This document shows positions 1-42,831 of a stretch of DNA of 42,831 nt, piece after piece; within the stretch, counting starts at the first letter, position 1; each line of letters begins with the position of its first letter. The stretch covers positions 1 to 42,831 of the forward strand of contig CAKMJS010000107.1 of the NCBI GenBank assembly GCA_927405585.1, in the 5' to 3' direction. This DNA comes from an uncultured Desulfosporosinus sp. (lineage in GTDB: Bacteria > Bacillota > Desulfitobacteriia > Desulfitobacteriales > Desulfitobacteriaceae). The notes beneath the pieces are model-generated. The model saw only the letters and a program-made list of their open reading frames with translations. It was not told the DNA's origin and did no database searches. The position numbers and the translations under genes were made by a program.

Positions 1-923
1 CGCATTCGTTTGCAGATAAAGTCTTCTTTTGCAACAGTGGAGCAGAAGCGAATGAAGCGGCTTTCAAGCTGGCGCGGAAATATGCTAAGAAAAATTTCGG
101 AGCTCAGAAATATGAAGTTGTAACGCTGGAAAACTCGTTTCACGGGCGGACCTTAGCTACCCTCACCCTTACTGGTCAGACTAAATATCAAGAGGGGTAT
201 GATCCACTTCCCGTCGGATGTTCTTATGCCAAATTGAACGATCTAGAAAGCCTAAAGGCCCAAGTTAATCAAAACACTGCCGCCGTCTTCATTGAGCCTA
301 TTCAAGGCGAAGGTGGGGTACTCTCCGCTTCCAAGGAGTTTTTACAAGGAGCACGTGCCTTGTGTGATCAATTTGGAGCCCTGTTGATTTTCGATGAGGT
401 GCAATGCGGCATGGGTCGGACTGGAAAACTCTTTGCTTACGAGTGGAGCGGTGTGCTTCCAGATATCATGACCATGGCCAAAGCCTTAGGGGGTGGAGTG
501 CCGATTGGAGCAATGCTGGCCACAGATGAAGTAGCCAAGGCCTTTCAGCCTGGAGATCACGCCTCAACCTTCGGAGGAAACCCTTTGGCGACGGCCGCAG
601 GGTGCGCAGTCATGGATGTGATGCTTGACGAGGGATTTATGGAAGGGGTTCAGGAACGCGCCAATTATTTTCTAAAAGGACTTGAAGAACTCGCTGAAAA
701 GTATCAGACGGGAGGTCCCGTCCGCGGACAAGGATTTATCATAGGCTGGCCAGTTTCTAAGTTGGGTCCGGAGATTGTCGAGGCTTGCCGAGTAAACGGG
801 CTACTGATTAATTGTGTTGGTGGCACGATCTTACGCTTCCTGCCCCCTCTCATTGTCGAAAAACCGGAAATAGATAAGGCCTTGGAGATCTTAGATCAAG
901 TATTTACAGAACTTTGGAAGTGA
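1..923 (+). CDS. argD: Acetylornithine aminotransferase, 5' end outside window
   Basis: PLP-dependent class III aminotransferase that converts N-acetylglutamate semialdehyde to N-acetylornithine in arginine synthesis. The frame is open from base 3, so the N-terminus lies outside the window; the first ATG/TTG-type codon (TTG at 234) is internal and is not the real start. Visible family signatures are NSGAEANEAAFKLARKY near the start of the window (PLP phosphate region), HGRTLATL, LIFDEVQCGMGRTG (the Asp that contacts the pyridine nitrogen) and AKALGGGVPIGAM, whose Lys is the expected Schiff-base residue. It ends with TGA four bases before carA, so it is probably co-transcribed with it. ArgD is favoured over other class III aminotransferases because of the arg/car context. 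Confidence 0.95.
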   Translation, partial: HSFADKVFFCNSGAEANEAAFKLARKYAKKNFGAQKYEVVTLENSFHGRTLATLTLTGQTKYQEGYDPLPVGCSYAKLNDLESLKAQVNQNTAAVFIEPIQGEGGVLSASKEFLQGARALCDQFGALLIFDEVQCGMGRTGKLFAYEWSGVLPDIMTMAKALGGGVPIGAMLATDEVAKAFQPGDHASTFGGNPLATAAGCAVMDVMLDEGFMEGVQERANYFLKGLEELAEKYQTGGPVRGQGFIIGWPVSKLGPEIVEACRVNGLLINCVGGTILRFLPPLIVEKPEIDKALEILDQVFTELWK

Positions 924-927
924 TGGA

Positions 928-2028
928 ATGAAAGCAGCACTCGTACTGGAGACAGGGAAAGTATTAATGGGGGAGTCCTACGGGGCAACTGGAGAGGCCT
1001 TTGGAGAAGTTGTCTTTAATACAGGGATGACAGGCTACCAAGAGGTATTGACCGACCCCTCTTACTCAGGACAAATGGTATGTATGACCTATCCCCTCAT
1101 CGGGAATTACGGCATTAATAGGATAGATGACCAATCGGAGAAGGTTCAAGTTCAGGGCTTTATCGTGAAAGAGGCCGCCCGTAATCCCAGTCATTGGCAA
1201 ATGGAGAAAAACCTTTCTCGGACGTTGGCGCAAGCTGGAGTTGTTGGGATTAAAGGGATTGACACTCGGGCGTTGACGCGGCTTATCCGGGAACACGGAG
1301 TTTTGCGTGGAGTGATTACCACGGATATTGAGCACTTGAGTGAGTTAATCCCCAGGGTGAAAGCATGGCTTGTTCCGGCGGAGGTTGTGGCTAAGGTCAG
1401 TACCTCGGATATTTACACCTTACCAGCAGCTCGAAGCGAGAAGGACTCATTTCATGTCGTAGTCCTAGATTTCGGGATTAAGAAAAATATTTTGCACGCC
1501 ATGCAAGAGAGTGGTTTTCGCCTGACGGTCGTACCCCACAATACTTCGGCAGAGCAAATCTTAGACCTGCTACCGGATGGCGTCTTTTTGTCTAATGGTC
1601 CAGGAGACCCCAAGAGTGTTGAAGTTGGTATTAAAACGATTCAAGAGCTAATGGGTGAACGCCCTATCTTCGGTATCTGCTTAGGGCATCAACTCCTGTC
1701 ACTCGCGTTAGGTGGGGATACCTATAAAATGAAATTTGGACATCGTGGTGGAAATCAACCAGTCCAAGATCTCTTATCCAAACGAGTAACGATCACCTCC
1801 CAAAATCATGGCTATGCCATTGCCGAAGAAAGCTTGGATCAGACCCCACTATACGTAACCCATCGCAATCTCAATGATCAAAGTGTTGAAGGGGTCAAAC
1901 ATCGGCAGTTACCTGTCTTTTCGGTGCAATACCATCCGGAAGCCGGGCCAGGACCCAGTGAATCTCTTTATCTTTTTGAGGAGTTTGCGCAATTAATGCA
2001 GGAATGGAGGGGTCAACTTGCCACTTAA
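928..2028 (+). CDS. carA: Carbamoyl-phosphate synthase small (glutaminase) subunit
   Basis: 366-residue glutamine amidotransferase subunit that supplies ammonia to CarB for carbamoyl phosphate. The N-terminal CPSase small-subunit domain opens [16 protein letters not shown], with [16 protein letters not shown]. The C-terminal class I glutaminase has the nucleophile motif [15 protein letters not shown] and the HPEAGPGP His-Glu motif, so the catalytic triad looks complete. The ATG at 928 follows the argD stop by four bases, and the 3' end overlaps carB by 11 bases, which suggests translational coupling. Position between argD and carB/argF points to an arginine-linked enzyme (as in Bacillus carAB), but it could also serve pyrimidine synthesis. 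Confidence 0.96.
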
Positions 2029-5000
2029 CCCGGCTTGGAAAAAGGTCCTTGTCATAGGGTCTGGCCCGATTGTGATTGGTCAAGCTGCAGAGTTTGACTA
2101 TGCCGGGACCCAAGCATGCAAAGCTCTTCGTGAAGTGGGAGTAGAAGTAATACTGGTTAACAGCAATCCGGCAACTATTATGACGGATATCAAAACAGCG
2201 GATATCACCTATATCGAACCTCTCTTGCCTGAGCGTTTAGAGGAGATTATCAAGAAGGAGAGACCGGATGCGCTGCTTCCCACACTTGGTGGTCAAACGG
2301 GACTTAATCTAGCGATGGAACTAGAACGCTGTGGGGTTTTAAAGCGTTATGACGTAGACTTAATTGGTTGTAATGCTGAAACAATATACAAAGCGGAAGA
2401 TCGAGATGCCTTCAAAGAAACCATGCTTTCCCTCGGTGAACCAGTGGCCAAAAGTGTGATTGTGACGACCCTGGAAGAGGGTGAGGTGTTTGCCAGAAAG
2501 CAAGGCTTTCCGTTAATCGTACGTCCAGCTTATACCCTCGGAGGGACTGGTGGCGGAATTGTCAAAAACGCCAAGCACTTGGAAGAAATCTTACAAAGAG
2601 GGCTTCAAGCCAGCCCGATAGGGCAATGTCTCGTGGAGCGGAGTGTAGCTGGGTGGAAGGAAATCGAGTATGAAGTGATGCGAGATGGGGCGGATAACTG
2701 CATCACGATTTGCAATATGGAAAACATTGATCCAGTAGGAATTCATACTGGGGATAGTATCGTGGTGGCGCCGTCCCAAACTTTGAGTGATGTTGAGTAT
2801 CAAATGCTGCGGGCCTCCTCGTTAAAAATCATTAGGGCCTTGGAGGTAAACGGGGGGTGTAATGTTCAATTCGCCTTAGATCCACTGAGCCGGGAATACG
2901 TTGTCATCGAGGTTAATCCTCGGGTAAGTCGCTCTAGTGCGCTCGCCTCCAAAGCGACTGGCTATCCGATTGCCAAAATGGCCGCTCTATTATCGGTTGG
3001 GTTTACCTTGCCGGAATTGAGCAATCCCGTGACAGGCAATACCAGTGCTTGTTTTGAACCAGCTCTGGACTATGTGGTGGTCAAGTTTCCTCGTTGGCCC
3101 TTCGATAAGTTTCCAGCTGCAGATCATCGTCTGGGTACGCAAATGAAGGCGACCGGAGAAGTGATGGCGATGGAGAGGACCTTAGAAGGGGCCTTGTTGA
3201 AAGCGACTCGCTCCTTGGAAGTTGGGACAGTCGGTCTCCGAATTGGCGACTCCGGTCGCTGGACCGAGATGGAAATTGAAGATAAGTTAGCCCGAGCGGA
3301 TCATGAACGGTTTTTTGCCATTGCTGAGGCCTTTCGGCGGGACTGGACCATAGTAGAAGTACAAATGCTCACGCAAATTGACCCTTTTTATTTGCATAAG
3401 ATCCGAGACCTCGTCTTACTGGAGCAGCAGTTGCAGAGTCAGACATTAACGACGGAATTATTGCGATTTGCTAAGGTCCAAGGGTTCTCCGACTTAGCCA
3501 TTGCCAAGCTTACCGGGCGTTCCGAAGAAACGATACGTACCATGCGCCTGGCAGCCCAAATTGTACCTGTCTATAAGACGGTGGATACCTGTGCAGCTGA
3601 GTTTGCTTCGGCGACGCCTTATTACTATTCTTGTTACGAAGAAGAAGACGAAGTAGCGATCAGTACCGGACCTAAAGTCGTCGTCTTAGGCTCAGGACCT
3701 ATCCGGATTGGGCAAGGCATCGAGTTCGATTATTGCTCTGTCCATGCACTCTCTGCTTTGCAAGAAGCGGGCGTGGAAGCGATTATGATAAACAATAATC
3801 CTGAAACGGTCTCTACAGATTTTGATACCGCTGACAAACTCTACTTTGAGCCGTTGACCATAGAAGATGTGCTTCATGTCCTACATAAGGAAAAAGCAGA
3901 TGGGGTTTTGGTTCAATTTGGAGGTCAAACGCCCATCAATTTAGCAGGCCGCCTGAATCAGGCTGGAATCCCAATTTTAGGCACGCAAGTCGACGCAATT
4001 GATATGGCCGAGGATCGGGAACGGTTTGCAGAGCTTTTAAGTCGCTTAGGGATCCCGCAATCCGAAGGGCGAAGCGTCACTGCTGTAGAGCAGGCCAAAG
4101 GAATTGCAGAGGAACTCGAGTTTCCGGTGATCGTTCGTCCTTCGTATGTCATCGGTGGACGCGCGATGCAAGTGGTCGAGAATCTATTAGAGCTTGAAGA
4201 CTATTTAAAGCGGGCGATCCACCTCTCTCCCGAACATCCGATTTTGGTGGATCGCTACTTAGACGGCAAAGAAGTTGAAATTGATGCGGTCTCAGACGGA
4301 GAAACCACGGTAATAGCCGGTATCATGGAACATATCGAGCGTGCAGGCGTTCATTCGGGAGATAGCCTAGCTGTCTATCCACCCCAAACCTTATCGCCAG
4401 CTGAAATTGATCAGATTCAAGATTTCACATGCCGTCTTGCAACAGGAATCGGTATAAAAGGACTTATTAACATTCAATTCGTCGTGGTACGAGGCAAAGT
4501 GTTCGTGCTGGAAGTGAACCCTAGGGCCAGCCGTACCGTGCCGATTCTTTCTAAAGTTACGGGGATACCCTTAGTCAACTTGGCGGTTCAAGTTTCGTTA
4601 GGGAAAACCTTAAAGGATATGGGTTATACCCATGGCCTTGCTCCTGAGGCACCGTTCGTCGTGGTGAAAGCCCCTGTCTTTTCCTTCGAAAAGTTGACCA
4701 AAGTCGAAACGTCCCTAGGCCCAGAAATGAAATCGACGGGTGAGGTCTTAGGGATGGACACACAATTTGGACACGCTTTGGCGAAAGCCTTTGCGGCCTC
4801 ACATATTCCACTTCCGAAAGATGGTAACATTTTGGTTTCTGTGGCAGAGAAGGATCGCCCAGAGGCGATTACCTTAGCACGACAACTAGCTCAACTTGGC
4901 TTTGGAGTCAAAGGAACGGGCGACACCGCCAAGGCTCTTGCCCTGTGTGGAGTAGCAGTTGAAGAGGTGAGTGAAGCCAGTGAGGCCCTTAAAGAAGCCA

Positions 5001-5215
5001 TTCGAAAACGGGAATTCTCCTTTATCCTCAGTACACCCACCAAAGGAGTACCGGAGAGAACCGGTTATTTGCTAAGAAGGCTCGCTGCTGAACACGGAGT
5101 TCCCTGCTTTACGTCTATGGATACTGCTAAAGCAGTTGTCCGTGCACTCCAAGAAATACGGAGCCATACGACTCCTCAGGTGCTCTCGTTACAGGAGTAC
5201 TTGGCGTTGTATTAG
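2018..5215 (+). CDS. carB: Carbamoyl-phosphate synthase large subunit
   Basis: 1065-residue ATP-dependent synthase with the usual two homologous halves. The first half starts [21 protein letters not shown] and the second [20 protein letters not shown] near residue 555; each is followed by an ATP-grasp domain ([12 protein letters not shown] and [12 protein letters not shown]). A MGS-like C-terminal allosteric domain follows after about residue 930. The length is normal for the family. The TTG start at 2018 overlaps the end of carA and has a strong GGAGGGG ribosome site at 2006-2012. With CarA it makes carbamoyl phosphate for the argF product encoded next. No breaks in the frame were seen. Confidence 0.97.
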
Positions 5216-5297
5216 TTTTAATACTGCGCAAACTATATCAGGGATCAAATATAGGGATATACGAAGTCATCTGAAGAAAAATAATTACTTTTTGCTC

Positions 5298-5332
5298 TTG
5301 AATTATTATACACAACAATGTATAATAATTCA
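5298..5332 (+). promoter_or_regulatory. argF promoter covered by two ARG boxes
   Basis: TTGAAT (5298-5303), 17 bases, TATAAT (5321-5326) is a good sigma-A promoter. Two ARG-box-like 14-mers, TGAATTATTATACA (5299-5312) and TGTATAATAATTCA (5319-5332), lie 20 bases apart and form a perfect 13-base inverted repeat around a six-base spacer. Each differs from the TGAATWWWWATTCA core at one position. One box overlaps the -35 and the other overlaps the -10, so an ArgR/AhrC hexamer bound here would block polymerase. The site match is seen directly; the repressor is inferred. Confidence 0.82.
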
Positions 5333-5351
5333 TATTAAGGAGTGGATGAAG

Positions 5352-6386
5352 ATGACTAATATTGATCAAACAATTTTCAAAGGGCGAGACTTTATTTCGC
5401 TTCATGATTATTCTCAAGATGAATTGAGCTATATCATTGATGTAGCTAGAGAACTTAAAGCAGAGCAAAAAGCGGGACGTCCTTGTCAAGTGCTTCAAGG
5501 TAAGACTTTGGGGATGATTTTTACGAAGTCTTCGACACGGACTCGGGTTTCCTTTGAAGTAGGAATGTACCAACTTGGAGGGCACGCGCTCTTTCTGAGT
5601 GGTCGAGATATCCAACTGGGTAGAGGGGAAACGATTGCGGATACCGCACGAGTTCTTTCGCGGATGGTTGATGGAATTATGATTCGTACCTTTAGCCATC
5701 AGGAAGTCTTAGAATTAGCGGAGTTCGCTACGATCCCAATCATTAATGGGTTAACCGATCTACTGCATCCCTGTCAGGTTTTGGCGGACCTTATGACCAT
5801 TCAGGAGCACAAAGGACGCCTAGGCGGCTTAAAGCTAGCCTACGTTGGAGATGGAAACAACATGGCGCATTCCCTAATGTTTGGCGGGGCCAAGATGGGC
5901 TTGCATGTGGTCATCGCCTCTCCACCTGGTTATAAGCCAGATCCGGCGATTGTCGCCATGGCCCAAGCCGACGCTAAAGCTAACGGTGGGTTTGTAGAAG
6001 TTATAGATGATCCTTTAGAAGCAGTAAAAGGAGCAGATGTTCTTTACACTGATGTATGGGCAAGTATGGGTCAAGAAGCCGAAGCCCAAGTGAGAATGGA
6101 AGCTTTCAAAGAGTATCAGATTAATTCGAACGCTCTGAAATTGGCGAATTCCTCCGCTATTGTACTGCATTGCCTTCCCGCTCACCGTGGGGAGGAAATA
6201 ACAAACGATGTAATAGAAGGGCCTCAGTCGGTTGTCTTTGATGAGGCAGAAAACCGTCTGCACGCTCAAAAGGCGATAATGGCGTTAGTGATCCAGGAAA
6301 AACGGATGAACGAAATCAGCGAATTCAAGTTAAGAACCGTCCCCAAACTTGCAAGAACTGCCCCCAAGCTTGCACGTGAATCTTGA
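5352..6386 (+). CDS. argF: Ornithine carbamoyltransferase
   Basis: 344-residue enzyme that joins carbamoyl phosphate and ornithine to citrulline. Signatures are [13 protein letters not shown] (carbamoyl-phosphate loop), [16 protein letters not shown] and [12 protein letters not shown] near the C-terminus. The ATG at 5352 is chosen because AAGGAG at 5337-5342 sits nine bases upstream and [14 protein letters not shown] begins the family; an ATG two codons earlier is too close to that site, and the longer open frame from 5136 overlaps carB and the promoter. The C-terminus is odd: after the usual end ([10 protein letters not shown]) about 25 extra residues include a duplicated heptapeptide [14 protein letters not shown], encoded by a dispersed-repeat sequence. 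Confidence 0.95.
6326..6375 (+). repeat. REP-like repeat inside 3' end of argF
   Basis: CAAGTT (6326-6331) and AACTTG (6346-6351) flank GAACCGTCCCC, the same arrangement as the intergenic copies at 9547-9577 and 9862-9891. The 21-base unit is then repeated in tandem (6334-6354 and 6355-6375, four differences) and is read through as coding sequence for the tail of ArgF. Confidence 0.7.
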
Positions 6387-6402
6387 TAAAAGGGAGATAG
6401 TC

Positions 6403-7611
6403 ATGAAAAAAGTTGTTTTAGCCTACTCCGGTGGGTTGGATACGTCCATTATTATTCCGTGGCTTAAGGAAACCTACGGGTATGAAGTAATTGCCATGGC
6501 GGCAGACCTCGGGCAAGGTGAAGAACTGGCTCCCTTACAGGAAAAGGCGATCAAAAGTGGTGCCAGCAAATTGTATATTGAAGATCTGAGAGAAGAATTT
6601 CTCACAGAGTTTATTTATCCGACCTTAAAGGCCGGCGCAGTCTACGAAGGAAACTATCTCTTGGGGACGTCGTTTGCTCGTCCTCTGATTGCCCGTCGGC
6701 TAGTGGAAATCGCTGAAAAAGAAGGGGCAGTGGCGATAGCCCATGGTGCAACGGGTAAGGGAAATGATCAAGTGCGCTTTGAATTAAGTGTTAAAGCACT
6801 TAATCCAGACTTAGAGATTATTGCGCCTTGGAGGATTTGGGATCTGAAGTCTAGAGAAGATTGTATCGATTATGCTGAAGCTCGTGGAATTCCAGTTCCA
6901 GTAACCAAAGATCGTCCCTATAGTATGGATCGTAACCTTTGGCATTTGAGCCATGAGGGCGGGGACTTAGAGGATCCTTGGAATGAACCTGTAAGGGACC
7001 TTTACCTACTGGGTGTTTCCCCAGAGGATGCTCCTGATGAGGCGACATACCTCGAACTTGGGTTTGAACAAGGGGTTCCTATCTCGATAAATGGCGAGAA
7101 ACTTGCTCCGGTTGCTTTATTAGAAACCCTCAATGAAATTGGCGGGAAAAATGGAGTAGGAATTGTGGATATGGTTGAAAACCGCCTTGTCGGTATGAAA
7201 TCAAGGGGTGTTTATGAAACTCCAGGTGGAACAATTATGTATATGGCACACCAGGCTTTAGAACATCTCACACTTGATCGTCTTACCCTACATTACAAAG
7301 AGCAATTAGCTTTGAAATATGCAGAAATAGTTTATGATGGAGTGTGGTACTCTCCCCTGCGTGAGGCTATCGATGCCTTTGTCAATGTGACCCAGAAAAA
7401 TGTTACAGGCACAGTACGCGTCAAATTATACAAAGGAAATTGCACTTCTGCGGGTGTCAAATCCCCCTACTCGCTCTATAACGAAGCGTTTGCAACGTTT
7501 GGCGAAGATGGGGTGTATGATCAAAAAGATGCCGGTGGATTTATTAACCTCTTTGGCTTACCGTTGAAGGTTAGAGCGCTCATGGAGAAAGAATCAGGAT
7601 TACGTAAATAA
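6403..7611 (+). CDS. argG: Argininosuccinate synthase
   Basis: 402-residue enzyme that condenses citrulline and aspartate with ATP. It opens with the N-type PP-loop [34 protein letters not shown] and [19 protein letters not shown] are typical of the family. The ATG at 6403 has AAGGGAGA (6389-6396) upstream and starts 16 bases after the argF stop, so the two genes are almost certainly one transcript under the ARG-box promoter. The 18 codons of open frame upstream overlap argF and are not part of the protein. A rho-independent terminator follows. Confidence 0.97.
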
Positions 7612-7622
7612 ACGCGAAGACT

Positions 7623-7646
7623 AGCGCCGATATTCGGCGCTTTCTT
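7623..7646 (+). terminator. Terminator after argG
   Basis: Perfect eight-base stem AGCGCCGA (7623-7630) / TCGGCGCT (7634-7641) with a three-base loop, followed by a T-rich run. It closes the argF-argG unit. Confidence 0.85.
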
Positions 7647-7787
7647 CATACTTATTAGAGAATTCAAGTTTCAAGGTTCTGTAGAAGAATTTGAATGAAT
7701 TATTGGTAGGGGCAACTCACAAATTTCCCCCTTCACAGGTATGCCTTGATTTAAGGCTGGACAGGTGGATGAATTAAACGTTAATAT

Positions 7788-7839
7788 GTAAAGATAATAC
7801 GTAAAGATAATACGTAAAGATAATACTCAAAGAGAATAG
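7788..7839. repeat. 13-base tandem repeat upstream of argH
   Basis: GTAAAGATAATAC occurs three times without change at 7788-7800, 7801-7813 and 7814-7826, followed by a degraded fourth unit (7827-7839). Each unit holds GATAAT, a possible -10 hexamer. The block lies 35-87 bases before the argH start, so it may contain or modulate its promoter. A near match, TACGTAAGGATAATA, occurs in the gap around 19555. Confidence 0.85.
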
Positions 7840-7874
7840 AAAAGTGTTATTGATCGATGAAAGGAAGATGAGAC

Positions 7875-9245
7875 GTGAAACTTTGGGGCGGACGTTTTGA
7901 AAAGACGACAGATAGTTTAGTAGAAGATTTCCATTCCTCAATCAGCTTTGACCAACGCCTTTACAAGCAGGATATCATAGGAAGTGTAGCCCACGCGAGA
8001 ATGCTTGGAAGTGTTGGAGTTATGTCTGAAGAGGAAGCAAATCTTCTGATTAAGGGACTTGAGGAGATCCTCGCAGATATTCAGGCTGGAACAGTGGAAT
8101 TCGAGATTGGCGCAGAAGACATCCATATGAATATTGAAAAGCTTTTAACGGAACGAATTGGGCCGGTGGGGAAGAAGCTACATACCGGGCGCAGTCGGAA
8201 TGATCAAGTAGCCTTAGATTTAAGACTTTATTTGAGAAGTGAGATTGATGAGACCAGAAGTCTGCTGGAGAAGTTGGTGAAAACTCTTCTCCATATATCG
8301 GAAGAGCATCTAGAAACCTGGATGCCTGGATATACACATATGCAAAAGGCTCAGCCCATCACGTTTGCTCATCATATGATGGCCTATGTACAGATGTTCT
8401 TGCGGGACCTCGATCGACTCAAGGATACTCGAAAACGTTTGAATAGTTCTCCTCTCGGTTCGGGGGCGATGGCAGGAACGACGTTTCCACTGGATAGGAT
8501 GCAAGCGGCTCTGGAACTTGGCTTTGACGGCGTAACGTTAAACAGCTTAGATGGAGTGAGCGATCGAGATTTTGCCCTGGAATTTCTTGCAAATGCCGCT
8601 ATTCTGATGATGCATCTAAGTCGCATGTGTGAGGAACTCGTGCTTTGGTCCACTGGAGAGTTTCAATTCATTACAATGGATGATGGTTACTCTACAGGGT
8701 CAAGTATTATGCCTCAAAAGAAAAACCCCGATGTGGCTGAGTTAGTGAGAGGAAAAACTGGGCGAGTCTATGGTGATTTAGTGGCGCTCTTAACTGTCAT
8801 GAAGGGTCTTCCGCTCGCTTATAATAAAGATATGCAAGAGGACAAAGAACAAGTTTTTGATGCCGTGGATACGATTCAAAAGTGCTTGCTGGTGGTAGAA
8901 CCGATGCTGAGAACGATGGTTGTCAACCGAGCGTCAATGGCTCGTGGAGCAAAAGAAGGGTTTACCAATGCAACGGATCTGGCCGATTACATGGCCAAGA
9001 AAGGGGTTCCTTTCCGGGAGGCGCATGAGTTAGTCGGACGAATCGTACTGCACTGCAGTAAAAAAGGGATTGGGTTAGAAGAGATGGGGCTAAGTGACTA
9101 TCAGGACCTCTCACCAATCTTCGAGGAGGATCTGTTTGGAGCTATTGGGATTGAACATTGCGTGCGTGCGCGCAAGTTAACTGGTGGTCCTTCGCCGGAG
9201 ACGGTTGCGGAGGGGATACGGGTAAGTCGAGAGGGACTTGTGTGA
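7875..9245 (+). CDS. argH: Argininosuccinate lyase
   Basis: 456-residue fumarase/aspartase-superfamily lyase that releases arginine and fumarate. It starts MKLWGGRFEK with GTG at 7875, preceded by AAGGA at 7861-7865. HTGRSRNDQVALDLR and the signature loop GSSIMPQKKNPDVAELVRGK (mobile loop with the catalytic Ser) are intact, and the length is normal. It is separated from argG by a terminator and 260 bases, so it has its own promoter. Its stop codon lies inside the left arm of the large fold-back element that fills the following gap. Confidence 0.97.
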   Translation: MKLWGGRFEKTTDSLVEDFHSSISFDQRLYKQDIIGSVAHARMLGSVGVMSEEEANLLIKGLEEILADIQAGTVEFEIGAEDIHMNIEKLLTERIGPVGKKLHTGRSRNDQVALDLRLYLRSEIDETRSLLEKLVKTLLHISEEHLETWMPGYTHMQKAQPITFAHHMMAYVQMFLRDLDRLKDTRKRLNSSPLGSGAMAGTTFPLDRMQAALELGFDGVTLNSLDGVSDRDFALEFLANAAILMMHLSRMCEELVLWSTGEFQFITMDDGYSTGSSIMPQKKNPDVAELVRGKTGRVYGDLVALLTVMKGLPLAYNKDMQEDKEQVFDAVDTIQKCLLVVEPMLRTMVVNRASMARGAKEGFTNATDLADYMAKKGVPFREAHELVGRIVLHCSKKGIGLEEMGLSDYQDLSPIFEEDLFGAIGIEHCVRARKLTGGPSPETVAEGIRVSREGLV

Positions 9246-9439
9246 CACAGCGCTCGGTGCTTACTACGCCGAAGCAAACTAACCGTGTAAGCTCCTAAAG
9301 GGGGAGCGGGGTTCCCGACATAAGCGCCGTCCATGGCGCTATGTCGGCTTCGCACGTCCTGTGCTCAGCCCCGCATCTGGGGTCGCTTACCCGGAAGTTT
9401 GCTAGTCGGCTTACGTAAAGACGTCGCGCCGTGTCACAC
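9240..9439. repeat. 200-base imperfect fold-back element
   Basis: The ends GTGTGACACAGCGC (9240-9253) and GCGCCGTGTCACAC (9426-9439) are complementary at 13 of 14 positions. Inside, AGTTTGCT-type segments also pair, GCGGGG (9306-9311) pairs with a CCCCGC copy near 9367, and CCGACATAAGCGCC (9315-9328) pairs with GGCGCTATGTCGG (9335-9347). The whole stretch would fold into one long branched hairpin. No protein is supported here, and the open frames across it are by-products of the palindrome. Confidence 0.75.
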
Positions 9440-9489
9440 TGCGTCCCGGGCTTGGGTCGGGGAACGAGGAACGGGGAACGTGTTTGGGA

Positions 9490-9514
9490 GACGGCACATT
9501 TCATGTGCACCGTC
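9490..9514. repeat. Short inverted repeat related to copy at 9637
   Basis: GACGGCACAT (9490-9499) pairs with ATGTG plus CCGTC (9503-9514). The 11-mer GTGCACCGTCT recurs at 9505-9515 and 9637-9647. These look like fragments of a decayed dispersed repeat in the gap. Confidence 0.5.
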
Positions 9515-9546
9515 TGATGCAAGAGTGGAAAGTTATCCATGACTTA

Positions 9547-9577
9547 TGTAAGTTAAGGGACGGTTCCTCGACTTGCA
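9547..9577 (-). repeat. REP-like repeat copy
   Basis: TGTAAGTT and ACTTGCA flank GGGACGGTTCC, the reverse orientation of the unit found in argF and at 9862-9891. Confidence 0.65.
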
Positions 9578-9861
9578 TTCGGAGTCCGGGCTGGGAACTG
9601 GGGGAGTGGGGCCTATCTTTGGAGAGCACATTATAAGTGCACCGTCTTGTCTATACTGCATTTACACGAACGTTTGCAGAGCAACTTACGAAAAGATGTT
9701 GCGCTTGTGCAAGTTTTGGGACAAGTCAGGGGAACCTACCCCCTCCTTGAACGACCTATGGGTCAAATAGGATACCTGCATAGGAATTTGGGGGGAAGGT
9801 ACATCTCAATGTATATTTTTAACAGATGAAAAGACATCTTATTTGAGAGGGCGTTAAAATA

Positions 9862-9891
9862 TGCAAGTTGGAGAACCGTCCCCAACTTGCA
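9862..9891 (+). repeat. REP-like repeat, best copy
   Basis: TGCAAGTTGG (9862-9871) and CCAACTTGCA (9882-9891) form a perfect ten-base inverted repeat around GAACCGTCC. It is the clearest of the three copies in the window and lies in the gene-free gap between argH and pncB. Confidence 0.75.
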
Positions 9892-10151
9892 AACTTGCAT
9901 TCTAATTGCAGGGAAGTCAGGGACGAATTTATTAGTGTGAAATTGTCGAAATATTGGGACGAAATAGCAGTTAATGACGTCTTTTAACAGAATTGTCTGT
10001 TAATATAGCTGAATTATTAGTATAGGAAAGAATCATGCAATAAAAAGGAGTTCAAATACCCGTATAGGGTTTCTCATAAGTTTGTAATAGGCTTCATTAC
10101 TGGGTTTTACTCCTTCGTTCTTAACAAATTATGAAAATAACCTGTGTATAG
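9892..10151. other. Gene-poor stretch, no feature recognised
   Basis: AT-rich sequence between the last REP-like copy and the DnaA-box run. I see no open frame with a ribosome site, no tRNA-like fold and no clear terminator. A single TGTCGAA (9944-9950), which equals the core of a Spo0A box, is not enough to call a site. Confidence 0.4.
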
Positions 10152-10246
10152 TGTGGATAACTCTGTGGATAAGATCAAAATAGATCGGATTTTAAGGTGG
10201 ATAAGCCTAAAATATCAGGGGATAAACGAATAAAGCCTGTGGACAA
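10152..10246 (+). promoter_or_regulatory. Run of five DnaA-box-like sites
   Basis: TGTGGATAA (10152-10160 and 10164-10172) are exact DnaA boxes. GGTGGATAA (10196-10204), AGGGGATAA (10217-10225) and TGTGGACAA (10238-10246) are one or two changes away. All point the same way, and the spacings 12, 32, 21 and 21 keep most on one helical face. A DnaA-binding cluster away from the origin is the likely meaning. Confidence 0.6.
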
Positions 10247-10287
10247 GTGGTTAATAACCTTCGCTGAAATACGACAATTTAATCCTT

Positions 10288-10325
10288 AAAACCTAAGAGG
10301 AAGTACCCTTTAGGTTTTTATTTTA
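10288..10325 (+). terminator. Terminator-like hairpin after DnaA-box run
   Basis: AAAACCTAA (10288-10296) pairs with TTAGGTTTT (10310-10318), followed by T-rich sequence. No gene on the plus strand ends nearby, so it may end a short untranslated RNA or insulate pncB. Confidence 0.6.
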
Positions 10326-10386
10326 TGCAAAAAGCAGGATATCAAGGTCGAAAGGTCGAATTTCTCACGCATGATTTGCATTAAGA

Positions 10387-10400
10387 TATAGAAAACTATA
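10387..10400. promoter_or_regulatory. Small palindrome upstream of pncB
   Basis: TATAG (10387-10391), AAAA, CTATA (10396-10400). It is 80 bases before the pncB start and could be an operator for a NAD-salvage repressor (NrtR/NiaR type), but short AT-rich palindromes arise by chance. Confidence 0.25.
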
Positions 10401-10479
10401 GATTAGATAGCAGTGAACATTTTCAGCAAAAGCAGAAATTTGAATCAACGAATTTTGGAGTGAGAGTGGCGAGGTAACA

Positions 10480-11952
10480 ATGAAAAATCTAACAATGTTA
10501 ACAGATCTCTATCAATTAACTATGATGCAGGGTTATTTAATGAACGGATATCGTGATAAGGAAGCGGTATTTGATGTTTTCTTTCGAAACCTTCCGTTTA
10601 AAGGTGGCTATGTACTAGCAGCAGGCCTGGAACAAGTTGTGGAATATATTGAAAATCTCAGCTTTGGAGAAGAGGATCTGGCGTATTTGAGAACCCTAAA
10701 CCTCTTCACTGAGGATTTTATCGAGGAACTGCGTACCTTTCGTTTTACCGGGGACATTGATGCGATTCCTGAAGGGACGCCTGTTTTCCCCTTCGAACCT
10801 CTGATCCGGGTTAAAGGACGCATTATGGAAACACAGCTCTTAGAGACTGCGATTTTAAACTTAGTTAATTTTGAGAGTTTGATTGCTACCAAAGCGTCAC
10901 GGGTTGTGACAGCAGCACACGGGGGGCCTGTGATGGAATTCGGCTTGCGCAGAGCACAGGGGCCGGATGCTGGAGTGCTAGGAGCAAGGGCAGCCTTTAT
11001 CGGGGGGTGCCGATCTACCTCAAATATTCTAGCTGGTAAACGATTCGGTATACCCGTTTCTGGAACCCAGGCGCACAGTTGGATTCAGTGTTTCCCCTCG
11101 GAGTTGGAGGCGTTTCGAGCTTATGCTCGAGCTTTCCCGGATAAATGCTTGTTGCTTGTGGATACGTATAATGTTCTAGCTTCCGGGGTCCCCAATGCCA
11201 TTAAGGTTGGACTCGAACTGGAGGCTAAAGGTCACCATTTCCAAGGGATCCGTTTAGATAGCGGAGATCTAACCTATTTGTCGAAGGCAGCTCGACGCAT
11301 GCTCGATGAAGCGGGTCTTAAGAGTGCAATTATCGTCGCGTCCAATGATTTAGACGAGGAAACTATTTTTGCCATTAAGGCCCAAGGGGCAGCGATCAAT
11401 GCCTGGGGAGTCGGCACGAGTCTCATTACTTCTAAAGACAGCCCATCGTTGGGTGGGGTTTACAAACTAGCTGCAGAAGGAGAGCGGGATGTCTTTCATC
11501 CTCGCTTGAAAGTCTCTGAGAATATATCCAAGATCACAAATCCGGGCATTAAAAAAGTAGTGCGCTTTTACGATCGAGCGGGCAAAGCGATGGCAGATCT
11601 TATTGCTTTAGAAAATGAAGTGTTCGAAGAAGGCAAACCCTTGACGATCTTTGATCCGATTCAGACGTGGAAAAGAAAAACCTTAAAGAATTTCCGGACC
11701 AGAGAACTCTTAATTCCTATTTTTAGAGGGGGAAAAAGGGTTTATGACCTACCTAAGCTCAAAGACGTTCAGTCCTATGCTAAAACGGAATTGGACACTT
11801 TTTGGGATGAAGTTAAACGCTTGACAAATCCGCACAGCTACATAGTGGATTTATCGACCGATCTCTTTGAACTGAAACAGCAATTACTCTTAACTATTCA
11901 TCAAGACATTAAATCAAATAATCAGCAGGGGGTAGAGCAAGATGTGGACTGA
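10480..11952 (+). CDS. pncB: Nicotinate phosphoribosyltransferase
   Basis: 490-residue enzyme that makes nicotinate mononucleotide from nicotinate and PRPP, the entry step of NAD salvage. MLTDLYQLTMMQGYL at the N-terminus, FGLRRAQGPDAG, SGTQAHSW (the His region that is phosphorylated in the family) and GIRLDSGDLTYLS (phosphate binding) identify it. The length fits the long Gram-positive form with a C-terminal extension. ATG at 10480 has GAGG nine bases upstream. The last codons overlap the nadE start by 11 bases, so the pair is translationally coupled and works in one pathway. Confidence 0.95.
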   Translation: MKNLTMLTDLYQLTMMQGYLMNGYRDKEAVFDVFFRNLPFKGGYVLAAGLEQVVEYIENLSFGEEDLAYLRTLNLFTEDFIEELRTFRFTGDIDAIPEGTPVFPFEPLIRVKGRIMETQLLETAILNLVNFESLIATKASRVVTAAHGGPVMEFGLRRAQGPDAGVLGARAAFIGGCRSTSNILAGKRFGIPVSGTQAHSWIQCFPSELEAFRAYARAFPDKCLLLVDTYNVLASGVPNAIKVGLELEAKGHHFQGIRLDSGDLTYLSKAARRMLDEAGLKSAIIVASNDLDEETIFAIKAQGAAINAWGVGTSLITSKDSPSLGGVYKLAAEGERDVFHPRLKVSENISKITNPGIKKVVRFYDRAGKAMADLIALENEVFEEGKPLTIFDPIQTWKRKTLKNFRTRELLIPIFRGGKRVYDLPKLKDVQSYAKTELDTFWDEVKRLTNPHSYIVDLSTDLFELKQQLLLTIHQDIKSNNQQGVEQDVD

Positions 11953-12715
11953 TAAAGAAATAGCAGGTCGAATGACTCAGGCGGTGGATTGGTTGCGTGA
12001 ACGGGTGACAGAGGCCAAGGCACAAGGGGTCGTGGTTGGAATTTCGGGAGGGGTTGACTCCGCAGTGGTCGCAGGGCTTTGTAGTCGAGCATTTCCCGAG
12101 AATAGTATCGGAGTGATTATGCCCAGTCAGTCTGATCCTGAAGACAAAGAGGATGCCTTGTGGATCGCAGAGGGCTTTGAAATGAGAACGATCGAAGTGA
12201 ACTTGAGTGGTGTGCATACGCAAATCATGGGACAAGTTAAGAAAGGATTGGAAACTCAAGGCTGTCGGCTTGAGGGAGAAAAATTGAGCCAGGGAAATTT
12301 GAAGGCCCGCTTGCGAATGTCCACACTGTATGCCTTGGCAAATGCCATGAATTATTTGGTGGTGGGGACTGATAATGCTCCTGAGAGTTATACAGGGTAT
12401 TTCACAAAATATGGGGACGGTGGGGTCGATATCTTGCCGATTAGCTCGCTCACCAAAGCAGAAGTGCGCGCTTGGGCGAGGATGCTGGGACTTCCCATGA
12501 GAATAGCTACCCGAGTACCTACTGCAGGGCTCTGGCCGGGGCAGACGGATGAATCCGAACTGGGTTTAACCTACGATAAAATTGATCGTTATTTACTGGG
12601 AGAAGAGGTCTCGCCAGAGGTACAAGAACGCATTGAAACGCTCCATCGTCAAAGTGAACACAAACGCCAGCTTCCTCCATGTCTGGAACTGCCGAAACTA
12701 AAGGGGTTAGACTAA
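11942..12715 (+). CDS. nadE: NAD synthetase, ammonia-dependent type
   Basis: 257-residue enzyme that amidates deamido-NAD to NAD. The PP-loop GISGGVDSAVVAGL lies at residues 33-46, and NLKARLRMSTLYALAN, GTDNAPESYTGYFTKYGDGG and LTKAEVRAWARMLGLP are conserved NadE blocks. There is no glutaminase (nitrilase) domain, so free ammonia is the expected nitrogen donor. ATG at 11942 lies within the end of pncB, with GGGGGTAGAG upstream. Together with pncB it converts nicotinate to NAD, apart from the NadD step, which is not encoded here. Confidence 0.95.
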   Translation: MWTDKEIAGRMTQAVDWLRERVTEAKAQGVVVGISGGVDSAVVAGLCSRAFPENSIGVIMPSQSDPEDKEDALWIAEGFEMRTIEVNLSGVHTQIMGQVKKGLETQGCRLEGEKLSQGNLKARLRMSTLYALANAMNYLVVGTDNAPESYTGYFTKYGDGGVDILPISSLTKAEVRAWARMLGLPMRIATRVPTAGLWPGQTDESELGLTYDKIDRYLLGEEVSPEVQERIETLHRQSEHKRQLPPCLELPKLKGLD

Positions 12716-12716
12716 C

Positions 12717-13316
12717 GTGCGTATTGGAATAGATATTGACGGTGTTGTTTCGGATAGTTACCCATTTTGGTTAACGGAATTGAATCGACATTTTGGCAAG
12801 AATGTAACCGAGATTGACGATTATGAAATGCACACGGTTTTTGATGTATCGAGAGAGGCGATGAACGACTACTTTGTCTGTAATGCGGAACGCTTGCTAA
12901 TGGCTCCCCTACCAATCACCGGTGCCAAGGAAGGGATTGAAGCCCTTCTCAAGCAGGGTCATGAAATAATTTATGTGACGGCTCGCACACCTGAAGAGCG
13001 GGATGTCACAGTGCGCTGGCTCACGAGGTGTGGAATTCCACATGAGCATGAACGCGTTCTCTTCGCGGGCTTTAGCAGCAAATTAGAGTTAGTCAAGCTT
13101 TGGGGAATCGAGGTTTTTATTGAAGATTATCAAGTGAATGCCAAATTGATTGCTGAAAGTGGCGTACCCGTATTTCTACTGAACGCCACGTACAATCAAG
13201 AGGAGCTCCCAGAGGGTATAACACGCTGTCACAGCTGGGCTGAAATTCTAGAAGGCATCGAGGCTCTTAATCATAAGTATCATAATGACAAAAAAGGGTT
13301 AGCCATTAATGAATAA
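12717..13316 (+). CDS. HAD-superfamily 5'(3')-deoxyribonucleotidase-like protein
   Basis: 199-residue cytosolic HAD phosphatase of the 5'-nucleotidase type C kind. The catalytic DxD is in RIGIDIDGVVSD (Asp6 nucleophile, Asp8), YVTARTPEER carries the motif II Thr, and VFIEDYQVNA supplies the motif IV acidic pair. GTG at 12717 lies one base after the nadE stop and is probably the third gene of the NAD operon. A role in nucleotide or NMN-type phosphate removal would fit, but the true substrate cannot be read from the sequence. Its stop codon lies inside the terminator stem. Confidence 0.8.
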   Translation: MRIGIDIDGVVSDSYPFWLTELNRHFGKNVTEIDDYEMHTVFDVSREAMNDYFVCNAERLLMAPLPITGAKEGIEALLKQGHEIIYVTARTPEERDVTVRWLTRCGIPHEHERVLFAGFSSKLELVKLWGIEVFIEDYQVNAKLIAESGVPVFLLNATYNQEELPEGITRCHSWAEILEGIEALNHKYHNDKKGLAINE

Positions 13317-13329
13317 TGGCTAACCCTTT
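13293..13329. terminator. Bidirectional terminator between nucleotidase gene and murC
   Basis: Perfect 16-base stem AAAGGGTTAGCCATTA (13293-13308) / TAATGGCTAACCCTTT (13314-13329) with a five-base loop and A/T runs on both sides. It serves the two convergent units. Confidence 0.9.
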
Positions 13330-13343
13330 GATTTCGGTGTAAT

Positions 13344-14714
13344 TCAACTGACGATTCCTAATCCCACTTTGTAAATATCCCCTGCCCCTAAAGTCAGAAC
13401 GAGATCTTCTGGTGCGAGTGTATCCGTTAGATAAACCCCTATGTCGTCCAACGGCCCAATGTAGCGTGCTTTAATTCCTTGCTCCTGGATCAACTCGGCT
13501 AAATTTGAAGCGGACACGGTGTAATGTTCAAGTTCTCGGGCCGAAGCGAAGATGTCAGCGATAACCACTTCGTCCGCCCCCTGAAAAGCTCGTGAGAATT
13601 CATGGAGGAGCTTTTCTGTGCGACTAAAGGTATGAGGCTGGAAAATGGCCCGGATACGACGATTTGGGAAGGAGAGGCGAGCTCCTTCGAGCGTCGTGCG
13701 GATTTCTGTCGGATGATGTGCATAGTCATCGACGATCATTGCACCATTTTGGTTACTCCCGATATGTTCAAAGCGGCGTTTTGTACCATTAAACAAGCTC
13801 AGATTGAATAAGATGACGTCAATGGGTATGCCGATTTCATGGCATAAGGCAATAGTTGCCAAGGCATTAATAATGTTATGTCTCCCTGCGACATGGAGAT
13901 TAAGATCCCCTGCATATTGTCCTTTTAGCATGATTTTCATCGAGCTTCGCTCGTCTTGGAAGATAATCTCTGTGGCACGAACATCGGCGGACTCAGAGAG
14001 CCCAAAGGTCGTAATTGGCGCGTCGGAGACGAGGGATTTCCGATTGGGGTCTTCCTCCCAAACGTAGATATGACCGTGAGCTGGCACTTTTTTGGCAAGT
14101 TCAGAGAACGCCAAAATAACATCATCGAGGTCAGTGAAATAATCTGGGTGGTCAAATTCTATGTTCGTAATAACTAAGTGTTCTGGAGAGTAATTGAGAA
14201 AATGGCGTCGATATTCACAAGACTCAGCTAAGAAAAATTCCCCTTGTCCAGAATGCGCATTTCCGCCAATGCTCGGGACATCACTCCCGACAACAATGGT
14301 TGGATCTAATCCGGCATGGAGCATTACAAGTCCCATCATGGCGGTTGTCGTGGTTTTACCGTGGGTACCGGTGACGGAGATTCCGCGCTTTTTGGAAAGT
14401 AAGCGTCCTAGATATTGGGGATACGTCAGGATTTCGATATTAAGCTCCCTAGCCCGAGCAATTTCTGGATGTAAATGAGTATAGGCTGCAGAGGTGACCA
14501 CCAAATTTGCAGTCTCTACATTTTTAGGGGAAAAACCCAAAACGGGAATATGGGCACGTTCCAAGACACTGTCTGTATAAAAACACTCTTCTACATCAGA
14601 CCCTGTAACGGTCGCACCTTCAATTTGAGTGCTTATTTGGGCTAAAGCGCTCATCCCAGTTCCTTTTATGCCAACGAAATGAATATGTAATGCCAAAGCT
14701 ATCGTCCCTTCCAT
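13344..14714 (-). CDS. murC: UDP-N-acetylmuramate--L-alanine ligase
   Basis: Mur ligase that adds L-Ala to UDP-MurNAc in cytoplasmic peptidoglycan synthesis, 456 residues from the ATG at 14714. HFVGIKGTGMSALAQ is the N-terminal Rossmann loop, SVTGTHGKTTTTAMMG the ATP P-loop, ITNIEFDHPDYF the central metal region and DDYAHHPTEIRTTLEG the C-terminal domain mark. A TTG at 14696 (giving MALHIHFVG) has GGAAGGG close upstream, matches the usual short MurC N-terminus better, and fits a -10 TATAAT at 14732-14737, so the first six residues are doubtful. It follows the hydrogenase genes on the same strand but appears to have its own promoter. Confidence 0.93.
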   Translation of the reverse strand: MEGTIALALHIHFVGIKGTGMSALAQISTQIEGATVTGSDVEECFYTDSVLERAHIPVLGFSPKNVETANLVVTSAAYTHLHPEIARARELNIEILTYPQYLGRLLSKKRGISVTGTHGKTTTTAMMGLVMLHAGLDPTIVVGSDVPSIGGNAHSGQGEFFLAESCEYRRHFLNYSPEHLVITNIEFDHPDYFTDLDDVILAFSELAKKVPAHGHIYVWEEDPNRKSLVSDAPITTFGLSESADVRATEIIFQDERSSMKIMLKGQYAGDLNLHVAGRHNIINALATIALCHEIGIPIDVILFNLSLFNGTKRRFEHIGSNQNGAMIVDDYAHHPTEIRTTLEGARLSFPNRRIRAIFQPHTFSRTEKLLHEFSRAFQGADEVVIADIFASARELEHYTVSASNLAELIQEQGIKARYIGPLDDIGVYLTDTLAPEDLVLTLGAGDIYKVGLGIVS

Positions 14715-14731
14715 GTATAACTCTACCCCTC

Positions 14732-14737
14732 ATTATA
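14732..14737 (-). promoter_or_regulatory. Candidate murC -10 box
   Basis: TATAAT on the minus strand in the gap between the cytochrome gene and murC. No good -35 is seen 16-18 bases upstream, so this is a partial match only. Confidence 0.4.
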
Positions 14738-14792
14738 CCCAAACTGGAACCAAAAAGTATCATTATTTTCTAAGGAAATTATTAACTAAGGA

Positions 14793-15446
14793 TTAGGGGG
14801 GTGGTTTTCTTTCATAACCAGTGACCATTGCCTGAAGACGACTGATGTCTTCAGTGAGACTCAAATAAATGTGCAGCGGTATTGTCGCCAAAAAATAAAT
14901 GGTAACGGCAAACTTTATCCAGCGGAGAACTTGAAAACCTCCGACCATGTGCCAAACCCAAAGTAGATGCTTCCCTTGCCAATAAGAGGCAAGTCCCAAG
15001 AGACTGGCCACTAGAAAAAGCAGGAACCACGAGAAATACATTAACACTTGCCCGCTATTATACTTCCTATTGGGAGGAGGAGAAGGACGAAGGAAGAAAT
15101 AATACCCGAGCAATTTGGGAAAATGCTTGAGATCCTCGATTTTTGGTATCAACGAATTATCTCGTCGGAGAATGGCATCGGTTATTCTTAGGGCCACAAA
15201 GCCCATGGCAAACCAGCTAGATGCCAAATGAACAATGAACACCTTTCCAAAGTTTAAGACTAAAAAATTTGGAGGTTGATGTAATATTAGGCCTGTTAGG
15301 ATAATCCCAGTCAGGCTGACGGTGAACCCCCAGTGAAAGATCCTTACCCAGATGGAATGGGATAATACTATCTCATTCTGAAGGGATGCCTGGGTGAGTT
15401 GTTTTAGGACAGGCCTTCTCAGTTTAACAGCTTGCTTCATAGACAT
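14793..15446 (-). CDS. Hydrogenase b-type cytochrome subunit
   Basis: 217-residue integral membrane di-haem cytochrome b of the HyaC/HydC type, which passes electrons from the hydrogenase small subunit to the quinone pool. Four hydrophobic segments are visible at about 36-55, 72-92, 132-152 and 180-198, with His residues placed as haem ligands (IFHWGF, VHLASSW, WHMVGG, IPLHIYL). It begins with a 28-residue cytosolic tail, and AAGGT lies six bases before the ATG. It is the third gene of the hydrogenase operon, 115 bases after the large subunit, with a stem-loop between them. Confidence 0.85.
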   Translation of the reverse strand: MSMKQAVKLRRPVLKQLTQASLQNEIVLSHSIWVRIFHWGFTVSLTGIILTGLILHQPPNFLVLNFGKVFIVHLASSWFAMGFVALRITDAILRRDNSLIPKIEDLKHFPKLLGYYFFLRPSPPPNRKYNSGQVLMYFSWFLLFLVASLLGLASYWQGKHLLWVWHMVGGFQVLRWIKFAVTIYFLATIPLHIYLSLTEDISRLQAMVTGYERKPPP

Positions 15447-15468
15447 GGTACCTTGCCCCCATATAGTT

Positions 15469-15506
15469 ACGTATTAGGCCCTACTTTTAAGGGGGTCCTA
15501 ATACGT
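15469..15506 (-). other. Stem-loop between hydrogenase large subunit and cytochrome b
   Basis: ACGTATTAGG (15469-15478) pairs perfectly with CCTAATACGT (15497-15506), and inner CCCT/AGGGG extends the stem. There is no U-run, so it is more likely an RNA-processing or stability element than a full terminator. Confidence 0.6.
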
Positions 15507-15561
15507 GGCATATTAATTATTATGAACCTAGTCTAATTATAGTTGAACCATAGAATTCGGA

Positions 15562-16965
15562 TCAAACTTGAATTCTTAGAGCCAATACCTTCTCACCGTC
15601 AATTATATGGACACTGCAAGAAAAGCAGGGATCAAAGGAGCGAATAACTCTACCCGCCTCCTTGAGGTCTTCAGATTGGATTTTTAAGCCGAGTAGGGAG
15701 GACTCACCAACACTGCGGGTGCCTCGTTCATCGCGAGCACCAAAGTTTACTGCAGACGGTGTTACGATTTGATAGTGTTTGACTCGCCCGTCTTTTATCG
15801 CGACCCAATGCCCTAAGCTTCCGCGCATGGATTCGTGAAGACCGACACCTACTCCAGAATCTTGTTCCTTCTTTCCATTGTAAGTTTCTGCCCCAGGTTC
15901 AAGACGATTGAGCCATATTAAGGCCGTTTTGGCGATCTTTTTGGTTTCAAGTGCGCGTGCCCAGATCCGAGCAAGGGCACCATGACCGATGACCTCTTCT
16001 TTGTTAATGATGGCACGTGCTAAAGGGCCCACTTCTACGGGTTGACCACGATAGCGAGGAGACTTGACCCAGGTGTAGCCTTTGGGCTGATTGAAGTCAG
16101 GGACCGTATCCTCTTCCATAGGATGGAGAGGACCGTGGGGTTTATACCAAGCATTAGTGACATCTTCTGTGACGTGTTTTTCATCGTAGGATTCTCGCTT
16201 TCCTTGTAGGATTACGCCTTGGGGAAAAAGCGTGCTTCCCTCCGGACTGAGAAACCCCCCAACTGATACATAATTTCCGACGCCTTTTCCAAGGTCAACG
16301 TATTCGGGATAGCGTTTCATTATCAGAGCTAAATCAGGCAGCAGAACATTGTCTATAAAGCTCGTGATCTCCATCATATACCCACGATAACGATTCACCC
16401 TATCGGCATCAACTTCCATACTGGCACCACCAGGAACAAGCCCATGACCATGAGGTGCCTTGCCGCCGAAAACAGCAAAGGCAGCATGGGCGGCGCGAGA
16501 TACTTCAAAGGATTGGAAATAGTGTTCAGTCATTGTGGTATTTTCTTTACTGGATAGACGCAAGTCTGATTCTGAATGGGGAATAAATGGAGCGATATCT
16601 GGGCCGCGGAAATAATCTGGCAGGGTATACAGGTAAAAGTGACGAAGATGGTTCTGGATAAAATCTCCGGCTAGAATCAGATTACGTATTAACACCCCAT
16701 TGGGGGGGACGTGCATCCCTAATGCCTGCTCCACAGCGAGTGCTGCAGTAATAGCATGCGCTGAAGAACATATACCACAGATGCGTTGGGTGTAATAAGG
16801 CATATCCATGGCGGAGCGACCAATAAGAATTTGTTCGAACCCTCGATAGAGCGTATCCGAAATAAAGGCGTCTTTAATTTCCCCGTCATCGAGCCAAGCC
16901 TCTAATAACATTGGATTGTGAATTCGGGACACTGGAAAGATGGTTTTCTTCTCCAGAATGGTCAC
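15562..16965 (-). CDS. NiFe hydrogenase large (catalytic) subunit
   Basis: 467-residue subunit carrying the NiFe(CN)2CO site. The four Ni ligands are present in RICGICSSAH (Cys63, Cys66) and DPCFSCSVH (Cys447, Cys450). After His453 a 14-residue tail remains, which a maturation protease would remove; no such protease is encoded nearby. The N-terminal motif, usually RIEGH with a proton-relay Glu, reads RIHNP here. The GTG at 16965 starts inside its own ribosome site (GAGGAG), so an in-frame ATT or CTG two or three codons later may be used; the protein should begin near TIFPVSRIHNP. It starts nine bases after the small-subunit stop and would be co-exported with it. Confidence 0.94.
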   Translation of the reverse strand: MTILEKKTIFPVSRIHNPMLLEAWLDDGEIKDAFISDTLYRGFEQILIGRSAMDMPYYTQRICGICSSAHAITAALAVEQALGMHVPPNGVLIRNLILAGDFIQNHLRHFYLYTLPDYFRGPDIAPFIPHSESDLRLSSKENTTMTEHYFQSFEVSRAAHAAFAVFGGKAPHGHGLVPGGASMEVDADRVNRYRGYMMEITSFIDNVLLPDLALIMKRYPEYVDLGKGVGNYVSVGGFLSPEGSTLFPQGVILQGKRESYDEKHVTEDVTNAWYKPHGPLHPMEEDTVPDFNQPKGYTWVKSPRYRGQPVEVGPLARAIINKEEVIGHGALARIWARALETKKIAKTALIWLNRLEPGAETYNGKKEQDSGVGVGLHESMRGSLGHWVAIKDGRVKHYQIVTPSAVNFGARDERGTRSVGESSLLGLKIQSEDLKEAGRVIRSFDPCFSCSVHIIDGEKVLALRIQV

Positions 16966-16973
16966 TCCTCGTT

Positions 16974-18092
16974 TTAAATTTTCTTTAGCCTATACTGATG
17001 GAAGGTTTTCACTTTTTTAACGGTAGGTTGATGCTTGCCCTTAAGGGAAGTCTTAAGTAAATTCTTATGGATTCGGCCTTTATAGAGAGACGTCACAGCA
17101 TGACCGATAATGGCTACTGAGGTTAAGCCTAATACCCCCAGTCCGATTGAATCCGTGGTAACTTTGGTTCCTCCAGGGAAGGGGATGTCGGGTGAATGAG
17201 CAGTAAACGGCGACATCAAATCCGGATAACCTGGTTCGGTACACCCTATACACGGCGTATTACAGCCGATCGGCCAATTGAATCGGTCATTCCAACGGCG
17301 AATTGGGCAGTCGGCATAGGTGACCGGTCCTTTACACCCGACCCGATACAGGCATTCCTTCTGGCCGATTTCTGTGGCAAAAATCCCTTGGTCATAAAAG
17401 CGCCTGCGTGGACAACGGTTATGGACGGTTTCTTTATAAAAGAGTTTAGGGCGTCCAAATTTTTCAAGCTCAGGTTCACCGTATAAGGCTAAGTGGAGTA
17501 AAGTCCCCATAATCCAATCTGGGTGGGCAGGGCATCCAGAGACGTTGATGACTCTTCGCTCGGGAAGAATGTTCTGTACTCCCGTTGATTGGCTTGGGTT
17601 AGGATAACCTGCAGCCGGTCCTCCGTAGGTAGCACAGCTCCCAATAGCAACCACGTATTTTGCCTTTAGTCCCATGTGGCGAACCATCTCCAGCCCGGTA
17701 ATTAACTTGCCGTTCTTAAAACCTACATGGTTGTAATGACCGCCGTCACGTTGGATCATGGAGCCCTGGACGATGAGGATATATTCATGGGGCATTTTTT
17801 CATAGGTTTCCTCAAGAACTCGAATAGCAACATCTCCTTGCGCCTGCAGCATGGTCCAATCGTAGCGCCAATCCAGGATATCAGTGAGGATATCTGAAAA
17901 GGTTGGCGTCCAGATATTATTTAGGGAGATAGTATCGCCTGTACAAGTGCCTGTCTCAATCATTACCACGGGAAGTTTATTAACCTCACCAGCTGCTACC
18001 GCCTGTGCCAAAGGAGGAGTGATAAGTTGATAAAAATTACCCAGAATAGCCCCTTCAACGACTAATTTCAAGAAGTCCCGTCGGCTTAGCAT
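16974..18092 (-). CDS. NiFe hydrogenase small (iron-sulfur) subunit, Tat-exported
   Basis: 372-residue electron-transfer subunit. The Tat signal SRRDFLKLV lies at residues 3-11, and a C-terminal membrane anchor at about 316-338 (IGLGVLGLTSVAIIGHAV) shows it sits on the outer face of the membrane. Cluster ligands visible are Cys50, Cys153 and Cys187 (proximal), His224, Cys227, Cys247 and Cys253 (distal), and Cys262, Cys281 and Cys284 (medial), with an extra Cys277. The second proximal Cys of the normal CxxC is Asp53 (CTGD). AAGGGGGG lies before the ATG. It is the first gene of a respiratory uptake-type operon, but its exact subgroup is not settled. Confidence 0.94.
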   Translation of the reverse strand: MLSRRDFLKLVVEGAILGNFYQLITPPLAQAVAAGEVNKLPVVMIETGTCTGDTISLNNIWTPTFSDILTDILDWRYDWTMLQAQGDVAIRVLEETYEKMPHEYILIVQGSMIQRDGGHYNHVGFKNGKLITGLEMVRHMGLKAKYVVAIGSCATYGGPAAGYPNPSQSTGVQNILPERRVINVSGCPAHPDWIMGTLLHLALYGEPELEKFGRPKLFYKETVHNRCPRRRFYDQGIFATEIGQKECLYRVGCKGPVTYADCPIRRWNDRFNWPIGCNTPCIGCTEPGYPDLMSPFTAHSPDIPFPGGTKVTTDSIGLGVLGLTSVAIIGHAVTSLYKGRIHKNLLKTSLKGKHQPTVKKVKTFHQYRLKKI

Positions 18093-18175
18093 GTAACTCC
18101 CCCCTTGCTAGGGTATTATTTCCAGAAAGGCAAAGATAAACACCAAGAATTCCGTTATATTTACAAAAAATTAAT

Positions 18176-18204
18176 TTGACGAAAAGACAAAAATGGAGTA
18201 AGAT
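18176..18204 (+). promoter_or_regulatory. tRNA-Thr promoter
   Basis: TTGACG (18176-18181), 17 bases, TAAGAT (18199-18204), 18 bases before the mature tRNA 5' end. Confidence 0.75.
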
Positions 18205-18222
18205 TACTAACGTCCATGAAAT

Positions 18223-18297
18223 GCCGATGTGGCTCAGAGGTAGAGCAGCTCACTCGTAATGAGCAGGTCGTCGGTTCGATTCCGACCATCGGCTCCA
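18223..18297 (+). tRNA. tRNA-Thr(CGU)
   Basis: 75 bases with an encoded CCA. The acceptor stem is GCCGATG/CATCGGC, the D stem GCTC/GAGC, the anticodon stem GCTCA/TGAGC with loop CTCGTAA (anticodon CGT, reading ACG) and the T stem GTCGG/CCGAC with TTCGATT. All stems pair fully. Its 3' end is repeated at 38099-38114. Confidence 0.97.
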
Positions 18298-18303
18298 TAG
18301 GAA
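18288..18303 (+). repeat. Direct repeat at tRNA-Thr 3' end, candidate attL
   Basis: ATCGGCTCCATAGGAA covers the last ten bases of the tRNA plus six bases downstream. It is identical to 38099-38114, in the same orientation, 19.8 kb away. This is the arrangement left by tRNA-targeted integration. Confidence 0.55.
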
Positions 18304-18310
18304 ACTTAGA

Positions 18311-18336
18311 CCCTGCAAGTGATTGCGGGGTTTTTG
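18311..18336 (+). terminator. Terminator after tRNA-Thr
   Basis: CCCTGCAA (18311-18318) / TTGCGGGG (18323-18330), four-base loop, one G-T pair, then TTTTT. Confidence 0.85.
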
Positions 18337-18351
18337 CTTTATGTTGATTAG

Positions 18352-18379
18352 CAGAATAAAAGCCGTCCGAGGACGGCCT
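18352..18379 (-). terminator. Terminator for the 41-residue gene
   Basis: Perfect seven-base GCCGTCC/GGACGGC stem (18362-18377), followed on the minus strand by TTTTATT. It lies ten bases after the stop at 18389. Confidence 0.85.
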
Positions 18380-18388
18380 AATTCTGAA

Positions 18389-18514
18389 TCAATTTTCTGT
18401 TCTACGTCCCCAAGCCCTATCTAACCAAACCGCCGCACCAATACTTAGAGCATGAATCGCTAACGAACTAGGACTCAATAAATTATTTTTACTTTTCATC
18501 ATTCGCATTCGCAT
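18389..18514 (-). CDS. Small protein of 41 residues, unknown function
   Basis: I do not recognise this family. The reading frame begins MRMRMMKSKNNLLSP and continues with a short hydrophobic stretch (SLAIHALSIGAAVWL, about residues 17-31) and a basic end DRAWGRRTEN. Support for a real gene is an AGGGGG ribosome site ten bases before the ATG and a strong minus-strand terminator directly after the stop. The hydrophobic segment is short for a full membrane span but could lie on the membrane. It is the first gene inside the tRNA-flanked island, and is divergent from the FAH-family gene. Confidence 0.6.
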   Translation of the reverse strand: MRMRMMKSKNNLLSPSSLAIHALSIGAAVWLDRAWGRRTEN

Positions 18515-18572
18515 TATAATGGAACCCCCTTTTAATTTTCAATCAGGTTTAGTTTTTGTTATTTGATCTTTA

Positions 18573-18585
18573 TTGATACTATCAA
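18573..18585. promoter_or_regulatory. 13-base palindrome in divergent promoter region
   Basis: TTGAT-ACT-ATCAA is a perfect inverted repeat between the 41-residue gene and the FAH gene promoter. It resembles an FNR/CRP-family site but has three instead of four central bases. Confidence 0.3.
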
Positions 18586-18625
18586 GAATTTGTCAGAAAG
18601 GTTTTTATCGCGAAGGGAGTTAGTT

Positions 18626-18654
18626 TTGCTCGATACTAGCTCGTGTGGTATATT
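18626..18654 (+). promoter_or_regulatory. Promoter of FAH-family gene
   Basis: TTGCTC (18626-18631), 17 bases, TATATT (18649-18654), with TG at the extended -10 position (18646-18647). It is 42 bases before the start codon. Confidence 0.6.
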
Positions 18655-18695
18655 TAAAGAGTAATTTTTTAGGAGAATTCATTAGGAGGTTTCAC

Positions 18696-19328
18696 ATGCC
18701 AATATCAATAAAAAACATATTTTGTGTAGGGCGTAATTATGCTCAACACGCTCAAGAACTTAACAACGCGGTTCCGCAAGCTCCACTATTGTTTACTAAG
18801 CCAACCCATTCTTTAGCTGAGGCTAATGGCCGTGAGATAATCTTGCCGGGAGATCAAGGTCAACTACAATATGAAGTAGAACTTGTATTCCATATGGCTA
18901 GACAATATGAGCCCGGGATTAAGGTGGATGATCTTGTAGATCAAATGGCTATTGGTATCGACTTTACATTACGCGATCTCCAGTCAGAGTTAAAAGGGAA
19001 AGGTTATCCTTGGTTACTTGCCAAAGGGTTTATCAACTCGGCAGTAATCACACCTTGGCAGCCTTTTACTGGACTAAAAGCTGCGTTGGAGGTTGACTTT
19101 TCTTTAGACAAGAATGGGCAAGAGGTTCAACGGGGTAATATGAAAGATATGATTTTTGATTTACCGACAGTCATTGATTATACGGCACTGCACCTTGGAC
19201 TTGGTCAAGGGGATATCATTTTTACGGGTACTCCAGCGGGAGTGGGTCCTGTTCTTGACGGGGATCATTTTTCATTTAAACTGGCGGATAAAGAATTAGG
19301 GAACTGCATTATAAAGCTCTCGAAATAA
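18696..19328 (+). CDS. Fumarylacetoacetate hydrolase family protein
   Basis: 210-residue FAH-fold enzyme of the short bacterial type (acylpyruvate hydrolase, oxaloacetate decarboxylase or isomerase activities are known for the family). FCVGRNYAQHAQEL at the N-terminus, YEVELVFHM and IGIDFTLRDLQ (metal-binding Glu and Asp) and FTGTPAGVGPVLDGD near the end are hallmarks. ATG at 18696 is chosen because AGGAGG lies at 18684-18689; 17 upstream codons in frame lack a site. It stands alone between a promoter and a terminator inside the island, next to other 2-oxo/2-hydroxy acid enzymes. Its substrate cannot be told from sequence. Confidence 0.88.
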   Translation: MPISIKNIFCVGRNYAQHAQELNNAVPQAPLLFTKPTHSLAEANGREIILPGDQGQLQYEVELVFHMARQYEPGIKVDDLVDQMAIGIDFTLRDLQSELKGKGYPWLLAKGFINSAVITPWQPFTGLKAALEVDFSLDKNGQEVQRGNMKDMIFDLPTVIDYTALHLGLGQGDIIFTGTPAGVGPVLDGDHFSFKLADKELGNCIIKLSK

Positions 19329-19351
19329 ACGATAGTCTGAGAGCACTACCC

Positions 19352-19396
19352 AAAAAAGGATTACTCACCTCATGAGAGGCGAGCAATCCTTTTTAT
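19352..19396. terminator. Bidirectional terminator after FAH gene
   Basis: AAAAGGATT-type left arm (19354-19362) and AATCCTTTTT right arm (from 19385), with a nested CTC/GAG inner stem. It can serve the plus-strand gene and the convergent dehydrogenase gene. Confidence 0.75.
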
Positions 19397-19501
19397 ACGT
19401 ATCAGACCCCCATGCCGCTGGCGGCACCACTGATGAATTGAAAAGTTTTCAATAATTGCTCATGCAGGATAACACATCATCTATATGCATACGTAATGAG
19501 G

Positions 19502-19530
19502 AAGGGCAATTCTTGAATTGCCCCTACTAC
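19502..19530. repeat. Short palindromic repeat in the 19397-19597 gap
   Basis: GGGCAATTC (19504-19512) pairs with GAATTGCCC (19515-19523), followed by CTAC. A related GTAGGGGCAACTC lies near 7707, and both copies are followed by a TACGTAA(A/G)GATAATA sequence. It is probably a dispersed repeat. The rest of this gap holds nothing I can name. Confidence 0.5.
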
Positions 19531-19597
19531 AGGGTACCACATTATTTGCAGCAATACGTAAGGATAATAATTCTCTTATTTCTCTTTAGTTGACAGA

Positions 19598-20566
19598 CTA
19601 TCTTAGCTCTTGGACTAGATTGGGTGGCTCATTCCCCATAAGCGCTTGGACGAGATTTTGCGCTGCTAGCATTGCCATATCAAAACGCGTTTTTGTCGTC
19701 GCGGATCCAATATGAGGAATCGAAGTAACGTTTTCCATCCTCAAGAGTGGATTATGGGCTTCAATGGGCTCCTTGGCATAAACGTCGAGGCCTGCTCCAG
19801 AAATTTTACCTTCAGCGAGTGCTTTAATGAGAGCGCTTTCATCGACCGTCTCTCCACGTGAAGCGTTAATAAAAATCGCTGACCGTTTCATTAGACTAAA
19901 TTCTCGATCACTCATAATATTTAACGTTTGAGGGGTTAGGGGGGTCATAAGGACAACAAAATCCGACTCTTGAAGCAGCTCTTCCATGGAACGGCGCTCA
20001 ACTCCCAGTCGTTTTTCTGCCTCGACTCTGGGATTACGGTTACAATAGAGGACACGCATTTTAAACCCGAATTTAGCCCTTTCTGCTATGCACTCACCTA
20101 TTCCGCCCATCCCAATGATCCCAAGTGTCGTATGATGAACATCTGTACCAAACAGTTCATCTCCAATAATCCCTTGCCAATACCCCGCCCTTACATATCG
20201 GTCGAGTTCGGAAATCCGACGAGCAGTGGTTAATATCAAGCCTAGTACAAGATCTGCTACGGTGTCGTCTAAGACAGAGGGAGTATTTGTTCCAATAATC
20301 CCACGCGCTCTCATGGTTTCCAAATTAAAATTGTTATACCCAACCGAGATATTGCTGACAACTCTTAATTTTGGAGCAGAATCTAGTAATTCTTGATTGA
20401 TGAGTTCTCGATTAATTAAAAGCCCCTCTGAATCACCTAAAACCTTTAAGAGCTCATTACGAGGAATAATTCCCGGACCAGTCCATTTTTCAATGTCACA
20501 GTATTGAGCAATATAGTCTTCCACTTCTTGTGGAACTTTCTTACCAATAAAAACTTTTGGTCTCAT
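19598..20566 (-). CDS. D-2-hydroxyacid dehydrogenase (glyoxylate/hydroxypyruvate reductase type)
   Basis: 322-residue NAD(P)-dependent oxidoreductase. The Rossmann loop is LGIIGMGGIGECIAERAKFG (near residues 148-167), the substrate/catalytic Arg is in INASRGETVDESAL, the Glu in GLDVYAKEP and the His in IPHIGSAT, so the Arg-Glu-His set is complete. It fits the GhrB/GyaR kind that reduces glyoxylate or hydroxypyruvate. The ATG at 20566 follows the upstream flavoprotein by 11 bases, so the two form an operon reading away from the sigma-54 activator. Glyoxylate made by the aldolase encoded at 32025 is a plausible substrate, by inference. Confidence 0.9.
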   Translation of the reverse strand: MRPKVFIGKKVPQEVEDYIAQYCDIEKWTGPGIIPRNELLKVLGDSEGLLINRELINQELLDSAPKLRVVSNISVGYNNFNLETMRARGIIGTNTPSVLDDTVADLVLGLILTTARRISELDRYVRAGYWQGIIGDELFGTDVHHTTLGIIGMGGIGECIAERAKFGFKMRVLYCNRNPRVEAEKRLGVERRSMEELLQESDFVVLMTPLTPQTLNIMSDREFSLMKRSAIFINASRGETVDESALIKALAEGKISGAGLDVYAKEPIEAHNPLLRMENVTSIPHIGSATTKTRFDMAMLAAQNLVQALMGNEPPNLVQELR

Positions 20567-20577
20567 GGTATTCTCCT

Positions 20578-21705
20578 TTATCCTGTAATTAAATCCCTTA
20601 CCATTTCAGCTAAAGTTAGTGACGAGGTTAAGCCAGGTGATTCAATGCCGATTAGATTAATTAACCCCTCGAAGCCCCGTTCAACTTCATGACATACAAT
20701 AAAATCACGGATGGGATCACCAGGGGCTTGAAGTTTCGGCCTAATACCGGCCATATCCGGCTGAAAATCGGAATATTTCAGAAAAGGCATGTAGGTACTG
20801 ACGGCAGTGTAAAACTCCTGGGTATGATCGTCATTCACATCATAATCTAACGTTTCTACATAAAAAGCATTTGGGCCAAACCTCAATCGTCCGTCGAGTG
20901 TTTTGGTTGCATGAATTCCTAACCCCTTCAATTCTTTTAAGGGAGTCGGATAGATTAATCGAGACACTAAAGCTGATTTGCTGTTTGACACACTGAAATA
21001 TTCCCCTTTACAGGGGTATATACGATAGCCGATACCATCAAGGTTAACGCCTAAGTAAGAAAAGATTTGATCGGACTTTAATCCCGCACAGTTAATTAAC
21101 CATCGACAATGAATGGACTCAAGTTGGCCTGTTGGATTACGATAGGTCACAACATATCCATTATCTTTTGACTTAACTCCAATTACCTCATGATTGTAGG
21201 CAATGATAGCACCTTGTTCGAGTGCCAACCATTCAAGTCGCAACATCAATTGGTGGGAATCAACTATCCCAGTTGAGGGGGAGTGTATTGCGGCGACAGC
21301 GGTTATATTTGGCTCTAATTCAGCAATCCGATCTCCGTCCAGTAGTTCTAGATCGCTTACGCCATTCTCTCGACCCTGGGCCAAAATTGAATCTAAGGCT
21401 GGTATTTCTGTCTCATCACGAGCAATAATTAATTTTCCAATGCGTTGATGTGGAATTTCCCATTCTCGACAAAACTGATAAAGCCGTTGGTTACCCTCGA
21501 CACATAATTTTGCTTTAAGACTTCCAGTTGGGTAATAAATACCCGAATGGATAACTTCACTGTTGCGGCTGGAGGTTTCTTGTCCAAACTTACTATGTTG
21601 TTCGAGCAAGACTACCGATTTGTCAGTAAATTGCTTAGATAGTTCTGCAACAACTGCTAAGCCAACAACTCCGGCGCCAATAATAAGTACATCAACCTTA
21701 TCCAT
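20578..21705 (-). CDS. FAD-dependent oxidoreductase, L-2-hydroxyglutarate oxidase-like
   Basis: 375-residue DAO-superfamily flavoprotein. The ADP-binding loop is VDVLIIGAGVVGLAVVAEL at residues 4-22 with the acidic end of the fold in VVLLEQHS. SSRNSEVIHSGIYYPTGSLKA (about 46-66) and the C-terminal DFIVCHEVERGFEGLINLIGIESPGLTSSL are features of LhgO/YgaF-type L-2-hydroxyglutarate oxidases and related 2-hydroxyacid dehydrogenases. There is no signal peptide; it is probably membrane-peripheral and feeds quinones. It is the first gene of a two-gene operon with the 2-hydroxyacid dehydrogenase, divergent from the regulator. The exact hydroxyacid is not known. Confidence 0.85.
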   Translation of the reverse strand: MDKVDVLIIGAGVVGLAVVAELSKQFTDKSVVLLEQHSKFGQETSSRNSEVIHSGIYYPTGSLKAKLCVEGNQRLYQFCREWEIPHQRIGKLIIARDETEIPALDSILAQGRENGVSDLELLDGDRIAELEPNITAVAAIHSPSTGIVDSHQLMLRLEWLALEQGAIIAYNHEVIGVKSKDNGYVVTYRNPTGQLESIHCRWLINCAGLKSDQIFSYLGVNLDGIGYRIYPCKGEYFSVSNSKSALVSRLIYPTPLKELKGLGIHATKTLDGRLRFGPNAFYVETLDYDVNDDHTQEFYTAVSTYMPFLKYSDFQPDMAGIRPKLQAPGDPIRDFIVCHEVERGFEGLINLIGIESPGLTSSLTLAEMVRDLITG

Positions 21706-21750
21706 AGTTTTAAGTTCCTTTCGATAATTCAGAATTTAAAAATATGTTAA

Positions 21751-21779
21751 ATGTTATAGTAAGATATTATGAGTGTCAA
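21751..21779 (-). promoter_or_regulatory. Promoter of the flavoprotein operon
   Basis: On the minus strand TTGACA (21779-21774), 17 bases, TAACAT (21756-21751). It is 46 bases before the ATG. Confidence 0.65.
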
Positions 21780-21784
21780 GATAA

Positions 21785-21814
21785 TTATGGAATGTTATGG
21801 AATGTTATGGAATT
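21785..21814. repeat. Three 10-base direct repeats in divergent promoter region
   Basis: TTATGGAATG at 21785-21794 and 21795-21804, and TTATGGAATT at 21805-21814. One repeat per helical turn, just upstream of the minus-strand -35, suggests binding sites of one protein stacked on one face, or simple slippage. Confidence 0.7.
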
Positions 21815-21822
21815 TACTTAGC

Positions 21823-21851
21823 TTGTAGGTCTTTAGGACATCACATATAAT
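21823..21851 (+). promoter_or_regulatory. Promoter of the sigma-54 activator gene
   Basis: TTGTAG (21823-21828), 17 bases, TATAAT (21846-21851). The predicted leader is about 135 bases and contains two palindromes. Confidence 0.6.
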
Positions 21852-21904
21852 GTTACTAACCAAATTACATGATTTTAGAGTTGTTTCGATTCCGAAGTCT
21901 CGAT

Positions 21905-21922
21905 GTTCAACTTTAGTTGAAC
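21905..21922. promoter_or_regulatory. Palindrome in activator leader
   Basis: GTTCAACT-TT-AGTTGAAC is a perfect inverted repeat. A related sequence (AGTGAACTCGTT followed by GTTGAAC) occurs upstream of the aldolase gene at 31919-31939. Candidate operator. Confidence 0.5.
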
Positions 21923-21944
21923 GAGTTCACTGATTAATGATTTA

Positions 21945-21968
21945 ATGACTAGACTTATCTCTAGTCAT
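21945..21968. promoter_or_regulatory. Second palindrome in activator leader
   Basis: ATGACTAGA (21945-21953), six bases, TCTAGTCAT (21960-21968). Perfect nine-base arms, ending 25 bases before the start codon. It could be an operator or an RNA hairpin that limits translation. Confidence 0.5.
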
Positions 21969-21993
21969 ACTTGTAAAGGTAGGTGATGCAAAT

Positions 21994-23841
21994 ATGAGGC
22001 CAAAATTATGTCTCCTTGCTCCCAATGAAGATATTGCTAAGGTCGCGAATGACGTTGTCCTGGAAAATAAGTTTAATTGTGATGTCGTGACAGGGAACTT
22101 GAAAAACCAAGGGGTTGAACTTGCAAAAAACGCGCTGAAAGCTGACACTGAAGCGATTATCAGTCGAGGTGGGACATTTTTAAGGATTAGTGAGGAAATT
22201 ACTCAGATTCCCTGCGTTCAAATTAATGTCTCGACAATTGACTTATTGGAGGCCTTGCATACTGCGTCCCATTTCAGCAACAAAATTGGCGTTGTTGGTT
22301 ATCCCAATACGATTTATCAAGCAGCTACCGCTGGCAAGTTTCTCGGTTTGGATATCACCGAAATCCCTATTGAAGATCCGACTGTTTTTCCGGGTCGACT
22401 GATTGAGGAAATTGGTAAGGGCTTAGAAATAATCGTAGGAGATACAATATCCACTGATTTGGCCACGAGTCTGGGGGTCCAAGGCATATTGATTTCCTCT
22501 GGCAAGAGAGCAATTTACGAGGCCTTGTCCCAAGCTGAAGACTTAGCTATCCTACATCGAAAGGAAGCCATATCTCAGCAAAGGCTCTATATGATTTTAA
22601 ACAATTTATCCGAGGGGATTTTAGCTACGGATAGAGAACATAAGGTGACCCATAGCAATCCTGCGGCAGAAAAGTACCTTGGATTGTCTGCCCAGGAGAT
22701 GTTAGGGCAAAATATTGAAGCAATTCTTCCAGGAAAACATCGCAATGACGAGTTGATTACTATTTTAGAGCAACAATACATTTTAAATCTTGAACGCATG
22801 GAGAATTATGGCGACAATTACGGCGAAGTTTTCACCTTCAAACCTATTAAAGAGATTCAAGACATTGAAACAAAACTTAGAAAGAAACTGCACAATCGGG
22901 GCTTGGTGACGAAGTTTTCTTTTGAACATATGGTTGGAAAAAGTCAAGCCTTGTCGGCGAGTATTCAAAAAGCTAGGCGAATCAGCAAGTCAATGGCAAC
23001 TGTTCTGATCACTGGGCAAACTGGAGTTGGCAAGGAAATGTTTGCGCAGAGCATTCATAACGAAAGCCCACGTGCTCATGGACCTTTCGTCGCAGTCAAT
23101 TGTGCAGCCTTTCCGGAATCCATTTTAGAGAGTGAATTATTCGGTTATGTGGAAGGGAGTTTTACGAATGCGCGCAAAGGTGGGAAAATAGGCTTATTTG
23201 AATTAGCCCATAGGGGTACTATTTTTCTCGACGAAATCGGTGATATGAGTCTATCTGTACAGGCCAAGGTTTTACGAGTTATTCAAGAAAAAGAAGTCGT
23301 TCGCCTAGGTGATGACGGCGTTATTCCAGTTAATATACGAGTCATAGCGGCCACAAATATTGATTTGTGGGAAGCCGTTAACGATGGGCGTTTCCGACAA
23401 GATTTATACTATCGGATTAATGTATTACGATTAGAAATTCCGCCTTTATGTGAAAGGGACCAAGATGTAATTCTTATGGCGCAGGAGTTTTTAAGACAGT
23501 TAGCTCCGAATATCGTAGTCCGAGAAGGGGCATTTACCCCTTTGTTAGAACATAATTGGCCGGGAAATGTCCGGGAATTGTATAATTTTATAGAGCAATT
23601 GGCCGTTTTGCATGAAGAGGAATCCTTGGATGGATCCGCCATTCGTAAATCTCTAGCTTCGAGCACGAAGACCAAGGAGGTTTATGCTCTAGAAAAGCTG
23701 GGCAGTTTTTCTAGAAGGCTCGCAGATGCAGAGATTTTGGAGGTATTAGAACAGTGTCACGGCAATCAAACTGCTGCTTGTGAGATTTTAGGAATTAATC
23801 GTTCTACGCTCTGGCGACGCTTAAAACGAATAGAAAAATAA
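21994..23841 (+). CDS. Sigma-54-dependent transcriptional activator, PrpR type
   Basis: 615 residues. Residues 8-185 form a PrpR_N ligand-sensor domain (as in propionate activators), about 195-255 a PAS domain (LSEGILATDREHKVTHSNPAAEKYLG), about 310-545 the AAA+ domain and 580-611 a Fis-type helix-turn-helix (GNQTAACEILGINRSTLWRRL). Walker A is GQTGVGKE (341-348) and Walker B TIFLDEIG (409-416). The sigma-54 contact loop, usually GAFTGA, reads GSFTNA (388-393). ATG at 21994 has AGGTAGGTG upstream. It probably senses an organic acid and activates the two sigma-54 promoters at 23970 and 28637, which share an upstream element. Confidence 0.92.
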   Translation: MRPKLCLLAPNEDIAKVANDVVLENKFNCDVVTGNLKNQGVELAKNALKADTEAIISRGGTFLRISEEITQIPCVQINVSTIDLLEALHTASHFSNKIGVVGYPNTIYQAATAGKFLGLDITEIPIEDPTVFPGRLIEEIGKGLEIIVGDTISTDLATSLGVQGILISSGKRAIYEALSQAEDLAILHRKEAISQQRLYMILNNLSEGILATDREHKVTHSNPAAEKYLGLSAQEMLGQNIEAILPGKHRNDELITILEQQYILNLERMENYGDNYGEVFTFKPIKEIQDIETKLRKKLHNRGLVTKFSFEHMVGKSQALSASIQKARRISKSMATVLITGQTGVGKEMFAQSIHNESPRAHGPFVAVNCAAFPESILESELFGYVEGSFTNARKGGKIGLFELAHRGTIFLDEIGDMSLSVQAKVLRVIQEKEVVRLGDDGVIPVNIRVIAATNIDLWEAVNDGRFRQDLYYRINVLRLEIPPLCERDQDVILMAQEFLRQLAPNIVVREGAFTPLLEHNWPGNVRELYNFIEQLAVLHEEESLDGSAIRKSLASSTKTKEVYALEKLGSFSRRLADAEILEVLEQCHGNQTAACEILGINRSTLWRRLKRIEK

Positions 23842-23870
23842 CTGAATTATTAAATAAGTAGTGCAAGAGT

Positions 23871-23897
23871 GTTGCATATGGTGTTGCAATTGTTGCG
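23871..23897 (+). promoter_or_regulatory. Upstream activator site of the tctC promoter
   Basis: Three GTTGC direct repeats start at 23871, 23883 and 23892. The 15-mer GTTGCAATTGTTGCG (23883-23897) is identical to 28528-28542, the only other sigma-54 promoter region in the window. It lies 88 bases (start to GG) above the promoter. Confidence 0.75.
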
Positions 23898-23929
23898 TTT
23901 TTATGATTATACATCTAGCAAAGTCCCAT

Positions 23930-23963
23930 AAACCCCTTGGAATATGAGGGGTTTTATTATTTT
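23930..23963 (+). terminator. Terminator of the activator gene
   Basis: AAACCCCT (23930-23937) / AGGGGTTT (23947-23954), then a T-rich run. It sits between the activator site and the sigma-54 promoter, so read-through from the regulator gene is separated from tctC. Confidence 0.8.
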
Positions 23964-23969
23964 GACTTA

Positions 23970-23985
23970 TGGCATACTTCTTGCA
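23970..23985 (+). promoter_or_regulatory. Sigma-54 promoter for tctCBA-larA-like operon
   Basis: TGGCATACTTCTTGCA, with GG at 23971-23972 and GC at 23983-23984, the exact 12-base spacing of a -24/-12 promoter. The leader to the tctC start is about 145 bases. Confidence 0.85.
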
Positions 23986-24035
23986 AACTAAGTATATTGA
24001 ATTCTCTTATATTTTTGATAATGGCTTAGGGAACG

Positions 24036-24087
24036 GAGGTTTTATGTAGGAGAGATTGCCATGATATGGCTAACCTCAAGGGTGTAA
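24036..24087 (+). other. tctC leader: hairpin and two tiny upstream reading frames
   Basis: GGAGG (24035-24039) precedes ATG-TAG (24044-24049), a start followed at once by stop. AGGAG (24048-24052) precedes an eight-residue frame MIWLTSRV (24061-24087). GAGGTT (24036-24041) pairs with AACCTC (24072-24077), and GCCAT pairs with ATGGC inside, so the first ribosome site would be hidden in a stem. Translation is not proven. Confidence 0.4.
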
Positions 24088-24141
24088 GGAAAAGGAAATC
24101 CCAGAAGACCGAAAACCAATAATGAGGAGGAAGTGTGAAAG

Positions 24142-25167
24142 ATGATTGAGAATGTGTTTTGGAAAAAAGCTATCATGTCTGGAATAGCAGTGTCGCTGAT
24201 GCTGTCACTGACCGCTTGTGGAACGACAAGCCAACCTACAGCTACCCCAAGTGCTCCGAAAGTGTCTGACTATCCTAACAAGCCCATCGCAGTTTTGCAA
24301 GGCTTTAAGGCAGGGGGTGGCAGTGACCAACTCGCCCAGGTGACCCAGCCCTATTTACAGAAAATACTTGGCAAGACTTTGGTTAACCAGTATATCCCAG
24401 GAGCAACCGGTGCCATCGCTTGGACACAATTAGCCAAACAAACGGAGCCAGATGGCTACACGATCAGCATTACAAACACTCCTATGCTGATGACCAACTA
24501 TTTGATGAACGCCGAAATTAAATACTCCATTGACGAACTTACTCCGATTGCCAACGTCGTAACCGACCCCGGAATCCTCGTGGTTTCTAAGGACAGCCCA
24601 TTTAAGACGTATCAGGATTTTGAGGCTTATGTTAAAGCCAACCCAGGGAAACTGACGATTGGAAATTCTGGAACAGGTGGAGATGACTTTTTCTCGATTT
24701 TACAATGGGAAAAAGCAACGGGCTTAAGTGTTAAAATGATTCCATTCGAAGGGGACGGCCCATCTTGGCAAGCTGCTGCTGGCAATAAAGTCCAAGCCAG
24801 TTCCACTAACCTAGGAGTTGTTTATAGTCAAGTAAAAGGCGGAAATTTAAGAGCTTTGGCGCTTTATTCGGAGAAGAGAAATGAACTCTTACCAGATGTA
24901 CCTACGCTAAAAGAGTTAGGTTTTAACATGGTCGCTGGATCTTCTCGTGGCTACAGTGCCCCTAAAGGAATTCCTGACGATGTAAAGAAGAAATTAACTG
25001 ATGCTTTTGTGGAAATGGCTAAGGATCCTGCATTTATAAAAGGATTACAAGATTCCGCATTACCTATCGATATTAAAATCGGCGATGACTATGGTAAATA
25101 TCTTAAAGAACAGGAAGCTGTTTTTAAAGGTATCTGGGATTCTGTGAAAGATTCAATTAAAAAGTAA
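24142..25167 (+). CDS. tctC: Tripartite tricarboxylate transporter substrate-binding lipoprotein
   Basis: 341-residue TctC/BUG-family binding protein. The signal peptide ends in the lipobox LTAC (Cys26), so it is anchored outside the membrane, and a Thr/Pro linker follows. VSDYPNKPIAVLQGFKAGGGSDQLAQ and IPGATGAIAWTQLA are the family's ligand-loop blocks, and EPDGYTI and GNSGTGGDDFF are also typical. It delivers a carboxylate to TctAB. ATG at 24142 has GAGGAGG 18-12 bases upstream. It is the first gene after the sigma-54 promoter. The ligand cannot be read from sequence; neighbours suggest a hydroxylated dicarboxylate. Confidence 0.92.
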   Translation: MIENVFWKKAIMSGIAVSLMLSLTACGTTSQPTATPSAPKVSDYPNKPIAVLQGFKAGGGSDQLAQVTQPYLQKILGKTLVNQYIPGATGAIAWTQLAKQTEPDGYTISITNTPMLMTNYLMNAEIKYSIDELTPIANVVTDPGILVVSKDSPFKTYQDFEAYVKANPGKLTIGNSGTGGDDFFSILQWEKATGLSVKMIPFEGDGPSWQAAAGNKVQASSTNLGVVYSQVKGGNLRALALYSEKRNELLPDVPTLKELGFNMVAGSSRGYSAPKGIPDDVKKKLTDAFVEMAKDPAFIKGLQDSALPIDIKIGDDYGKYLKEQEAVFKGIWDSVKDSIKK

Positions 25168-25246
25168 GTAAATAAGTAAATCTCTTTGATATTAAAAGGA
25201 GAGGCAAATCCCCTCTCCTTTTTTGAATGGTGAAACGGAGGTCATT

Positions 25247-25693
25247 ATGAACAATTTGGCAAAGCATGGACTCGCTTCTGCACTGACCTTAACCCTTGCA
25301 ATCGTATTCTATGTTAATTCCTTAAAGTTGCCCGATGCTGCTGCTAGCCTACCACGGATTTTAGCTGTTATCATTATTTTGTTGAGTTTTGCAATGTTTG
25401 GCGAGGCTTGGTATAACGAACGAAAGAACCGCAAAGTGCAGCAGGAGTCCAACGAACCCATTCACGGGTTTCGGGTGTTTGTTTTTGCTGCCTTGATTGC
25501 ACTGTATGTCATTTTGATCAAACCTCTGGGTTATTTTGTTGTGACTCCGTTGTTTCTCATCGTGGCATTGTCCTATCTTAAAGCCACTCAGCTTTGGAAA
25601 TCGGTCTTGATTGCGCTCGGTTTCACGTTCTTTTGCTATATGCTCTTTGTATGGTTCCTTAGCCTACCAATTCCGATGGGCCTATTCTCTTAA
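25247..25693 (+). CDS. tctB: Tripartite tricarboxylate transporter small membrane subunit
   Basis: 148-residue TctB (DUF1468) protein with four hydrophobic segments at about 8-26, 32-52, 77-98 and 108-143, the normal layout. ATG at 25247 is chosen because GGAGG lies at 25236-25240; the frame extends eight codons further upstream from a TTG without a ribosome site. It lies between tctC and tctA in the standard order and forms the membrane complex with TctA. Confidence 0.88.
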   Translation: MNNLAKHGLASALTLTLAIVFYVNSLKLPDAAASLPRILAVIIILLSFAMFGEAWYNERKNRKVQQESNEPIHGFRVFVFAALIALYVILIKPLGYFVVTPLFLIVALSYLKATQLWKSVLIALGFTFFCYMLFVWFLSLPIPMGLFS

Positions 25694-25706
25694 AGGGGTG
25701 ACACTA

Positions 25707-27203
25707 ATGGACAGTATTATGCTTGGACTTTTAAATGTATTATCGCCCTTCAATTTGTTGGTGATTGCCGCGGGGACAGGCATTGGCATATTTGTGGGAG
25801 CCATGCCTGGACTTTCTGCAACCATGGCCATTGCACTGCTTCTTCCTGTTACCTTTGGTATGGATCCGGCTGCTGGAATAAGCATGTTAGCCAGTCTTTA
25901 CATGGGAGCAATGTACGGAGGGTCGATTTCTGCCATTCTTCTTAGAACACCTGGAACTCCGGCGGCGGCCGCAACTGTCTTGGATGGATACCCAATGGCC
26001 CAACAAGGACGAGCGGGAAAGGCCTTAGGGGTATCTTTGACAGCCTCCCTTATTGGTGGGGTTATTAGTAGTATCGCACTCTTAACCGTTGCTCCCGTGC
26101 TCGGTAAGGCAGCGCTTTCGTTTGGCCCAGTCGAATTGTTTGCGATTGCAGTATTAGGCATCACGATTATTGGTTCCTTATCTTCAGGTTCTCCTATTAA
26201 GGGAATTCTTTCTGGAGTTGTCGGCTTATTGATTGCCATGATTGGGATGGATCCCATCTCAGGTACGCCACGCTTCACCTTCGGAACCATGTATTTATTT
26301 AATGGTATATCCTTTATTGTTGCTTTGATTGGTCTCTTCTCCATTCCCCAGGCGCTTCGTCTTGTCGAGAAAGATGATGGTGTTCAAAAAGCCCTCAGTT
26401 CTTTTAAGGATAAGATGTTGCCAACCTTCAAAGAACTAAAATCCATGATTGTAACCATATTGCGCTCTAGTGTTATTGGTGTCTTCACGGGATTAATACC
26501 AGGAACGGGTGGAGATACAGCGTGTTGGTTCGGCTATAATGAAGCCAAACGCTTCTCGAAAGAAAAGGAAAAGTTTGGGACAGGACACCCGGAAGGAGTC
26601 GCGGCAGCCGAGGCGGCTAATAATGCAGTTGTCGGCGGAGCTTTGATTCCGACGATTACCTTAGGAATCCCAGGCAGTTCCGCGACGGCGATTCTCTTAG
26701 GTGGCTTAATGGTTCACGGTATCATGCCAGGACCAACTCTTATGACGGATCATGCATTGATTACGTATACCTTAATCTGGGCGGTGTTGCTTTCTAACGT
26801 TTTTATGTTCGCTGAAGGCCTCTTATTGACTCGAGCTGCCGTAACGGTAACCAAGGTACCTAATAAGGTTCTAGCCCCGATCATAGTAATCTTATGTGTT
26901 ATTGGGTCCTTTACTATCAGTAACAGCATTGTCGACGTGTTTGTCATGTTTAGCTTTGGAATTTTAGGATACTTCATGGATAAGCTTAGTATTCCCACTC
27001 CCCCTATGGTTGTGGGTATGATTTTGGGCATGATGCTGGATATCAGCATGAATCAGTCTCTACTTATTAGTGATGGAAGTTGGATGATTTTCATTACAAC
27101 CCCTCTTCCTGCAATTCTGCTCTTCATTGCTTTGATTTCCGTTTTGCAAGCCACGCCAATCTTTAGGATTATCAAACAAAGGCTGAAGAAAATCGCTAGG
27201 TAA
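25707..27203 (+). CDS. tctA: Tripartite tricarboxylate transporter large membrane subunit
   Basis: 498-residue polytopic TctA permease with about 12 membrane segments. GAMPGLSATMAIALLLP and the later IPGTGGDTACWFGYNEAKR are the two repeated Gly/Pro-rich signatures of the family, and ITLGIPGSSATAILLGGLMVHGIMPGP is also characteristic. ATG at 25707 has AAAGGGG (25692-25698) upstream; the 32 codons before it overlap tctB. It performs the cation-coupled uptake step with TctB and TctC. Confidence 0.92.
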   Translation: MDSIMLGLLNVLSPFNLLVIAAGTGIGIFVGAMPGLSATMAIALLLPVTFGMDPAAGISMLASLYMGAMYGGSISAILLRTPGTPAAAATVLDGYPMAQQGRAGKALGVSLTASLIGGVISSIALLTVAPVLGKAALSFGPVELFAIAVLGITIIGSLSSGSPIKGILSGVVGLLIAMIGMDPISGTPRFTFGTMYLFNGISFIVALIGLFSIPQALRLVEKDDGVQKALSSFKDKMLPTFKELKSMIVTILRSSVIGVFTGLIPGTGGDTACWFGYNEAKRFSKEKEKFGTGHPEGVAAAEAANNAVVGGALIPTITLGIPGSSATAILLGGLMVHGIMPGPTLMTDHALITYTLIWAVLLSNVFMFAEGLLLTRAAVTVTKVPNKVLAPIIVILCVIGSFTISNSIVDVFVMFSFGILGYFMDKLSIPTPPMVVGMILGMMLDISMNQSLLISDGSWMIFITTPLPAILLFIALISVLQATPIFRIIKQRLKKIAR

Positions 27204-27220
27204 AAAGAGGAGAATACAAA

Positions 27221-28489
27221 ATGAGTGCCATTGATCAACTATTAGATTCTATACCCATTCCAAGAATGGTGAGAGTTAAACAAGTTTTTGAACGACCGGT
27301 AATCGAGAATGTAGAGCGGGTACTACTCGCTAGACTTGAAAGTAAGAATACAAGCCCCTTGATTAAGCCAGGACAATCTGTGGCTGTAGCAGTCGGTAGC
27401 CGTGGCATCACGGCGTTGCCGAATATGGTTAAAACCATGATCCAGTTTATTAAAGGACAGGGTGGCCTACCGTTTATTGTTCCTGCCATGGGAAGCCACG
27501 GCGGGGCGTCTGCAGAAGGGCAACAAAAGATGCTTCACGGATTTGGTATCACGGAAGAGTCGGTCGGTGCACCGATTCGAGCGACGATGGAAACGGTGCA
27601 AATCGGAGTTTCAGAAAATGGACTTCCGGTATTTGTCGACAAATATGCTTATGAAGCAGATGCCATTGTCATTATCAACCGTATCAAACCGCATATTGCG
27701 TTTCGAGGCAAGTATGAGAGTGGTTTAATGAAAATGATCACCATCGGTCTAGGGAAACAAAAAGGGGCCGATATTTGTCACGAGTTAGGCTTTGGTAAAA
27801 TGGCGGAAAACATTCCGGCCATTGCCCGTGTAATTTTAGAAAAGACAAACCTCATCTTTGCCGTTGGTGTGCTGGAAAATGCTTATCATGAACTGTGTGG
27901 TATTGAAGTTCTAAAAAATGAAGAAATTGAAGTCGGAGAACCAGCCTTACTAGAGGAAGCCAAACGCTTGTGCCCTAAGATTTATTTCGATGCTTTGGAC
28001 GTATTGATCATTGATGAGATCGGTAAAAACATTAGTGGCACGGGATTTGATAACAATGTGGTCGGTCGCTACCATACCCCATATTGCAGTGGGGGGCCTA
28101 TTATTTCTAAAATTGTTACTCTAGACATAACAGATGTCTCCCACGGAAATGGCAATGGTTTAGGAATCCTTGATTTTACAACGAAACGGGCGTTTGACAA
28201 GTTCAGCTTTGAGCAATCTTACCCTAACTCCCTTACTTCTACGGTACCGCTTAGTGTGAAAATTCCTATGGTGTTAAAAAATGATAAACAAGGCATTCAA
28301 GCAGCTATCAAGACCTGTAATATCTTGGATAAAACGAAGGTTAGAATGGTGAGAGTTAAAAACACCTTGCGTCTCGGAGAAATTGAAGTCTCGGAAAATC
28401 TTATTGAAGAAGTCAGGCGTAATTCCAATATGGAAATTGTGAGCTCTGCCTATGACCTGGAATTTAGCGAGCAGGGGAATCTCTTTTAA
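27221..28489 (+). CDS. LarA-family (lactate racemase-like) protein
   Basis: 422-residue DUF2088/LarA homologue. Members use a nickel pincer nucleotide to racemise or epimerise 2-hydroxyacids. The N-terminal Lar_N part (about 1-200) has VAVAVGSRGITALPN, PAMGSHGGAS and INRIKPHIAFRGKYESGLMKM, whose His and Lys residues are candidates for metal and cofactor binding; the C-terminal part ends EIVSSAYDLEF. ATG at 27221, AGAGGAG upstream, 17 bases after tctA, so it is co-transcribed with the transporter. Cofactor genes larB, larC and larE are not in the window. Inverting the C2 centre of the imported acid is the inferred job. Confidence 0.8.
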   Translation: MSAIDQLLDSIPIPRMVRVKQVFERPVIENVERVLLARLESKNTSPLIKPGQSVAVAVGSRGITALPNMVKTMIQFIKGQGGLPFIVPAMGSHGGASAEGQQKMLHGFGITEESVGAPIRATMETVQIGVSENGLPVFVDKYAYEADAIVIINRIKPHIAFRGKYESGLMKMITIGLGKQKGADICHELGFGKMAENIPAIARVILEKTNLIFAVGVLENAYHELCGIEVLKNEEIEVGEPALLEEAKRLCPKIYFDALDVLIIDEIGKNISGTGFDNNVVGRYHTPYCSGGPIISKIVTLDITDVSHGNGNGLGILDFTTKRAFDKFSFEQSYPNSLTSTVPLSVKIPMVLKNDKQGIQAAIKTCNILDKTKVRMVRVKNTLRLGEIEVSENLIEEVRRNSNMEIVSSAYDLEFSEQGNLF

Positions 28490-28518
28490 TAATTCGGTAG
28501 AGTTGTTGTGAGTTGGAC

Positions 28519-28542
28519 GTTGCAAGTGTTGCAATTGTTGCG
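28519..28542 (+). promoter_or_regulatory. Upstream activator site of the dehydratase promoter
   Basis: GTTGC direct repeats start at 28519, 28528 and 28537 (nine-base spacing). GTTGCAATTGTTGCG (28528-28542) is identical to 23883-23897. It lies 110 bases above the -24 GG, which is 22 bases (two turns) more than in the tctC case. Confidence 0.75.
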
Positions 28543-28573
28543 TGAAAAAATGACTTAAACAACCGTAGTAGAA

Positions 28574-28611
28574 TATAAACCCAGTAACACGCCATAACAC
28601 ACAGGTTTATA
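28574..28611. other. Inverted repeat between activator site and promoter
   Basis: TATAAACC (28574-28581) and GGTTTATA (28604-28611) around a 22-base loop. It could help end the larA-like transcript or bend the DNA between activator and promoter. Confidence 0.3.
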
Positions 28612-28636
28612 AGTCGAGACGAGGAAAAATATGATT

Positions 28637-28652
28637 TGGCACATCTTTTGCA
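28637..28652 (+). promoter_or_regulatory. Sigma-54 promoter for the dehydratase operon
   Basis: TGGCACATCTTTTGCA, with GG at 28638-28639 and GC at 28650-28651. A near-perfect match to the -24/-12 consensus. Confidence 0.9.
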
Positions 28653-28731
28653 ATAAGTAGTGAAGCAAGCGCTCGATGAATAAACGAAACAGAAAAACAG
28701 CTGAATCAGGTTGGATAGGGGGAAATGCACG

Positions 28732-30402
28732 TTGAAGAAGATGTTGCGTGGCTCACAAGAGTTATTTGAGGGCATTAAAGGGGCGTATCCCAGGGCCATG
28801 TTGAAATCGGTAGGGTACACGAAGGAAGACCTAAGAAAACCGATTATCGGAGTCGTAAGTGCTTGGTCTGAAATGCACCCAGGGAGCTACAGCAATAAGG
28901 AGTTGGCTCAATTTGTTAAAGCTGGGGTTTGGGCAGCAGGGGGAACCCCGGTAGAATTCCATACCATAGCAGTCTGTGATGCGGTCGCTCAAGGTTTAGG
29001 GATGCATTATTCTTTACCCAGCAGAGAACTTGTCGCAGCTGAAATTGAATTAATGGTGGGATCCGGGGGGTTTGACGGTCTGGTTTTAATACCGTCTTGC
29101 GATAAGTCCCCAGTTGGGATGCTCATGGCGGCCGCTAGGCTCGACATTCCAACCATCTTTTTACCGCCTGGCCCTATGCTTTCCCATTTCGACGGGAATG
29201 GGGAGCAGCGGGTCATGTCGGATATAAAGGAAGCCATGGGGGCAATAAAAAAGCAACTGATTACAGAGGAACAGTTTGAAGCGGTTGAGAGCGATACCTG
29301 CACAACGGTTGGAGTCTGTGGCATGATGGGTACAGGAAATACCATGGGCTGCCTCATTGAAGCGTTAGGAATGAGTTTGCCTGAGACTGCAACGACTCCA
29401 ACTGTTTACGCAGAAAAGCGTCGTCAGGCTAAAAAAACTGGAGAACGTATCATAGAAATGGTTCGTGAGAATCTGAGGCCGAGGCAAATCTTGACTCCTG
29501 CAAATCTTGACAATGCCGTTCGCTTTCTTATGGCCATTGGAGGCTCAACCAATGCTATCCTGCACTTGCCGGCACTCGCCCGAGAAGCAGGTTTTGAATT
29601 AAGCCTGGATCGCATTGATGAACTATCGGGTGCAACACCCTGTGTAGCGAAATTTAAACCCTCCAGTAAGTTTACTCTGTGGGATTTTTTCCAAGCAGGG
29701 GGTGTGGGTGCCATACTTGGGATTCTAGAGCCACTTATTGATAATAATGTCCTTACAGTGACTGGGAATACTATTGCCGCCTATAGTCAGGAAGTAAGAA
29801 ATTCGGAGGCCATTCGTCCCTTAAGTAATCCGTTTCACCCGCAAGGTGGAGTTGTAATCCTTAAGGGAAATCTCTCACCCGATGGTGCCGTGATCAAGGT
29901 GAGCGGGATCAAGAATGCCCCGACACGCCAGGTGGGTACCGCCAAGACCTTCGATTCAGAAGAAGATGTGATGGACCACATTATGACTAAAGAAATCAAA
30001 CCCGGGGACGTATTAGTCATCCGGTATGAAGGCCCCGCAGGAGGACCGGGAATGAGGGAATTATCGATTCCGGCAGCCCTGATAACGGGCATGGGCCTTG
30101 GTGATAGTGTAGCCATGATTACAGATGGCCGTTTTTCCGGTGCCACAAAAGGTTTCTGCATAGGTCATGTAACGCCTGAAGCCCACGTGGGAGGACCGAT
30201 CGCCATCGTCCAAGACGGCGATTCGATCGAAATCGATATTGAACACAAACTCTTAAATCTGCTGATTAGCCCTGAAGAGATGGCGGAACGCTTAGAAAAA
30301 CTACCGCCTCGGAAGCCTCCTGTTGATACCGGATTTCTAGGGTTATACTGTCGTAATGTTGGGCAAGCGAATCACGGAGCCTTGTTAGAAAAAAAAGATT
30401 AA
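28732..30402 (+). CDS. IlvD/Edd-family dehydratase
   Basis: 556-residue iron-sulfur dehydratase related to dihydroxy-acid, gluconate and pentonate dehydratases. [39 protein letters not shown] and [20 protein letters not shown] carry the expected cluster Cys residues, and [20 protein letters not shown] is the C-terminal signature. The segment usually PGHIHL reads PGSYSN, and KIVPGM reads KSPVGM, so it is probably not the house-keeping IlvD. TTG at 28732 is chosen because AGGGGG lies about nine bases upstream; an ATG at 28741 is possible. It is first in a sigma-54 operon with the UxaA-type lyase, so a sugar acid or hydroxydicarboxylate is likely. Confidence 0.88.
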
Positions 30403-30423
30403 GCGAGTTAGGATGATATAAAA

Positions 30424-30705
30424 ATGCATACTGCTTTACGCATGGATCCTCGTGACAACGTGGCTGTTGTACTGAGAGAGGTTAGAAAGGGTGAAGACGT
30501 TCTCATAAATTTGGAAACTGGCGTTGTTCATTTAACGGCCCAAAGTGATATCCCTTTTGGACATAAAATTTCCGTAACCAACCTTCTGGTAAGCGAGCCT
30601 ATTATCAAATACGGTGAAGAGATTGGAAATGCAAAAATACCGATCCAACCTGGGGAGTGGGTTCATCTACAAAATATTTATTGCGAACGGGGCCGAGAAA
30701 ACTAG
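30424..30705 (+). CDS. UxaA-type lyase, SAF-domain small subunit
   Basis: 93-residue SAF domain matching the N-terminal part of altronate/galactarate dehydratases and the SuyA subunit of sulfolactate sulfo-lyase. MDPRDNVAVVLREVRKGEDV and FGHKISVTNLLVSEPIIKYGEEIG are typical of the UxaA N-terminal domain. It starts 22 bases after the dehydratase and ends 38 bases before the large subunit, which it probably joins as a complex. Confidence 0.88.
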   Translation: MHTALRMDPRDNVAVVLREVRKGEDVLINLETGVVHLTAQSDIPFGHKISVTNLLVSEPIIKYGEEIGNAKIPIQPGEWVHLQNIYCERGREN

Positions 30706-30742
30706 AACGGCCAAAACTTCCGGGGAGAGGAATAAAAGAAAC

Positions 30743-31915
30743 ATGCATACATTTTATGGATATAAGCGTCAGCTAGGGTTACCGGGGGTTAGAAATTGGG
30801 TTGCTGTTATACCCTCCGTTTTTTGTGCCAATACAGTTGTGAAGCGGATTGTCCAACAGGTGGAAGGAACGGTTGAACTCACCCATCCGGTCGGATGTAG
30901 TCAAGTCGGGTTAGATTTAGAACTCACAGCGAAAGCATTAAAGGGAATTGCCAGGCACCCGAACTTCTTCGGAGTTGTAGTAGTCGGTCTTGGGTGTGAA
31001 CGGTTTCGGGCACAAGAATTAGCTGACAGTATTGCCGCTACTGGTAAACCTGTCGAATTGATTATGATACAAGAAGAAGGTGATACTCAATTAGCAATCT
31101 CTAAAGGAGTCCGTTTGGCACAAGAGTTAGTAGAACAAGCGGCCAAACAGCAAAAAGAGGAATTTCCGTTATCGGAACTATGTTTAGGTCTTAAATGTGG
31201 TGGAACGGATGCAACATCGGGAATCGCCGCTAATCCAGCCCTCGGATGGGTCACAGACCAAATTGTAGCCGAAGGCGGCAGTGCCATGTTGACCGAGGTC
31301 ACAGAACTGATTGGGGCTGAGCATGTTCTGGCCAGACGGGCCGTAACACCTGAGGTGGGACAAAAAATCCTAGACACTGTCCGGAAGATGGAAAATAAAT
31401 TAAAAATCGGAACGGCCCATGGTGATCTCCAAAATCGCTCGGCATTGATCTCGCCTGGCAATGAGGATGGGGGAGTAACGACAGTAGTAGAGAAAGCACT
31501 CGGTGGAATTCACAAAGGGGGAACCGGACCCATAACTGGAGTACTTGATTATGGAGAGCCTCTCGTGAAGCACGGCCTATATGTCCTAGACTGCCCTGGT
31601 CATGACGGAGAAGCAGTGACGGGACTAGCGGCCTCCGGTTGCCAAGTCGTCGTTTTCACCACTGGAAGAGGAACCCCCACTGGTTTTCCGGGTGTACCTG
31701 TGATTAAAATCACAGGAAACACTTCAACCTTTGAGCGAATGAAATTTAACCTTGATTTTAACGCAGGGGAGATTATTGATAAAGGCTTAAGCATCGCTGA
31801 AGTTGGGGAAGGACTCTTGCAGACGGTCCTCGAAACTGCCTCAGGTGTGCCTACCAAAGCAGAAATCGGCCTTCATGATGAGCTGTTTTGTATTACCAGA
31901 AGTTACGGTGGTTAA
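30743..31915 (+). CDS. UxaA-family lyase, large subunit
   Basis: 390-residue C-terminal catalytic part of a UxaA/GarD/SuyB-type hydro-lyase. HPVGCSQVGLDLELT, VVVGLGCERFRAQELA, LCLGLKCGGTDATSGIAANPALG and FTTGRGTPTGFPGVPVIKITGN are conserved blocks, with Cys residues suited to an Fe or Fe-S site. In altronate dehydratase the two parts are fused; here they are separate genes, as in suyAB. ATG at 30743 has GAGAGG 13 bases upstream; the longer frame from 30614 overlaps the small subunit. It may dehydrate a sugar diacid or remove sulfite from sulfolactate. The context does not settle which. Confidence 0.88.
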   Translation: MHTFYGYKRQLGLPGVRNWVAVIPSVFCANTVVKRIVQQVEGTVELTHPVGCSQVGLDLELTAKALKGIARHPNFFGVVVVGLGCERFRAQELADSIAATGKPVELIMIQEEGDTQLAISKGVRLAQELVEQAAKQQKEEFPLSELCLGLKCGGTDATSGIAANPALGWVTDQIVAEGGSAMLTEVTELIGAEHVLARRAVTPEVGQKILDTVRKMENKLKIGTAHGDLQNRSALISPGNEDGGVTTVVEKALGGIHKGGTGPITGVLDYGEPLVKHGLYVLDCPGHDGEAVTGLAASGCQVVVFTTGRGTPTGFPGVPVIKITGNTSTFERMKFNLDFNAGEIIDKGLSIAEVGEGLLQTVLETASGVPTKAEIGLHDELFCITRSYGG

Positions 31916-31918
31916 GCA

Positions 31919-31939
31919 AGTGAACTCGTTTAGTTGAAC
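31919..31939 (+). promoter_or_regulatory. Motif shared with activator leader
   Basis: AGTGAACTCGTT (31919-31930) is identical to the reverse complement of 21919-21930, and GTTGAAC follows in both. It lies 85-105 bases before the aldolase start. No clear sigma-A or sigma-54 promoter is seen next to it. Confidence 0.4.
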
Positions 31940-32024
31940 AACGAAAATCCGTCCACTTCCACTTGTAGACGTGAAGGCTCACGATTGGATTAAAGGATAA
32001 AGTTTTTTGAGGGAGGTTTGAAGT

Positions 32025-32924
32025 ATGTCGTTCGAACTAAAAGGAGTATATGCTCCTATTCCAACACCGTTTGTCGACGGCAAAATTGCCTTCGATAAAT
32101 TGGAGAGCAATTTAGACAATTGGCTTGGCTCAAAGCTTGAAGGCTTGGTCGTATTGGGTTCTAACGGTGAGTTTGTATTATTGAGTTCTGAAGAAAAAAT
32201 TCAGCTTATTACGTTTGTTTGTCAAAAAGCCAAGGGACGTAAACCTGTCATTGCTGGAACGGGTGCAGAGTCCACTGCAGAAACTATTTACTTAAGCCAC
32301 CAAGCTGCCGCCGCCGGGGTTGACGCAGTGTTAGTGGTAACCCCCCATTATTATAAAGGTTCTATGTCAGACAAGGCACTGAAACAATTCTATCTTGATG
32401 TCGCCGAGTCTAGTCCTGTTCCTGTTATCTTGTACAATATGCCGGGTAACACAGGGATTAATTTATCCTACAAGCTTGTCGCCGAATTAGCTCAACATCC
32501 TAACATTATGGGCATTAAGGATAGCGGGGGAAATATCGTCCAGATCGCGGAGGTAATTCGTAACACCTCTTCTGATTTTGCCGTGTTTGCTGGTTCTGCC
32601 AGTTTTCTCTATACCAGTTTGGCTTTAGGTGCTAAAGGCGGAACCTTAGCCCTCGCCAATGTATTCCCTAATGAGTGTGCTGAGGTTCAGGAACTATTTG
32701 AGGCAGGCAAATGGGAGGAATCTAAAGCATTGCAACTTAGACTCTTGGAGAGCAATGCTGCGGTAACTGCTCGTTTTGGGATTGCGGGTCTTAAAGCCGC
32801 TTTGGATATGCTTGGTTATTATGGAGGAGATCCCCGTCTACCCCTCCTGCCTCTAGGCGATGTAGAAAGAGCTGAGCTTAGAGTAATACTAACTCGTACA
32901 CAATTCGTTACTAACCTTTCTTAA
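32025..32924 (+). CDS. DapA/NanA-family aldolase, 4-hydroxy-2-oxoglutarate aldolase-like
   Basis: 299-residue class I aldolase. Schiff-base Lys165 is in GIKDSGGN and catalytic Tyr137 in YNMPGNTG. VLGSNGEFVLLSSEEK, AGTGAESTAETI, VVTPHYYKGSMSDKAL and SNAAVTARFGIAGLK with GYYGG near the end resemble the mammalian HOGA1 type (recalled from memory) more than DapA, whose GTTGE loop is GSNGE here. HOGA enzymes split 4-hydroxy-2-oxoglutarate to pyruvate and glyoxylate. ATG at 32025 has GGGAGG upstream. It lies 109 bases after the lyase with a terminator behind it. 2-keto-3-deoxy-sugar-acid aldolase remains possible. Confidence 0.87.
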   Translation: MSFELKGVYAPIPTPFVDGKIAFDKLESNLDNWLGSKLEGLVVLGSNGEFVLLSSEEKIQLITFVCQKAKGRKPVIAGTGAESTAETIYLSHQAAAAGVDAVLVVTPHYYKGSMSDKALKQFYLDVAESSPVPVILYNMPGNTGINLSYKLVAELAQHPNIMGIKDSGGNIVQIAEVIRNTSSDFAVFAGSASFLYTSLALGAKGGTLALANVFPNECAEVQELFEAGKWEESKALQLRLLESNAAVTARFGIAGLKAALDMLGYYGGDPRLPLLPLGDVERAELRVILTRTQFVTNLS

Positions 32925-32953
32925 ATCTGTTATCCTCCTCCTTTTTTATAATA

Positions 32954-32982
32954 GAGCTGCTTAACAGGCAGCTCCTTTTTTC
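32954..32982 (+). terminator. Terminator after aldolase gene
   Basis: GAGCTGC (32954-32960) / GCAGCTC (32968-32974), seven-base loop, then a T run. Confidence 0.88.
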
Positions 32983-33047
32983 ATATAATTAGCCCGCTTG
33001 ATGCAAGCCAAAACACATATTTTGGGTTCCAGATAAGGAGTTCAGCG

Positions 33048-34451
33048 ATGACAATATTATTAACCCGTATCCGCAGTATAATTACTTTATGTCTAGCGAT
33101 TGTTTACTTAAGTAACCTGTATATCAAATCTGATTTAATAACGAATCTTAATCTAATTCTTCTGGTCATCGTACTCGCACTGAGCATGACTGTTGTCACT
33201 GGTACAGCAAAAGTGATCGGGTATGCGTCCTTTGCACTAAGCATTATTCTATTACTTGTCTATCACGCTCCGCTAAGCATATGGGAGCAAGCTTTGCAGG
33301 GTAACCTTTACCTAGTAGTTATGTTTACCTTGGTACCGCTGTTAGGGATTCCTATTCAGTACGGAGGGTATTTCGAATCTTTACAAGGTGTATTCAGGCG
33401 CTATGTCCATACAAACAGCCGTTTTTACTTGTTAGTGAGTTTTATTTCTGCATTTATCGGATCTTTGGTTAATATGGCGGCCGTGCCATTAGTGCATCAA
33501 ATTAGCCTGGCTAGCGATATAAGTTCTAATAAAAAATTACTTAGTGTTGCTATCAGTAGAGGGTTTACCACTGGCACGATTTGGGCGCCAACGACGGCAG
33601 CAATAGCCTTGATTATAGAATTAACGGGTGTCGAATGGCCTGTTTTTTTCCCGTATGGCATTTTATTTGGGATAATAGCTGGTTTGATCGGATATACCAT
33701 GATGTTGTTGGTACTGAGAAAAACAGATAATAGTTTTGCTCCAGTTGCGGCAAAAACAACTTCTGTAGATAAAGAAATTAACGCAAATGCAAAAATCAAT
33801 TTTCGGAAAGTTCTAGAGTTAAGCTTTTTTGGGAGCATATTAATATTTCTCATTACAATTGTATCCCTAATAACCGGAATATCAACGATCAATGTGGTTT
33901 CCATTACTTCGTTGGTTTTCCCTGTCATCTGGCTGGCCCTGATCGGTCGTTTGCCAGTACTAATCAGAGAGTTTAAGGGGGGCTATTTTACTGAAAGACT
34001 ACCAAAATTAAAAAATGAAATTGTCCTTTTTGTTGGGGCAGGATTGTTCGCAACTAGTATCTCATATTCTCACCTTGGGGATTATGTACCACAATTTCTA
34101 AACCTGATCGTGGGTAATAACGCTTTGTTACTTGCCGTTGTCATTATTTACGGTAGTCTCACTTTGGCAATTTTGGGTGTACATCCGATTATTACGGTCA
34201 CCATTCTTAGTGGAACGGTTAGCCCTGCAGCTTACGGAGCGACTCCTACATACATGGCCTTGATTCTGGCCATAAGCTGGGCGATGGGAGTTACAATATC
34301 TCCTTCAGCAGCAAATGTTATTGCGATTTCTGGATTAACCGAGCAATCTCCAATTCTGGTAGGAGTTCGTTGGAATGGATTATATGTTCTGATTGTATCA
34401 GCTGTGCTAATTATAACCATGACGCTTTTTAGAGCTATCGGATTAATATAG
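33048..34451 (+). CDS. Polytopic membrane permease, probable anion transporter
   Basis: 467 residues, almost entirely hydrophobic, with about 12 membrane segments and a short charged loop near 238-252. FTTGTIWAPTTAAIAL in the first half and GVTISPSAANVIAISGLTEQSP in the second look like the paired re-entrant helices of ion-transporter-superfamily carriers (DcuC/ArsB/SLC13-like), and IYGSLTLAILGVHPI is similar in style. I cannot assign a family with certainty. ATG at 33048 has AAGGAG eight bases before. It lies between the aldolase and the NicX-like gene and has its own upstream gap. Import or export of an organic anion of the pathway is the inferred job. Confidence 0.7.
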   Translation: MTILLTRIRSIITLCLAIVYLSNLYIKSDLITNLNLILLVIVLALSMTVVTGTAKVIGYASFALSIILLLVYHAPLSIWEQALQGNLYLVVMFTLVPLLGIPIQYGGYFESLQGVFRRYVHTNSRFYLLVSFISAFIGSLVNMAAVPLVHQISLASDISSNKKLLSVAISRGFTTGTIWAPTTAAIALIIELTGVEWPVFFPYGILFGIIAGLIGYTMMLLVLRKTDNSFAPVAAKTTSVDKEINANAKINFRKVLELSFFGSILIFLITIVSLITGISTINVVSITSLVFPVIWLALIGRLPVLIREFKGGYFTERLPKLKNEIVLFVGAGLFATSISYSHLGDYVPQFLNLIVGNNALLLAVVIIYGSLTLAILGVHPIITVTILSGTVSPAAYGATPTYMALILAISWAMGVTISPSAANVIAISGLTEQSPILVGVRWNGLYVLIVSAVLIITMTLFRAIGLI

Positions 34452-34531
34452 GTTATAATAATAGAAAGTACCTGCTTGCAAGTAGATTTTTTGCGGGTGG
34501 ATATTCTGTATAACCAGAAAGGGGCAATAAA

Positions 34532-35491
34532 GTGAAGAATCTATACGCAGCCTGTACTGTGCTTTTAACCACCTGCTCGAATTGCCAAAAAGATGAAAAC
34601 ATATTGTTTGTAACCGACGACACGAGTTTTGAAGTGACTCGTTATATGTGGGAGGCTGCCCAAGAGTTTAAATGCAAGAGCATCGTGATGATGAGCGATC
34701 GTACTATGCATGGGCAAGAACCAACTAAAATTGTTGCGGCTGCTATGGAGAGCGCAGATGTGATTTTCGGCATAACAACCTTCTCCTTGTTTCATACTGA
34801 GGCAAGAAGAAATGCCATTGCCAAGGGTGCTAGATTTATTAATATGGTGGATTATAAAGTCAGTATGTTGGAAAAGGGCGGACTTTATGTAGATTTCATT
34901 GAACAAGGTAAAGTATTAGAAAAAGTTGCCGAGCAAATGGTTGGTGAGACTATACGAATCACGACAGCTAAGGGCACGGATGTAACTGCGAAAATTACAG
35001 GAAGACCAGCTCTACCTCAGTATGCAAGAAGTTTGGAGAAAGGAACCATTTCATCTCCTCCGGACATTGAATGTGCTATTGGACCCTTGGAAGATACATC
35101 TAATGGAGTAGTTGTTGTAGACGGTAGTATCCCTCACCCTGAATTAGGTCTATTAACTGACCCAATAAGACTGATACTGGAAAATGGCAAAATAGTCGAT
35201 ATAAGTGGCGGCAAACAGGCCCAAATACTTGCGAAAATCATGAAGGACTTTAAGGATCCTAACGCTTATTATTTGGGCGAAATAGGAATAGGCTTAAATC
35301 CTATGTGTTCTTTAAACGGACGTATGCTGGAAGATGAAGGGTGCATGGGAACTGTGCATTTCGGATTTGGAAGCAATACTTCTTTCTCCGGGATCATTGA
35401 AAGCAAATTTCATTTAGATATGGTTTTTGTCGCTCCAACGGTCACTGTCGATGGGAATATTATTTTAGATAGTGGTAAATTACCTTTATAA
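34532..35491 (+). CDS. M29-like aminopeptidase/NicX-family metalloenzyme
   Basis: 319 residues, related to the leucyl-aminopeptidase-T-like family that also contains the 2,5-dihydroxypyridine dioxygenase NicX. IGEIGIGLNP, MLEDEGCMGTVHFGFGSN and KFHLDMVF (His-x-Asp) give the Glu, His and Asp residues expected to hold a metal. The N-terminal CSNCQKDENILFVTDD is more variable. GTG at 34532 follows AAAGGGG by eight bases. It comes 80 bases after the permease and ends before the perfect palindrome. Peptidase activity is uncertain, and an oxygenase would be odd in an anaerobe; a hydrolase acting on an amide-linked substrate is one option. Confidence 0.7.
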   Translation: MKNLYAACTVLLTTCSNCQKDENILFVTDDTSFEVTRYMWEAAQEFKCKSIVMMSDRTMHGQEPTKIVAAAMESADVIFGITTFSLFHTEARRNAIAKGARFINMVDYKVSMLEKGGLYVDFIEQGKVLEKVAEQMVGETIRITTAKGTDVTAKITGRPALPQYARSLEKGTISSPPDIECAIGPLEDTSNGVVVVDGSIPHPELGLLTDPIRLILENGKIVDISGGKQAQILAKIMKDFKDPNAYYLGEIGIGLNPMCSLNGRMLEDEGCMGTVHFGFGSNTSFSGIIESKFHLDMVFVAPTVTVDGNIILDSGKLPL

Positions 35492-35515
35492 TAAGAACTA
35501 AATGAAGATTGTCCC

Positions 35516-35565
35516 TTCGAAAGAGTATAACCCCGCAATCGATTGCGGGGTTATACTCTTTCGAA
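35516..35565. terminator. Perfect 50-base palindrome, terminator-like
   Basis: Bases 35516-35540 and 35541-35565 are exact reverse complements with no spacer. The core CCCCGCAATC/GATTGCGGGG is flanked by AAGAGTATAA/TTATACTCTT. It follows the last gene of the catabolic group. It lacks a classic T run but would form a very stable RNA hairpin. Confidence 0.85.
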
Positions 35566-35715
35566 TATTTCTTCACGGACAACATTCGTTCCATATTCTA
35601 ATCTTTCTAGGCTGCATATATTGTATAAAATCAATTATTGGAACAATGGAACGGAATGTAAGTACAGTTACTTAGAGAAATTAAATAATAAATAGTAAAG
35701 AGGGCAGAGGGAACG

Positions 35716-36192
35716 ATGGCAGGTAAATTTAAAAAATGTAAAGCATGTGGAAAGCTAGTGGCACCTTCAGCGAAGGATTGTCCCTGTTGTGGATTGAAAT
35801 TAAAAATGGGGCTAGGAAAGAAAACACTTATCGGTGTTGTAGCACTCGTTGTATTACGAATGATTAGTTCAGTTTCCAAGAGTGGTAGCACTTCTACCGC
35901 AAAGATTAGAAGTCTAGCACCCTCTCCATTATCGGCTACTCAAGCCATTAACGTAACCTCCTCGGATTCTAAACTCTTAGATAAAGAAAAACGTGAAGTT
36001 GTCGTCCTGACGGGGGAAACAGTAGGTTTGGATAAGGCTGGGGGAAAATCGTTTTCCTATCTAACAGTCAATCCGGGCAAGACCGTTATAGGATATCTGT
36101 TATATGACGTATCGAAAGGTCTGAGTAGATTTACAATGGAAGCAAGTCAATGTGTTACAGGCATTCCAACAAGATTAATTAGGCAATCGTAG
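35716..36192 (+). CDS. Zinc-ribbon membrane protein, unknown function
   Basis: 158 residues. An N-terminal zinc ribbon (CKACG at residues 8-12, CPCCG at 22-26) is followed by a basic stretch and one membrane segment (TLIGVVALVVLRMISSV, about 37-53), then a Ser/Thr-rich outer linker and a small domain with SFSYLTVNPGKTVIGYLLYDV. The layout (cytoplasmic zinc ribbon, one span, outer domain) is common in Firmicutes sensors and envelope proteins. ATG at 35716 has AGAGGG upstream, and a terminator follows. I do not recognise the C-terminal domain. Confidence 0.75.
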   Translation: MAGKFKKCKACGKLVAPSAKDCPCCGLKLKMGLGKKTLIGVVALVVLRMISSVSKSGSTSTAKIRSLAPSPLSATQAINVTSSDSKLLDKEKREVVVLTGETVGLDKAGGKSFSYLTVNPGKTVIGYLLYDVSKGLSRFTMEASQCVTGIPTRLIRQS

Positions 36193-36214
36193 AGAAGCTC
36201 CTTCCTGGTTTTTT

Positions 36215-36245
36215 AGCTCCCATCCAAACGGTGGGGGCTTTTTTC
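36215..36245 (+). terminator. Terminator after zinc-ribbon gene
   Basis: AGCTCCCATCC pairs imperfectly (G-U pairs) with GGTGGGGGCT around AAAC, followed by six T residues. Confidence 0.7.
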
Positions 36246-36426
36246 TATATTTGACATAATAAGCCTTCACATTTTCGACATATAAAGGTCACTGAATGGT
36301 AACAAGTTTATATTAGTATCATAGCAACAGATAATTATTAAATATTAATTGAACATTGATAGGTGATGTGCCGAAAATAATTCATAATAAATTTGAAGGT
36401 GGTGATGCGTATGGTTGTACTAATTA

Positions 36427-36449
36427 TTAAATGTGAAAATCACGTTTAA
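36427..36449. promoter_or_regulatory. Inverted repeat upstream of the VEA-repeat gene
   Basis: TTAAATGTGA-AAA-TCACGTTTAA, nine of ten pairs matched, 46 bases before the start codon. It overlaps the end of a 14-residue frame (36405-36449) that has a GGTGG ribosome-like site. The rest of the 300-base gap is AT-rich and holds nothing else I can name. Confidence 0.4.
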
Positions 36450-36494
36450 TATATTAGTTAAAATAAATAATTAAATTTGAAAGAGGTAATTAAT

Positions 36495-38018
36495 ATGAGG
36501 AAAAATACAAAAACAAAATCAATCGTTATAGCTACAGCTCTAGTAACACTTTTATCGGGCACAACTGTATTAGCAAATACGAATAGCAGTAATGCAGAAC
36601 AAGCACAAAAGTGTTATCAAAATCAAACATACGAAACTCAGAGTTGGTTTAAAAGCCATTTAGATAGTCTTGTAAGTTCAGGCACACTTACGCTGGATCA
36701 AGTAGACACTATTCAAAGTGCGGTACCAAAAATCGGCTCAGATAAAGGTCAATTCAATAGAGGACATCATTACGGGCAATACCAAACACTTCTGAAAGAT
36801 CTAGTAAAAGCCGGAACGATTACTCAGGCCCAAGCAGATGCTATTCAAGGATTAATTAAACCAGGTAAAGAAGCCCCTGCACAAGTGGACGTTAAAACCG
36901 TTCTGGACGGTCTAGTAAAAGCCGGTACAATTACCCAGGCGCAAGCAGATGCTATTCAAATTGGAATTAAGCCAGCAGTAGAAGCAGTAGAAGCCGTGGA
37001 AGCAGTAGAAGCCGTTGAGGCAGTAGAAGCTATCGAAGCAGTAGAAGCTGTCGAAGCAGTAGAGGCTGTTGAGGCAGTAGAAGCAGTCGAAGCAGTCGAA
37101 GCAGTAGAGGCTGTCGAAGCTGTTGAAGCAGTAGAAGCAGTAGAAGCCGTTGAAGCAGTAGAAGCAGTAGAAGCCGTTGAGGCAGTAGAAGCCGTTGAGG
37201 CAGTAGAAGCCGTTGAGGCAGTAGAAGCCGTTGAAGCAGTAGAAGCCGTCGAAGCCGTCGAAGCAGTTGAGGCAGTCGAAGCTGTTGAGGCAGTAGAAGC
37301 TATCGAAGCCACACCAACTACGCCAGCAGTAGAAGCAGTAGAAGCCGTTGAGGCAGTAGAAGCCGTTGAAGCAGTAGAAGCTGTTGAAGCAGTCGAAGCT
37401 GTCGAAGCAGTAGAAGCCGTTGAAGCAGTAGAAGCCGTTGAAGCAGTAGAAGCCGTTGAGGCAGTAGAAGCAGTAGAAGCCGTAGAAGCAGTAGAAGCCG
37501 TAGAAGCAGTAGAAGCTGTAGAAGCAGTAGAAGCCGTAGAAGCCGTAGAAGCAGTAGAAGCAGTAGAAGCTGTCGAAGCTGTAGAAGCTATCGAAGCTGT
37601 AGAGGCAGTTGAAGCTATGCCAGCTGTAGATATTAAAACCGTTCTGAATGACCTAGTAAAAGCCGGTACAATTACTGAAGCTCAAAAAGACGCCATTAGA
37701 AGTGCGCTTAATCCAGCTAAAGAAGGTACCCCAGTAGTAACCCCGACTACGCCAGTCGAAGAAGCTACACCAGTAGTAACCCCGACTACGCCAGTCGAAG
37801 AAGCTACACCAGTAGTAACCCCGACTACGCCAGTCGAAGAAGCTACACCAGTAGAAACCCCGACTACGCCAGTCGAAGAAGCTACACCAGTAGTAACCCC
37901 GACTACGCCAGTTGAAGAAGCCGTCCAAGCAAGAGGTTTTTTTAACACCATTCTTGATGGACTAGTAAGAGTCGGTGTGATTACCCAAGCTCAACTAGAT
38001 GGCTTTCGAGGCATTTAA
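36495..38018 (+). CDS. Secreted repeat protein with (V/I)EA tract
   Basis: 507-residue probable cell-surface or secreted protein. A signal peptide (MRKNTKTKSIVIATALVTLL, cleavage near VLANTNS) is followed by three copies of a ~25-residue helical module (LLKDLVKAGTITQAQADAIQ). Then come 37 and 32 (V/I)EA triplets split by TPTTPA, a fourth module, five 13-residue ATPVVTPTTPVEE repeats, and a fifth module at the very end. ATG at 36495 has AGAGG eight bases before; six further codons upstream lack a site. No sorting signal or membrane anchor is visible. I do not recognise a family; the modules resemble short helix-turn-helix segments found in clostridial spore or surface proteins. Confidence 0.85.
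   Translation: MRKNTKTKSIVIATALVTLLSGTTVLANTNSSNAEQAQKCYQNQTYETQSWFKSHLDSLVSSGTLTLDQVDTIQSAVPKIGSDKGQFNRGHHYGQYQTLLKDLVKAGTITQAQADAIQGLIKPGKEAPAQVDVKTVLDGLVKAGTITQAQADAIQIGIKPAVEAVEAVEAVEAVEAVEAIEAVEAVEAVEAVEAVEAVEAVEAVEAVEAVEAVEAVEAVEAVEAVEAVEAVEAVEAVEAVEAVEAVEAVEAVEAVEAVEAVEAVEAVEAIEATPTTPAVEAVEAVEAVEAVEAVEAVEAVEAVEAVEAVEAVEAVEAVEAVEAVEAVEAVEAVEAVEAVEAVEAVEAVEAVEAVEAVEAVEAVEAIEAVEAVEAMPAVDIKTVLNDLVKAGTITEAQKDAIRSALNPAKEGTPVVTPTTPVEEATPVVTPTTPVEEATPVVTPTTPVEEATPVETPTTPVEEATPVVTPTTPVEEAVQARGFFNTILDGLVRVGVITQAQLDGFRGI
36978..37310 (+). repeat. First (V/I)EA tract, 37 triplets
   Basis: 333 bases of GTN-GAR-GCN triplets with mixed third positions (GTA, GTT, GTC, GTG; GAA, GAG; GCA, GCC, GCT), so the peptide is conserved better than the DNA. 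Confidence 0.95.
37329..37616 (+). repeat. Second (V/I)EA tract, 32 triplets
   Basis: 288 bases, the same triplet, separated from the first tract by 18 bases encoding TPTTPA. Confidence 0.95.
37725..37919 (+). repeat. Five 39-base tandem repeats
   Basis: Each unit encodes ATPVVTPTTPVEE. The first starts with Gly, and the fourth has Glu for one Val. The units are nearly identical at DNA level, so copy number is likely to vary by slippage. Confidence 0.93.
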
Positions 38019-38079
38019 AGCCTAAGCAAGAGCTTGTTTATATATTTGACCTAGCGCTATAAGGAAAAATGAGCCGGAC

Positions 38080-38110
38080 GTCGGAACAAATACAGACGAT
38101 CGGCTCCATA
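38080..38110 (+). pseudogene. tRNA-Thr 3' remnant, candidate attR
   Basis: ATCGGCTCCATAGGAA (38099-38114) equals the end of tRNA-Thr(CGU) plus six downstream bases. Upstream, GTCGG (38080-38084) and GAC (38095-38097) match the T-stem positions, but the T loop and the rest of the tRNA are gone. Confidence 0.55.
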
Positions 38111-38114
38111 GGAA

Positions 38115-38147
38115 CCAAAGGCCCTGCAACTTGCAGGGCCTTTGGTT
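38115..38147 (+). terminator. Terminator after tRNA-Thr remnant
   Basis: CCAAAGGCCCTGCAA (38115-38129) and TTGCAGGGCCTTTGG (38131-38145) pair perfectly around one base. It is the expected tail of the original tRNA transcript if the remnant is the old integration site. Confidence 0.75.
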
Positions 38148-38253
38148 ATTTACCAGCATTTTTTCATGAAGTAGGAATTGTTCGGTGTCAATTATGCTAT
38201 AATGACTTGGTGGAAAACTCCATAGGTAAGAATGAGAATAGAGGAAGAAGAGC

Positions 38254-39150
38254 ATGTTTCAAGCACATATTGGAGAAATAGCTGCTTTAGCAACAGCAGC
38301 CTGTTGGACAATTACTGCAGTTGCCTTTGAATCTGCAGGAAAAAAGGTTGGTTCACTATCTGTTAATTTAATTAGACTTGTCATAGCCTTATTGTTAATT
38401 TCAGTCTTTAACCTATTTACTCGGGGAATGTTGTTACCCTTAGATGCGACGGGTTCAACCTGGTTTTGGTTATCCTTTTCTGGTTTAATAGGCTTTGTTA
38501 TTGGAGATCTTTTTTTATTCCAGGCCTTTGTACAAGTAGGCGCGCGCATATCAATGCTAATCATGTCAACTGTACCGCCGATTACGGCAATAACGGGTTT
38601 CATCCTTATGGGAGAAAAAATTTCATTATTAGGTTTAACTGGAATGGCCATTACCATTGGGGGAATAGCACTCGTAATCCTTACCCGTAATTCTGGGGAC
38701 AAAGTCATTACAGTAAGGCATTCGCTAAAAGGCTTAATATATGCATTTATTGGGGCATTGGGACAAGCGCTTGGGCTAGTCTTCAGTAAATTTGGAATGG
38801 GATCCTATAACGCTATTGCTGCAACTCAAATCAGAATTATTGCAGCTATTATCGGTTTTGCACTTGTGATTACTATTTCTAAAAACTGGGGCAATTTAAC
38901 TATGGCGTTAAAAGATAATAAGGCTATGAAACATATCTCGATTGGATCATTTTTTGGGCCGTTCATAGGCGTTTCACTTTCATTGATTGCTGTTCAACAT
39001 GCACCAACAGGCATAGTTTCAACAATAATGTCAATCACTCCAATCCTAATTATTCCGGTGTCAATTATCATGCTTAAAGAAAAAGTAGAGCTAAAAGAGG
39101 TTTTTGGTGCCCTAATATCGCTAGTTGGTGTATCATTATTATTCTTATAA
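38254..39150 (+). CDS. EamA/DMT-family transporter
   Basis: 298-residue membrane protein with ten hydrophobic segments arranged as two EamA repeats (about 5-140 and 158-298). AACWTITAVAFESAGKKVGSL and GFVIGDLFLFQAFVQVGARISMLI in the first half, and the second-repeat end PILIIPVSIIMLKEKVELKEVFGALISLVGVSLLF with its ...KE.. motif, fit drug/metabolite exporters. ATG at 38254 has GAGGAAGAAG upstream. It stands alone between two hairpins. The substrate is unknown; amino acids or metabolites are common for the family. Confidence 0.88.
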   Translation: MFQAHIGEIAALATAACWTITAVAFESAGKKVGSLSVNLIRLVIALLLISVFNLFTRGMLLPLDATGSTWFWLSFSGLIGFVIGDLFLFQAFVQVGARISMLIMSTVPPITAITGFILMGEKISLLGLTGMAITIGGIALVILTRNSGDKVITVRHSLKGLIYAFIGALGQALGLVFSKFGMGSYNAIAATQIRIIAAIIGFALVITISKNWGNLTMALKDNKAMKHISIGSFFGPFIGVSLSLIAVQHAPTGIVSTIMSITPILIIPVSIIMLKEKVELKEVFGALISLVGVSLLFL

Positions 39151-39155
39151 GTGCT

Positions 39156-39188
39156 GTCTCTCCTTCGTAGTGAGGAGAGGCTTTTATA
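39156..39188 (+). terminator. Terminator after DMT transporter gene
   Basis: CTCTCCT (39158-39164) / AGGAGAG (39173-39179) followed by CTTTTATAAT. Confidence 0.8.
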
Positions 39189-39288
39189 ATTGAAGGGCTA
39201 TGCTTAGCTTATGGTTAAGCTGAAGCTGAAGCCTTTTTTGTAACCTTGTCCAATACCAGTGAATACATTGGATGAAGGAGGGGTTAAT

Positions 39289-40605
39289 ATGAAAGTTTGT
39301 CTAGATCCGGGTCATGGTGGTTATGACCCAGGTGCTGTCGGAAACGGTCTGAAAGAAAAAGACCTTACCTTAGACATTTGCCTAAGACTTAAGCCATTGC
39401 TTGAGGCCAATAAGATGAGTGTCATCCTCACTCGTGACGGAGACTATGCCCCTGGGCGACTTGAGAAGGACCTAGATGGAGAACTATTGGTCCGAGTTAA
39501 GATTGCCGAAGACTTTAAAGCAGACCTCTTTGTCTCAGTCCATATTAATGCTGGCGGGGGCACGGGTACAGAGGTACTCATTCAGGGTACCGGAGGACAG
39601 GCCGAGATGGTGGCCGGAAAGGTTTTAGCTTATCTCGTTCGAGCAGGAGACTGGGTGAACCGGAATGTAAAAGTCCAGAACGTCCTAGTAATGCGCGAAA
39701 CGAGTATGCCAGCCATTCATACAGAAAATGGCTTTATCGATAATGCAATAGACGCGGCAAAGTTGAAAGACTCTAATTTTCGGCAGTTACTGGCAGTGGC
39801 CCATGCCAAAGGAATCTGTGATTATTTTGGAGTGGTATACAAGGAGCCGACCCTATCACAGCCAACGCTTAACGTTATGTATAGGGTCATTTTAGATGGT
39901 AAGCAGACCATGGCATTAAGTTACAAAGAAAATGCAATCTCGGAAGTAAAAAAAGCGGTCAATGGTGGCCAAGCAATCAAGGGCGTTGTACAGCAAACTA
40001 TAGATGGTGCTAGCGTTTTCGAGTATACAATTCCTCAGAGTGCATCGAAAACACCAATCATGGGTAAGGAAACGATCACACTTGAGCAGTGCCAGCAGTT
40101 TTTGTCTAAGCATAATCCGGATGCCAAAGATATTATTCCCTTCTATAAAATAAAAGGGGAATTGCTTGGAATCAGATGGGGTTATGCAGTGGCTCAGATG
40201 ATTAAGGAAACCGGTTACCTCAAATTCGGTGGGGCAGTATTGGCAGAGCAGAACAACTTCGCTGGAATTGGAGCCGTCGGAGGCGGGGCTCATGGCGCGA
40301 CCTTCTCTACACCGGAAGAAGGTGTGTTGGCCCATTTGGAGCATGTATATGCTTATGCTTCAATAGATCCGTTGCCAATCGGCCTTCCAAAAGTAGATCC
40401 CCGTTTTGATTTGGTTAAGAGGGGAAGCTGTCCAAACTGGGAAGAATTAAATGGTCATTGGGCGGTGCCGGGAATAGGATACGGCGAAGATGTGGTTAGG
40501 ATCTACTCGGAAATTGCTAAGGAACCAATCATTGCTGACAATAAAGAAACCTCGCTACTAAGAAAAATATTGCAGATGATATTGAATTTCTTTATGTCCC
40601 TATGA
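39289..40605 (+). CDS. N-acetylmuramoyl-L-alanine amidase with glucosaminidase domain
   Basis: 438-residue cell-wall hydrolase. Residues 1-182 are an Amidase_3 zinc domain with ligands His9 (DPGHGG), Glu24 and His85 (VSVHINAG) and catalytic Glu146 (HTENGF). Residues 195-250 form a linker domain, and about 262-400 a glucosaminidase-type (lysozyme-like) domain with GYAVAQMIKETGYLKFGG (catalytic Glu) and EQNNFAGIGAVGGGAHGATF. There is no signal peptide, as in phage endolysins that need a holin. ATG at 39289 has AAGGAGGGG upstream; ten codons before it lack a site. Two cutting activities in one enzyme and the holin nearby point to a lysis role. Confidence 0.9.
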   Translation: MKVCLDPGHGGYDPGAVGNGLKEKDLTLDICLRLKPLLEANKMSVILTRDGDYAPGRLEKDLDGELLVRVKIAEDFKADLFVSVHINAGGGTGTEVLIQGTGGQAEMVAGKVLAYLVRAGDWVNRNVKVQNVLVMRETSMPAIHTENGFIDNAIDAAKLKDSNFRQLLAVAHAKGICDYFGVVYKEPTLSQPTLNVMYRVILDGKQTMALSYKENAISEVKKAVNGGQAIKGVVQQTIDGASVFEYTIPQSASKTPIMGKETITLEQCQQFLSKHNPDAKDIIPFYKIKGELLGIRWGYAVAQMIKETGYLKFGGAVLAEQNNFAGIGAVGGGAHGATFSTPEEGVLAHLEHVYAYASIDPLPIGLPKVDPRFDLVKRGSCPNWEELNGHWAVPGIGYGEDVVRIYSEIAKEPIIADNKETSLLRKILQMILNFFMSL

Positions 40606-40631
40606 TCCTCAAGTTGTGATTAAAGAATGGC

Positions 40632-40670
40632 AACAAGCGTCAGCGATTAAAAATCGCTGACGCTTGTTTA
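40632..40670 (+). terminator. Terminator after amidase-glucosaminidase gene
   Basis: A perfect 17-base stem (40632-40648 with 40652-40668), loop AAA, short T-rich tail. Confidence 0.85.
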
Positions 40671-40816
40671 ATAGTCATTATTGGATCAAAGCGATTGTAG
40701 GGCGTTGATAATGACTCAAAATGCCCTGTGACAATAAATGGCCTGTTCGCATAGCTTATTAAGACAGAAAGAAAACTCGAATAGTAAAAGTTGCCGTAGT
40801 GAAGGGAGGAAAATGT

Positions 40817-41230
40817 ATGAACGTAAAAGAAATTAGTTTAAGTACTGTTGTCGCCTCGGTAGCAACTATCCTATGTTCGAGTTTAGGCGGGTGGGACGCA
40901 GCATTGAAAGTTCTTGTAGTGCTTATGGTCATCGATTACGTGACAGGGTTTCTCGGTGCCATTAAAAATAAACAAGTGAACAGTGAGATAATGTTTTGGG
41001 GAGGAATCCGAAAGGGTCTTATCCTTGCAGTAGTGGTGGTAGCGGTCCTGCTCGATGAAATGGTTGGTAACCAAGAGCCGATTCTTAGAACATTGGCCAT
41101 ATACTTTTACGTAGCGAGGGAAGGGATATCGGTAACAGAGAACTTAGGAATCCTCGGGGTGCCCCTGCCCCCTAGTATCAGTCGAGTGTTAACTCAACTT
41201 CAAAAGAAAGATGATCGTAATATTAAATGA
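40817..41230 (+). CDS. Phage holin, toxin-secretion/lysis family
   Basis: 137-residue holin of the Phage_holin_4/TcdE-like group (Pfam PF05105). Hydrophobic segments lie at about 9-24, 28-46 and 63-83, and WDAALKVLVVLMVIDYVTGFLGA with the later FYVAREGISVTENLGILGVPLPPSI is the family signature. ATG at 40817 has GGGAGG seven bases before; the GTG six codons upstream does not. It makes the membrane pore through which the two amidases next to it could reach the wall. Confidence 0.9.
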   Translation: MNVKEISLSTVVASVATILCSSLGGWDAALKVLVVLMVIDYVTGFLGAIKNKQVNSEIMFWGGIRKGLILAVVVVAVLLDEMVGNQEPILRTLAIYFYVAREGISVTENLGILGVPLPPSISRVLTQLQKKDDRNIK

Positions 41231-41250
41231 AGGATTACTTTTCACTTTCC

Positions 41251-41276
41251 TTCCCCTTTTAATAGGGGGATTTTTT
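41251..41276 (+). terminator. First terminator after holin
   Basis: TCCCC(T) and (A)GGGGGA around TTTAA, followed by six T residues. Confidence 0.8.
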
Positions 41277-41279
41277 CAA

Positions 41280-41323
41280 AACCACAAAGGCCTCAGCGCG
41301 CTGAGCTTTTGTGGTTTGTTTTG
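41280..41323 (+). terminator. Second terminator after holin
   Basis: AACCACAAA (41280-41288) / TTTGTGGTT (41308-41316), with an inner CTCAGC/GCTGAG stem, then TTTT-rich sequence. Confidence 0.75.
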
Positions 41324-41434
41324 GGTAGTTCCCTATTCGCCATCACTGCGCTATCTTGGGGTATTTAAGTACCAAGTCTAGAACGAGATCATATAATAGA
41401 AAAGCAGTAATTGGTAAATTAAGGGGGGTATAGC

Positions 41435-42262
41435 GTGTATGATTTGATCTTTGACCCAGGGCATGGAGGGCGGGACCCGGGGGCAGTTGGGCCAACAAGG
41501 TATGAAAAGGATCTCAGCCTTACGCTCGCTAAGCAAACGGCAACAATCTTAGTGGAGAGTGGTAAATATAATGTGCGTTTTACCCGGGATATCGACAAGG
41601 ATTTCTGTGGTTACTATTTCAATGTTGAGACTGATTTAATCAATCGAGTGGATATCGCTAATGAAATGAGAGGGAGCGTGTTTGTCTCTTTTCATATCAA
41701 TTCGGCGAATAGAGAAGCCCATGGTAATGAAGTGTATGCGTGGCAACCAGGTAGTCGAGCGGAGAAACTAGCAAAAGCTATTAATGCTCGGATGGCTGCA
41801 CAGCTTGATATGGTTGATCGTGGTGTGAAATTTGCGAATTGGTATGTGTGTCGTAAAACCCATATGCCTGCTTGTCTGGTTGAGTATGGTTTCATCAAAT
41901 CCGAAGAAGATGTAATCATAGCCAAAATGGATCAAGCAGCCCTATCAGTAGCACAGGGTATTGCAGATTATTTCGGGGTTATCTTAACTTTAGAAGCAGA
42001 GGAGGAGGACGTGCTGGAAAATGCTATTCTGATGTTTAGTGATGAGGACTATTGGTCAGCAAAAGATGTAAGCGCCAAAGATGGAGGTATCGCAATATTT
42101 GTTAGGCAGGGCAAGGATAAGACGATCCCCATAGATGCTATGAAAGCAAAGCAATTGATCACAATTGGTGGCCCCGAAACCGGTCACACTAATGAAATAC
42201 TACTCTCTGGAAAAGACAAGTATAAAACAGCAGATGCAGTGCGTAATTATCTCAATAGATAA
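41435..42262 (+). CDS. N-acetylmuramoyl-L-alanine amidase with cell-wall-binding-like tail
   Basis: 275 residues. An Amidase_3 domain (about 1-188) has zinc ligands His10 (DPGHGG), Glu24 and His87 (SFHINS) and catalytic Glu150 (LVEYGF). The tail (about 195-275: ENAILMFSDEDYWSAKDVS ... LITIGGPETG ... SGKDKYKTADAV) resembles a single CWB2 (putative cell-wall binding repeat 2) unit. There is no signal peptide. GTG at 41435 has AAGGGGGG nine bases before. It starts a new transcript after two terminators and is followed 19 bases later by an LLH holin, forming a second lysis pair. Confidence 0.9.
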   Translation: MYDLIFDPGHGGRDPGAVGPTRYEKDLSLTLAKQTATILVESGKYNVRFTRDIDKDFCGYYFNVETDLINRVDIANEMRGSVFVSFHINSANREAHGNEVYAWQPGSRAEKLAKAINARMAAQLDMVDRGVKFANWYVCRKTHMPACLVEYGFIKSEEDVIIAKMDQAALSVAQGIADYFGVILTLEAEEEDVLENAILMFSDEDYWSAKDVSAKDGGIAIFVRQGKDKTIPIDAMKAKQLITIGGPETGHTNEILLSGKDKYKTADAVRNYLNR

Positions 42263-42281
42263 GGAAGGAGAGAGGAACAGT

Positions 42282-42831
42282 ATGGATCTACAAATGTTGA
42301 TTACCTTTGGAATAGGGATTGTGTCACTATCGTGTTTCTTTGGAACTATGTTTGGTGTTCAGAGGTTGGTAGCTAAAGGTGTTGATACAGGTAAGGCGTT
42401 ACAGACCGCGGAGAGTTTCGTGGACACTGTTATGATAGCCAATGACGCCCTCAAACCATTTATTCCTTCACCTGTCGAGAGTATTATCGATACAGTTATA
42501 AAGGCGACACAAGCCGGAGTGCATTCTGCTGAACAGTTATACCAAAGCAATCAAATTCCTCCAGATTTGAGAAAAGATAAAGCTTTGGAGTATGCTATCA
42601 ATTTAATTAAATTAACTGGGCAAAAGGTTACGATAGAACTTGAGCAATCGATCAGTGAAACAACGGAGGGGGCTGTCTTTATTATGAAGCAGCAGGAGCA
42701 GATCCGGATTGACATCCTGCGTGAGTCGGGCCAGTTGCGCGCCGCCAACGATGCACAGTTTCAGCTCGAGTTCGCCGAGAAGATTGCCGAGTACGAACGC
42801 CAAGGCAACGAAGAGGCCGTCAGAAGGTTGG
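42282..42831 (+). CDS. Phage holin, LLH family, 3' end outside window
   Basis: At least 183 residues, running off the window. An N-terminal membrane segment (MLITFGIGIVSLSCFFGTMFG, 5-25) is followed by an amphipathic helical region with LQTAESFVDTVMIANDALKPFIPSP and LEYAINLIKLTGQKVTIELEQSI, the layout of Phage_holin_6/LLH proteins. From about residue 133 the sequence becomes a charged, coiled-coil-like stretch (RIDILRESGQLRAANDAQFQ), and codon use turns GC-rich, so the end may be a later addition. AGAGG lies eight bases before the ATG. It follows the second amidase and is probably co-transcribed. Confidence 0.75.
   Translation, partial: MDLQMLITFGIGIVSLSCFFGTMFGVQRLVAKGVDTGKALQTAESFVDTVMIANDALKPFIPSPVESIIDTVIKATQAGVHSAEQLYQSNQIPPDLRKDKALEYAINLIKLTGQKVTIELEQSISETTEGAVFIMKQQEQIRIDILRESGQLRAANDAQFQLEFAEKIAEYERQGNEEAVRRL

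Follow-up and report, generated by a model that had tools for sequence, protein, structure and literature searches.

A putative two-promoter sigma-54 regulon of an adjacent PrpR-like activator in an uncultured Desulfosporosinus

In the genome of an uncultured Desulfosporosinus, which we take to be a soil sulfate reducer, the gene of an enhancer-binding-type activator is followed by two operons, each of them headed by a -24/-12 promoter with a GTTGC-rich stretch upstream; the question is whether these stretches are the operators by which the activator would control both operons, or whether they belong to another regulator or to none. The analysis covered the window (the whole stretch of 42,831 nucleotides of contig CAKMJS010000107.1), the whole genome of 4.48 Mb and 30 genomes of the genus. 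Judged by sequence conservation and gene context, the assignment of both promoters to one sigma-54 regulon under the adjacent PrpR-like activator is well supported.

The activator gene and the two sigma-54 promoters

The putative regulatory components of the window are the following:

21994-23841, + strand: activator, 615 aa, PrpR_N-PAS-sigma-54 AAA+-Fis-type HTH (Pfam PF06506, PF00989, PF00158, PF02954)
23872-23898, + strand: putative activator array 1, TTGC at 23872, 23884 and 23893
23930-23954, + strand: intrinsic terminator of the activator gene, between array 1 and promoter 1
23970-23985, + strand: predicted sigma-54 promoter 1 (-24/-12), TGGCATACTTCTTGCA, strict pattern match
28519-28543, + strand: putative activator array 2, TTGC at 28520, 28529 and 28538, 9-bp period
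28637-28652, + strand: predicted sigma-54 promoter 2 (-24/-12), TGGCACATCTTTTGCA, strict pattern match

The activator matched PF06506, PF00158 and PF02954 above the cut-off, which characterizes it as a PrpR-type enhancer-binding protein. With the equivalog model of PrpR (TIGR02329) it scored 381 bits, i.e. below the cut-off of 499.2, and there were no prp genes among the neighbour genes examined; for these reasons the protein is termed PrpR-like and not PrpR. It shares 43% identity with E. coli PrpR in the AAA+/HTH region and 32% in a section of the N-terminal domain; literature text searches yielded no published description of this activator group.

The GG-N10-GC spacing that a sequence-only reading of this stretch had reported for both promoters is exact, and promoters 1 and 2 are the only sites of the strict pattern TGGCAYN5TTGCW in the window (shuffle mean 0.09). 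The whole genome contains 78 such sites versus 4 with the reversed pattern, so that about 5% of the strict-class sites are expected to occur by chance; it also encodes rpoN (at C49; TIGR02395, 435.5 bits versus a cut-off of 277.35). By the GG/GC spacing and the presence of rpoN, both promoters are predicted to be sigma-54 dependent. Inspection showed a CCCCTT...AAGGGG/GAGGGG hairpin in the corresponding position of each of the four orthologous clusters, and the terminator of the activator gene is located between the element and promoter 1 in five of five clusters; in this position it should insulate operon 1 from read-through.

Architecture of the upstream element

The two promoters had been proposed to share a 15-base element. 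The sharing was confirmed, but the common word comprises 18 bp (GTGTTGCAATTGTTGCGT, at 23881-23898 and 28526-28543; GTTGCAATTGTTGCG starts at 23883 and 28528), and the element consists of an array of TTGC half-sites, not of a unique 15-mer. Each promoter does have the reported run of three GTTGC repeats, with steps of 12 and 9 bp at site 1 and of 9 and 9 bp at site 2; in the respective shuffles, triples of this kind appeared in 0.04% and 0%. The common word might be ascribed to chance, to a dispersed repeat or to a functionless local duplication, and with its two copies less than 5 kb apart an origin by duplication is possible; hardly any credence is given to this explanation, as the longest common word in 5000 dinucleotide-preserving shuffle pairs did not exceed 14 bp, the 14-bp core GTTGCAATTGTTGC has exactly two exact copies in the 4.48-Mb genome (both being arrays 1 and 2) and hence is not a dispersed repeat, and the element has been retained in species whose regulators are 71-82% identical, whereas the bases around it have diverged. 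Shuffles likewise never attained the motif count among the related promoters.

This count refers to 13 cognate promoters, two each in five orthologous clusters (window, L021, L022, L063, L064), which are not independent samples, and one each in three paralogous clusters. TTGC-N5-TTGC was present 60-118 bp upstream of all 13, within a TTGC array, and was the sole top word in an unbiased enumeration of gapped 4-mer pairs (13/13; shuffle maximum 5). Across these promoters the array is made up of three to six TTGC, most of them in one orientation relative to the promoter (tetramer tally: 32 TTGC-only, 9 GCAA-only, 22 palindromic TTGCAA). The steps are 12,9 at promoter 1 (three genomes), 9,9 at promoter 2 (three genomes) and 9,11-12,11,11 in the paralogous clusters, the arrays of which begin at -117 or -118.

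Direct TTGC repeats were found in 13 of 13 promoters; in ten of them the 9-bp pair also reads as a GCAA-N3-TTGC dyad, which is missing from the other three. Because of this double reading, dyad and direct-repeat binding are inseparable by sequence alone. A simple dyad as common denominator was discarded: promoter 1 of SRJS8 and of D. lacus is devoid of any GCAA. The conserved core of the putative operator is TTGC-N5-TTGC (often a GCAA-N3-TTGC inverted repeat) accompanied by at least one further TTGC at a distance of about one helical turn.

The distances of the common word to promoters 1 and 2 had been said to differ by 22 bases and thus to keep the face of the helix. The arithmetic is correct (87 versus 109), but the kept face follows only weakly from it, since there are several repeats, 9-12 bp apart, in every array and the promoter-to-promoter offset in the orthologues is 13 or 22, 4, or -2 to +20 bp. 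A Rayleigh analysis of helical phase, in which related sites were treated as independent, gave R values of 0.62 at 10.5 bp and 0.70 at 11 bp (naive p of about 1e-3 and 2e-4, respectively, for sites that are kin by descent); on account of this shared descent and of the several repeats per array, the result is not counted as proof. A more elaborate model is considered rather improbable: the enhancer of this clade would be a head-to-tail phased TTGC array (9-bp core pair plus 11-12 bp steps) and not a set of separate dyads, activator subunits would be aligned on one side of the DNA, and two paralogous activators with identical recognition helices would read the arrays by a spacing code.

Occurrence of the element, its regulators and known counterparts

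The scan of related genomes suggested in the sequence-only reading was carried out for the composite of element and promoter in 30 Desulfosporosinus genomes. The regulator occurs in five of the 30 (68-100% identity over the N-terminal 292 aa), and these five contain the composite at the same two promoters. The importer operon and the dehydratase operon had been regarded as tied to each other; the presence of element and promoter at both in 5/5 genomes with the regulator argues for this connection. The promoter-2 region varies in two of the genomes, where a second ilvD-like gene (G007, L063:7974-9644; G003, L064:10893-12590), about 42% identical to the main ilvD, separates the isomerase gene from promoter 2; that this promoter and its array nevertheless remain with the main ilvD counts in favour of the proposed regulon. 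Close to the cluster, at L021:3474 (-), L022:3471 (-), L063:17074 (-) and L064:2623 (+), there is a third strict sigma-54 site that has no TTGC array; it fronts a chemoreceptor gene (L021), an ORF of similar size (L022) and a TauE-type exporter gene (L064); it has no strict counterpart in the window.

Genus-wide, the composite gave 17 matches versus 6 with the reversed pattern, all located at these clusters except for one in G022 and one in G025, both of which were rejected. The G022 match fronts another operon, located behind an activator whose helix differs: in this region (L123:9271-9382) the sigma-54 promoter is preceded by a CATGTAGC...GCTACATG inverted repeat, which is probably the likelier operator of that activator. 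The G025 match is situated inside a coding sequence, apparently among phage genes. The remaining 76 strict sigma-54 sites of this genome lack both TTGC-N5-TTGC and a TTGC triple within the 200 bp that precede them (0/76). One-mismatch copies of the core (C37, C114, C129) were dropped as they lack a sigma-54-like site in the 190 bp downstream; the copy at C95, with a sigma-54-like site downstream, was kept. The element has the distribution of a conserved site that tracks its regulator across genomes, as would be expected of the upstream activating sequence (UAS) of a Fis-type EBP.

The recognition helix LGINRSTLWRRL[KQ] is common to all eight regulators with an array; the nearest array-less regulators carry LGIDRSTLYRRL, LGIDRTTLWRRL and others. 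Within this one clade, helix and site correlate as they should if the half-site were read by the helix. That the repeats are operators for an unrelated regulator, e.g. a repressor, appears very unlikely: PrpR of Xanthomonas citri does repress via a similar element (PMC12153269), but the presence of the array tracks the regulator clade in eight of eight cases, the 25 genus genomes devoid of the regulator showed only the two unrelated matches, and the position of the array is an ordinary one for an enhancer of sigma-54 promoters.

The array was thought to be the probable target of the linked activator. This is sustained by its association with the regulator in the relatives; a private target is less certain owing to a paralogue at C95 of the same genome (about 57% identity), the recognition helix of which is identical. 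GTTGCAAATGTTGC is located there at C95:22512, 119 bp upstream of TGGCATGGTACTTGCG and ahead of the paralogue's own tctCBA; G065 and G069 likewise have a paralogous regulator in front of another tctCBA and GD_AH cluster (about 56-57% full-length identity for the paralogous set). As helix and element are the same at C95, two activators may make use of the sites. Both would then recognize GTTGC arrays, the three promoters would form one overlapping network, and specificity would come from the ligand-sensing domains and not from the DNA. We regard this as a tangible possibility, short of probable, that overlaps with the preferred explanation and differs only in who else binds. The identity of about 57%, the identical helix and the own GTTGCAAATGTTGC copy before tctCBA within one genome speak for it; on the other hand, the array steps differ (9,11,11,11 at C95; 12,9 and 9,9 in the window) and could separate the two activators, G065 and G069 possess the paralogue type alone, and the other four orthologous Desulfosporosinus genomes the window type alone.

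The C95 cluster (G000, L113:6153-12929) comprises activator, tctCBA, SAF-like and GD_AH dehydratase genes and a GTTGC array; an aconitase-family gene and a GGDEF gene are located ahead of it.

Among more distant PrpR_N activators, the TTGC-N5-TTGC array is mostly absent. Between stop codon and promoter of these loci, 23 GTTGC/GCAAC words were counted versus a shuffle mean of 6.1 and a maximum of 13 (9/16 loci); in view of this enrichment, GTTGC appears to serve as half-site in a wider family.

A close parallel to the proposed arrangement is the PrpR-regulated prpBCDE promoter of enteric bacteria, examined in E. coli K-12, which shares an activator of the same family (PrpR), a -24/-12 promoter and an upstream array of half-sites 10-12 bp apart: GAAAC repeats, which we infer to be PrpR sites, are located at -114, -104, -92 and -80 of the prpB promoter. 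It differs in the half-site (GTTTC versus GTTGC here), in the helix (LGISRTTFWRRL versus LGINRSTLWRRL here), in its target, propionate catabolism, and in the divergent gene layout. In Salmonella, prp requires prpR, ntrA and ihf, according to the title of a reference in PMC3844500. Support for the half-site from outside the genus comes from PrpR of X. citri, which binds GTTGCAA-N2-TTGCAAC in gel shifts, where both halves are needed and changes of the spacer are tolerated (PMC12153269); this half-site is nearly the same as GTTGC here, but the operator is a dyad and no array, it mediates repression instead of activation, and the paper is silent on sigma-54 membership. As far as the available part of Nie et al. 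2019 (PMC6615313) goes, the sigma-54 regulons of Clostridiales resemble the present one in that the EBP gene adjoins its target operons, the regulons are small, and there are multiple UAS sites per promoter, with the consensus TTGGCATN5TTGCT. The UAS motif most often described there, a TGT-N10-12-ACA dyad, has a typical distance of 100-250 bp, whereas the clade of the window has mainly direct TTGC repeats at a shorter distance (60-118 bp), and both differences count against the proposed reading; Table 1 therein lists no group with tct importer, nickel-pincer isomerase and ilvD.

Gene content of the operons and proposed control

Operon 1 consists of tctC, tctB, tctA and a nickel-pincer isomerase gene; operon 2 of ilvD, the genes of a SAF and a GD_AH subunit, and the gene of a DHDPS-family lyase:

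24142-25167, + strand: tctC, substrate-binding protein of a tripartite tricarboxylate transporter (PF03401)
25223-25693, + strand: tctB (PF07331)
25611-27203, + strand: tctA (PF01970); mechanical ORF, true start probably about 25700; orthologues 495-504 aa
27221-28489, + strand: nickel-pincer-nucleotide isomerase, NCBIfam group 22 (NF052515, 538.8 bits, cut-off 400)
28711-30402, + strand: ilvD/edd-family dehydratase (PF00920, PF24877); mechanical ORF, true start probably about 28741; 552-aa orthologues
30424-30705, + strand: small SAF-domain subunit of a galactarate/altronate-type dehydratase, 93 aa (PF08666 borderline)
30614-31915, + strand: large subunit of a galactarate/altronate-type (GD_AH) dehydratase (PF20629, PF04295); mechanical ORF, true start later
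32025-32924, + strand: DHDPS/KDG-aldolase family lyase, last gene of operon 2 (PF00701)
32954-32974: strong terminator, end of operon 2

The gene of the SAF subunit is partly hidden beneath the longer mechanical ORF downstream; its product reached 20.7 of the 21 bits set for PF08666 and matched the N-terminus of TIGR03248 at 1e-10. Together, the SAF and GD_AH genes probably encode a two-subunit galactarate/altronate-type dehydratase. All specific sugar-acid dehydratase models remained below their own cut-offs, and the score with the general model of dihydroxy-acid dehydratases narrowly exceeded the threshold. Operon 1 probably serves the import and operon 2 the breakdown of a sugar-acid-like compound; going by the gene families, the substrate may be an aldonate, an aldarate or a related hydroxy acid. 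A sulfolactate pathway was also considered, prompted by the TauE-type gene near the G003 cluster and the SAF/GD_AH dehydratase.

Elsewhere in the window, a tRNA gene (18223-18294), the only match of an Rfam search, is located between a NiFe hydrogenase small-subunit gene and a FAH-family gene. A 513-aa protein (36477-38018) with repetitive low-complexity stretches matched DUF2680 and, weakly, Plasmodium HRP and LED-repeat models. A lysis-like cassette of two N-acetylmuramoyl-L-alanine amidases and a phage-type holin is located near the end of the contig (39259-42262).

Very probably, the linked PrpR-like activator binds both arrays and drives operons 1 and 2 via sigma-54. From the observed sequences, their conservation and clade specificity, and the gene content, we infer the following course of binding and activation, including ligand and substrate: the activator (21994-23841) would bind the GTTGC half-site arrays approximately 77-117 bp upstream of both -24/-12 elements; its PrpR_N/PAS sensor region would detect an intracellular signal, probably the imported acid or its product; and its AAA+ domain would remodel the sigma-54 polymerase waiting at both promoters, with the result that operon 1 (tctCBA importer, nickel-pincer isomerase) and operon 2 (dehydratases, aldolase) would be co-induced.

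The locus provides a candidate operator and a defined regulon for a group of PrpR-like activators. The pairs of half-site and helix (GTTGC-INRSTL here, GTTTC-ISRTTF in E. coli) may serve as a data point for reading the Fis-type helices of this family, and the predicted tie of a tripartite importer and a nickel-pincer isomerase to a dehydratase/aldolase pathway would narrow the search for the substrate.
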